DNA from: Antedon mediterranea
Taxonomy: Eukaryota > Echinodermata > Crinoidea > Comatulida > Antedonidae
Reading direction: 5' to 3'
Length of the DNA stretch: 64,000 bases
Assembly (NCBI RefSeq): GCF_964355755.1
Contig: NC_092672.1
Coordinates: forward strand, 8,556,001-8,620,000
Under the pieces are notes generated by a model. It ran no database searches. It worked only from the letters and a program-made list of their open reading frames with translations, and was not told where the DNA came from. Each line of letters opens with the position of its first letter. Positions within the stretch are counted from its first letter, which is position 1. Of the stretch, positions 1 through 64,000 are shown one piece after another. Made by a program: the position numbers and the translations under genes.

Positions 1-890
1 TTTCTTTATACAATTATCTATTAATACATTTTTTTTCAATAAATCCATCCAATTTAACATCTAATAGGCCTATGGGTTTGTCCTATTTTATTTTGGCTTT
101 GGGTTTATAAATATCTAGGCCCTATGATAAATTTGTATCTATGTTGTTTTTAATCTCTTTTAATCTTTTTTTTTTCATTAGATATTTACATAGTCTACTA
201 TTAGAGTTGCATTTGTTTTGATCAAACATATTCATTTAATAACGAACATTGCATGAATCATAAGTAAGTCACCTTATGATAAAAAGCATAAAATATTTAA
301 CGACTCGTGCATTATGTTACCAATCTTAGTACAAATATTGCACATTCCTTATGATTAGTTCATTATGAAAGACATTAATAAGATTGTTTTTATGATTACT
401 GTGTTGTTTAAATTTATACATTGAGAATTTAGCAATCCTAAATACAATTTTATTTATATTTATTATTTACAATTCAATTTTTGTGCATAAAATCCAAACG
501 AAACATGTTCAACTCTATATTTATCATTATATTTCGTCTCAGTTTATCCCATGGACAATTGATGATTTAAATTACCCAAAAAATTACCAATAAAAAAAAA
601 GAACAACATTATAAATACAAGCTTTCTGACAAAATAATACCGGTGATAACTGGTATAAAGCGAAATAAAGGAAACTCTAAACCAACAACGACAATGTTGA
701 AATAAAAGTATTGAACGATGAAGATGAGTAAATTCAAATTCAAATTAGTCCTCTTCTGGTCCCCATCATTCGACAAATGTTTTTCAAAAGAGTGAACGTT
801 TATATACAAATATCATATAGAAATGAGTGGCAATGTTATAAAAACAAATTTGTGTGAGTATTTACATTCCATTTGGTATTTTTTGTTTAG
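1..890. other. AT-rich upstream sequence, no recognised gene
   Basis: Non-coding AT-rich sequence upstream of the first recognised carboxypeptidase exon. The signal-peptide exon of that gene should lie here or left of the window. A short hydrophobic reading frame starting with ATG at about 504 was considered, but it has no donor site before its stop codon, so I do not call it. Confidence 0.5.
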
Positions 891-3800
891 GTACAAAGTA
901 TTTCGCATCACCCCAAATAGCGACGATGACATGAAAGCGCTAAAGAAACTGAAATCTGTTGTTGAAGATAAGGTATAGTAAACAGTTTTATTTTGGTTAT
1001 CACCATCTTAAAGTGAAATCTTATTCCTGGTTTTACACCGTTTGCGTGTTGGAATACATTTATACATATTTTTTTTGTATAGATTAACATTGTCTTTTTT
1101 TAATCATCATACATTTTTACTTGCGTTTACATGCATACTTATTTTACTTATGAGAAGCGAAATATTTGTTTTATATTTTAACATAGGTAGATTTCTGGCG
1201 AGACATCAGAGCAGTAGGCTCACCTGTAGATATAATGGTATCTCCACAAATGGAAAAGCTTCTTGCAAACATTGCCAAAGAGTACAAATTGGATGTTGAT
1301 GTTGCGATTGAAGACATTCAACCTCTCTTCGACGACCAGATGAAACACAGCAGAGAGATGTCCGCCAAAGGGATCATTGGTGGTGGTAGCTTTGATTATA
1401 CTGAGTATCACACTCTAGACGAGGTAAATCCCGAAGATTCAGAGTATTAGAAGCCAACAAATTACTAATATGTTTCATTTTATGATAAAAAATGCTCGTA
1501 GAATGTCTTTTGAGTCTTTGGCAGTAAAATGCATTGTTTCCAATTCGAAGATTCTTAAATATTTTAACTGTAACGTTGTTGTTCCAATATTGGTCAGCAC
1601 TATCAATATTTCCAATAAGTTAACTAATTTAAATTTCTATATAATTCAAGGTGTTTCCTTGCTTGATTGGTTCTGGGGTTTTAAATTTTACAGATTATAG
1701 TATATGAATAAAATATCACAATATCTTATTATAAGTAATACTGTATTGTTATCGAATACATTAGATAAACACGTGGATTGAAGATATTGTATCAACGTAT
1801 CCAGCCCTTGTTAAAAAAGTACCAGTTGGAAGTTCGTATGAAGGACGTAATATTTACGCATTAAAGGTAAGCTAAAACATATCTTATTAAAAATGTATTC
1901 AATGACAACGTATACTCTATATACGTTTTGTTAATTCTCATTAAAGATAGAGTAGGGCCTACATGAACTAAAAAGACACGTGATAAATATCGAACCGGAG
2001 ATGATAATGCATCCTGCGCTTTGGAAGCATTTCGAAGCAGTTTTTGTGGTTTCAAAGAAAAGCCTTTAGTACACCATTGCGCAAAATTATTTTAAAATAG
2101 GGAGAGAAGGGTCTGGATACCATCTCCAGAAAATTGTTCCCGTTTTTGTCATCATTATTGTCATGTTTATAAGGAGATAACAACAACATTTTTCAATAAG
2201 CAGTGCTGAAAATATATTTCCCCCAACCATTAAAGGTTGACAACAAAATGTGTTGTTTATTTTTTCCATTTAGCTTGGTAGTTCAAAATTAGATAAACCA
2301 ATCGTATGGCTTGAGGGTGGTATCCATTCACGTGAATGGGTATCTCCAGCAACAATGATCTATATCACACATGAGGTAAGAATTAGTTTATAATCCAACT
2401 CTGTTTTCGCGTCAGCAGAAGAGAGCGATCACTATGGGCCTGCTTCTGCTGCAACTGCTCAAAATACGGTATAAAAATACGGTATTTTTATACCGTATTT
2501 TTTAGTACCCCGTACTTGTTTGCATAGCTATCCTATTGAAACGTGTGTAAAACAGCTGACAGCGACAGAAAATCAAAACACGATGTTGACCTCATGTCGC
2601 AGGTAAACAAAACAAGGTATTTTATCCACAAATACGGTATACAAAATACGGTTTACAAAATACGGTTGACAAAATACGGTTTTTTTAATGAGCGCCGTGT
2701 CCGCTGCCAAAAACCCGTATATATACGGTATTCAAAAAATACCGTATTAAATACGGTATTTATTTGGAAGCAGAAACAGGGCCTATATAATAGATTTGCA
2801 ATATTTATCTATTTAAAATAGATAAATACATCTAGTCATTTTCGTCCGTACTTTACGACAAAATTGTGTATACAATAATGTCATTTCCTCATCATCTTTA
2901 TGCTAGACTAACTAGGCCTATTTAATTTGTTTACGTTCAGCTTGTTTCAAAGTATGGCAAAGACACTGACATTACAACTTTGATGGATGGATTACACTTC
3001 TACATCATACCAGTTTTTAATGTTGATGGATACGAATACACTTGGACATCAGTAGGTCTATATTTATTACTTAGGCTTATACCGCAGTCAATAATACTGT
3101 AGGTTACATAAACATAGATATATTAACTTTATTCGTCAATTTTTTGAAAATTGTCTTCTTTGGCAAGATAGGATATGAAATACATTTAAAATACTTATAA
3201 AAAAGACATTACAAATATTGCAACAATTAAAATACCGAATTAAAAAGTTCTCTTAAATTGTGTTGCGTTTGGAACAAACGATAATGTAAAACGTGAATTG
3301 TTTGATTTACTAATTCTGCCATATTTACTAATTCTGCCATATTTGTTGCTAACAAATCCATTGTGTAATGAATGAAAGCGGTTTTCCATAGTTTCATTAC
3401 GGTAACTTTCTTTAGATTTTTGTTTCTCGTACACATCACTAACAGTATATCTCCTTAATTTTTAGTAGTAAACAATCACATTTTGTCAGTTTTCATCAAC
3501 TCTGAAATGTTTTTATTATTAAAGATCCTTACATATAATAGGCAAAGATACGGCGTATTTATAGTTAATCTAGAAACAATAAAGATGAGGAAATCTGTGA
3601 TCTATGAGTATGGGAAAAAGCTGGGCAGCCTCAACCCAGATTCGAACTAGGAACCTTCTACATGATATGCAGATGTCTTTTAACCACTAAAAAGATAATT
3701 AACACTAACATTAACTTTCAGGACCGCATGTGGCGCAAAACAAGATCTCCAAACAACCGATGCGTTGGTACTGATCCCAACCGCAACTGGGATTATCACT

Positions 3801-5214
3801 GGAGTGGTAAGTTATAAATTACGAGGGAAATTTGTATTTTTCTTACGAGTACTCATATATTTATTACATCTAAAAAATGGCACCTTCTTTTCGAATTGGT
3901 GGGAGTAAGGGGTCAGGACCCCGATGATACGCCTCTCTCCCTAACCCCCAGATAGGAGTGCCTTAACATCACCACCCAGATGAAAAAGCAACGAATACTA
4001 AGAATAATTTAATAAGTAATGACACGTAATAAGAAAACGTAATATAAATTTGGAGATTTTTGTGGTGTAAGTGAGAATTACAATGTTTTATATTCACATT
4101 TACACCCACAGAAAATGAAACAATACAGATTCAAATTCTGATTCAAATTTTCACAGATCCAGGAGCAAGTGCAAATCCATGTAGTGATCTATATTACGGT
4201 TCTAACGCATTTTCTGAGATCGAATTAAAGAGCGTCACCAATTACATGAACCCCTTGAAGGAGGACATCAGAGTCTTTATTGATTTTCACGCCTACTCTC
4301 AGATGTGGATGTCACCATGGTCGTACACGAAAGATCTACCAGATACTGAGGACTACAACGACCAGATCAATCTACAAGCTAAAGCCGTGGAAGCTCTGAC
4401 TGCAGTTTACGGTACCAAATACACGCAAGGAACGATTGCTAACACAATCTGTACGTAATCGTCCTAAAAGTTGGTTCCCATAGGACGCAAGGACATAAGA
4501 GCAACGCAATTGATTTTACCAATGAAATGCGATAGTTCGAATAATCAATCGCTTGTCATTGGTAAAATTGCTAATGTGCTTGCGTTACCCTACTGGGAAC
4601 TAGGCATTGTTGGGACGTAATACAAGGACGTAAACACAACACATGTAATTTTACCAATCACGGCGCGATAGATAATCCGTACTGTCGCTTGTCTATACTA
4701 ACTTTCGTTGTGCGTACGTTGTCCTTACGTTGCATCCAAATGGGAACCAAACCAGAAAAAAATCATTCAATTTATTCAATATAGGCCTACGGTATTCCGC
4801 GGCACAAAATAATGGATTTCCGGAAAAAAACAAGAACACATGCAATGAAGGTCAACATTAAAGAAAATTAAAGTTCAATAAAACTATTTCTAACATTTAA
4901 CCATCATTTACAACCGAACTGTTTTAATCTCCGTCAACAAAAAGTAAACTGTGGCAGAATAACTTATTGTTTGACTGATATGTCATTTGAAATTCATAAA
5001 TTACAAATAAATTGTCTTTATATTTTTTTCAGACGAAGCATCTGGGTCTAGCATCGACTGGGCTTACGGTACACTAGGCGTTAAATACTCATATGCCGTG
5101 GAGCTTCGTGATGAGGGAACATATGGCTTCACCCTACCCGCTAGGTTTATTGAACCAACAGCTATAGAAACGTTCGAAGCGGTAAAAGTGATTGCTAACA
5201 AAGTTAATTACTAA
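891..5214 (+). CDS. Zinc procarboxypeptidase (M14A, A-type), 5' exon missing
   Basis: Secreted metallo-exopeptidase zymogen that removes C-terminal residues. Eight exons with GT-AG borders: 891-972, 1187-1423, 1765-1866, 2274-2375, 2941-3051, 3722-3806, 4157-4450 and 5033-5214 (TAA), giving about 397 residues. The first two encode the activation propeptide (starting YKVFRITP). In the enzyme domain, zinc ligands His69 and Glu72 (bovine CPA numbering) lie in GGIHSREW and His196 in FIDFHAYS. Arg127 is in RMWRKTR, Asn144-Arg145 in DPNRNW, Tyr248 in TIYEASG and catalytic Glu270 in VELRDEG. Both cysteines of the conserved disulfide are present (RCVGTD, NPCSD). The residue aligned to position 255 is Ile, as in A-type enzymes preferring hydrophobic C-termini. 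The signal-peptide exon is not seen; the first base of 891 completes a split codon. All frames are open. It is a paralogue of the gene at 11436-18162. Confidence 0.95.
2436..2786. mobile_element. MITE with inverted ends and ATACGGTAT-rich interior
   Basis: The left end reads GGGCCTGCTTCTGCTGC and the right end, reverse-complemented, GGCCCTGTTTCTGCTTCC. The interior is packed with direct and inverted copies of AATACGGTAT. The inverted termini suggest a non-autonomous DNA transposon, possibly hAT-like, in an intron of the carboxypeptidase. No clean target duplication was found. The coding-looking frame across it is just this repeat. Confidence 0.6.
3618..3695 (-). mobile_element. tRNA-derived SINE fragment
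   Basis: On the minus strand a run of CTGCATATCATGTAGAAGG is followed by TAGTTCGAATCTGGG, a B-box-like promoter element preceded by an anticodon-arm-like stretch. It has no complete cloverleaf, so it is a SINE remnant rather than a tRNA gene. A related fragment lies at 9730-9790. Confidence 0.45.
4471..4750. mobile_element. Two adjacent MITEs, GGTTCCCA..GGACGCAA family
   Basis: One copy spans about 4471-4603: it starts TTGGTTCCCATAGGACGCAA and ends with the inverted CTACTGGGAACTAGGC. A second, more decayed copy spans about 4612-4750 and ends ATGGGAACCAAAC. Both are imperfect palindromes with a CCAAT-like TTTTACCAATxA word near each arm. They lie 20 bp after the donor of the 4157-4450 exon. 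Relatives are at 11286-11421 and 11962-12098. Confidence 0.7.
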
Positions 5215-5239
5215 TCACGCCTGATTAAACTTACTCTTC

Positions 5240-5245
5240 AATAAA
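5240..5245 (+). terminator. Polyadenylation signal AATAAA of carboxypeptidase 1
   Basis: A canonical AATAAA begins 26 bases after the TAA stop, suggesting a very short 3' untranslated region. Confidence 0.6.
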
Positions 5246-5633
5246 AACTCTCGATTATACTTCATTTTCTTGTTTGTATCCAACTCTGTTAAATGTCCGG
5301 CCTCTAGTAGAAGTACTATCTACTATATGGAGACCATAATAATATGAAACAATACTTTATTTTGTCGAATTTGACATGGTATTTGTGGGCCATTTAGGAT
5401 ACGCATCATACCTACAATTAAATTACATTATTATTTTTCTCTTGTTAAACTATAGACACTTCAAATAAAACTGAATTACAGATCATAAAACATGACTGTG
5501 TGTGTTTTAATGTTTACTCTCCATTTACATTCCTAAAGACATTTACAGAATTTTTCTTGAAAATGCCCTTAACCAGTTATTATAAAACAAACAGCAAAAG
5601 TAGAAAAATTTCGAATTTCACTCGAAGTATGAT

Positions 5634-5639
5634 TTTATT
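5634..5639 (-). terminator. AATAAA overlapping the stop codon of the tocopherol-cyclase-like gene
   Basis: On the minus strand the last codons read CTC AAA TAA AAT, so the stop lies inside AATAAA. If used, the 3' untranslated region would be only about 15-30 bases. Confidence 0.35.
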
Positions 5640-8060
5640 TGAGTATTCTGTGATATATATAAGATGAATTTATGTTTCGTTTTTGCTTACATGGATTTTC
5701 GTGACAAAGGTAACGCCCACCAAATTCAAGAGCAGAGATTTGAAATGTCTGCTGATCAATAACATCTTGTTCGCTAAATTTTTGAAAAATTGATTTGCGT
5801 TTGTAGATTTTCAAAATTGTAGTAGCTTGATAACTTTCAACAAGAACTGGTTTGAACCCTTGCGCCGTCGGCCCTCTAAGACAGGTACCAAGAGTAGCTA
5901 CCGGGGCGGTAACATTGTACACAACACGATAATAAATCGAATTGATGGTAAACGATGCAATTCCTTTACAGCCATCGATCGAATTAGTAAGAAGCGAGTT
6001 GTCCACTCGGAGGTCTAGTTCAATGCTTTTGTTGTAGTTTCTATAACCAAATAAATGAGCAGGAATATCTACGTAACCAACAAACTGAATTACTCCGAAT
6101 GAACCAGAAACAGCAGCACCTGGTTTGACGGCCTGAGTCCAGACCCATGCGGGTGGGAAACCTTCACCCCAATTCTTCTCCTGATGCATAAACGCAGAAC
6201 CGTGGATTGTCTCACCACTTGATGTATTCGTCCACGTGTATTGACCGAACGTATACGGACTGTACACAAACCAATGCAGAGGCAGAAACGGTAGTTTACC
6301 AAGCCAGCCTTCAGGACCTGAAGTTAAAAATGAAAGACATACCTACGTGTGAAGAAAAAATGTATAAACTACAAATATTTATTATGTTTTGATAGTTCCT
6401 GTATAACTAATGATGATGAAACTGCGTACAGAAATGAGGTCACGCATGTTATTAAATGGTACTCTGACAATCATCTTATTTTAAATGCTAAGAAAACTAA
6501 AGAAATGATTTTTGACTTTTGGAGAAACAACAAAGATATAGAACAATTCATTGTTAACAATGAATGCGTATCTAGAACAACAGAGTACAAATACTTGGGT
6601 GTAACTATAGACGATCAATTTAGTTGGAACAAGCATACCCAAAGTGTCTATTCTAAAGCTAGTTAACGCCAATTTTTTCTTAGGAAGCTGAAGAAATTTA
6701 ATGTTTGACAAGATACGCTGTTCCTATTTTACCAAAGTGTAATCAAATCTGTTATGTTCTGTTGTATTGCCTGGTATTTAAAATTAACTAAGAAAAACAA
6801 ATATTTAAAATAACTAAAGCAGCATATAAAATAATTGGCGTAGAATTTGAAAGTATAGGTAATCTTTGTGATAAAACGGCTCTTAATAAATTAGAAGGGA
6901 TAATTAAAGATGTGACTCATCCACTAAATAGTATTGTAATTTTTAATATATCTGGTAAAATTCGGCAATGCAAAGTTAAATCCAACCGTTTTAGAGACTC
7001 TTATTTCCCATATGCTTGTCTATATAATGTACATTTTCAAGAGATAATTAGTTAAGGTGTTACGTTTTTATATATTGTGTTTTAAATTGTATTGTATCTC
7101 TGTTTGTAAGCTCAGGAAAATAAATTTCCACTAAGTAATATTATGTGACAATAAATTGAATCTTGAAATATAATTAATTAATTGTCATTTGTTGCTCGCT
7201 GTTTGAAAAATACGTCGCCTTGTAGCCTATCCCTGCTGTATTACTATTTAGAACAATCAATTTGGAACTGTTACGCCTCACATTCAGCTGCGATTATGTC
7301 GTATATGATGCCTATATAAATCAGTTATGCCATTGTCACTTTATTAGTCACAGTGGTTTGAATGCTGTTTTTTTTCACAAACAAGCTCCAATTATTTACA
7401 ATTTACAACAATTACATTTTTTCATTAGAAATTTTTGCGTTTATAATGCTACACATTGCTGTTTCTGTACGATCTTCTATCATCTATGCGATGGTAACAC
7501 AAAATGAGGTAAAAAGAAGTCAATGCTACACTACTTTTTATAAATGTACTGAAAACACTAACAAAAATATTTAAGAGATCTTTACCTGTGCCATCACTTT
7601 TCCAAAATGTCGGTTTTCCAAATTTCCCCTCAAGACGAATTTCTTCTATTGTAAAATCAAAATTCGTTTGATTTTCTGAAACATTGAAATACCCATTCTG
7701 TGTAGCTTTCCATATAAAGTTTGCTGGCGGTGGACTGTAAAACGCAGGGTTCCTATCGACCTCTTTCGTTCCATTCAACTTCACCGATATATCTTTCAAA
7801 TCGGGATATGCTTCCTTTGCCGAGATAGATCCAGTACAGTTGCTGCTTTTTAGAATTCCGAGATAGGTTAACGGATATTCTGTGTCTGTGTAGTTAAGTA
7901 CACGCCCGAAAAGAACGCCATAAGACTGCTGCATATGTTCATCAACAAGACGAGCGTACCAGCCTTCGACAAATGGACCTTCTTCTGGAAAAACATGCGG
8001 ATCATTTTGGTTTCCCTGAGCCAAGCACAGAATAACACTCACTATAACAATATACAACAT
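5635..8060 (-). CDS. Secreted tocopherol-cyclase-like protein, two exons
   Basis: Exon 1 runs 8060-7586 and exon 2 6317-5635, joined by a GTAAAG donor and a TTCAG acceptor in phase 1; the product is 385 residues. The ATG at 8060 is chosen because it opens a signal peptide (MLYIVIVSVILCLAQG). The mature N-terminus has FVEGWYARLVD, the middle HGSAFMHQEKNWGEGFP followed by WVWTQA, and the C-terminus TTILKIYKR then ALEFGGRYLC. This order (EGWY, EKNWG, W.W.Q, then a C-terminal strand ending EhGG) matches the two-lobed lipocalin-like fold of plant and cyanobacterial tocopherol cyclases, and 385 residues is close to their length. About nine N-glycosylation sequons support secretion, unlike the plastid plant enzymes. 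Catalytic activity on tocopherol precursors is not implied. It converges on carboxypeptidase 1, 421 bp away. Confidence 0.8.
6340..7168 (+). mobile_element. 5'-truncated LINE: reverse-transcriptase C-terminal part and 3' tail
   Basis: The frame 6349-6666 encodes a reverse-transcriptase thumb-like segment, with NHLILNAKKTKEMIFDF then EYKYLGVTIDDQFSW. The downstream sequence continues the family pattern only in broken frames with several stops. The copy ends with a 3' tail ending ATTATGTGACAATAAATTGA at about 7158. The same tail occurs at 59330-59425. It sits in the intron of the tocopherol-cyclase-like gene, antisense to it, and is a dead copy. Confidence 0.8.
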
Positions 8061-8106
8061 GCTTACGGTCTTATTAATTTGCACTGTTTAACAGTAGAAT
8101 ATCAAG

Positions 8107-8118
8107 CTTATATTTAAA
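8107..8118 (-). promoter_or_regulatory. Possible TATA box for the tocopherol-cyclase-like gene
   Basis: On the minus strand TTTAAATATAAG lies about 48 bases before the ATG at 8060, a reasonable distance for a TATA box with a short leader. No other promoter element was identified. Confidence 0.4.
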
Positions 8119-10430
8119 CGTGGCATCAGCTGATATATAGTTTAAATGTTATCAGTAAAAAGTTCAAGGTTTAATACAATTGCAAATGACAAGACAAAAC
8201 GTGGTAATTTAAAGTGATACGTCATTTATGCGGAGAGTACATTATGTAACGATGTAGGCCTATGGAAAATGTAGGCCTACAACGCGCGCTTCCAAACCGA
8301 AAAAAAGAAAGCCACTCAGAGAGTGCATACCTCCACCTACTGTAAACTTCTCCTACATAAGATTTCTCCGGGAAAAAAAAATTATATATATTTGTGTGTG
8401 TCTTAATGCTGTGTGCGATTTAGGCTAATTTCACTACAAGCATGTGTATGCGAATTTGGTGTAATGGTTATGTAACCAGGTTATGTAACAAGCCTTTCAA
8501 CTAACAATAGATTCTGTTGACTAACAGCAGAACAGCAACGCCAAAAACATACGGGTGAATTTGAAAAGAAATAGGTTTTTTAAAACTACTCGTATCAAAA
8601 AACCTGTAAATTAAATCAATTTATGTTTTAAAATTACAAATCATAATAACTCTTGCCTCTTGGACAAGTAGTTTTCGGGAAACGCAATTTCAGTTTACTT
8701 GTTATTTTAAGACTGCTCGCCGGGCTTTTGAAAATTCTGTCCTATCTTTTAACACTAGGAGGTCTGAAAATTATACTAAAAAGTGATCCAGAATTGGGAG
8801 CGTGGTCCGGATTGCCTTGACCACATATCTATTTGTATTTGTAATATCATTTTGGAAAAGATCTTGTAATTACTTTTTAAGTAATCCTGCTAACAAACAA
8901 ACACAAGACAAGCGCGATCGACTACATATACCTCCTTGGCGGAGGAAAACTATAGGATGGCCATTCATGCTGCCTTGATAAAAAATAACGTCACGATTTG
9001 TAAGAGCATGATGTCGATGTTATTGATCATGACGTCATTTGATTGGATTTAGAAACAAACTGTATCATGTTTATCAAAGACGCATACGTTATCCTATTGT
9101 AGTCCAAACATTTCTCATTTATTTTGTTTTATGTAAGAAAAATCTATTTTTCGCCGTTCGTATAAATAGCTAAATTCATAAATAAATTAATTAGGCCTAT
9201 AAATAATTGAACGGTTCACGGACGTGTGAACGGTACCTTAATGACAATAACCATCTCTCAATTGCCGCCTTCAACGAGTTGAAGATTTTGCAACTTATAT
9301 GCCTACTAGAAATAGTGTGAAAGTGGCTGTATGTGTGAACTAGTAAACCGAGGTAACTCATAATCGTCTCAAAAGATGTAGGCCTACTAGGTGCACACGA
9401 GCATTTTGTGTTATTACTGGACCAGTGGATAGTCCTACCAACAGAACGAGGTGGCTCTAACTCTTGCCGATATTAATTATGGCTACAGTTACGGTTTCAC
9501 TGTCTTAAACAGTCTTTTGAATGTATATTGTTTCCTTACCATGCAAATTCAGCAGATTTGCTGCCAATTGGTTTTTTTTTAATAAAGAAATAAAGAAATA
9601 AAGAAATAAAGAAAACGCTCGGAACTTACTCATTAATATTAATAATAATAATATACAGATTTCTAGAGCGCACTTCGCCGCCAAAGGTGTGCTCAAGGTT
9701 CACACTATTTAGTCTTCATACAGTAGCACTTTGAAAAAGGCGCGATTCTAACTCGAACCCTTCTGCTTGATATGCAGATTTAACAATGGGGCCTTCCCGT
9801 TTATAACACCCTTATTCTCGCAGATTTTCTCATCTTCCTTGTTTATTTATATCACCGGGTGGTTTGAATTTCTTCTAATTTCTGTAAAATTTAAGATAAT
9901 TATTGATATAAAAAAACAATCTTCATCCAAACTGAAGTTTATATCATGCAGTAGTTATTTTATATGGTTATTTATTTAGGGCCAGGTAATAATACTGCTC
10001 CTCAATATCTAATATCTATAGAAAACTACACGGTTTTTTCTTCATTTTGTTATTAATCATTTTCACTATTAATCAATTAACAAAAAACAGGTTAAACATA
10101 AACAGCAGATTAACACAAAAGAAAACCCATTCCAATTTTTTTCTCGTTTGATCAATTCACCTGTACTGTTCAAATTTACAACTTAAAACCATAAGCCTAG
10201 TTAATAATATATATAACATAAGGCACATTAACAATACACCGTAAATTCCTCATAACCATCCAAAAATGTGAATGTAATAATAGAGTTTAAATCATATAGG
10301 TGCAAAATATTCTTAACCGTTGAAAAATATGAATATAATGGGAAATTCTTCGGTAAAACTATCGGATCACAACACTTTGTTTATTTTAGACCAATGATGT
10401 TATAGAAAGCTACATCATGATCTGAACAGT
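8119..10430. other. Intergenic region with repeat debris
   Basis: No gene is seen. It contains motifs common in dispersed repeats: CACTCAGAGAGTGCATACC at about 8314 and ATACCTCCTTGGCGGAGG at about 8927, which may bound one decayed element. There is a short (AAAGAAAT)n run at 9587-9614 and a tRNA-like B-box fragment on the minus strand at about 9730-9790 (GGGTTCGAGTTAGAATC). Confidence 0.5.
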
Positions 10431-10439
10431 AATGTAATG

Positions 10440-10985
10440 TACTCTGGTTAATTCTTTGGTATATGATGGTACCGTGTTCTCGCCTGACGCACAAACATGT
10501 GAAACAAAGAAAAGAGAGAAGAGATTTTTATCTAGCTAGTCTAATGTATAAATGTATCCACGGCCTTGCGCCAACCAGATTGACAAATGAAATTGAACTA
10601 ACTGGGAATGTACACGCCCATTCAACGCGTGGAGTAGACAACTTAAATGTTGTTATACCACATTATACCCGCAGCAAAATGGATTCGTCTTTTAAAGTTG
10701 CAGGCGGAAAAATATGGAATGACTTGCAAGCTGATATAAAACATTCACCCACGATTATGTCCTTTAAAGCTAGATACAGATCTCATTTCTTTTCATAACA
10801 TCTAACTTCCAGTTTATAATTTTTGTTGCTTTTATTATTAATTGTAATTGTATTAGATTTAAATTTGTATCCGTTTTTGTCGACAGGACCACAATGCAAA
10901 ACAAGTTTATTTCTACTTGATTGTGTTTTATCCTGTATAAATATGTTGTTAAATAAAAATAAATAAATGAATAAATAAAAAATAA
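10440..10985 (+). mobile_element. LINE fragment: C-terminal end of a reverse-transcriptase ORF and A-rich tail
   Basis: The frame 10463-10798 has the usual end of CR1/L2-type ORF2 proteins: FYLASLMYKCIHGLAPTRL, then RSKMDSSFKVAGGKIWNDL, then FKARYRSHFF and a stop. About 145 bases later it ends in a (AAATAAAT)n-like tail at 10954-10985. It is 5'-truncated and clearly of a different family from the copy at 6340-7168. Confidence 0.8.
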
Positions 10986-11227
10986 CAATAGATGTTGTCC
11001 TCGCGAAATGCACGAGTGTTACACGCGATGTAATATAATTGTCATTGAACATGCAGTCTGTGCTTTATATCAGTCGTCATTATGCTTTTTGCTTGCAATC
11101 ATATTACTGTACTTTTGTACTGTACTTATTTGATGACATCACTGAATATATTGAACTTATAATAATTAGAAAAAGGTTTGTCTACATGAAAACACAAAAT
11201 ACACAATATTGATTTTGCTTAATATTA

Positions 11228-11233
11228 TTTATT
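11228..11233 (-). terminator. Candidate polyadenylation signal of carboxypeptidase 2
   Basis: AATAAA on the minus strand, about 200 bases after the stop at 11436. A degenerate MITE (11286-11421) lies between, so the untranslated region would contain it. Confidence 0.3.
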
Positions 11234-11285
11234 GATTGAAGGTAACATTTCACAGAAGTAAATGATCTCATGTGTGTAATCTTAA

Positions 11286-11421
11286 TTCCCATTAAAGACG
11301 ATGCGCAAGGACGTAGCGTACGTAACACAAGGACATATAGACGCAACGCAAACGCGTGTTGATCAATTACAAGCGACAGTTCAAATAATCCATTGCTTGT
11401 GATTGTTCAATCACTTACGTC
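11286..11421. mobile_element. Degenerate MITE, GGTTCCCA..GGACGCAA family
   Basis: It shares AAGGACxTAxxxGCAACGCAA and the central CGACAGTTCAAATAATCCAT(T)GCTTGTGATTG core with the copies at 4471-4603 and 11962-12098, but the termini are eroded. It lies directly beside the last exon of carboxypeptidase 2, in its predicted 3' untranslated region. Confidence 0.6.
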
Positions 11422-11435
11422 TCTGGAAAGTATCA

Positions 11436-14400
11436 TTAAGAAGCAAACTCTTTAACAATCTTTTCTCCAAGTTTCTTGATTGCTGCAAAGTTTTCTTCTC
11501 CGGAAGGGATAATTTCGCTTTCTGGCATGAGAAAGCCGTAAGTGCCAGTATCTCCCAGTTCAATAACGTATGAATATTTGGCCCTAAGCGTTTCATAACC
11601 CCAGTCTGCACTGCATCCTGAAGCGGCATCTGTAAAAGGAAATAATTGGATTTTTGAAGAAATTGTAAATATAGGTTTTATATACTATTTTAATCCTGTG
11701 ATTAAATTAACCAAAATGTCTTTTCTCTTTATAATGTCATAGCCATGCACTCAAAAACCAATCATCGGTCACCTGTATCGATTAATATTAATTATTCATA
11801 AATTTAATACCCAAAAGTTTCAAATAAAACGGCAAAGTGTGTTCACAGCAAACACACTTATGCAAAGTCCTAAAAGGGTAACGACGAAAGTTAATAATTA
11901 TGGCTACATTTTAGGCAACGTAAATGGAATAACTTCCGTCTTACAGTCTGAAGCTGAATAAAGCTTGGTTCTCACTAGGACGCAACGCAAGCGTCTTGAC
12001 CAATGACCAGCGAAAGTTCGAATAATCCATCAATTGTGATTGGTCAACTCACTTGCGTTACGTCTTTGTGTTGCGTCCCTAGTGGGAACCAAGCATTATT
12101 TCGCACGCGTGCACGACACATACAAGAATTTTCTTCTCTCCTAAGGTTCCCGTTGGGTCGGGTGCTGCCACGAAATGGCGCTCATTCGTCGACAGGATGG
12201 ACCAGAGTGCATACTACCCTTTCGAAAGATTGGTTCTTCTTTATAGTGCACAAGAGTCAGATATGTATACTGTATAACCTCGAGTTAGGTTCTTTAAAGT
12301 GCACACGAGTCAAGTATGTACACTGCGACCTCCAACACCAGAAGAAGTTACTTACATAGTTTTCTTGCAGAAGGCCCATAATCATAGTCGGTTCCATGGA
12401 CGGCCTTCAGAGCATCTGTACAAGCCTTAGCCATAGCATCCTATTTATCAAGAATACAATCAAACCTGCTTAGTCTAAACATATTTTTATATAGTTCATT
12501 CCATAAGTTAAACAAACTGTTTTTGGAAAAATGTATATAGCCTCATTTTTTCTTTTAAATATGTATTATCCCCAACAAACATGACAAATTAAGTTTTTTT
12601 TTTTAATTTCAACAAAATGTTACGAGGATGGTCCATCGAGCCGAAGCTGATCATTAGGGACCCTCACAAAAATACAACATGACGAGACAAAAACATGTAA
12701 CAATAAAATCAAATTAAAATAATTAGTATTTGTAAAGATAAACAAAATAAAATAAAGCACAAGCAAATTAGTAAAAAATTAAATGAATTAAATTAAATTG
12801 GCCATCTCAGAAGGAAAAGGGAACTAAACAAGAAGACGGTTGTTGAGCAAATTGTGAAAGAAGAGTAAGATGAAGCAAGTTGGATATCTAAAGAAAGATT
12901 AATAAAATCTTTTTTTTGTGTAGTTTTAATAAAGTCATCTACAACAAAAATACACACAAATATTGGTTTCACTGTTAAATTTACCGTCTGACAGACGATT
13001 TGACTATTTTTTCTCTATCTAAAGTTACCAACTATTTATTATCTGGCATTAAAAAAACATATTTAACAAAAAGATTTTTTTTCAGGGGGACAATATATCT
13101 TTAATCTATTAACTATATTGACTTATAAAAAACATCGAAACATGCCAGCCCGGTCTAAATATTATAGGCTACATAAGTGCGTAGTCAGATCTATAAACAA
13201 TTGATATTATCGGATACTAATTACATGTATATTTTGATGTATCAGGTTAGACCAATACTCGATCACGGCAACCAAAAGTAAACATTTCTAATTTTACAAG
13301 ATGATAAGAGTAGGGTGGAATATTGCCTGCTACCCTAGGCCTACGTGACATCGCAAACAACATGTTAGTTATTCCAGGGAAGAGAATTTAACTCTTCTCT
13401 GGTTATGCCTAAATTAAACTCACGTGATCTTTAGTGTGTGATGGCAATGTAGCAGTCTTTGAGTAAGACCAAGGAGCTAGCCAGAGTTGAGAGTAGGCGT
13501 GAAAGTCGATGAAAACATGGAAGTCCTGTGTTTTGTTTTTTTTTATTAGGAAACTAGTGCTATCAGCAAGCTCTGGTTCGGAATGGGGTTCGGAACCACG
13601 GTAAACGTCAGAACAAGGATTTGTACTAGTACCAGCCCCTGAAAGTAGAAAACAGTCGTCAAAAATCAGTATTCACTATTATTCAATTAAAGTATTTTAT
13701 TTCCTCAAGCATTCTGGATCGAAAATTGTCTTGAGGCTGAGGTAAAGAATTAGAATAAACAAATTTCAAATTCAACTTATGGAAAAAATCTATTAAATTT
13801 ATTAAATTAAGTGAAATTTGTATTTTTGGTGAAATACGGTCGCTTGCCAGCATAATTATCAATACGGTGGGTTTTTTTGTAAACGACAAAATATAGGTTG
13901 ATTTTTAGTTGACTCTACAGCTGACTATGTCGGTCGGTCGGTCGGTCGGTCAGTAAACACTAACTTGAGCACGTGACTGCAGCCATCTATATGGCCTTGT
14001 TTGAGGAAAAATGGTTAACGAATTCGTTATCAAAGCAATGTTTTGATTTTACAAAAAAACTTTTTCATAAAATCTTTTACAATATTTATATGAAAGGTTG
14101 AAATCTGTTATTGGTGGCAGAAGGATAGATTCAGATTTTTTCCACAAAATATAGAATGAAATGATTGCATCCTATGAATGAAATAACTAATTTTTTTCAG
14201 AAGTGAATAACAGTATTAAAACTGCAAAATGGCCTACTTAAAGTCTGATTAATCTTCATTTTTTAGTGTTTTTGGGGGACAATACATCTATAAAATAAAA
14301 TATAAATATGACTAATAATAAACTCACCTCCCCATTTGTATTCATAGTTTCGGTTTGGGTCGATTCCTGTACATATATTGCCGGATTCATGGCGTCTGGT

Positions 14401-17400
14401 CTTTCTCCACATACGATCCTAAACACAAATTGGCCTAATATTTAAACTTTATTATTCTATTTTTACAGCTCACTATGTCGGTCGGTCGGTTGGTTGGTCG
14501 GTAAACACTAACTTGAGCACGCGACTGCAGCCATGTATATATTATATCTATTCATAATCACTTCCGATGGTATAATCTCTCTATGGTGAGCTTAATGCCT
14601 TTGGCCTAATTTAGCAAGTAAAAACCAATAATATTGAAATATTAAGAGAAATTGTACTATATCATTATCATTAATGTCTCAGTTCAGTCATTTGTTTTAT
14701 ATTTCTTCCCGGTTTTGCGTACATGATGTTTCTCTTTCAATTCTGTTCATATAAATGAATACACCCAATATATGCAATGATCAATTAATTAATACATATC
14801 TTTGATTTGTTTAAACGTCCGACGATTAGAAGGACCTAAGGCCTTATGACGTCATATGAAGGCGCAGCTAATCACATGCGCTGAGTTTGGTTGGCCAATT
14901 GTTATGGAACCAATTCGGTCGATTCTAAGTTAGGTCCAGACATGCATATTTGAAGTTTGGGGTGTACAATTGTTGAAAAAAAACAAAAAAAAATTGAAAT
15001 CGAATTCATAATTTTACGCAGATGAACGATGACGTAATGCTTGATCGTCGAAAATTGAAAATAGGTTTAACTTACGTTTGTCCATGTGTAGACGTATCCG
15101 TCAACGTTTAATGATGGTACAATATACCAGTCAAATTTATCTAACATGTCGGTCACTCCAGTATCACTGCCGTATGTCTCCAACATCTACAAAATTAAAT
15201 GTAAAATATTCATAATTATAAAACGTACAGGTAAGCCTGATCTTTGTTTATTCAAGGTAATCTAATAAACCCTTCGATCTTTCTTTTCTTTTTCTTTTTT
15301 TGCATCTCCATTGAGATCCAGTCACTGATATCCACATCATTATCATTTTTCAGTAATACGCCTTTGGATTTATATATTTAACAGTATATTTCCATTAAAT
15401 GTTTCATAAAATAAAACATTTTTTTGGAAAACGTCCATTAACGAAGACCAAAATAGTACTTCGGCATTCATTTTTATTTCTTTGTAATTATTAAATTCAA
15501 ACACATACGGTACCTGGTTAGTGAAATACATGATCGTAGCGGGAGACATCCATTCACGAGCATGGATACCGCCTTGGAAGTAAACAGCCGGTTTACCACT
15601 TGTTTTTTTTCCGATCTAAATATATATTTATAAAGAAAATCACCATTTACAATAATGTGAACAGACAAGTAAAATTATATGTAAAAGGCGCCAAGAAATT
15701 CCAAGATGTGACGGGCTGTTTACTGATACTTTAGACCCTTCTGTACATAGGCTAAGGGTTGTGCCGCATTACTTGCATTTTTAAGTTACTGAAGTCATTG
15801 GCCTTGTACACTATTCAACAATATTATGTTGATCAGAGACCCTCCTTCCTTCAATTATCTAGAATAACATTGTATTGAGAGGTCCACAAGTATAAAGAAG
15901 AAACCAAATGAACGAAATAATTAATGATATTCATTGAAATGTCTCTTTCATTATGATTTACGTAATAATTACGTAATCTTCAATAGCATGATTGAAAAGT
16001 ATTTTGTTTTCTTCTTTTTCTATTAATATGAATTTCAGTTTGTTCTGATGTATGTATTAAAAGAATTGAATTGTTATCATTAAAGCATTACTACCTTAAG
16101 TCCGTTGATCTCACGTCCTTCACTAGATGTAGCAATTTGGAAAGACTCGGCAATGTTGGAGTGTGCGGCTGCAATGTCTGCAACCCACTCTTTTATCTGT
16201 GAAATATAAATATGACATGAATGTTAGTATTTTGTTTGAGTGCCTTTCATTATCAACCTAATTAATATTAATTATTGTCATGGTAATATTACCGTTGTAT
16301 GTTCTTCATAACCTTAATTAATCATAACTCGTCTTCATATCTAATCATCACTTTCACCACCACAACCACCACCAACAACAACAACATACCTTTCTCGCCA
16401 TTATTAACGTCCATCAACATCAGAGCTATTCAATCTTCACACGTATATTTACCATGGTGTTTAATAAGTGCTTACTTTTTAGGTCTAGGCCAATACTTAT
16501 TTGTAAATCCAGTATGTAGGTAACTTTTTAGAAATTTTTTTATTTTTCTCTATTAAAAAGAAATTTAATGGACAATATGGAGATATAAAATAAGAATCAC
16601 CATGGTTAAAATAAATAAATATTGCAACTTACCTCTTCATAGGCATGATATTTGGAATAATCAAAACCGTTGTTTCCATCCAAAATGCCTTTTGCCGAGA
16701 ACTGATTATCAATTATGCCTTGGACATCCGGGATGTGAACTACGTAATCAAGTCCACGAGCGTTCAGCAACGTCTGCAGAAGATCATGATACTTTGGCGA
16801 AACCATGATGTCTATAGGTCGTTCAAGAACACGGGTCATTTGCCAGAAGTCAAACTATATTTAAAACAAAAAATAAAACCAAAATCATTACTAGTATGTA
16901 TAAATTACGAAAGCCTAATCCGGCCACATGAATAGAAATAATATATAGCTATGTTTTTGTCGGCATATGTATATAGACATTTCGAAATAGAAACACAAAA
17001 AAAAAACAACAAAAAACATAATGTCAAAATTTCTACATACAAATAAATACACAATAAAAAACATAATAAATGTCGAAATTTCTACATACATATGTTGACA
17101 TTTTGACATAAAACAAACGTATGTGTACAAGTTCAAACTATTTTTTGATCTTATAAACGGCAACGGATAACATTGCGCTACAATTGTCAATATTGGATTG
17201 ATGTATCAAGAAAGAAGAGTTAAACAACGTTCTTCATGTTTCAAAGATACATTCTCATAAACTCAGCCAAATGATTGCCTTAATGAATTTTGTCTGGTAT
17301 AGTATCAAAATATTGTGTTCCGTTATTATAAGTGCTGCGCCATATTTCTACTCTTTACAAAAAGCACATTCTTGTGGATAGAAGCTATTTGTAGGCCTAT

Positions 17401-18162
17401 TTTATTACAATGATTTCTAGCTTTTCTGGATGTGGGTTCAACGGTTCTAGACAATCCATAGTTGTGAATCCTGACCTGATGTGCTTTATAGCAATAGCAG
17501 TTAAGCTACTATTAAATGTCTGTGGGTAAATGGGGAGCCAAGTTTCATAGGGAATCTGAAATAAAAACCATAAATATTTTGTGTAATAATTCTTACTTTT
17601 CCTTCATATCTTTCTTCTAAAAGGTGTATCCACTCCACGTCTGCTTCATCGCGAGGGGTAATACGAATCACTTGATACCTGACAGGATAACAGAACAAAG
17701 CTTAAGACCTACTAATATGGTTCATAATGCCTATATTATTTCGTATTAACATTAATAGGCCTATATACACTTCCTGTTTTCATATAAAACTTGTTCGTAA
17801 TAAAATATTTTGATTAATAGTTACATAATCTAACAAACATTAGGTAATCTGCAGTATAAAGTTTAGATACATTTTGGGGGATTGATAGATATCATCATAT
17901 TGTTTATGGTGTAAAAGTACAGACACATATGTAAATTACCGAATGCCACATCAAGCCACAGTTACATATTTAAGGAAATGAACTGCAGACTGGAAACTCA
18001 TGATTAACATTAGTTTATCGTCCTTAAGATAATAATACGTATTAAGGAAAAGTATTGATTGACAAAATCAATAAAATAAAATGAGCAAACTTACCCGTCG
18101 TATCTTACTTTCTCGGCCGCAACAGCCGCAACGAGAAACGCCAAACACAAACAGCGAATCAT
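11436..18162 (-). CDS. Zinc procarboxypeptidase (M14A) with altered S1' pocket, complete
   Basis: Ten exons, from 5' to 3': 18162-18095, 17678-17597, 16854-16633, 16196-16095, 15615-15514, 15186-15076, 14418-14328, 13638-13424, 12440-12356 and 11629-11436 (TAA). All phases agree and the product is 423 residues. It opens with a signal peptide (MIRCLCLAFLVAAVAA), then the activation propeptide (YQVIRITP) and the enzyme. Zinc ligands His69 and Glu72 are in GGIHAREW and His196 in FIDFHAYSQ. Arg127 is in RMWRKTR, Arg145 in DPNRNY, Tyr248 in LYAASG and Glu270 in VIELGDTG; the disulfide cysteines are kept. Position 255 is Ala (SGCSADW), neither the Ile of A-type nor the Asp of B-type enzymes, and the Arg after the catalytic Glu is Gly. 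Compared with the paralogue at 891-5214 it has one extra intron splitting the His196 exon. The donor at 15513 (GTACCG) is weak but unavoidable. Confidence 0.96.
11962..12098. mobile_element. Palindromic MITE, GGTTCCCA..GGACGCAA family (best copy)
   Basis: It begins GCTTGGTTCTCACTAGGACG and ends with the inverted CCTAGTGGGAACCAAGC, about 137 bp. Arms of roughly 20 bp flank a smaller inner inverted repeat (TTGACCAATGA / TGATTGGTCAA). It lies in the intron between the last two exons of carboxypeptidase 2. No coding capacity. Confidence 0.8.
12556..13106. mobile_element. TTAA-flanked MITE (TATTGTCCCC family) carrying an inserted LINE tail
   Basis: The left end TTAAATATGTATTATCCCC at 12556 and the right end GGGGGACAATATATCTTTAA at about 13086-13105 match the termini of the full copy at 21838-22193. 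At 12595-12690 it carries an antisense LINE/SINE 3' tail, which explains the extra length. It lies in a carboxypeptidase 2 intron. Confidence 0.55.
12595..12690 (-). mobile_element. LINE or SINE 3' tail
   Basis: On the minus strand it reads GGGTCCCTAATGATCAGC, then GCTCGATGGACCATCC, ending in an A-rich run. The same tail closes the SINE at 26731-26990, so both were probably mobilised by one reverse transcriptase. Confidence 0.55.
13913..14535 (+). repeat. Direct repeat pair flanking a carboxypeptidase exon
   Basis: About 70 bp, starting with a (TCGG)n run and continuing GTAAACACTAACTTGAGCAC, occurs at 13913-13987 and again at 14464-14535. Between the copies are the exon 14328-14418 and, at 14270-14297, one end of the TTAA-type MITE (GGGGGACAATACATCT). 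Confidence 0.75.
17016..17103 (+). repeat. Short direct duplication in a carboxypeptidase 2 intron
   Basis: AAAAACATAATGTCAAAATT and AAAAACATAATAAATGTCGA each lead into TTTCTACATACA, giving two imperfect copies about 45 bp apart. This is probably local slippage or duplication. Confidence 0.45.
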
Positions 18163-18202
18163 TGTTTCAAAAACGTTGATCAATTCATTGGTTTTTCCTA
18201 CA

Positions 18203-18212
18203 AATATATACT
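18203..18212 (-). promoter_or_regulatory. TATA box of carboxypeptidase 2
   Basis: On the minus strand AGTATATATTTG lies about 40 bases before the ATG at 18162. This fits a TATA-driven promoter with a very short leader, usual for highly expressed secreted enzymes. Confidence 0.5.
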
Positions 18213-18403
18213 AATCTGGCACCCGGGGTACAGCGTATTATTGAAAAGCTTTTGCAGACAATACACGTTATACTGGCGTTGTACTTTCTATAGTTTCGAT
18301 TACCCCGGCGATTTATTCAACCTTATCTTGTACAAATTATTGTACTCAGACGTCAACATTTTCATGAGAAAAAAAGCATATGGTATGGAATGAATTTTCA
18401 ATT

Positions 18404-18840
18404 CAATTCAATCCAATTCAATCTTTTATTTTGGAATAAAGTATGAGTGCAATGTGACGCACTCTGATTCCAGGATGCTATAAGTTCCATCTGGAGAGCA
18501 TCCTTGACTCCCCAGATATTGTCTACTGAAGTCGTGACTAAAACATTTTCACTTGCATTGTGTCTACACATTAGACCATGTATCCCTATTTTTAAACATT
18601 CATAAAAAGACTGAATTCTACATTACGTAAACATGAAGCTGGCACTACAATGTGGAGGCCTTTGCAACAACATTCTTAACCCACTATGGTAGCATACCCG
18701 AAGAGATCGCATAGGTACGCTAAGTTGTTGCACACATTTAACACCGTATGTTCTAAATATAACACATTTCATATCGACAGAACACTTACTAAAATTTCTG
18801 ACCAATGAGTTGGCTCTGATACACACTTTTAACATGGTAT
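18404..18840 (-). mobile_element. LINE fragment with (TTGAA)n 3' end
   Basis: The minus-strand frame 18835-18623 encodes a C-terminal reverse-transcriptase pattern: ANSLVRNFSKCSVDMKCVIF, then LRVCYHSGLRMLL and HCSASFMF. After non-coding sequence it ends at 18404-18425 in repeated ATTGAATTGGATTGAATTG, a microsatellite tail typical of several non-LTR families. 5'-truncated and inactive. Confidence 0.7.
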
Positions 18841-18859
18841 TAAGTAAGGTTTACCTTTA

Positions 18860-19885
18860 AGTAAAATGTGGAGACAAGGAGTATTGCTCGTTAGGCTACC
18901 TTCTCTCATAGTTTATATGCGAGTCGTTTAAAAATGTGAGCTTCAAAGAAAGTTTAGAGGTAAAGAATTACATGTGTTTATTATACGTATGTCAAAGAAG
19001 CTCTAATATATATATTGCTTTTAAAGTTGAATTTTCACTCGAGACATGCGAGTAACATAAAATCATATCTATGATAATACAAAGTTTTTTATCTACGAAC
19101 AACTTTATACATGTAGCATGATCATTGTGAATTTATAAAATTACCAGGTGGATTAGAATTACACAATATGTTTAAAAGATTATTATTACAAATACAGTTT
19201 TTGATATCTGGGAGTATTCGACATTGTTGTATTGTCTGTAGAATATCATCATTATTTATCTTCCACTATCTAATTAATAAAGGTGATTACCTCCACCTGT
19301 TAATTTTATCAATGTTCGGTCAATACGATAAGTTGCATCAATAAAAGATAATTTAAAATAGAATTATGTTTGATAACTCAATGATGTGATGTGCCCACAA
19401 ATGGTAGCGATAATAGTGTAGACAAGGCTTTACAAAAGAGTTTGCCAGTAGACTAATCATACTTTGGCAAACTGCCGACAACTTTTCAAAATAGTTTGTT
19501 AAGGCTCTTGTAAACGCGAAACAAATACGTCTTTGTAGTCATGTGTTCGAAAAAAACACTGTAATAAACAGTGGAAAACTTGTGTTTAAGTAAAGTTTGC
19601 AGTGTAGACTAGGCTAGATGTTATAGCCCAGTATTTGACACCAATTACTGTTGTTATACTTCGTGACTGTACGTGTGTATATTATACGTTTCTCCAAACA
19701 AATAGTTCACAGTAATCAAACAAGATGAAATGTCCATGTTAGGCTACAGATTAAAATTATATCAGTGAAAATATTATAACAATATTATAAGCCTATGTAC
19801 ACTTTGTTACGGGGCAAGGTGCATTTTTCCCCAATTAGCCCGGCATAACCTTAATCTACATGTACTCAATTCACTAACCTTTGCT
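18860..19885. other. Intergenic region between divergent secreted-protein genes
   Basis: No gene is seen. It includes GTGTAGACAAGGCTTTACAA at 19418 and AGTGTAGACTAGGCT at 19601, resembling the ends of the TCTACACTATCAAA-type MITEs but too eroded to delimit. Confidence 0.4.
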
Positions 19886-19891
19886 ATACAA

Positions 19892-21368
19892 ATGGATAGA
19901 TTCTTCAGCTTGTGTTTTTTCCTTTTTCTCCATGGCTTGCCGAATGCAGAGTTAGGTGAACCGAAACAACTAGTTTCTGTTACGTTTCTTGTAGCTGTTA
20001 ACCATACCTGGAATAGGTAGGCTCTTAAATACTAGGCCTATAATACACAGTGTAGGTCGTTAGAATACAAAAACAGCGTACAAAAACAATAGCCAATTTG
20101 CACATTAGGAGAGATTTTTACTTCCACCCTTGTATCATGGAGCTAGCTCCATGCTTGTATTAATACTCTCGACAACAAGACATGCATTGAGAGTTTAATG
20201 GAATGTGGTATACAGGTGCTGTATGCAAATTAACCATGTATTAAAGAAATGTGCATTGAATTGGCTTCCTATTGTATTCTGATAGTTCCCTCTCTTTCTT
20301 GTCAATACTTTATTTATGAATTCTATTTTACTTTCTAAGCTATGATCATTCCATCCCATCTTTTGCTCTTCAAAATACTCGTCCACGCCTACCATGTGTT
20401 AGGCCTATTTCCAACCATGTATTAGGCCTATTTCCAACCATGTATTGGGCCTATTTCATTTAAATTTTATTTAAACAGTTTTTACCTTCCCTTTTAGGTA
20501 TACGTTTTGAAAGCCTGTCCCATTTTTGACGTTGTTCATCTTTTTATATTTTAATTATCAAGGTCTTAGAATTATTCGTAATATTATCTCATACAGTGAT
20601 TTTTTTGGTTTTTTTTTTGGAACTGCTCGTTATAGTTTAACAAGTTTGAAAGTAAAGAAACAAAATTTAAATACTAAAATTATTATTAAGCTAAGATGTT
20701 AATTAGTTTATTCTTATCTATATAAGTTGTATAGCAACAACTAAAACTCCAGCACTGATACCAGGACAACCGTGGAATATCAGCCGAACCATCCGTGTGG
20801 GGCAGTGTGACGAAGGACCTCTTGTATTTAACGTCACGAAAAACAAAGAAAATGACATGGTAGGTCCTGTAGTTAACAGTTTATATGACTCTAATAAGTT
20901 CCCCTTCCCAACACAGTATGTTGTCATTATGATACTTTATATTGTGGCTAGTAGGAATTAAGCCAGAACTTTTTACATTTTACAAGATGGCGGCACCAGC
21001 ACCCTTTCTCTGCCTCTCCCCACCCCCCTTATGCTTCAGTTGACTTCTGAGAGGGGTGGAATATGTATTGATACTGTATAACTTTATCCATCGCTGTTTG
21101 CTAATATAATGATAAGTTTAGGTCTACTATAACAAACAAAATATTAAATATTATATGTTGTTGTCTTCCAATCCTCATTTCTTTTTTATTTCAGAGTGTA
21201 GATTTGACGTTCTATTCGTCCGTTATTGAGGATGCATCTCCGCCAACATGTCATATTAAATGGGATGGAAGATACTTAGTGCCGACGAAAGCATGGTCCA
21301 ATGAGTCACTATTACCTGGTTGTTTCACAGCAGAATCACGCGAGGGATACCATGTTCTATGTTATTGA
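19892..21368 (+). CDS. Small secreted four-cysteine protein, family unknown
   Basis: Three exons, 19892-19955, 20735-20859 and 21195-21368 (TGA), join in phase 1 then 0 to give 120 residues. The ATG opens a strong signal peptide (MDRFFSLCFFLFLHGLPNA). The mature part has a Thr/Pro-containing start, then IPGQPWNISRTIRVGQCDEG, VDLTFYSS, PPTCHIKWDGRY, LLPGCFTAE and VLCY at the end. That makes four cysteines, enough for two disulfides, plus three N-glycosylation sequons (NIS, NVT, NES). All donors and acceptors are canonical (GTGAAC/TATAG, GTAGGT/TTCAG). I recognise no family; the strand-rich pattern suggests a small beta-sandwich. It is divergent from carboxypeptidase 2. A possible AATAAA is at 21689. 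Confidence 0.65.
20378..20456 (+). repeat. Three tandem 23-bp units
   Basis: CCATGTGTTAGGCCTATTTC is followed by two further copies of CCATGTATTRGGCCTATTTC, each separated by CAA. It lies in the first intron of the small secreted gene. Confidence 0.75.
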
Positions 21369-24300
21369 TTGGCTGTTTGGATGAAATTGTTTGACGTCAT
21401 TCAACAAATGGTTTACCTGATTGGTTGATAGTTAGGACTATGTAAATTTCGCGGGTTAGAGCCTTTAAGCAACATAAATTTAGGGCATTGTAAAGCTTTA
21501 TAGTACGACTTTATTTTAACAAAAGTACAGTAACAAACAAAAACACGACTAGTATATCACAGTATGGCAAAGTTCAACTTAAGTAGTGTTTACTTTATAC
21601 ATATTAATGATTCGAAATAATAATACACTTTCAGTATTAAACAGAAAGTGAATAATAATTAACAAAAACTAAATACTAAATATATATGAATAAATTGTAA
21701 ATATTTATTACAGCAAAAAATAGTTATTGCAGCATGCCTTTATATAATTTATTATAGATAGTACATAGTTCAATAATATACCGTATATATACACACCTGC
21801 ATATGCAACAACCACCTATTTCTCGATATTATACCAATTAAAGATGTATTGTCCCCCAATAAACATGAAAAATGAAGATTAATTAAATCAGATTTGAATA
21901 GGTTATTTAGTAGTTTCAATAAAGTTAATCACCACCGTAGAAAAAAACGTAAAAAAAATAATGTTTTCACTTATAACATAACATAATAAATAATTAATTT
22001 CAACCGAAAATCCATTGGCTGGCAGCCAATTTGACCATTTTTTTTTCTTAAATTACAGTTTTTTCAGATAAATAAATTTTGTTTAGATCCAATTTTTTTT
22101 TAAAAAGGATAACTATTATGTGACATTAAAATGGCATATTAAAAAAAAATATCGTAAAAAATTATTTTTCAGCGGGACAATACATCTTTAATAATACATG
22201 TCTCTAATTCCTATTAAAAAGGCTACTATAAGTACTATAATCTATCAATTAGACTACTTGGTTCAATTAATTTAATATCTTGCTAGCTTCAAATCGATTT
22301 GATTGAGATACCACAACAACTTTTAAGTTTAAAAACATTTAAACTAGATGACATTAAAATATTAAAAAACATATTGGTTGTTTTGGGGTAAACATGCATT
22401 ATCATACATGTAGTTTGTGACAAGCAAAACTGCATAACACGTTTTGTTTGATGTTAAGATTTGATTTTGAATGAAAGAATGGGAGAAAAAACTTTTAAAA
22501 AACGGGATGGAGGATATGATTTTCAAATGACAGGGTATAGGAAATCGATAAAAATATAGCAGTTTACAGAAAGATTGTGTTTTCTAGTACCGTTTTCTTC
22601 AGTCACCAACAATGTGTAATAATTCCAGATGGCACATTGTGAAACAATAATGTCAACACAAGATTTGAGAACAAATAATTGTTTCAATAAATAAGTCACA
22701 TATTTGTAGATATCTGAGGATAAATAAATTGCAATTAGAAGATTACATTTAGTTTAATTTAATAATAAAACAAATTCGTGACTATATTTCACAATAAATT
22801 AAGTTACGAACTTTGTTTTGAAAGTTGGAAATAGAGTAAAAAATGACTAATTTAGAAGAGAATGCCACTGGATGATACCAGCAGTAACTACAGTATATTA
22901 AAATATATTTGAAAAATGAGTAAAAATGATTAACTCTTAATTATTGACTGCTGACAAGATAGCCTAAAATTTATAAATTTAAAACTTTACGATACTTAGT
23001 ATTCAGGAATAGCCGCTCCATAATCTATTTTATAGTACCACCAGATGTTTTTATCAGTGCTACGAATGAATGACTAGTTGGAAGCAGGAAGGCTTTGTAG
23101 ACCAAACCAAGTTTTGATTTCACCATCATTGATAAATTACCTCATGAGGTTAAAGACTTAGTTTGGTTATCTGATATAAGTCCATAGTAGATTAACTCTA
23201 TCCCTACCTTAATTAAGTGATTCTAATCTTATATATTAAAACAATGAAAGCAATTAACACTAATATCAGTTGCAATTTTGATCACATGCTCAACAATAAT
23301 TTGAGTAAAACTAAATATATACAAAGCTTAATTTATAAAATATACAACTTAGAGCTTAGGAAATTAAGCACATAGTATGGAAGAAACAAGTAAAGCTAAG
23401 ACATCAAGGCATATAACTAACATTTTATGTGACAAAAACATAAATTAAAATATTAATTATTAGTTATATCAACATTTTACAGTAAACAGTACATGTATAC
23501 AATAGTTTACATAGTATCAAACGGTAACATTTTGAGATTGTAACAATAGTAATAACTAACTATATCATAGCAAAATATAAAATTCTTAACATAACTTATA
23601 TTAAAAAAACAAGGGAAAATTGATAAAAATAAATAAGAAATGCTATCTATATTTTGTATTCAAATAATATAAAAGGAAGACTATAAAATAGTATAATTAA
23701 ATTAATCCTTTAAATAGTGCAAAGAAGTTAACATAAGTACTATTAGGTGCTGCTTAGAATCCCTGATATAGCAGCCACAACTTAAATATACCCTGTAGGC
23801 CTAATACTTAAAACTTAAAATAACTAAACTTAATAAACAGAAAAATATGATATTTTAAGTCAACACAAAGTGTTAATCTTTCTCCAATTTTTTTTGGGGC
23901 ATTAAATAAACAGTGTGTGACACTTGTAGTTAAAGTTGAATAGTTAATAATTAATGTCAGTTAGTACTTATGGCAATAAATATTCTGGTTCCAAAAGAGG
24001 TATGTAATCGAAGACAGAATTATTAAAAAATTAATAGACAAAAATTAAGGGACGGAATTATGTTAACAAGTACTTAGATTGTGTAACTACTAATTAAATC
24101 AATATAATATATTAATACTAAAATATTTTAGTGAAGTCCAGTCATCTCATTCTGAAATAGAATAGTTTCAAATTGACAAGTGGGAAATTTGGTAAAAGTT
24201 TATAAATTTATCAGAAATTAATTTTGTTTTCAAACATGTATATAAAACAAACAAATATTTAACTTTATTGAAAAACATATGAAACGTTCAAGGCAAGATA

Positions 24301-25850
24301 TATAAAATACAATAATATTATATAGTTTTATATACATAAACATTCTTTAATTAACGTTTCAGAACACAGCCAAAACAAAACAGTAGAAATACTTAAAGCC
24401 TCTCATGAAAAGCATATTTGTATTAAATAGACAATGGAAGACATAACGATAAAATTAAATTTTAAAAATCATGTTGAATATGTCTTTATAATTTCATACG
24501 GAGTTACCCGATTGTAATTATATATTAAGTAGTTGGACATTAAAAGACCGCATTTCACTTAAAATTCTTTAAAATTTAAAACATAGAAATAGTAGTATTT
24601 TTTTAATTTATACACTACTTTTATTTTATATATTATTTGATATTTTAAACACTATAATACAGTATTTCATTCTTAATAATTTGGCACTTAAAATTCTATT
24701 TTAAAAATGAATTAATTGTACAAACACGATACACATGCAATACACTTATTCAAAATAATGTACACAATGAACAATACCTGATTACAAATCAACATGTTTA
24801 TACAAAATATTTATACATAAACAGAGTAACATAAAAAGGAGTTTTCACATGCTTTTGCACTTGCTGTGCATGTCTGTATGAGGTAGGTTACATGTAGAGA
24901 ACAGTTGACTGATGTTAGTACAGTACTGTTGCGGGTATAAGCCCACCATGGGATATAAATCCCCCTCCAAAATAGATACAAAGAGGAACACCCTCTTACT
25001 TTCATGTATAGATGTTTTTGATAATGATCATGTCATAAGCGAAGAATGCACATAAAAGTTTATTAAGTTCTCAGAATCACAGAGCGACAGAGGGCGTGCT
25101 ATTTAATATTTTTGCCAAAAATTGAAAAAAACTTAAGCTTTTAATAAGAAAATAAAAAATTATTGTTTTAATAAGCAAATACTTGGAATTTTGACAAGTG
25201 AAAAAGACACAGGCAAACCTGTATGGTTCTTTAGTATAAAGGTCATCTTTTATTTGACCCTATATTGTGTTGAGCTTATACCAGAGTCAGTACTGTACAA
25301 AAGTAGTGAGGGTTATGAAATGTATAGTTTAATGAACCTTTATGACTGTTAGTCTTATACAGTTTTGAAAAGGTTAAATATCAATGAAAGACTAACTATA
25401 CAAAAAATAACCAAAAAAACTTTAATTTGTCTTAAAATAAAAAAAAAACTTGCGTTTCTTCAAGATTTTTAAAGGATCTTCTTAAAATGTCAAAGAGTTT
25501 TATACAAATCTACAATTTTCATGATTCTATTGCAATGCAGTAAGGTATGGCAGCAATTTTAACCATTTTCTAAAATTCTACATTATACTGTATAGCCACA
25601 AAAAAATCTTATACAGTTGCCTCAATAAATTATGTATCAGGACCATGGTTTACAATACAACAAAGCACACTCAATAATGGCATGACAAGGCATTTAATTT
25701 TATTACTGTATGTAGAAAAAAGACAGCTTTTAGCATCTGGAAGCGCTTTGTGTGTGCACAAGATCTTCATATTTGATTAACAGCCACACTCTGTACTGAA
25801 TTGATAAATAATATTCAGATGTCTATTTCATATTTTGTCTCTTTTTCTGC
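21369..25850. other. AT-rich tail-to-tail intergenic region and 3' untranslated sequence
   Basis: About 4.5 kb without a convincing gene between the plus-strand secreted gene and the minus-strand RA-PDZ gene. Apart from the MITE at 21838-22193 it is AT-rich with no strong repeats. The right part should hold the 3' untranslated region of the RA-PDZ gene; AATAAA on the minus strand at 25699-25704 is the first candidate signal after the stop. Confidence 0.45.
21838..22193. mobile_element. TTAA-flanked MITE, complete copy
   Basis: The left terminus TTAAAGATGTATTGTCCCCC and the right terminus GCGGGACAATACATCTTTAA are inverted repeats of about 20 bp around 356 bp of AT-rich non-coding sequence. 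The TTAA at both edges fits a TTAA target-site superfamily (piggyBac or Kolobok). Relatives are at 12556-13106 and, as one end only, 14270-14297. Confidence 0.8.
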
Positions 25851-28800
25851 TCAGCAAAATTCTTCATCACCAGATAGATCACTGTTGAAAAATAGGTGGT
25901 GAATAAAAATAAAATAGGAAAAACACAATGGTATTATTAAATTATGCAGATGATACGAGTTGGTTCTCGACAAAACACAAATGTGATGGTACTGCACCTA
26001 CACCATTACATAGGGGCTTTTAATTGCAATTGCACTGTTAATTCATTGTGCACATGTAGAGAAATTGGGAAAACTGTTATGTGTAGGTTCTAGATCTAGG
26101 TTCTATTTAAATTTATTTTATTGTCAATTATTGATATCATTGTTCCAATGACATATGTCCTAAGCAATGCTCCTAGGAAAGAAAGATTGTTTCAAATCAG
26201 AAGCTCCCTTTGTGTTTCAGTGTGAATTTCGACCACATAATTAATAGTTTAAACGATGATCATGAATGACACTAAACACAATCAAAACAATGGTGTAATG
26301 ATGGTTTATATGATTAAGATAAATGTGTACCTGGCTTCTAATTCTTGCTCTAAGTTTCCAAGGAGCTGAGGAGCATTATCCAGCATTAAAGAGTACAGTT
26401 GATCCAAGTACTGCTTCTGGCGACTTGCTTCCAAAGACTCTGCTCGAAATACTTCAAGGATTTCAGACTGAAAACAAAACATAAATTAATGGTAAAGAAT
26501 TTAGTACAACTTGAAATGGGCTGTTGTTGAGTTTGGTATCAAAACTGGAAATTGCAGATAACAAATCATCCTAATTAAAACACTCATTTGTTTCAGTTTT
26601 ATGGCTCAGACTGGATTTGAGTAAACTAAACAACATGCTGCAGAAACTTGGTATTCATTAATGTATTATACAACTACTTTTACATGTAATATTAAAAACC
26701 ACAAGCCTAACATACATTTACATATGTACAGGAGTGGAGTTGTGGCTTGGTGGTTATGTGCTTGGCTACCACTCCAAGGGTCCTGGGTTCAAGTCCTGTC
26801 ACATGTCAGGATTTTTTCTAAGGACCAAATTACTTCCCTCCCAAAGACTTGTAATAAGACTTAGTTTATGTAGAGCATCTTGTGTATATGTTTGTCTTGT
26901 GAACCTCTGAGGGTCCCTAATGATCAGCAATAGCTGGATGGATCACCCTCATTAAAAATGGTGTTAAAAAAATCCAAAAAAAAAAAAATCGTTCTTTTTC
27001 AATAAACGTTCAGTTTGAAAAGCGCTGCAGTGAAAAAATCGTTCTTAATTGAGAATTTGGGATTTGAAAAACAATCGATTAAGTGTGAAATTATTATTAT
27101 TATTTTTTTTTAAACTCTGTCTCTACACTATCAAACCAGTTTAACAAAAAAATTGTGATCCTAAATATGGTAGTGATACAATCATCTTGTCCATGTAGGC
27201 ACATTTTTTTTTTTTTTGTCACATAAAGTTCATAGTGTAGACAGCGCTTTAGAACAGTGTTAAGAGACTCCCTGTACTGTATTTAAAAATGGGATGGACC
27301 GCCACTCTTGACAAACATACCTTTGATGAACCTTTGAGAGCCTCCCATAGTGGGATATCCCCTTTACCATCAATAGCATCCACACCACGTGTACTTTTAG
27401 TTACGTCAGTTAATTCTTGCAGTGCCACATCACGTTCACTTGTAAGCTTTTCAATCAATTTATCCTGTTTTATAAAGAAAAACATAAATGGGTAATAAGT
27501 ATCATAATATTATCTTATAAACTGATTTAATGTTATAATACAGTATCAAATATCAATATCAAACTGACAATAAAAACAACATTTTTTAAGTAATTTATAT
27601 CACCTGCTGCTTTCACGGATTTTCCAGAGCTCAAAGAGCTGGAAAAAAAAGCAGCAGCTGATAGAACTACTTTAAAAATAGTTCGGAGTTCCAAAATGTA
27701 TAAAAAAAACCATTATTATTACAAATGCAGGATACTGTATGTATTTGAAGGAAAATAACGTAAATCAAATAAATGCAAAACAATTTTTCTTTCTTCCTAT
27801 ATATAGCAATCTTACTATCATATCTACGGAAGCCCGTTCGGGCCACAAGTTAACTATATTTTAAAAGCCGTTATCTGGCGGCCTCCACTTAAGTATCTGG
27901 CGGCCGCCACTTAATTATCTGGCGGACGTACATGTCCCGTCACGTGACATGTACGTGCATTGGATCAGAGGCGATGTTGCATGCAATAAAAGGCAGGCAA
28001 TGCAATCATGATTAGGCAGGTTGCCTACCTTTTCCAATGTTTAGTCAACCTGCCGTCGTAGCATGTGCATAATCATGATTTCATTGCCTGCCTTTTATTG
28101 CATGCAACATCGCCTCTGATCCAATGCACGTACATGTCACGTGACGGGACATGTACAAATTATTAAGTGGCGGCCGCCAGATAACAGCTTTTAAAATATA
28201 GTTAACTTGTGGCCCGAACGGGCTTCCGTACATATCTGTTCTTATTGTATTAATATGTAAAGCAACTTTGCTATATAAATGTGGTATTTTTATTATTTAT
28301 ACAAAAACAGTACATCAGGCTGACAATATGTAAAACATAAATTTATTATTTACAATAATCATACTATAATTTATGAATTAAACAAAGCTTATTATATAAT
28401 TTCTAATCAAATTTAAACTATACAGAAGTAACTTTATCAACTCTTTGAGGGATTAATGTTCAACAAGATACAAATGTGAGTAATTTGACACTATTAGTTT
28501 TCTCCCTTTGTGACTGTTTGTTTTCACTTTATTATATTATGCTTCTCACCTTGTTGTCAGATTCTAATGATATTCGCTTTAATTCGTCAGACAACTGTAA
28601 TGTTTCAGCCTTCAAAAGAAAAGCAAAAGTTTACAATTATTATAAATAATAATGTCATTGTCTACATTAATGCTGTAATTGTCTCAATTTTATAATAATA
28701 ACATTCAATTAATGTATTACAAATGTTTTTTATTTTTCATCTCCATGGTCAAGTATAGGTAGTTATTGAATTATACTGTATTTATTCATGATTTACAGTA

Positions 28801-31800
28801 TGTCAAGATAGTAAGATAATTGTTTGTTAAACACATGGTAAAAAAACCCATTGAGGCCTCTATACTGTATTACAATATGCAAAAAACCTCAATGCGCTTA
28901 ACAGTATAAAACAAAATGCAGTTAAAATGGAGAGTTTTCAAAACAGCCTTAAAATAAGTAAATGAAGTTTCAAAGGAGACAGAGATCTAGGTTCTTAGAC
29001 TTTCTACACTATCAGTTTGACAAAAAAGTGTGATGTGCCTACCGTAAATATGGCAGTGATATGTCCAGATATGGGCACATCATATTTTTTTGTCACATAA
29101 AGTTTGATAGTGTAGACAGAGATTTTGAAAATAATATGCTTTGTTAACTTTTGAATGAACGCGCATAAATTCTGAACCAGATCGCTGAGGCCTCTATGAT
29201 GAAAGGACTTGAAGATAAATACCAAAATAACTTATTTTTCCATGGTAAAGAGAAGGTTATTTGTGGTAATCCCATAATATTTCAATTTAACATATGAAGA
29301 GAAATAATTTTAAAATAAATTCAACCTGGTGGCGTCAGTCCTGACAAGGACACATTCTACTCAAAATTAATCCAGTTCTGCTGGATTTTTAAATAACAAC
29401 ATGTTTAACCATAGAAGGGAATGTCCAAATATATGAATACCATACTTGTTTTGAAATGTGTTATGTTTTTGGGTAGAAAACTGCCTGGGAACACAGCATG
29501 TTGAGTACACATTATGTCATAATACAATGCGTCACCCTTAGATTGACACATGGGGACACAAACTATAAATACATCTGGATAGCGTCTGAGGCCTGATTGC
29601 TGATTGTCATAATATGTTATTCTAAACTCACTCCTACACAATTCCTGTTTGTTTTCAATAATAAGGAATAAGAGTTACCAGAATGAGACAATGAGAATTG
29701 TCAATCAACTTGGTATATGAACTTGATATACTGGCGTAAAGAAAACTGATACATTCTTTTTTTTATTGGATGATACAAACCATTTCAGCTAGCATTGACT
29801 GATTAAATAAAAAACTGGAAACTGAGGTCTGCTGTATTTATGTTCATACACTAATTTTAATATCAAGCAATTGACGTATTCGATTTGGGTGACTTTTTTC
29901 TTTTTTATTTGAATGGCAATAACCGCAAGCTTATTCATTACGTATTTTACTGAACACTCATCAGAAAACACTAATGAAATTCCTATTTAAATTTGGCAAT
30001 TGCAAAAAAGAACAGTCACTCTTTCTTTTTTACCTCAAAAGAGTTCCTCTGCATCTCTAACCTCTCCAGTTCCTTCTGCCGTTGCTTAAGACTTCCTCGA
30101 ATGAGAGGGATTTCCTTAACCTGCTCTGTTAGCACATCACAATGGCTGTCTTTGTTTGTCAGGCGGCTTTGTAACTCATTTACTACACTGCGTAGCTGGT
30201 CAGCCTCTCCAGCCCTTTCTTCTAGCTCTACTAGCCTAAATAGTAAATAAGAAACTAAGTTTAACAGCGGTTTCAGTTTCAATGAGTTATATAGAATGTC
30301 TATTAAGGAATGAAAACATAATTGGTAGAAGGGAACAATAAATATTCATATTAATAATGAATAATCATAATAATTCAATAACATGCATTCATTGAAACTA
30401 ATATAATGAATACCTTAATCGGTGAATAGTCATATACTTATATACTCAAAACACTTCATAGAATATAATTAGGGAATGAAGACTCATTGTATATCAATGA
30501 CAATGAATATTCATTAATCAGTGACACATGAATATTCATTACATGTTAATGACACTATAACTTTTCATACCTTTGGACATCCTCTGACAATCGTTTGTTC
30601 TCAGTCTTTGTAATATGCACCTGCTCTTTCAATATTCTTAGTTCCTCTTTCATTCTAGTGTATTCTCTTGTCTTCTCCACTTCATCCTCTTCCTCCTCGT
30701 TACGGATTAGAACCAGTTGAATCTGGTGAGTTCCGTTGAGCCGCGTGTTTACTTGTGACAATGGCATTCTCAGAACATTCTCGCCATTGATTTCAAACAC
30801 CCTAAATTAAAAAATAAATAATAATTTATAGGTCCATGATTAGACCAGTTGTATACCATATATGACAGCATTGCGAATAAAAGTACACTGCGGTTGTACT
30901 TCTTTTAATAGCTGTGTTCACTCACAGAAATAAGAGCTGGTGTAATTGTGCTTCACTTACACCTTTCTTTAAACTGTGACGTACCTCTGATATCACTCTA
31001 CAAGGAAAGGTACATCTTATGTAAACTTTACCAACATTAGTAAAGTGATAAAACAGATTATAACATGAGTATATAGATGTAATTTTTGCGTTTGAACGCA
31101 GAACAAGAAAAAACTACAATTTAACTCTGATAGACTGTAATTTCACTCCGATAGACTGTAAATTAACTCTGATAGACTGTAATTTAACTCTGATAGACTG
31201 TAATTAAACTCAGACAGAGAAAAGAGCATGTACATGTGGTGAACCACAAATGAGACACTTACCTGTCGCCAACCTTCATGATACCTTTTGAATCACAAGT
31301 ATGGACGTACACTCCTTTCTGGTCAGTCCTAGTGGTGAAACTAAAGCCATAGCCATTCACTCCTTTCTTGATCTGCATTGCTACAAGGCGACTACGTTGC
31401 TTTGAAGAGAGTAATGGGAACACAGGAGCACGCTGGCGTTTACTTCTAGCCTGAAAATTAAATTTTTCTGGATTTAATGACTTTTAAAATTAGTTGCATT
31501 TTTGAGAAAGACAATCATGCACTGTTAACATTATAAAGAAAAACAAGAACTTCAATAAACAATGCACTACCACTAAATATTTCATATTGCTGATTTCTGG
31601 CAGTATTTAGGGAATATTATAACATTTTCTTTTATTTCTGGCATACATGAAATAAACTACTGTATACAAACTAAAAAAGGAAGTAAAATAGTGTATAAGT
31701 AAATAACAAGCATAAATATGGTACAAAAATGCCTATTCTAAATAAAACTTTGAAAAACTGTATGATTCTCTAAGGTAATAAAAGTTTAAAATGTATTTGT

Positions 31801-34800
31801 CCACTGTGGCTCAAGAGTAGATTAAAAACAGAAATGTGCAATGTCAAATAATTATAACGTGCCGAAAGAAATTAAAAATGAAAGTTCAATAAACTGACAA
31901 TGATGAGAGTAAAAGGTAATTAAAGGGTTTAAATTGCTTGAAGTATTAAATGAATGACAGAGATAAGTACACAAATACTTAAAGAATAAGTATTATCTGT
32001 AACAGAACTCTGTAATACGTAAGGATGACAGGAAAGACACCCTCATGTACGCTTTCACGTGATCACATAAACTTTCCCTTTAAAAGGTTTGAAATGATAA
32101 AGAATTTGATAATGCATGAAATAATTAGGTTTCATGCTAAATGCAAAAGATAAAGACATATTTCTGGAAATTGTGTAGAAATTCATAATCATTTTCAAAC
32201 AGCTTCTTACCCATGGCCATGCGGTGACTTAAAATTAAAAACCAAAGATACAATACATAAAAAAAAACACACAGAAAATGGGCAAACTTTGTTTAGGGCC
32301 TATATCATTTAATAATCATAAACAGAAAATAATGAAACATATAATTTAAATATATAAATTATAATATAACATATCTGATTGGCATAATACAAAACAAACG
32401 AAAAGCAAAGAAAAAAATTGGTTCACGATATAATAAAATATATATGAATAAGAATATATAATATAAATAATTTGAATATGTATAAAATTCAATCAGTTTA
32501 CATAATGAAATTCTGTGATCAAGGTTAACATTAAGATGTATGTTAAATACACTTTTAATATGGCTTGTTTTTCACAAAAGGCTAGTTTAGGCTTATTTAC
32601 TATCACTTGCACTAGATTGAACGATAAATTCAAGAAAAATGAGTTTGTTTGATCCAAAAACTAACCTTTTCTGCAGCCACTTCTTGGTCAGCTTTAGCTA
32701 ATTCAATTCTGGATAAAAGACTAGTCTGCTGTTGTTTGAGTGCAACCAGTGTTGACTCTTCCATGGCTAGTTTGTATTCCAACTCAGCTTCCCGCTCTGT
32801 GTTCTCATTGTTCCTAGAATTCCAGTGAAGGATTTTGTTGAGAACGGATGTCGTGTTCCATGTTGGGTGCCAATCGGAATAAGCCCGGATTGACGATAGC
32901 CAGCCTCGGTTGTTTTGATTGCTTCCGCGACTGTTGTGAATGAATGAACGTCAGTTAGCAGTGGGGTCAACATTTTTAAATGACCAAGAGACCCATGCTA
33001 AATTTGACCCATGCCATCATTGACCATGCTCTGTCTGAAGTCTTAAATAATTTCTTGACTTATTTTGTAATACTTTTTTTCATTATTCAGAAATGTATTA
33101 TAAATATAGGAAAATGCCATGCTCAAATTTTGTTTACAGTGACTGTCCGTATAAAGGTGCTACAACATTTTACAGGCAATCTTTCTCCTGTAAGTTTATT
33201 TTTTTAAATGGAAATTAATTGATTCAATGATTACAATCAAGGTTTAAGTTCTCAAAATCCAAAAAAAGATAATACATTTCATAAATTTACATTTTTTTAA
33301 ATGTTTTTCATCCATGCCTTTTTTCTGCATATCTTCATATCAGTTCAGAACATTCTACTGGACCCATTCCATTCACAAGCAGAGAGGAAACATTCAGACG
33401 ACCTTGCAGGTAATAATCGTTTTCCCTATGGAACATTCCATTATACAAGCAGCATGCAGGTATTTCTATCCTCATATCCAAATGAAAAGTTTTATATAGT
33501 CTTTATTCCAATAATTATCTTGTATTTTTAAGTTTTGAATAATTTTTTACAGTAGAAACTGGTCTTTGAAACCTCTTTAGAAAATTTCCAAAGAAACGAA
33601 CAAGGGGAAATATATGTTTTAACAGTACAGCCAACCCTTATTCAAAGGACTCTTTATTAAGGGGATATTTTGTTGGGTCTCAAAGATGTAGTGTAATTAA
33701 AATAGTATAATTGTGTAAATGAATATTTAAGAGGTTTTTTAAGTTAATAGGGTATTACATTCTTTTATCATTCTCAATGCTTACACAACCCACGTGCAAA
33801 ATACTTACGTTTCTTTATTATCAGTTTCATCGTTGACCTGCTGGTGCAGCTGTTTGATACGGACTTCTTTTAACCGAATGTCTTGTTTCACTTGATCTAA
33901 ACGCGTTTCGAGATCTTTGATAGCGAGCTGGTGCGAGTCTGAAACAATATCAAGAAACAATAAGCGTTTACACAATGAAAATAGGAAGATAACTGGTTGA
34001 GCCTTTTTAGTCTGCTGTTGTTATGCTAATGAGCTAAACAAGTCCAATCAGTGCAAGCTCAGAATTGCCTTACATGAAAACAATCAATTGTAGCTATATT
34101 TTACATTTCTGCTTGGTGAATGGTTTTGTACTTTATGTAACTGAAACAAACAAGAATTTAAAGCTACACTATCAAATACTGTAGTCTGGCAAAAAAAGAG
34201 TGATGTGCTCAAATATGGTAGTGATATGCTATCATCGTGTCCATATATGGGCCCATCACATTTTTGTTGTCAGACTATTTGATAGTATAGACAGAGCTTT
34301 ATATTCTTGTTTGTTTCAGTTACATAAAGTTTGATAGTGTAAACAGAGCTTAAAGCAGTAGCTTTTCACTCACCAAAACCATCATCTGCTTGATTTTTAT
34401 CAGGTTTTTGACGATTCTTCATATCTTTCTCATGTTGTTGAAAAGCATCCTCCAGTTGTGACAGTGCCTTCTGGACCACTGAGAACTATTTATTTAACAG
34501 AAATTAATTAATAGATAAGTATAAGTATTTTAATAAAATTGAACCAAATATATATATAAAAAAATAACGCATTTATATAGACCCATTTCACAGAAATGTA
34601 ATACAAATCTTTCATTTTTGTTGGTTATAAGGATGAGACAATGAAAGTGCTCTAAAAAGAAGAAAAAGAATTGACAATGTTGACTACCAGAACAGGAAAA
34701 CATCATCATAACATTTTTTAAATCTGTAATGAACAGACATTCATGGAAAGTTCTAACAGATAAGTTACTGATCTAGTTTCGCTCATTTTAGTGACTATGG

Positions 34801-37800
34801 ACCTGATCTGCAGAAAACATGTATATTTCTGACACAGCAATAAAATATTACTTATTTTAGTATCAAACAACTCTTCTAAATATAACTTAATCTAACCCTC
34901 TAAATAATCTTAATCAACTTTTTAAAAAGGAAACGCACAACTATTTCCTGCTATACCAACATGCGCCTTAGTGGCATCACAACCTGGGTCATAAAACTGT
35001 GATACTTAATATTAATATTAACAATTTTTATAATTTTGTATATCTTCTCGTGGAGTCATCCTAGTTATCTTATCTGATGACCCGATAATGATGTAATCCA
35101 AGGAAATATATCCATCAATTGTTGTGGAATAAATAGCAGCATGTACCAGTCGGTGTGACTGTGAATATGACCTGTACTGTATATCGTCTGTATGTCCACA
35201 CAATGCTAATCTATAGGTCACGGCTTACTAGGCCAAAATGTGTAAATCATTTTCAAACATATATATTATTATATACAGTAAATATGTATTGAATGAAGTA
35301 AGTGTGTTAAAGAAAGTGTTAGTCTGCGTGTCTGTCCACATAATGATACAGGTCATGGCTACTACCTACACTTAAAATTTACAAACAATTTACATATTGT
35401 AGATTAAATAAAATTATTGAATTAAATCTTATCTCAACATTAAAAATTAGTACTACATGAAGGACAAAAGAAAATTATTGTAAGTAATTTATTCCATTGT
35501 ATATCTAAGAATATTAAGTTACTAATGAATTGTACTATAAACTATTAAACAACACACACAAGTGTTCACTACAGTAAGTGTTTCATAAACAAACTTAGAT
35601 AGTATTTAAATAATAATATTTATATATATATTCATATGTAAGATATATGAGAAAAAAAAGGAAAATAAAAAAAAAATAAAAAAAAAAAATAAATAAAAAA
35701 CTAGTAAAAAAAAAATGAAAATAAAAAATGCTTGAGGCTCAGTTGTGCACTACCCTGCATTTATAATGTGTTATACGTGTTTTTTTGTATCAATTATTAG
35801 TAACAGTGTATAATAATATGGGCTTATTGTCACCTGTTTTGCTTTATCTTGCAGCCGCAAGTTCTCATAACGCAAAACTTGTATCGTTGTCTCTCGGTCA
35901 TGTAATTCCTTCTGATATGTCTCAAGCTCATTTTGATCCTATAAACAAAAAACATATAAAAATAAGTATTTCTGCTATAAACTTAATTGCAGATGCTATC
36001 ACAACATCAAAAGGTTTCTGAGCATGTGCAGATTCCTAAAAAATTGGTTTTGCTTTGTCATTGCGTTTGTCATTTTACTATCACGCTTTTTTTTCTCTGG
36101 CAACGCCCTATAGGCCTACTGAGTTAATTATCAACTTAAACGCTACTGAACTTTTATCAATAATTTACAAATAAAAAATATCCTCAACATGTGCTGAGTA
36201 ATTATGTAAAATCATTTATCATTACAGATATTTTATAAAAATAAAAACAATATTAGATTAAAAAAGCCTGTTCATCTATTAAGGTTACTTATAGTCCCAT
36301 GTTGATAAAAATGACATTTAATAATTGTGTTTATCATTGTGATCAGTTTGACAGGAATAAACAGAGAATGTCAGGTCAGATGAGGATGTTTAAAAGAAAA
36401 ATAAAATTACAAAGAATGATTACCTCGCGCGCCTTACTAAGAGTCGACGTTGAAGACAAGGTGATCTTCTCCGGGGAGTTTACTCTCTTTATTTTCGGTT
36501 TAATTAATAACGACTGCTCGATGTTTGCCATCTGAAAAATGGTCATAAAACAAAACGGCCATTTTAAAACTTTGCATTGATATAAAATACACAATTTACA
36601 CACTATTCCAATGTTAGCATTTTCCATTACAGTCGGTCTCATCTTCCACAAACTTATAAAAACAAACGCAACAAAATAGAATATAATTAAAAATTATAAA
36701 ATAAAATAGTTAATGAAAGAGGATGATCTTGTTTTCAGATTACTTTTTGGTGGTTGTTAAAGCAGTACACTTATTAGTAAAGACAATTTTATACTGTAGA
36801 GGGACAAGACTGAATAGGTAAAGTTGACCAAATTTTACAGGTTTATGCTTGAATAATGTGTTTGCCTTGTATTATCCATGTTTTAGTTTCCTAATTCTTT
36901 ATTAAGCCAAAGTTAAATTCTATAATCTCAGGCAGGCTGTAAAACAAATACTATACCTACCTAGTATTAACACATTAAATTAATTGACAGATCATTCAAC
37001 ACGATCCTCATTAAATACATTATGTTTTAAACATTACTCATATTATTAATGTATAAAAATTACCCTAGTAAACTTTCTTTCACCTTTCAAACTGACCTCA
37101 TAAAATTATTAATCACAAATGTATCATGGTGATTAGTTTTTGCTTAAATTTTTCTAAGTGATGGTAGGCGGGTGGGGCATTAGGGAGATATCATTGCTGG
37201 GGCAAGGTTGCTAAATCCCTGTGGTATACCAATCATTCAACCATACATACGAACGTTGAACATAGCTTTCAAATATCAAGTCACTTCTATTGAGGTTGTC
37301 AATTATTAACCACCTTTGTAAATAATGATTAACTTCCCAGGGTCCGGGGCCCATCAACGGGGTACTATTCCCCAAGGACAGGGAGAAGAACGACGACTCC
37401 ACAGATGTGATTACCGTATTCGAGACACAGATTCTACGTTCGAGTTCATTCATTTATTTACATGATAATCAATTTATTATTTTTAGGATTTACATGATGT
37501 ATTATGTGCAATGAACTGTGACGGAGTGCAAAAACAGGGATTAGTATGGGGTTAAGATGGTCGAAAAGGTCAACACACTTTAATAATGGTAAAAAATAAG
37601 TCGGTTAAGATGATGGCAGGGTTCAACAGCATACAATAGCACTTCAATTCAAGTCATTGCCATTTTGATGTCGAGTTTAATTATTATTTTTCACATATTC
37701 TTCACATGAATGGAGATGATTGAAAAAATAGTGCCAAAGTAAATAAGAAAATCATAACAAAAGTGTGGCGATGAATAAAACGAAGTTGAGTTGAATGTAA

Positions 37801-40800
37801 GGTTAGTAATAACGTTTAGAAATCTAAATAATAAAGATGTAAAGAAAAAAGAATGATCAATGAAGCGAATCGTTGACAAATGCCATGGCAACATGCAGCT
37901 TTCCTTACCTCCTCCTCTAAACGGGAGAGCTTTTCATCATTGATTGTAGGCATCAATGAATCGGAACCTACAGATGATCCCAAGCTAGCCTGTAAAGGAT
38001 AGAACAACAATCATACAAAAAAAACAGACATACAAACAAACAACAGTATCATTTGATCATTTATTATTGCTAAAAAAGTGATCAAACCTCAGTTTGTTCT
38101 ATACTGTACACTGAAAATGAACAAGGACAACAATCACAAAAAAGTTTCAGAGTTAGTTTCCTTTTACAGCACCATTTTGTTAATATTAACGAAATAAACA
38201 TATTAGTCTGTGCAGTACTTATACCACCACCAAAGAAAATAAAACCACCTTTGCTCAGTGAAGTGTATCTCATTTGCATATATTTACACCTGTTAGTAGA
38301 TTGTTGAATATGATTGGATCCAATTTATTATTGAGTTCGGGAGAAATATGATAAAGGTACTGTATCTCATAACTTGATTATCTGTACCTAAGCTATATGA
38401 TTTTTGCACAACAGGAAAATGTTTATTTTAAAACTTAATTTAAAGATATTGCTTTTAAACACATAAAATGATTTACTTGGTTAATAGAGCTGTCAGCACT
38501 CGGTCAAAATAGCTAAATATAAAACAAACTTACTCCTGAATAATTGGATATCTTGGATGAAGCCTGCGAGTACATGGAATCGTTACGATGTACGGATAAC
38601 CCATCAACGGCCTCGTTGGTGTCCTTCAGATCAAACTGCTCATCTACACTTGCTTTGTCGCAGACAACGTACGCGTGCGAGTCGGATTGTAGGGGTATAA
38701 AGTCTTCATTGGTGTGATGAACATCTAACAGAAAAATGACAAGAAATTTATTTTAATCTATTCTTTTAGTATAACAAAACAATACTTAGATAAACTTTTG
38801 GAGATAACCGATAAATTGAATCAACTGGACTTTAACTGCGGCGATTGCACAAGAACCGGTGATTTCAATATGGTATGGTTTTAGACATTGTCACTTGTCA
38901 TCAACTATATAAACAAATTATTATAAACTTAATAAAAAAAAGATGTATATTTGTAAAACCATCACTTTTGCCATTTGTTACAGAATATAGAAGTATAGAA
39001 TTGATAGTGGCAACACTTCATGCCCTTCCTGGATCCATCATCTTTTATCTTAAGTATTTACCTTAATGACTGATAACATACATAAATATATAAACTTCTT
39101 AAATAAAGTTGAATGCATATTTGCCTTTGATATTAATTCATTAAGAGTTCCTTTTAGTATGTAGGAAAACTGATACCAACTAATTAAATTTTGGAGTTCG
39201 AAAGAACAGGTCGTAAAAAATTAAATAAAAAAAAAAAATTCTTCAGATTTAAATGGTGTACATTTTTGTGTATTTTTTATTGATTATTTTTTATTATGTT
39301 GAACTTGAGAAGAGGAAATTAAAAACATTATTTGAGTCATCTGTGCACAGCTGACAGGGATGTTAAATAGATGACTTAATTGCCAGAGAATCACAATGCC
39401 GTAAAACACACCTATAAAAATAAAATAATTATGAAGAAAAATTGCGAGAGACAAGATGACTGGGCTCATAATTAAAAGATTAAATTACATCTTGATTTAA
39501 AGCATCCTTTTCTATCGCATGTGACATCTAATTAAATATGCAAATTGACGGAGCATTTTCTTAGCGATGAATTTGGCTAAACATTGAAATGTACAGTAGC
39601 TCAAGTCAAGTCAAACCGATGACATCATGTATTAATCAGGAACTTTTTTAGAGATCGCAAGTCTATTTTTTTTATTTTTTTTATTCAATTATTTGAATAT
39701 TTATGCAAAAGGCTACTTTTTAGATACACACATAATGTCATTCACAAACACAAAAACAAGACATGTGTGATGTGAATTTGTCATGATATAATGTCCATTT
39801 GGCAGAGTGCAGACTCCAGAGTGGAAATTAATAAATGCTCAAAGTAATCTTCATTCACCTAATATCACTTAACATTTCTAGTGACGAATTGAAGTCTAGT
39901 TTTACTGTTAAAAAAAAGCATTGTTACAATATATACTATAGCTTTCTATATACCTCCGATCTTATCCACTTCAAGAAGGCAGAAGAGTCTGGGGTCTGCA
40001 TTTTTCATACCAAACTTCTTAAGAGCTAAGGCTAGCACTTCATCAACAGGTGTAGACAGCGACACGTTTACCAACTTTCCTTTTGGATTGTGCCCAGCTA
40101 TCCTATACACAATCTGAGGATGAAGGAAATCACTTACTAGACCTATTTAGCAAAAAAACCCTGAGAAATGAGAGGAACATTTTCCTCCTTTCCAAAAGAA
40201 GGGAGAAAGTTTCATGCATTTATCTATATATAAATTTACATAAGGGCAAAATTCGGTAAATCGTGCGTTACTTCTGGAATGTTCACTCGATGGTTAATAG
40301 AAATACTACATCAAGATAAGGCAGCTGTCTACTTCCATAGAATCTTTGAAAGGTATTCGTTTTAGTTTAAGATGGCGTATTTAAAAAATTGTGCACATAT
40401 ACGAGTATCATATAGTATAAGAGATTTAGTGTTAGCTGTGTGTTGTTGTCTTGCGTCGCTAACCACCACAATAAAGTTCACAATGCCTTCTCCTCCTTCC
40501 ATGATTCATTCACAATAACATAGACAGGTCTAACCAATGCAGTACCTTAATTGTGCCTCCTTGCGCTTCTCTCTGCCTGAGTTCAAAATGGTAAGATGTA
40601 GCATTGTTCCAGTTGTTTTGAACCATTAGAGGACATTCATCGTAACCTAGCTCACGGTCAGCAACTGCAATAAAATAATATTTACACTTTATTCAGCTAT
40701 TTAAATAAAATTGTATTCATAAATGTGCATATATATATAAAGAATTGGTTGATAAAGTAGTGGTTTGTTTCCACACCTGTAATAGAGTTATTGCTGTTGG

Positions 40801-43800
40801 ATGCAGGGTGAAATAATTTAAAAATGCATACATTGCAATATATTAAGGAGAATAAGTAGGTAATAAGTAATGCTAATGATATCTATGAGAGCAAAAATAC
40901 TGAATATGACACATAATATAAAAATAATAAATTAATTACTATTGCAATGAATTAATACAAATAAACAAAACAAATTGAAGAATTGATTAAAATACTTTAA
41001 AACATATACAATTATAAAATGTTATTTATTGATAATTTGTCATGAATTTGATTAACAAATTTAATGAATATGTTCTTTATTAAATCATGGAGGCCAATAT
41101 TATATATATAAATAAATTTCATTTAAGAAAATTCATTTTTATAAGGTAACTTTCTGACAATTAAAAATTAATGAAATATACAGAAAAAAAAAATTCTGTC
41201 GTATAGAAATAATGAAAATCATGCATCATAATATAAATAAAAAATGCCAATTGTTATTCAGTTTTTGCATCATGTAAACATGTGTACTTATACAATATGT
41301 CTAATAAATGAGAAAGAAAAAATATTGCACAGTTGTACATTAAAACTGGCAAGAATTATATAACTGTATTATATTGACTTGTATAAATACAAATTATATT
41401 TACCTGAGCAGTCAAATGCTGATTTAAATAGAAGGAATAATGAATATTAAAATAAAACAAAAAGGAAACGTTGAATTAATCATCACTAAACACATGGTGA
41501 AAATACAGAACGTAAATTTAAAATAATAATATTTAAAAAATATTATTAATGATAAACATTTCAAATGTCATGTTTCACAAATGAAATTAATTAAATGAAC
41601 TGAAATAGGGCTATATTTAACATTTATGTTACATATGGAGTAGTAATTTGAGAGGTGAACCCAGGGACTAATGTTTATGCTCAGAGGAAAAGTTCCCAAA
41701 ATTTTCTTTATTTAATATTTAATTCACGAGTGGCAAAAAAAAAAATATTTGACTGACAGCAACTCTTATTTTTAAAACTGCAACATTTGCCTGACTGCCA
41801 ACACTAATTGCTGAAAGCTGTGGCCGTAATAAACTATAGTACTTATTCGTGTACAACGCTTTATCTATATGGTAAAACTTATTTGACCAAAGTGCTTATT
41901 CAACAGCAGCACCCTTTTTTAGAATGCAATGCTTCAAAAAAAGCACTTATTGAACTGCAATTGTAAACTTAGTCATCTGCAGCACTTATTTAATTATAAC
42001 ACTTTTCAATTGTATAACACTCAACGGCAGCACTTGTTCATCAGCAGCACTTATTTAACTGCAGCACTTATTCAATTGTCACACTTATTGAACTACAAAA
42101 CTTACTCATCTGTAGCACTTATTCAACTGTAACACTTATTCAATTGTTACACTCTTACTCAACTGCAACACTTATTAAACTACAGCACTTATTCAATTGT
42201 AACACTTACTCATCTGTAGCACTTACCCAACTGTAACACTTATTAAATTGTAACACTCTTACTCAACTGCAACACTTACTCAACTAAACACTTATTAAAC
42301 TACAGAACTTATTAAATTGTAACACTTACTCATCTGTAGCACTTATTCAACTGCAACACCTATTTAACTATAACTTTGAATTGCTGTTTATATTCAATTG
42401 CAGTTGTTATTAAACTACAACTCTAGTCTTTTTCAACTGCAAAATTTTCAACGCTTATATTATATTATATATTATATATATTATTAAACATAAGTTGTTA
42501 TTTGACTTATTTTGTACTTATTCAACTAAGACTTACGTCTTTCTTTATCAGCACTCGAGATGCACACCTCTACTATGCCATATAATCGTGGATCTTCCAT
42601 TTTATTCAGCTGCTCTAAACAAAGTTTAATGACCTCCAGAGAACTGGTCATATCAATAACTTTAATGGACACACAAGTCGGGCAGCCTAAAAAAGAAAAA
42701 ATATGATTAATATTTAATCATGATATCTCAAAATTGTTTTTTAATATCAATATTATTCAACTAATTGTCCTGTTTTTTCATAATGCCCACGCCCTGTTTG
42801 ATTCAACATTGTTTTTCTTTTGTTTGCCTGATTATTGTTATCAAGTGAAACAGTTGACAAGGAATATTGGTTTAAGTTTATCAGATCAGAAAAAATATTA
42901 CATCTTTCATGGCCTACACATTGAAAGTAAATAAAGACATATGGACATTTCCCACACAGTTTAGTCAGCCAAAAGAACAATGAAAAAAGTTGAGAAAAAA
43001 TAGAGATTTTAAGCGATTGGATAAAGTAAACCCCCAACCCCTCCCATTTCCTACATCTCATGATAAAGATTAGTATCTAAAATGTACAGTGTTTGAATAT
43101 ATGTCCTAAGTATGAGGCTTTATCTATTAATCTCGGAGTAAATTGTAGATAATCTCCAGTAAAAAAAATTCTACTAAAATAAAAAAAAAATGTGTTGTGT
43201 GTATAGGAATGTGGCTGGGCATCTATTTAAGAACAAAAAAATCCATTGGGTTTTATCCAAGGAGGCGTTTATTCAAAGTGGGGTGTTTAGTGAAATAAAT
43301 ATGCAGTAATTTTCTTTATTTTTAATATCAGAAATCTTTAATAAAGAAACAAAGACGGAGGAAGAAAATGAACAAAGCTAGGAAATGTGAGAAATACAAA
43401 TTGATAAATGTACATAAACAAGTCTAGACTTTAAAATGAATACGTTTGATTTGTGCAAGTCATCCACTGGGAAAAAAGTATAGACATTATCATTCCAAGC
43501 CTCCGTACTTTACTACATTTTAAGTGAGAACATTTTAATGATGAATTTCTCAAGTGAATCGATGTTAGGCTATTTCAGTCGTAACGTTTGCGATCTACGT
43601 ACCCGCGTCAATTTAGACACATGGGACGTGTTGTATTATAAACTAGCTGTAAACAGTCTCGTTCTGACCTGTATTTAACGTACTTTATTGTTGAAAAGAA
43701 AACGAAACACTTAACAAGCTATACTTCACTCATCAACAACTTCCTTAAATGATTTCAATTTAGGGAGAAACAACGTTTGATTGGGTACAATCTGTTGAAT

Positions 43801-46800
43801 GCACTTATTGAACATAAATATAATGAAACTAGATACAATGTGTAACATTATAAAACTATGAACCAAGTTAAAACAATTAGTTGTTAATATAACATTCAAC
43901 TTTTAATGATCAATTGTAAAGTTTGACTCCTTAGGTTATGGAAAAACTATTACATAATTGCTCAATATATCAACGTTGTATTTCTAATGGTCATTTGTAA
44001 AGTTAGACTCCTTAGGTTATGGAAAAACTATTACATAATTGCTCAATATATCAACGTTGTATTTCTAATGGTCATTTGTAAAGTTTGACTCCTTAGGTTA
44101 TGGAAAAACTATTACATAATTGCTCTATATATCAACGTGGTATTTCTAATGGTCATTTGTAAAGTTTGACTCCTTAGGTTATGGAAAAACTATTACATAA
44201 TTGCTCTATATATCAACGTGGTATTTCTAATGGTCATTTGTAAAGTTTGACTCCTTAGGTTATGGAAAAACTATTATTATTTGCTTTATATATCAATGTT
44301 GTATTTCTAATGGTCAATTTTTAAATAACTAAAGGAGTCAGACTTAATATGTAGTCTGACTCCTTTGGTTATAGGAAAAACTATTAAAATTAATTGCTAA
44401 ATATCAACGTATTTCAAATGACCAATTACAATTCTGACCCTTAATAAAAAATGGTCAATACTACGTTGATATACATGGGCTATATGTAGCATAGATAAAG
44501 TTTTTGTCTCTCTCTTGCTAACAGACTGACCATTCCTGATGGGTTGTGATAACATAAAAGCTTAAAATAAGGGTTGAAACGTCTGATAGTGCCGACACGG
44601 AGAGGACGCCTACAAATAAAGCATCACCGATGAAAGACTGAAATCAGGGAAGGTTACATTAATTATGCTAGGAACATGTTTTGATAATCCGTAAATCCAG
44701 AATGGGATAAATACGCCATTTATATAGATAATTAATACCTTTTTAAGCCAGACAGAAAACCCCATTTAAAATCTTTTAAGCATACAATTTAAAATGGTCT
44801 ACCTTATGATTTAAAAATAAAATGCTATGACTTAATTATTTAAGTTCACCGTACTTGGTTAAAATAGTCGGTGCTATGAAAAAGTGACGCCAACTGTTCC
44901 ATGAAAGATACAGATTTTTAAAATCCCTAAAGCTTTTTAAAATCTTCATTTAAGCTAATAATTCTATTTTAGAGGATATGGAATATTTATTTTAGTAGTT
45001 CCTAAATTCTTTGAAGACATTTAAAATTCAGATTTAAATCTATGTCTACTAATGAAGCTTAAAGCCCCCTTCCCTACGTTTTTTAGATCTAATTTAAGGT
45101 CACAAACTATATTTAATGTAAAAATAATACTATATGGTCCTATTGCGATAACATTTTTCGTCTTTAAACGGTTAAAAATGTGAAAAATAAGTCAATTCTA
45201 ATAATTATAGCGGCCCGCTATAAATCTCAAAATGCATTGCGCGCAGATTGATATTTTTGTTTTTCACCTGTAATTCGCCCACTTTTCGATCGATCGTGAG
45301 GCCAAAACAAATGGAAGACTCCTAACTTTTCAGCGAAAATACCGGGTTTTCCCCAATTTGTATCAACGGAGTCTGGCAAAAATAGAAAGACAATTAATGC
45401 AGCAACTATACAACGTCAGGCTAGGTATATAGCTAGCGTATGATGTTCGTACGTTACCGATGTTTACCAGCTAGGCATACAAAACTAAGCCTAGCTAGGC
45501 TAGGCCTAAGACCGTCCACGAGAGGTCGATCGCCGTGAGCTACTTAGGTAGTGCATTGTTTCTCACTTTTTATCATAATTTACCATAACTAGATGGCACG
45601 CTCGCTTCGCTCGCGTACCATCTAGGTCGTGCCCACAGATGGTTCTCGAATACACAGTATTTCCAGCGAGAAAAAAATGGAGATTTCAAACAGTGTACGT
45701 ACCGCAGGACTATAATACATATTGTCGTTTACAGAAACGAATAAATATACACAATGATTTATGTAGTCAACCAAAATTAGCACCCTGGGAATTACTTCCG
45801 AGAGAAAAACAAAATGAGTCAAATTTTTTTATTTGGACTCATTTAAACAAACCCAATTTGTGTTTTGTATGTAACATTAAGGGTTGAGGGATGGGGGAAG
45901 AAGATGGGTACAAAGAGGAAACATTTTAAAATATATTCTTATCCACTCAGTAACGAAATATTGTTTTTAATGTTTTATAGGCCTATAAATAATATACCAC
46001 TAAATACAGTAAAACATTTACGATTTAATACGGTACTTTGTTAAAACTCTCACTGTCATAGTCGATTGAAATAGTAAAGTACACCACTACGACGTTTATA
46101 TATTTTTAAATTATTAATTAATACAAACGTTGAGAAGCAACTGTCAGTAATAACATTTATTTATTTGTATATTATATGTTTATAATCTAACAGTAGGGCC
46201 TACCCACACTCACAGTAATAAAGTTTATTTGTATATATTTTTATATTACATCTAACAGTACCAACACTCACAGTAAGAAATTTGTGATTCAAATTGTGAT
46301 CAAAAGTGGTTAATACCTTAACAGTATTGTACAGCATTGCAATACTATTTATGTTTATTCTCCAAGGGGGCCCATAAATCTAAATCTATACCTCTATGGT
46401 TAAACCAAATAATTTGGAATGTTTATTTCTATATTATATGTTTATAATCTAACAGTAGGGCCTACCCACACTCACAGTAATAAAGTTTATTTGTATATAT
46501 TTTTATATTACATCTAACAGTACCAACACTCACAGTAAGAAATTTGCGATTCAAATTGCGATCAAAAGTGGTTAATACCTTAACAGTATTGTACAGCATT
46601 GCAATACTATTTATGTTTATTCTCCAAGGGGGCCCATAAATCTAAATCTATACCTGTATGGTTAAACCAAATAATTTGGAATGTTCCATTCATCACAAAT
46701 CAATACATTTGTAAAAACGTATATTAAATGTATCAAAATAGTATTTTTTAAAGAAAATCGGCCTGTCTTCAACATTATGATGCTGTACTCGAACTGTTCA

Positions 46801-49800
46801 ACCGGTTTTCAGCTATTAAAAACAATTATCGTAGGAGGAGATAGGAAAATGCGAAGCCTCCTCGCATTTTTGTGGCGGGTATTTTTCAAGACGGACATCC
46901 ATTAGACAGTGTATACCACGATCGGAAAACACCCCTATTTGGGGCAAATCGTTGAACCTAAATTCGTTTTAATCGTCAATAACTAATTATCTAACTTAAT
47001 TTAATTAGTAAACAGGGTTACATCAGGTGGTTAAAATCAGTACCGAAAGTACCAACCAACTTTATATACCACCGTGTAAAAATTCTAGAAGTAAGGCGCG
47101 ATTTACCGAATTTTGCCCTTACGTAAATTTATATATAGAAACGTACATTTAAGACAAGGAATGACATGGTTTAATGTTTTTAAAGTGATATATATATATG
47201 TATTATTTTCCAAAAAACGTCCAAAATTGCAGGGAAGGGGTCTTTAAGTGTTCAATAGTAGGAATATTTCCACTCATTAAAAAACTGAATGTTTTATTCA
47301 ACTCGGCACACCTTATATTTTAACAAATTACAGATTATTGGTTTTCATTTTACAAAAATGAAAGTACAAGATTTAAAATTAAAATAGAAAGAATAATACT
47401 AATTATAATTTTTACAGAAATTTTAAGAAAAATATGTAGCTTAAATATATTTTAATAATCTTTCTAACTTGTTTTAAATATCAAAATCTTATAATTTATA
47501 ATGATACTGTACATTTAAAATGCTTGTCAAAAAATAATTGCTAATCCATGGACAGTATTTTACAGTTTTATGATGTAGCCAATTAGATAATTTATTTTAA
47601 TTAATAAAAAAACTTATCTATAAAAATGATAGCTGTCCCGATCTGTATTGTATCAAGCTAATGTATGTATGTATGTGTGAGAGTTTGATTTTGTTTTCAT
47701 TTCATTTATTTTGTGTCCATGCGAAAATACAATACAAAACATGGACAAAAAAAAGAGGAAAAAACACACTACCAAACAGAGATAGGATTCCTATAAAGTG
47801 AACTTATAATCACTATCTAGTAGGTTTCCTCATTGTACTGATTGGATAAAAATCATTTAGAATATAATTTTATAAACATTAAAAATGTATAAAAAATACT
47901 GTATTAAAATATTATTGCAATATAATTCAATTCAATTCAATTTTATTCAATACAATAATGGACGGTTGTAATATAAACTTAAAAGTAAAAAACAAAGCTC
48001 AGGATGACCCAATAAAACCTTACGGTTTATTTCCGTTGGGGGTCCTATAAAAATAAAGGCCATAAATAAATATCGAAATATATTAAAAAAGAAGATTGCT
48101 GGATACTAAATTATTTTTTATTTTTCACCATTGCAGCTTTAAAAATGTTTTGGTATTTTGTGTTTGTTGATTTTTGTTAAAGGATGTACCAAGTGTGCCA
48201 CTGTTTACAATGTGTTTTTAGGCTGATCTACCCTAACTAAGAAACTATTCAACAAAATATTATTAATTTCATTGCAAAAAACTAAAGACTGGTTAAAAAA
48301 AAGAAAACTTAACTAAAGAAGAAAATAAAGTTATCCTTGGTTATTTCAAGACATCCTGTAGCGAACATAATTTAACTTCCATCTACTAAAAGATTATGAA
48401 AATTAACTAATTAGCATAATTGATGAAAAGGAAACATTTCAACAATTCCTTTATTATTAAAATGATAAAAATGTCTTGTATAAAAAAGGAAAAGAAACAG
48501 TTTATCTCCATCTTACAGATGTAATATTATTGAATTCATATTTTTTGAATTAATGAAATTTGAAAATGATTTAGGTCATAAAAAAGAATATTCATAATTC
48601 ATTAAAGAAATCTGCTACTTCATACATTTCTGGTTTTAATTAGTAAAATTATGAATAATTAAACATAAATATTGGTTATGAGTTCCCTGATTGTCGGGTG
48701 AATAAATCTAGGATAAACTGAGAATTAGAAAACTATGGAATGTTATAATGGATCAGGGTAATACAGATTACCGTACTTGTTTTTATAATGACCCATTTAT
48801 TTAAACTTTAAGAATCAATTTCTGCAAAAGATAGAAAAAAGCAGGACTCTTCATTCTACCACTATACCAATCATGTGGAGCTGTAGCTTGATGATAATGT
48901 GCTTGTCTTACAATCCCAGGATCCGGGGTTCAATCCTGACCTAGAGCAAGAGTTTTAACTCACGACTCTTTCAACTCCACTCCCTCAAATGAGACTTAGT
49001 TTATCAGTACGATAAATTATTAAATAGTTTATCCACTATCCATCACTTGTATTTGGCGAGGCACTGGCAGTTTGATATGTATGAAAAAAAAACAACAATA
49101 TCAACCAATCCAATTAAACACATCAGGTGCTTTGATAATTAAATTGCACTACAACCACCCATGGCATTTTCATTGTACAAACTCATTTGACACACATTTC
49201 TCTGTCACTCCTCTATCCAGGGTGTATTTAAAAGGGTAAGTACACAAAGCCGAAAATAACCTACACCCCTTCCTTCACATTTACAATTTTTCTTCATCGT
49301 ACGATAACTGTTTAATGTTATTTTAACATTTAATTAATATCTGTGGAAAACATTAATTCAAATGGCATTCTATACTTATCTAAGGTTTCATAGCGGAAAC
49401 ACTGAAGCCAACTCAGTCTCCAATTGTTAACACATTCTTAAAATGATATGGCTATTGAAATTAATTGGGGGATGATAGCAAGTGATCTGAACCCCATCTT
49501 GACCTTGGTGCGCTACTATCTTTAGGATACAGTATACATGTTGAAAACTAAGTACGTTCTTAGCACCGAAATAGCCTTGTGTAAGACATGCGTTTGATAG
49601 ATATTTTCCCCTTGTTTTACTTTGAAAATGATTTTAACCGAATTTGTTAATCAAAACAGTATGTTTTTTTCATGCTTTTTTTTAATAAACAAATTACTTG
49701 CTGAACCAAACATTTAAATATTTTATTAAATATTAATCTAATAAATCTGTTTAATCTTTATAATAAATATTTAATTCCGAAATATTTTGGGTACCTTAGA

Positions 49801-52800
49801 AACATTATATTAACATGATAATAAAATAAAAATGTTAATGTTTAAAACTTTAAAGATTTTAATTCTAATTCTGTACTATTACTGTAATGAGGATCCTTTG
49901 ACAAACCATTTTGAAACTCGTTTTATTTTTAACTATTATCTATTAAGCTATTAAATATACTAAAGGAACGATAATAATGAAAGCAATTATAATATATGCT
50001 ATATATCTTATTTTTTATTTTATTTTAATTTTATGCACATGCGGCCAAGGATTACCAATAGTACATTAATTACTGTCCTATCAGATAGGTGGTAATCCCG
50101 CTGATACAGGGGATACTTTGTATCACATAAAATTACTCCTAAATGGTGGTATCAGTATCATCAGTGGTACATCCAATTTGTGAATCTTTATGCGGTTGGT
50201 AGATGTTTCAATACATCAAGTACATCTCCTCTAACAGTATTTGAACCAAGAATTATGAGATTGATAGCTAAGGTATAAACCACCCAGCATGCTCTATTAA
50301 GCTATAACATGTTTGTAATCCTAAACCTTTTGCATCTTAAATCCAATTCTAAAAAAAATATTAAACACTATCACAGAGTTAACAAACATTGAAACATCTA
50401 CCATACTACTGTATAAAAAAAGCGGAAGATGTTACAAACTGAATTTATCAAGCTTCCTCATTAAAGATGAAAGCGGTCAGTCTGATGGCCAACACCCTTG
50501 ACCATCAGATGTCAAGAATATTTAATATATATTTTATATATTAAGGATATTAGGTAATAATAATATAACATATAGACTTATAAAAAGGCTGATTTTAATC
50601 TATATTAATTTGGTTTTATTAGATTAGAACAACTGTTATGAATGTTTAAAATAGGTCATGATATTTTTAGTAATAATCATATTAAAATATCAAAACTAAT
50701 TACCTATGTCATGTAAATTTTATAATATTAATTACTATTACAAATTATAATTATTTATTTTATTATGATTTAAACAAACATGATAAATATAAATAGACGA
50801 ATTTGTGTTATGCTTAGTACAAATCAATTATTGCTTTATTAAGATCATTTTTTTTTTTTCATTTTATTTATAGCTCAGTGTAAATGGATGTTACAACATA
50901 ATAACTTAACATATTAGATTAATTATTATTAAATGTGGCAGTATCAGATTAGAATCTGACAAATAATTTAATGAATTACGCATGTAAGGGCGTGTGGCAC
51001 AGTGTGAATAGGCATTGGAATGGGATTTTGCGACCAACCCTCGTCGCACTTCTTGTGTCCTTAGGCAAGACACTTTACTTATGTTTGCCTCTCTCCACCC
51101 AGGTACAATGGTCTGGTAGGTATTGCACTGATAGCTGCATAATCATCAGAGCTGTCCATTTATGTTTCATCCAATGATGCATGGAGAAATAAGTTAGAAC
51201 TTATTTCTCCATGAATGATGTAAAGCTCTTACAAGATTTGAGAATTAGGCGCTATACAAGATTGACATTTATGTGCATAGGACCAATACGCAAGTCCAAT
51301 CTGAAGGACGAGGCAGTTTAGTTAACTTAGTTGTGCATCTCACATAGAGATTATAGATGAATCTCACAAAACATTTTACATGATTTGATTTCCAATATTT
51401 TGTACCTTCTATCAATTGACCTACATTTAATAATTATCACAAACAAACATAAAAAAAAAAAAAATACAAATAATAACTAAATCATCGTCCTTGAATGAAT
51501 AATCTCTAGGGTGAGGGAGGCATTTTTTTGTTTCCCCGGGGGTAGGGTTTGGCATGCTAACGCTTGCCAAGGTAAACACTGAAATTGTCAGTAAAGTTGC
51601 CAAAAACGCTGTTTATTTCCTTACGATAAATATTGTATGTTATATTTGGGAAATTATACATATTAAATAAATTATTTATGAAGTTATTATGTCACTTTTT
51701 TGTGTTTCTAACATGTTTGTCAACCTATAATGGAAATGAGATCGGGAAATATATATATATGTAAGAAATCCTGATTGATAATTTTACTTGTTTATATACT
51801 TATTACATTTTTTAAACCACAATCAAGATTCAAATTTTCCACTCTTAAATTTGTATCTTTGTCTATATATAAAGTATATAGACATCACAAATAGATAGCT
51901 TATGATTGGTCAAATTATATGTGTTGGGCATTATTACACCCAAAGTATTAATGGAAATTATTATAGACATATATTACTAGAAACTAAAGCTTTACATATT
52001 TCACCTGTATTTGATATTCATACTCTTTTCTGATAGTCTGTTAATAGTTTTTGAATTGAAGTTTTTACATAGAAATTAAATAATAATTAAATAGAGAAAA
52101 TTAAGACTCAATGTTCCTTATTGGCTAACAGTGATCACCTGACCACACAACATGTCACATGACGTCAGAAACAACATATGAATGATGCAATAACATAACA
52201 ATATATGATGCATGTCTTCATGCTTTTATAATTATCTTTCTATTATATACTAGTATTTTTATAAAGACAAAAAGAGCCGGAACATCAATGTGGAGAATTT
52301 TATTTTAAACAGCAGGTTTGAATAAAGGAAGGATATATCTAGTTTACGTATATAAGCTCTGTACATTTGGGAACAATGCTTGGATGAAATCCAAGGGTAA
52401 TCTGCGGACATTTCACTCAATTTTATTTTAGAAATTTTGTTTTTAAAATTACCGAATAAATTATACAAGTTCTGAAAACGAATGAATGAAGTATAAAACT
52501 TTCCTTGTTTTTTTTATATAATTATCATTGATCATGGGTTATGTCACAGATTACAATGTCGTCTGCGGCTAACAAATTCAATGTTGGCACGACTATACAA
52601 CTTACTTTAAGAAATAAAAATTACGAATTTAGAAAAAGGTTTAGGAAAGTTCTAAAAAACTACTATTAGTATACAACATAAAGTTAAATTTAATATACTG
52701 AATAAATAATTATAAATAAAGTCTTAGACATTTTTAAAAAACAAAATATACATTTTGTTGGTAAAATGCTTATAAGTATGACATAATATTCCAAAAATAG

Positions 52801-55800
52801 ATTTTTATCTATGACTTTTATTACATTCTTTACAAAACAACCAAATATTATTTGAATATATTACTTAAAATTTACTTAAAAGGTAAACTTTTGTAGACTA
52901 TTAAAAGTAACAGACTCTGAATATGAGTTGTAATGTTACCTAAGAAAACATATCCGCTTCACTCAAGTTAGCGCCTTGGAAGAAGTGGGACTTCCAGGAA
53001 ATAAGAAATTTCTTTTTAAAGTTTACAATGAGTTCAAGATCGTGTTGTTTATTTTTATCCTATCTTTATTCATTAATATCATTACAGAGTTTATTTTTAG
53101 TAAATCTAAATAAGGTTTATTATTACTAGTTGTAGGATGTTTATGTTAAATATTTATGGTAGAAATAATTAATGTATAAACTTTTATTTGCCTTTTAAAA
53201 AATTGTACCCTTTTTTTTATTTCATATTATCATTTACAAATTATAAAATTGATTTATTATCATTTACATGTTATTGTTATGACAGTCATTCCATCTTTAA
53301 AACCTGAGGAAAAGATTAGTATTACTTTAGAGTTTCCTGTTTTCAGTTTGCCTTTTAAAAGTATAATAATAATTAAAATATAATTTAATAGTAAAATTTA
53401 GGCTGTAAAAAATTCTTCTAAATTTGTAATATATTATATTTGAACCAATTAAGTAACTCGCTCATTTTTTCATACATAACATCTAACAGCCAATTACAGG
53501 ATGGATAAACTATCATGCTTATCTAGTCTCATTTAAGGCTTAGGGAGTATTATGCAGTCGTGTTAGAACCCTTAGACCTTGGGATTGGAAGGCAAGCACT
53601 TTAACCACCAAGTTTGTTACAGCTCCATGCCTCTATTACATTAAATACCTTGAAAATATGAATTTTTCTAACTGATAAGTTTTAATTCTAAGGTTAAATT
53701 CTGTATTTAATTGAGTTGAAAAGATTCAACCTAGAAAACGTCAGCCAAACTGAGATACGGATCAAACGTATCTTTAGATTTCCTGTTTAGCGCACTAATG
53801 ACCCTAAATGACCCCTACACGTAACTATAAATTGTTTTTATTTTCACAGTTTTCAAATATTTTACATGTGTGTTTTATCTTTTATTAATGTTTCATTGAT
53901 AAATGAGTCATCTATTGAATGGTGAATATTAACTAAATTTTTAATATCGTATTTACATTGTTTGTTTATCCAAAATCAGGATCACTTTTTACTTTCATTT
54001 TAAAACTTTTTTGTGAACTCTTTTCCACAAGAAATGTCTTATGTTTTAATACATCTTTTTTATTTTTAATACCTACCAGGATAAATGTTTGCCTATTAAA
54101 GACAGATTTGTGATTTTATCTAGGGCATGAATTTTAAACTTAAGATATCTAAATCTAATCTAAAAAGATCACTAAGATAACAAGATCACTAAGATGCATA
54201 TCTAAGAAACTGTCTAAACGAAATTAGAAATGTCATACATTGAAAATAAAATATTATTTTAACCATATTTTATACAGTTAAATAAAAGTACTAACCTGTT
54301 TCATTTAGGTCCGACCAAACTTGGACTGAAGCATTCTCTTTGCTCTCTCGCTTCCATGGTGTGATCACTTCTTTGAGCTTAGAAAATCTAAGACAAAAAG
54401 AAATTATTTTCAAATTTCAAAATCACATTATATAATAAAATAACAGTTTTTCAGGAGAATGATTGGTTTATGAATTTATAGAATAGAAACACAACCGATT
54501 TAATTTAAGTTTTTCATCATCAAGAACAGAAATGTAATAGAATATAAAGATCATTACACCAACCCTCCTTTCTTCTTTCGTTCTTCACTGTCACTTCTTC
54601 TAGCCTTCTCACTGCCACTGCTCTTGGTGCTACTAGCTCTACTACTGGTTGCACTTGGTGGTGGGTCAGAGGGCATCAGATGCACCCCACTCCCATCAGA
54701 AGACTGCAGGACAGTCACAGCTGCAATTAGTTTCTCTTTATCATATCCTGACACTTTATCAATTGCACCTAAAAAGGAAAAAAAGTTTCCATTACAAAAA
54801 AATAGTGTGAACAAATCAATTTGCAAGGTCTGAGTTTCAGTGTTAATAATTTATTTATTTATTTTATTTATTTCATCAAAACCAACAGCAACGAAAGTTG
54901 CCACTTATGAAACAGAAAACAGATACAATAAATACTTTATATGAAGCAAACTTGAATAAATAAGTAAATAGTAAAAAAGTAGCCTATTGAGCACGATTAT
55001 TAAAAAAAATAATACAATGAGTCTTGAATGAAGAATAACTATTAAAAATTAAAAAAAAATATCAACATTAACATTAGACTCACTTAAAAAGTTATACAAG
55101 GAAGGCAAGCGTGTCTGAAACCCCTTTTCGAGACATTTACTCTATTAAACGGAACATAAAAAGTAGACTTGACTTTGTTTTACAAGAAGGAGCATGTAAA
55201 CTGAAAAGAGAGTAACAGTTGCAACTAAACAAACAATTGACATTCTTATAAAGAAACATTAAATCAGACACACTTCTTCTAAACTTCAAGACCATTATTA
55301 ACAACATCAAAACGTTTACAAAGAAAGAATTATGCTTAATAGATGAAGAACGCATGTTCACGGAGGCTACATAATGTCTAAGAGAAAAGAACAACTTTAG
55401 TTTGAGCATTGACAAAAACTGTATGGACTCATGTTCAGACAATGTAGGCAAGACATTGGCATTAAATAATAATAGTATCAATATTCTCAAATTTATTCTG
55501 TACATGCCACTTTTAGGGTATGACACAATAGCTGATAGGGATCTGTACCACTTTGATCTCACCCTACCTTACACCTGTATTCCCCCAATGGCCAATTTAC
55601 GTGTCCTATGATGCAGTGTTGATATGAACTTTTGTCACCTGGAGGGTTTTCTCATTAATTTTAAAGGGGTTAAAAAACTTTGTTAAATAATGCCTACACC
55701 CATGCCAAGTTTCACTTCACCCCTTCATGAGAAACAGAATGATAGTGGTTACATTTAGGTACACTTTTGTACCTGTAATATTCAGTAAACATGACATAAG

Positions 55801-58800
55801 AAATACCTTGAACTATGGTTGTTTATTTCAATTTCATTGAATTTCCTTTCTGTTATTTGGCACAATTGAACAACTATTAAAATTACTAAATAAAATCTGA
55901 TCAAACAATGGCTTCAATTTAATAATTTTTATGGTAATGATGCCTTCTGTAAATAACAAAGTTGCTTCAATTCTGTAATAGACAGACAGCTCAGAAAGTG
56001 TTTTCTTCCTTTTTGTTTTTTTATTCTAACAATCCACATGGGAGATTTCTTATAAAACTTGATACACATGTGAGTCGGTGACTGTCAAATTCTTTAGTCA
56101 TGTGCAAACACTTTGATACTCTGTTTACTCTGGATGGATGTTTTTCCATATTCTTATGTTGGTAATTTCCCTTCCGATTGATTCATTTAAATGTCCATAT
56201 GCATATTTCCACATGTTGTCCAACTATTTCCTATGGAATGTTACAGTATAAAATCTGCATTGTCTTGCAACAACTGATTCCATTTGTGATCAACAACCGG
56301 AAAATCCTCTAATCGCCATCAGAAACGGTTTACCCCAAACAGAAACTTGCCGGTGAACATTGTCTTTTGTGGTTTTGAAAGTAAATCAACAGGGAACTAA
56401 AACATCATTTTAAACTAAATTGTTTTTTAAATGTTGAATGTGAGTTATGGACAAACAAAAATAAGGAAAAAACAAGTAAATCGGTACCACTTGGCACATC
56501 TGTGACAAGTTTTGGTAGCAATTGGCAGAAGAACTAAATTTGAACTTTGGCATATGTTTAACACAGAACCTCTCAAAGACAGGCGTTAGTTTGACAGTTA
56601 TAATACACTGACACTTCAACCAAACTGATTAATGAAGACTGACCAGTTTATTATAACATGAATAAGAAAATACAAATACGTAAACCATGTAAAAAAAAAC
56701 CGTGCCATTTATCTGAGACAAATTTGAAAATAAATATATACGTTGTGTCTATATGTCCTTTTATTATATTTTTATGTAGAAAAAAATTTCAACATTTTAG
56801 AAATACAATTCAAAAGACAAGTCAATAAATATAATTTTAAGAAATTTTAGAAATAAATTGCAAAAAGTCATCCAGGAAGTACAGGGAACATGAATGAATG
56901 CGAGAAAGACGGCAAAAAGACTTGTCGAGACACAGGTGTTCCTCACAAAACGAAACACGTTCTACAACGCTTCCTTTGTGGCGTCAATGTTTCCAGTTGA
57001 AACTTGTCATTCTACTGCCGAACACCTTGCTAATTTGTTGCAAAGTTTTGGTGTTATTTGTGGAAGATTTTATGTAAACCAGATAATAAATTGAGACAAG
57101 GTTGTCAAAACGCTAATCTGGAAAGTGATCATACACACGATTATTCTAAGAGGTTCTCATTTTTAATAATGGATGATGGATCGCAGATCAATTAAGGTGT
57201 CATATTTCATACTAAATCTATTAAAATAATATGTAGGCGAGGAGTAGAATGATCGTGTCATAAACATGGGGTCAATTGTTTTACAAGTTAAAATTAAAGT
57301 CAAAAAGTAATCTTGTTGCTTTAAGTCAAGTGAAAACTGAAGATGTATTTTGGAAGCTTATCCTTTTTTTTTAAAGAATTTTTTATAAATTTCCAAATAT
57401 ATTTACTAATATTGTGTAAGATAATTTTGTTAATAAACTCTTTCTATGCTATTAAACTATTTTGACAAAAAAAGTGTGATGTGCCCAAATTTGGTAGTGA
57501 TGCCAAAATATGGTCGTGATGCCCAAATATGGTAGTGATATGTCCATATATAGGCACATCACATTTTGTTGTCACATAAAGTTTGATAGTGTAGACAGAG
57601 CTTAAGGTAAACTAAGATACTTTTTGCTAAGAAAGTTTGATAAATCTAACTTAGAATTTCTTCATTACCAAAACAACCCAAAACCATTGAGACATTTCTA
57701 TGCAAAACTCTGAAGATGAAGCAAACTTTACAATTGGCTATTGGTTTGCTTAAATAAAAAAAATGAATACCTAAGTGACCACAAAAGATAAAAATGTAAA
57801 AAATTAACTTACGAGATTGTAAAAACGCACAGTGAAGCATATTAATTTTCTCTGCTGTCCAGCCACAAACAGAGTCCTAATACTAAATAATTAGTATCTG
57901 TACTATTGCATACGTTTTACCAGTACATTACATTTAACCACAATTAGAAAGAATTACTTGGGCGGGGTGGCCTAAAGGGGCAAGGGATATCCAGCTGACA
58001 TAGATACTACAAAAATTAATTCTAAGCAGAGACACTATGCCAAAAGCTAACTGGACTGAAGGTCTTAAGACAAGTTTTATCAATACATTGTGTCAGAATA
58101 ATTAACAAAATTAGTTGGAGATGCTAAGAGGTAAAATAGTTTATTTTATCTGCTTCCCTTCTTAATTACTGCCCATCAACTCATTTGAAGAAATCATGAT
58201 TTATTGGTGAAGAAGTTCCGATGGCTGGATTCTTTTCTTCCTTAACATTTCTTCCTTAACACAACTCAGCAAAAATATTAACATAAATATTCAATTAAGA
58301 AATGAAACAAAGAATACCATTCAGTTAAAAACATATTACAATATCCTAATTTTTACTTCTTAAAAAATCTTTTTGCCATATATTTCTAAAATTTCTTAAA
58401 ATTACATTTATTGTCTTGCTCAAAATTCATTTTAAATTGTATTTCTAAGATTTCTAAAAAATTGAAGATGTTTTTTCTCGCTGAAAAAAGTGATCTTCTT
58501 GCATTGCATTGCTTCAAAATTAAAGATGTAAAAATTACAATTACAATATCATAATTTAATGTGTTCTTTTTATCATAATTTTCAACATCATTTTATTGTT
58601 TATTCTTTATAGTACAGGGACATTTTTGAAAAATGGCCATAATACTACAGCCTCATTTTCTATATTATTTATATTTTAAACTGTGCTATTTTTTCACCAA
58701 TTAAATAGGTAACTTATCACCACTGAATTGGTCCCTATATACACATGTTAATTAATATTGCCTAATTCACAAACACATTTCATGTTTTAACGTATAAATT

Positions 58801-61800
58801 AATCTTCATAACAATTATTAACATTAAAGTCTGTTAAACATCCTACCAAGAACATACTAAGTGAACTAGTTACAATGTTACATGCTAAAATATAATAGCA
58901 ATTAATTAAGTATTAATATTTCTTTCCTGTAAGTGGATATGACAAAAATGCAAGGGGTTAGTTCAGAGCCCCCTTTAATAATTGGTTCCAATTAAACTCC
59001 ATTATGATTAATTGAAATATAAATTAATTTTGACTGTTTATGACTTTAACAAATATGGTTTTGTGTTAACTATTCAGATATAAATATTTCTATGGTTTAC
59101 CAGAGGAATTAAATTAATTGGGAAAATGAAAAAATACATTCAAAACCCTCCGTTGGGAGACCCCTATTGAGGGGACATTCCTATCAAGGAGACACTTTCC
59201 CATGAAATGAACAACGGTCAATATAGTGTTTAATATTAAATATAGCCAACTCCTGTTCAGACACCCCTATATAGTAATTTTCCCATGAAACAATAAAACA
59301 ATAATAATTAATATATATACAATACAATATTGTGTTTAAATTGTATTGTATCTATGTTTCTAAGCTTAAGAAAACAAATTTCATTTATGTAATATTATGT
59401 GACAATAAATTGAATCTTGAATCTATACAATATGTTAACATTGCAGCCAAATCCTATTTAGGCCATCCCATCCTCCCCCATGGACACTTTGTTGGGTTAC
59501 TACTGTAATATCAGGACTAGTTTAAAGAAACAAAACATGGTTCAACAATTGTAAAGATAGTTCACTTAAAACAAGCTTTACTTCAGAAAAGAGAATATTT
59601 AACTCTTTTAATAATTATTTTTTTCCACAATTATCTGGAACGACACGATAACTCAATATTTGAATTTCCAACGAGACCAGACTAAAGAGAATTAAACATA
59701 AAGCTACTTTACTATTAACTTGACTTAACCTAGTTTCTAAAATAAGCACATCTTAAACGTACTGGTTTTACAGACACACAAGTATGTGGTTTTCTGTATT
59801 TTTCAGATACTAAACTGCCATGTAATCTAGAGACATTTAAAATATTTAAAAAATAACCATAAAGGAAACAGTTGAAATCGTTAACCAAAATAACTCATTT
59901 CATCATTTCTCTTAAAAAAAAAAAAATTAAACTGTGTATGCACCACACAGTGTATGTTAGTAAAAAGGTTCATCTGGATCACTGTTACTCCACAAAACAA
60001 ATTAAGAAGTCTTTTAGTTCACCCAAAAGACAAAATAAAAAATGATGACAAATCTGGTGTAATATACCAAGTAAATTGCAACAACTGCGAGAAAGCATAT
60101 ATAGGAGAAACAGCCAGAACCTTATCCACAAGGATAAAAGAACACAAAGCAGATGTCACTTCACATTGTACAGGGATCCTAACACGTTCAGCCAGAAATT
60201 CAGCTTCAGAAATTGTTCACAACTCAGCCATCACCGATTACATGACCACTCACACTCATTTACCAAATTGGAACGTAAAAATACTAGGCACAGAATCGTC
60301 ATGGAAAGACAGGAAAATAAAAGAATCAATAAATATAAGAAAACATGGTAACACTATGAACAGAGATGACGGCGGTTTGGAACTCCCAAAATTGTACAAC
60401 AACTTACTAAAGAGGAGGCCCCGACAATCCCATTTGGGAAAACCTGAACGATCTATAGATGGCACTATACCATATACGAGATCTAATGGTAACAAGTCCA
60501 AGTCACAGAGACTCACTCATGATTAAGCTGCGTCGTTGACCAGCAAAAGCTAGAGTAAAAAACGTAAGTTTACGAATTTTATTCGACTTTGGATCATCCA
60601 AAAGAAAATTTACTTAAAATACACAGTGTATGCATGGAAAGTGCACAAGTTAGAGCCAGTGGAGCAGTAGCCTTCAACAATGAAGTTTAATCCTAAAAGG
60701 AAGAAACTACTACTAAGAATAAAAGTTGTATCATAAAGAGTGAAAAAGAAAACAAAACAACCAATCAAAACTAGCAAATTCTGAGAACTAGGCAAATATT
60801 GACACTTTCTTTATATTTATCACAGAGTCATAAGAATAGGGGAAACCCCATGGCTGGTCAGCCTATGACACTAGACTAGAGGTCAGCATCTACTATATGA
60901 CATTACTGTAGGTATATAGTGAGGATGGAAGGTTACCAAATAGTTTCTGTTGAGCACATACAGACAATACTATACATATTAAAGTAAAAAAGTCCACTTT
61001 TGTTAAGTGTTCCCTAACTCTCTCCATGCTACACATGAGTGTAATGGGTCTTGAAGTTGAAAACACCATTCGTATACATTGTAATTTAGCAAACTTACAT
61101 CAAACTAAACACTTAGTACAATTTAACCAACCCTGTGTAGACCCCTACAATAAATATCAAAACTACCTATTAGCCCCAAATAAAAAATGACCATCAAATC
61201 TTGGCATGATCACAGCCAAATGACATTGAAGTGACAATTATCATAATAATATGCCAAATGAAATCACGAAAGACCTCCAACAGATATGATTTAAAAAAAC
61301 GGAATTTCTTACAAAATTCAAAAGTTGCCAGTTCATTGAATCCTGACATTGTCCGTACGGAACAGACTTCCTACCTATATGAAACACATCCGGAAAAACA
61401 TATGCTTATGTTGAGTATTTATCAAATTTAATTAACTTTTATTGGAATAAATGTTACTGACATTCAGTAAGTAATTAATGTTATTTTGCATCTAGGCGTG
61501 TTATGTTGCACAGGATACTATGACTTGCCCATCTTTGTTATGAACAGTTAATGATTTAATGTAGAAATAAATGACTTTGGCATCCAAGAATGTGTATTAA
61601 AAAAGAGATGGGCTGTTGGATTTGGCAGGTACAACATTTTAGCTTGGGCTCTTTCAGGCACACTGGGAATTTTTCCTGCCTTATTTAAAGTAATTTTTTT
61701 GTAATTTGTCAACTTTTTAACAAACAGGTGTCAGTTTTATCTCTTTATGTATTCAATTGAAATGAACAAATTCATGTCAGTATTATAGTATTAGTACACA

Positions 61801-62580
61801 CAAATTTTAAAACTTTACATCATGTTCAATGAGTTGCTGACTTAATGCGGTTCTGCCATAAAGTCTTCCAAAATTTCCGCCACAGCTCCCCTGCTAATTC
61901 CTTGATGAGGTTCATCCAGGTTTTTCCTATTGCTTGTTAATTTTTTCCAGAGTACCATGTCTTTGTAACTTTTTAATTTAATTGGTTAAATTGCTGATCA
62001 TTTAGTTTCTTAAGGTCTGGATGCTTAATTAATAATATTAGGATGAACATGATAATATTTAATAATATTAAAATTTGGAACAACTACTTACTTATACATT
62101 CTTTTTCTGGGACATTTGCCATTGGATTGTTGATCTCATATATCTTGGCCAGCAGAACTTCAAGATGGTCTCCTTGGATTCCCATAGAATCTAAAACATT
62201 ACAGTATATTAAATATTACTACTACAGTTGAATGTGTATAGATCATAAGATCATACATCGTCATCTAGGTAATGCTAAGTAGCTGTAGGCCTATAGAAAA
62301 CATTCATGTATGTATTTCCATGAATATAATGTATGTTTAATTGTTTACAATATAAACTAATAGATATACATTGCATCAGTTTCAGTTTATAAAGCACAAA
62401 TAAAAACTCTATAAAATATCAATGAAAAGTATCCTAGTCTGGTTGCATTCATAATTTAAAATACTTGAATATTATTATCGACAGTATTTTTTAATTATTA
62501 AACTGTCCATAATAATTTTGTTTACTTACCTAGCAACTGCATGTCGATATTCATCAAGTTCTTTCCAGTCACATGATTTG
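25851..62580 (-). CDS. SAM-RA-RA-coiled-coil-PDZ scaffold protein, 5' end off window
   Basis: Twenty-two exons, 5' to 3': 62580-62530, 62190-62092, 57876-57813, 54768-54564, 54387-54296, 42686-42537, 40664-40546, 40113-39954, 38724-38534, 37989-37909, 36531-36424, 35938-35834, 34485-34374, 33938-33809, 32813-32666, 31450-31263, 30801-30571, 30235-30034, 28609-28550, 27464-27321, 26467-26331 and 25881-25851 (TGA). They encode about 935 residues. In order: second half of a SAM domain, a Ser/Lys-rich linker, RA domain 1, RA domain 2, a low-complexity linker, coiled coil, PDZ, coiled coil, and an FIP-like end finishing DEEFC. Every junction agrees in phase except those upstream of 57876-57813. 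It is probably a cytoplasmic adaptor for Ras/Rap-type GTPases. Afadin and RADIL also combine RA and PDZ but carry FHA and DIL domains, absent here; RASSF proteins lack PDZ. I know no named family with this exact order. Introns reach 11.6 kb. Confidence 0.9.
26331..26467 (-). CDS. Penultimate exon of the RA-PDZ gene, FIP-RBD-like helix
   Basis: It encodes SEILEVFRAESLEASRQ followed by KQYLDQLYSLMLDNAPQLL. The second part has the spacing of the Rab11-binding domain of Rab11-FIP proteins, which end their coiled coil with a Y(I/L)DxLxxxx(M/L)(E/D)xxPxxL helix. As in those proteins it sits at the C-terminal end of a coiled coil. This is a pattern match by eye. The final exon adds only SDLSGDEEFC. 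Confidence 0.5.
26731..26990 (+). mobile_element. tRNA-derived SINE, copy 1
   Basis: An A-box-like TGGCTTGGTGGTTATGTGC is followed by a B-box GGGTTCAAGTCCTG about 35 bases later. The body contains AATAAGACTTAGTTTATG and the tail GGGTCCCTAATGATCAGC to CACCCTCATTAAA, ending in A-rich sequence. Other copies: 48877-49060 and 53480-53632. Confidence 0.8.
27115..27250. mobile_element. MITE with TCTACACTATCAAA ends, copy a
   Basis: It starts TGTCTCTACACTATCAAACC and ends CATAGTGTAGACAGCGCTTT, with a central TATGGTAGTGATA and GTGATC/GGCACA inverted parts. Intronic in the RA-PDZ gene. Confidence 0.7.
27321..28609 (-). CDS. Two coiled-coil exons of the RA-PDZ gene
   Basis: Exon 28609-28550 (20 codons, AETLQLSDELKRISLESDNK) and exon 27464-27321 (48 codons, DKLIEKLTSERDVALQELTD onward) are both symmetric phase-0 exons with heptad-like Leu spacing. 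They connect the PDZ-distal coiled coil to the FIP-like end. Being phase 0/0, either could be skipped without breaking frame. The 406-bp palindromic element lies in the intron between them. Confidence 0.85.
27819..28236. mobile_element. 406-bp near-palindromic transposon with 6-bp target duplication
   Basis: The element 27825-28230 starts TACGGAAGCCCGTTCGGGCC and ends with its reverse complement. The inverted arms run about 180 bp each and contain CCTGCCTTTTATTGCATGCA and CACGTGAC. CATATC occurs on both sides (27819-27824 and 28231-28236), a probable target duplication. The left arm carries three diverged TATCTGGCGG(C)C units and the right arm only one. No ORF. The ends and GC-rich arms stand out from the AT-rich host intron. 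Confidence 0.85.
28994..29124. mobile_element. MITE with TCTACACTATCAAA ends, copy b
   Basis: Begins ACTTTCTACACTATCAG and ends AGTTTGATAGTGTAGACAGA. It has the family core GTGTGATGTGCC, TATGGCAGTGATATG and GGGCACATCA. Intronic in the RA-PDZ gene. Confidence 0.75.
30034..30235 (-). CDS. Coiled-coil exon of the RA-PDZ gene
   Basis: Sixty-seven codons rich in Glu, Leu, Lys and Arg (LVELEERAGEADQLRSVVNE, then LKQRQKELERLEMQRNSFE). This is a long amphipathic helix directly continuing the helix that follows the PDZ domain. Acceptor TATTTAG, donor GTAAAA. Confidence 0.9.
30571..31450 (-). CDS. PDZ-domain exons of the RA-PDZ gene
   Basis: Exon 31450-31263 encodes a basic lead-in (ARSKRQRAPVFPLL) and the first PDZ half: RLVAMQIKKGVNGYGFSFTT, with GYGF as the carboxylate-binding loop, then VYVHTCDSKGIMKVGDR. 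Exon 30801-30571 completes it (VFEINGENVLRMPLSQV, then IQLVLIRN) and runs into an acidic stretch EEEEDEVEKT and a coiled coil. The split falls at the GDR-V of the betaD region, a common PDZ intron position. The first residue of helix alphaB cannot be assigned with certainty, so ligand class is left open. Confidence 0.92.
31117..31215 (+). repeat. 21-bp tandem repeat
   Basis: Four to five copies of AACTCTGATAGACTGTAATTT with minor changes, in the intron just downstream of the first PDZ exon. Confidence 0.85.
32666..36531 (-). CDS. N-proximal coiled-coil exons of the RA-PDZ gene
   Basis: Exons 36531-36424, 35938-35834, 34485-34374, 33938-33809 and 32813-32666. The first is basic and Ser/Thr-rich (MANIEQSLLIKPKIKRVNS). 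The others are Gln/Glu/Leu-rich heptads, for example DQNELETYQKELHDRETTIQ, ALSQLEDAFQQHEKDMKNR and RLDQVKQDIRLKEVRIKQLH. Together they give about 200 residues of coiled coil between the RA pair and the PDZ domain, probably for dimerisation. Confidence 0.88.
34129..34354. mobile_element. MITE copy c inside a longer perfect fold-back
   Basis: A TCTACACTATCAAA-family element (about 34160-34301) is embedded between inverted arms: ACTTTATGTAACTGAAACAA to the left and TTGTTTCAGTTACATAAAGT to the right, each extended by CAAGAA/TTCTTG. The right arm carries a second family end (GATAGTGTAAACAGAGCTTA). It may be a nested insertion or a tail-to-tail fold-back, within 20 bp of the exon 34374-34485. Confidence 0.7.
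35630..35735 (+). repeat. A-rich low-complexity run
   Basis: About 100 bases of mostly A with scattered T and G (AAAATAAAAAAAAAATAAAAA style) about 100 bp from the donor side of exon 35834-35938, on the intron side. Confidence 0.7.
37909..40113 (-). CDS. Second RA-domain exons of the RA-PDZ gene
   Basis: Exon 40113-39954 encodes the first half of RA2: IVYRIAGHNPKGKLVNVSLS, TPVDEVLALALKKFGM and LFCLLEVDKIG. Exon 38724-38534 gives a loop and the closing strand (FIPLQSDSHAYVVCDKAS), then an acidic and Ser-rich linker (SMYSQASSKISNYSG). Exon 37989-37909 continues it (SVGSDSLMPTINDEKLSRLE) into coiled coil. RA2 keeps the ubiquitin-like strand-helix-strand order but lacks the DECPL motif of RA1, so GTPase binding is less certain. 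Confidence 0.85.
40216..40285 (-). repeat. Dispersed repeat shared with 47085-47145
   Basis: The reverse complement (CGATTTACCGAATTTTGCCC, then TAAATTTATATATAGA) is nearly identical to plus-strand sequence at 47085-47145. It is probably the end of a transposon present in two copies in opposite orientation within one gene. Confidence 0.6.
40546..42686 (-). CDS. First RA-domain exons of the RA-PDZ gene
   Basis: Exon 42686-42537 encodes CPTCVSIKVIDMTSSLEVIK, then CLEQLNKMEDPRLYGIVEVC. Exon 40664-40546 encodes ADRELGYDECPLMVQNNW, then YHFELRQREAQGG. Spliced together they give ERRLADRELGYDECPL, the hallmark RA sequence (RxLxDDECPL), with the closing strand YHFELRQRE. This is a full-length canonical RA fold. 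A possible 15-base microexon lies between them at 41404-41418. Confidence 0.93.
41880..42440 (+). repeat. Degenerate tandem repeat, about 18-21 bp
   Basis: Many imperfect copies of CACTTATTCAACTGYARCA and CACTTATTAAACTACAG, over some 550 bp. It ends about 100 bp from the RA1 exon donor at 42537. No coding meaning; frames across it are artefacts of the period. Confidence 0.85.
43905..44420 (+). repeat. 81-bp minisatellite
   Basis: Units start at 43921, 44002, 44083, 44164 and 44245, exactly 81 bp apart and nearly identical. Each holds GACTCCTTAGGTTATGGAAA and ATATATCAACGT(T/G)GTATTT. A diverged sixth unit follows to about 44420, including an inverted piece (AAGGAGTCAGACTTA) that can pair with the repeat. 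Confidence 0.92.
45056..47250. mobile_element. Possible 2.2-kb TTAA-type DNA transposon, non-autonomous
   Basis: The left end CTTAAAGCCCCCTTCCCT (45058) is matched by the inverted right end AGGGAAGGGGTCTTTAAG (about 47233-47250). TTAA at both edges resembles TTAA-target superfamilies. The interior has a relatively GC-rich part (45220-45640, with GCTCGCTTCGCTCGCG), the 261-bp tandem duplication and no transposase-like ORF. Confidence 0.5.
46170..46684 (+). repeat. 261-bp tandem duplication
   Basis: The block 46170-46430 is repeated at 46431-46684 with only a few substitutions (for example TTTGTGATTC against TTTGCGATTC). Each unit itself contains two ACACTCACAGTAA words. The low divergence suggests a recent duplication. 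Confidence 0.92.
47690..48055 (-). mobile_element. Two antisense LINE 3' tails
   Basis: At 47935-48055 the minus strand reads AGGACCCCCAACGGAAATAA then GGGTCATCCTGAGC, and ends in (AATTG)n. At 47690-47745 another tail contains CATGTTTTGTATTG and TTTCGCATGGACAC. Both look like 3' untranslated ends of non-LTR elements with no coding part left. Confidence 0.5.
48877..49060 (+). mobile_element. tRNA-derived SINE, copy 2
   Basis: Contains GTGGAGCTGTAGCTTGATGA (A-box region), a B-box GGGGTTCAATCCTG, and ATGAGACTTAGTTTATCAG shared with copy 1 at 26731. It is truncated or diverged at its 3' tail. Confidence 0.7.
50980..51280 (+). mobile_element. V-SINE-like element
   Basis: Contains CTTAGGCAAGACACTTTACT, a motif seen in many marine-animal SINEs, and ends with AGGCGCTATACAAGATTGAC, a common LINE-derived tail. 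There is an internal short palindrome TTATTTCTCCAT(GAATG). Non-coding; the frame across it is spurious. Confidence 0.5.
53480..53632 (-). mobile_element. tRNA-derived SINE, copy 3
   Basis: The minus strand reads CATGGAGCTGTAACAAACTT, then GGTGGTTAAAGTGCTTGCC, AAGGGTTCTAACACGAC (eroded B-box), and TAGTTTATCCATCC shared with copy 2. Same family as 26731 and 48877. Confidence 0.65.
54296..54768 (-). CDS. Ser/Lys-rich linker exons of the RA-PDZ gene
   Basis: Exon 54768-54564 encodes AIDKVSGYDKEKLIAAVTVL, then a Ser-rich stretch (SATSSRASSTKSSGSEK) and a basic end (SEERKKKG). Exon 54387-54296 continues FSKLKEVITPWKRESKENAS and VWSDLNET, leading into RA1. The linker looks disordered and rich in phosphorylation sites. 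The donor after the first exon is the weak GTTGGT, but it is the only site keeping both flanks in frame. Confidence 0.82.
54845..55610 (-). mobile_element. LINE fragment, minus strand
   Basis: The minus-strand frame 55562-55137 has the end pattern of Jockey/CR1-like ORF2: MVLKFRRSVSDLMFLYKNVN, then SLFSLHAPSCKTKSSLLF. A few codons after its end, in another frame, is FQTRLPSLYNFL, the usual final arginine-rich motif. The copy finishes in a (AAATA)n tail near 54850. Frameshifted and 5'-truncated; not a host gene. Confidence 0.7.
57437..57605. mobile_element. MITE with TCTACACTATCAAA ends, copy d
   Basis: The right end TTTGATAGTGTAGACAGAGC and the inverted left end CTATGCTATTAAACT flank an interior in which the TATGGTAGTGATG(T)CC unit is repeated three times. 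The internal tandem is specific to this copy. Confidence 0.72.
57813..57876 (-). CDS. Probable alternative or phase-shifted exon of the RA-PDZ gene
   Basis: A 64-base stretch with a TATTAG acceptor and GTAAGT donor reads DSVCGWTAEKINMLHCAFLQS and joins the next exon (54768) in frame. It needs phase 0 on entry, but the recognised upstream exon (62190-62092) leaves one base. So an unseen exon must precede it, or it is an alternative first exon using the ATG at 57840, or it is a cryptic exon. Skipping it joins 62092 to 54768 in frame. Confidence 0.5.
59330..59425 (+). mobile_element. LINE 3' tail, same family as 7075-7168
   Basis: AAATTGTATTGTATCTATGT to ATTATGTGACAATAAATTGA is nearly identical to the end of the LINE in the tocopherol-cyclase-like intron. 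Only the last roughly 95 bp are present, an extreme 5' truncation. Confidence 0.75.
59957..60620 (+). mobile_element. Penelope-like element fragment with GIY-YIG endonuclease domain
   Basis: The open frame to 60526 encodes the C-terminal endonuclease of a Penelope-like retroelement. It has GVIYQVNCNNCEKAYIGETA (the GIY-YIG pair as VIY and YIG, with the CxxC of this family), then TRIKEHKAD, THLPNWNVKILGTES and IKESINIRKHGNTMNRDDGG. The reverse-transcriptase part is missing. ACACAGTGTATG occurs at 59945-59956 and 60621-60632, a likely 12-bp target duplication that delimits a 664-bp 5'-truncated insertion. The frame's ATG at 59954 lies in that flanking duplication, so it is not a native start. 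Confidence 0.88.
62092..62580 (-). CDS. SAM-domain exons of the RA-PDZ gene
   Basis: Exon 62580-62530 encodes NHVTGKNLMNIDMQLL and exon 62190-62092 DSMGIQGDHLEVLLAKIYEI, then NNPMANVPEKEC. This is the second half of a SAM domain: VxGxxLLxLxxxxLxxMGIxxxGxxxxLLxxI. The first half must be on an exon to the right of the window. Both exons enter and leave in phase 1, with strong GTAAGT donors. Confidence 0.78.
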
Positions 62581-62592
62581 CTGAAATAAGAG

Positions 62593-64000
62593 CATAGCAT
62601 TGACATTAGACTCAATGACTATACATACAACATTTAGAATCAATCAATCATATTGGGAATAGATGTTCTTCCTGATCTCTACTTACTATAATAACATTAT
62701 GGTAAGCAAGCAAAGAATTGTATGTACCCTCTAGTTATTTCAATTGAATGTGACTTGTGAATCAAAATCAAATATTCTAGAAGTTTAATAACCAAAACAC
62801 AAACATATACAGTAGAGTAAAATTTTTTTCTTTTTCTCAGATTCAGATTCGATTTATTAAGTCATTCATACTTAATATAATGATAATTGTTTTCTTGGCA
62901 GAAAAATACAAGCAAAATACACACATAATATTTACATTCGTGATCAACTTGGAACAACAACTACTGATCATCTGCCTTATGACAATGTATGTACTTGCTT
63001 TTCTTCATTACTAATTTGTTTCCTTACATTTTTATTTTACCAAAAGAATAAGAATTAAAAGTTACATGGGTAAAGTCTATAAAGAGAGGGTTTGATCATT
63101 TCATCTTTTCATTTTGTATATATTTATATTGGCTCATATTTTATAGTTTAGTTATTTATTTTCAACCTGTTATTGGTGTTTTACACTGTTGGTTTGAAAT
63201 AAAGAATAAAGTAATAATAAAGAATTTAATGATTTTTAAGTGTGACTTTTTCCATTTATTAATTTTTGGAATTTCTTCTATGTCGTTACTATTTGTACCG
63301 CTATTCAAGTATAACATTTTTTTTACTTGACCGACAATTAGGTTGAACTGATTTATGTTTGATTCAATGAATCTTCTGGTAAAAGACAACTGTCGTATGA
63401 TATTTCTTCTACTTTAATTCCACGTCCTTTGTTTTAAAAAAAAAGAGCGGAAGACAATAAAAGCCTGTCAGGTGTCTTGTTAAACCTACAGGTAAAAGTT
63501 TAATCTAATTAATAATGTTTTCCGGAATTAAACAACGATGTAATTCCCACAGGACTTTGAAGTGACAATCACACACAGAAACAATTAAAACGCTTCAAAC
63601 AAAAGATTCTTTTATTGTATTTATGCAAGGTGGCGTGACGATGCAGCATTTAAAGCTTTAATGCAGAAACAAATCAAATAATATCTACAGATTAACCCAG
63701 AAATGGAAAGTACTTGAGACAGTTAAAGTGAAACTAATCGTAGTAATTATTTAACTACAGTTATGGTCATTAGTTTTAATGCTTTCCACTATCGTAGGAA
63801 AATATATTCTCGCGAATATGCTTGCATATTCATATTAAAATCTATTTTTGTCACAGGAAAAACTATGCAAACAAATCATAGCTCAGGAATGTATATTATT
63901 GGAAAACAAGCTTTTAAATATTATATATATTATTATTTAATCTGAATCTAATTTAATCTTCAAAGTTGTTGTCAAGAAAATAGAGGGGAAGGGTGGGAAG
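62593..64000. other. AT-rich right edge, intronic
   Basis: This should be intron of the RA-PDZ gene. It contains a short antisense retroelement-like tail at about 62840-62880 (AATAAATCGAATCTGAATC on the minus strand). No exon completing the SAM domain was found. Confidence 0.5.

Follow-up and report, generated by a model that had tools for sequence, protein, structure and literature searches.

The genome of the crinoid Antedon mediterranea harbors a genuine single-copy animal member of the tocopherol cyclase family, PF14249 (Tocopherol_cycl). We read its product as an exported, probably N-glycosylated protein outside the VTE1 clade of plant and cyanobacterial enzymes, which would act on a prenyl-type lipid, whether by cyclase, hydratase, or isomerase chemistry; for this reading we put the probability at roughly one half. 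True vitamin E synthesis by the animal protein is unlikely, and a new substrate may fairly be inferred.

Gene structure and family assignment

The gene lies on the minus strand of a window of 64,000 nucleotides (contig NC_092672.1, positions 8,556,001 to 8,620,000), where two exons joined across a GT–AG intron encode a protein of 385 residues. The features discussed here, in window coordinates, are the following.

7586..8060 (-): exon 1; residues 1–158 and the first base of codon 159, with the signal-peptide-like start and the EGWY half
8013..8060 (-): putative signal peptide MLYIVIVSVILCLAQG, codons 1–16; cleavage site placed by eye
7956..7973 (-): FVEGWY, residues 30–35; contains the family-invariant EGWY
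6318..7585 (-): intron; 1268 bases, phase 1, GT–AG, GC 0.292
5635..6317 (-): exon 2; the rest of codon 159 to the stop (5637–5635), carrying most of the PF14249 match
6154..6180 (-): EKNWGEGFP, residues 205–213; family signature and proposed catalytic segment
6133..6147 (-): WVWTQ, residues 216–220
5710..5733 (-): ALEFGGRY, residues 354–361; near the end of the Pfam match
6334..6663 (+): reverse-transcriptase remnant, antisense in the intron; RVT_1 E 3.5e-4, 20.8 bits, below the cut-off of 29.6
1187..5214 (+): neighboring M14 carboxypeptidase gene, in convergent orientation to the cyclase-like gene; exons partly mapped
11439..16854 (-): M14 procarboxypeptidase gene on the other side; exons partly mapped

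An earlier, sequence-only reading had described a spliced frame of this length with about nine glycosylation sequons, along which FVEGWY, EKNWGEGFP, WVWTQ, and ALEFGGRY follow one another as ordered motifs. The coordinates, splice, and translation agree with that description, and the protein carries nine N-X-S/T sequons. The same reading took the gene to be intact, to lie in an animal, and to have an export-like N-terminus; this too is borne out, by a PF14249 gene on an animal chromosome and by the hydrophobic character of MLYIVIVSVILCLAQG, in which 11-residue Kyte–Doolittle means reach 3.4. Read by eye, this N-terminus looks like a signal peptide, with an n-region that has no basic residue; after residue 15, the highest mean hydrophobicity of any 19-residue window is 1.24. 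GC content by codon position is 0.487/0.394/0.350 in the coding exons, as against 0.292 in the intron.

The match to PF14249 is significant (E 3.1e-12, 46.7 bits, curated cut-off 26.6) and covers residues 129–359 only; because it spans the splice junction at residue 159, it also supports the intron call. The HMMER search proposed with the sequence-only reading might instead have turned up a better family, and no other Pfam family matches the whole protein up to E 1. Taken by itself, exon 1 (158 residues) matches no Pfam family up to E 10 and scores 3.9–18.8 bits against group profiles, so that its family membership draws on the EGWY motif together with these weak scores. The whole protein scores 20.6–58.2 bits against 12 group profiles, compared with 7.0 bits for the best shuffled copy (200 shuffles per profile, of which hmmsearch reported 89–140), and this match is not due to chance. 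In the 354-Mb genome, the PF14249 model gives one match, at this locus, and a protein search for a second copy returned only the gene's own two exons. NCBIfam gave no match up to E 1, and sequence searches of the PDB gave one match at E 1.5 in one case and three at E 0.47–2.5 in another, none of them with a related name. With the animal protein as tblastn query, no match was found in plasmids and phages; viral contigs gave 20 pattern hits with the animal protein and 38 with an alignment, none of which was confirmed.

Chromosomal context

The gene sits between two M14 peptidase genes, the plus-strand one 0.4 kb away and the minus-strand one at about 3.4 kb. In the former, the frame at 4075–4455 matches Peptidase_M14 (E 5.4e-20), with the frames at 1187 and 5011 assigned by eye; the latter matches Peptidase_M14 twice (E 6.6e-12 and 3.2e-15) as well as the activation peptide, Propep_M14 (E 3.4e-13). 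The assembly comprises 354,431,138 bases in 18 contigs, and the gene's own contig measures 38.96 Mb. A homeodomain search of the genome gave 104 matches, among them twelve Hox-like homeodomains in an ordered series (contig C2:7827797-8206132), one of which (L071) is on the opposite strand; from their signatures we take these to represent Hox1 to Hox8, Hox9/10, and three genes of Hox11/13 type, and the set to be ambulacrarian (echinoderm or hemichordate) in character. M14 genes on both sides, the size of the contig, and a Hox-type cluster in the same genome place the gene on an animal chromosome and largely refute contamination. The flanking stretch found no match among plasmids.

Several further elements were observed. 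Degenerate reverse-transcriptase-like frames lie antisense in the intron across 6334–7055 (+), including a frame at 6792–7055. Elsewhere in the window, an open frame of 210 residues at 59894–60523 (+) has a GIY-YIG match of 24.4 bits (cut-off 22.6) and resembles the end of a retroelement, presumably of Penelope type. Two tandem arrays look young: 43904–44325, with 5.2 copies of an 81-base unit at 95% matches, and 46160–46685, with 2.0 copies of a 262-base unit at 98% matches. Elsewhere in the genome, four homeodomain matches fall inside one open frame of 3044 residues (C8:12532856-12535357, minus strand).

Bacterial and photosynthetic relatives

A pattern scan of species genomes returned 22 loci, 21 of them cyanobacterial and one titled Myxococcales; its patterns were drawn from the animal protein and from an Arabidopsis VTE1 sequence, and are tilted towards plant-like sequences. 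The record of that single locus supplied the label Myxococcota used here. A family search in this phylum had hits in 64 of the 377 genomes covered (above cut-off in 45), and some of the 64 supplied the loci compared below. Since other bacterial phyla with cyclase-like proteins (PMC4963081, in part) fall outside the sample, "nearest" means nearest among the sequences examined.

With that scope, the relatives closest to the animal protein belong to a small group of Myxococcota proteins with lipoprotein-type export signals. In a set of 43 proteins, in which many of the added bacterial rows are in a wrong reading frame, blastp with the animal protein as query ranks L033 (E 8.6e-14) and L032 (E 3.5e-10) ahead of a cyanobacterium (5.5e-9), and phmmer agrees (L033 1.1e-11, L032 2.5e-10, next L031 5.7e-10). 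The best profile for the whole protein is likewise that of the exported-type four (L032, L033, L035, and L036), at 58.2 bits, followed by three other Myxococcota (48.8), the 22 photosynthetic rows (43.3), and seven Myxococcota in which no export signal was seen (36.0); five random four-row photosynthetic sets gave 26.6–47.7 bits, with one set reaching the upper value. Exon 2 alone follows a similar order for the leading group, with 52.3 bits for the exported four, 40.1 for the photosynthetic rows, 34.9 for the three others, and 20.1 for the seven without an export signal. Exon 1 does not favor the exported group, because it scores 4.8 bits there as against 17.7 with the seven and 16.4 with the three others (6.8 with the photosynthetic rows). 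Identity over aligned columns is 21.4–24.3% with the exported four, 18.4–21.7% with the 22 photosynthetic rows, and 14.1–19.9% with the other ten; at 21–24% versus 18–22%, full-length identities differ little between the exported and photosynthetic groups.

A strict lipobox pattern is passed by three of the four exported rows, and in the fourth, L035, the stretch ILIVVGC can be recognized by eye; none of the 21 cyanobacterial rows, the seven Myxococcota without an export signal, or the three other Myxococcota passes it. The four thus form a lipoprotein-like, exported group of tocopherol-cyclase-like proteins with HxEKNWG in place of YxEKNWG. A search for further members in the order and in the class of the L033 genome gave matches in five of 16 and five of 57 genomes, respectively, the same five loci in both cases. 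Around L031, L032, L033, and L035, the frames, compared by eye over their first 70 residues, revealed no shared gene neighbor. The exported four share with the animal protein the HxEKNWG motif, an export-type start, and the lack of a C-terminal W, and as a profile they score best with exon 2 as well as with the whole protein. They differ in having a bacterial lipobox where the animal protein has a plain signal-peptide-like start; the animal protein, in turn, has a much longer branch, nine sequons, and a first exon that scores better elsewhere.

Three maximum-likelihood trees, of 40, 23, and 35 rows, were built without L045, L046, and L048; the 23- and 35-row trees also omit L023, L034, and the distant rows L044, L047, and L049, and the 23-row tree keeps nine of the 21 cyanobacteria. 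The animal protein groups with the exported bacterial rows with support of 95/90, 86/68, and 88/77, respectively, and the photosynthetic clade closes without it (98/95, 100/100, 100/100). An AU test does not reject a single clade of animal and photosynthetic sequences (p 0.068, 0.123, and 0.308). At 4.5–5.0, the animal end branch is very long; the tree program issued a warning about long-branch joins, and long-branch attraction is possible in this placement. On these alignments, the animal protein is outside the photosynthetic clade, and sisterhood to that clade is not rejected. Horizontal transfer, a question raised by the sequence-only reading, is disfavored as a recent event from a plant or cyanobacterium, both by an identity of 18–22% and by the closure of the clade in all three trees. 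The patchy presence of PF14249 in animals is as consistent with frequent loss of an old gene as with several transfers.

Conserved residues

Residues were compared across 37 rows, including the animal protein, with 22 photosynthetic rows defining 68 invariant columns. The animal protein keeps the family core: of 15 positions that at least 36 of the 37 rows conserve, it has 14, including E32–Y35, E205, K206, W208, G209, and E356; EGWY, W218, and E356 are identical in all 37. It keeps only 26 of the 68 photosynthetic-invariant positions, compared with 34–38 in the exported four, 25–29 in the seven bacteria without an export signal, and 34–40 in the other three, and with so few retained, catalysis could be lost. 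The motif YxEKNWG, proposed as catalytic (PMC4963081, in part), reads HQEKNWG in the animal protein; histidine is also found in all four exported rows, and tyrosine in the other 32. The region corresponding to FP-xWxW-QxNxF reads FPPAWVWTQAVKP, with the N and the F of the photosynthetic motif changed, and neither motif occurs in its full photosynthetic form.

Tocopherol cyclase of the VTE1/SXD1 type, from plants and cyanobacteria, has in common with the animal protein the PF14249 domain and the order EGWY – EKNWG.xFP – WxWxQ – ExGG. Motif order had earlier been taken to match the vitamin E cyclases; it is instead a mark of the family at large, and is seen also in bacterial rows that fall outside the photosynthetic clade (PMC4963081, in part). 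The animal protein departs from the VTE1/SXD1 type in its low identity (18–22%), in HxEKNWG, in the invariant positions kept, in its place outside the clade, in the lack of a C-terminal xPW, and in an export-like start as opposed to a plastid or cytosolic location.

Fold

A full-length model of the cyanobacterial member L016 (pLDDT 88.9, pTM 0.88) has as its best structural neighbors Fsa2 and CghA (Z 22, rmsd 3.5–3.6, 282–286 aligned), followed by Phm7 (Z 21.7), AttH NE1406 (20.4), kievitone hydratase (19.6), and 25-phosphosteroid lyase (17.3), after which scores drop to Z 6.7. These proteins have a common fold with the family and no sequence match to the animal protein. The exon 2 half of the animal protein was modeled with a pLDDT of 75; its top twelve rows come from this same group of neighbors, at Z 8.3–9.6 and rmsd 3.9–6.2, with the next at Z 8.0, scores little above the best Z of 7 to 8 that is typical of the tool where there is no clear match. 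Foldseek alone, with the same model, gave nothing at E 0.001 or below. The fold matches of the exon 2 half are modest. From these models, in which the cyanobacterial member shows the two-lobed fold at full length, we infer that the animal protein would adopt the lipocalin-like double barrel seen in the tocopherol cyclase/CrtC/AttH group.

Among the neighbors of the L016 model, 14 chains exceed Z 16, and all of these except the putative AttH are enzymes; CghA, Fsa2, and Phm7 we take to be Diels–Alderases. The family fold hosts chromanol ring closure, prenyl hydration, and [4+2] cycloaddition on hydrophobic substrates. Kievitone hydratase, a secreted enzyme bearing N-glycans, catalyzes the hydration of a prenylated phenol, an isoflavonoid (PMC5805349 and PMC6013536, each in part).

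Possible functions

An exported acid–base cyclase, hydratase, or isomerase is favored because the fold hosts such chemistry and because kievitone hydratase is itself secreted, N-glycosylated, and prenyl-hydrating. In outline, the protein would enter the secretory pathway, where it would be trimmed and N-glycosylated. The conserved E-K-N-W-G and EGWY segments may line or cap a hydrophobic cavity, in which the alkene of the substrate, a prenylated compound or a terpenoid, could be protonated by an acidic residue or deprotonated by a base; the outcome would be ring closure, hydration, or isomerization without a cofactor. The most likely arena for such a reaction would be the gut lumen, a body fluid, or a secretory compartment, and the substrate a dietary or endogenous lipid. 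An extracellular address in place of a plastid one had seemed to call for explanation, but relocation from a plastid is unnecessary, since the best-scoring bacterial relatives already carry lipoprotein-type export signals.

It is also conceivable, although unlikely, that this is a bona fide tocopherol (chromanol) cyclase, acquired by horizontal transfer from a cyanobacterium, an alga, or plastid-bearing food, fitted with a signal peptide, and making tocopherol-type antioxidants. Retention of the motif order and of the EKNWG core is consistent with this, as are the AU results and the cyanobacterial origin of 21 of the 22 pattern-scan loci, although the last reflects a scan biased to plant-like sequences; a review, moreover, credits corals, sponges, and tunicates with the capacity to make the chromanol ring (PMC9078042, in part). 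The photosynthetic clade nevertheless excludes the animal protein in every tree, most of the clade-invariant positions are gone, and the Y of YxEKNWG and the N and F of the next motif are altered. The pathway context may point the same way. A UbiA prenyltransferase search of the genome found three loci (four exon matches), whose best models are MenA-type, haem O synthase, and 4-hydroxybenzoate; all score below the prokaryote cut-offs, as expected because the sequences are animal or partial, and in our reading, with gene names given by interpretation, they would be UBIAD1-, COX10-, and COQ2-like. None of the three is a homogentisate prenyltransferase, in an exon-by-exon genome search that can miss weak matches, and the same search found no fourth UbiA locus able to supply a phytylated precursor, nor any enzyme acting earlier in the vitamin E pathway.

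Alternatively, the same barrel might serve a non-catalytic role outside the cell, as a lipid carrier or sensor; to this we would give appreciable weight while doubting it. The export-like start, the sequons, and a lipocalin-like fold would suit such a role, as would fast divergence and the loss of many positions that are constant in photosynthetic members. Yet the charged core E205-K206-x-W208-G209, along with E32 and E356, has been kept despite that divergence, with no obvious need for it in a pure carrier, and the close structural neighbors of the L016 model are, AttH apart, enzymes. That the locus is a decaying gene or an assembly contaminant, as its single copy, long branch, and intronic reverse-transcriptase remnant might suggest, is barely credible given an intact frame of 385 residues, GT–AG sites, the codon-position GC of the exons, M14 genes on both sides, the size of the contig, and the Hox-type cluster. 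A more specific proposal is an extracellular animal cyclase, derived from the exported bacterial lineage and not from plastid enzymes, that would close the chromanol or chromenol ring of a prenylated hydroquinone. Its substrates could be ubiquinol- or menaquinol-type compounds (via COQ2 or UBIAD1) or dietary prenylphenols. We regard this as very unlikely; if true, animals would have their own lipid antioxidants or chromene defense compounds.

Animal members and significance

The presence of a PF14249 gene in an animal is not new, since such genes are already on record in corals: Tocopherol_cycl is listed for all the scleractinian corals examined but for neither of the sea anemones (PMC6214176, in part), and K09834 has been called in Acropora digitifera (PMC3750612, in part). 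These coral genes (Acropora digitifera v1.04929 and other Scleractinia) are PF14249/K09834 genes in animals, likened to the present one by their annotation. In the parts covered of open-license papers, we found no paper on an animal tocopherol-cyclase gene beyond corals. Other mentions proved to concern different subjects: in a thrips paper, "tocopherol cyclase" is a GO term attached to a protein of the tocopherol transfer type (PMC8969747, in part), and those in PMC8067062 and PMC7772410 (each in part) are an Arabidopsis gene and an archaeal annotation. Cyclase-like members occur in heterotrophic bacteria, where their function is described as unknown (PMC4963081, in part); the words "animal" and "metazoa" are absent from that paper.

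Vitamin E chemistry is usually seen as photosynthetic, and yet PF14249 genes are found in corals, in Antedon mediterranea, and in heterotrophic bacteria. Family membership combined with a signal peptide does not amount to a relocated plant enzyme. A putative secreted animal member offers a direct route to the role of the wider family, and bears on whether the chromanols and chromenols of marine invertebrates can be animal products.
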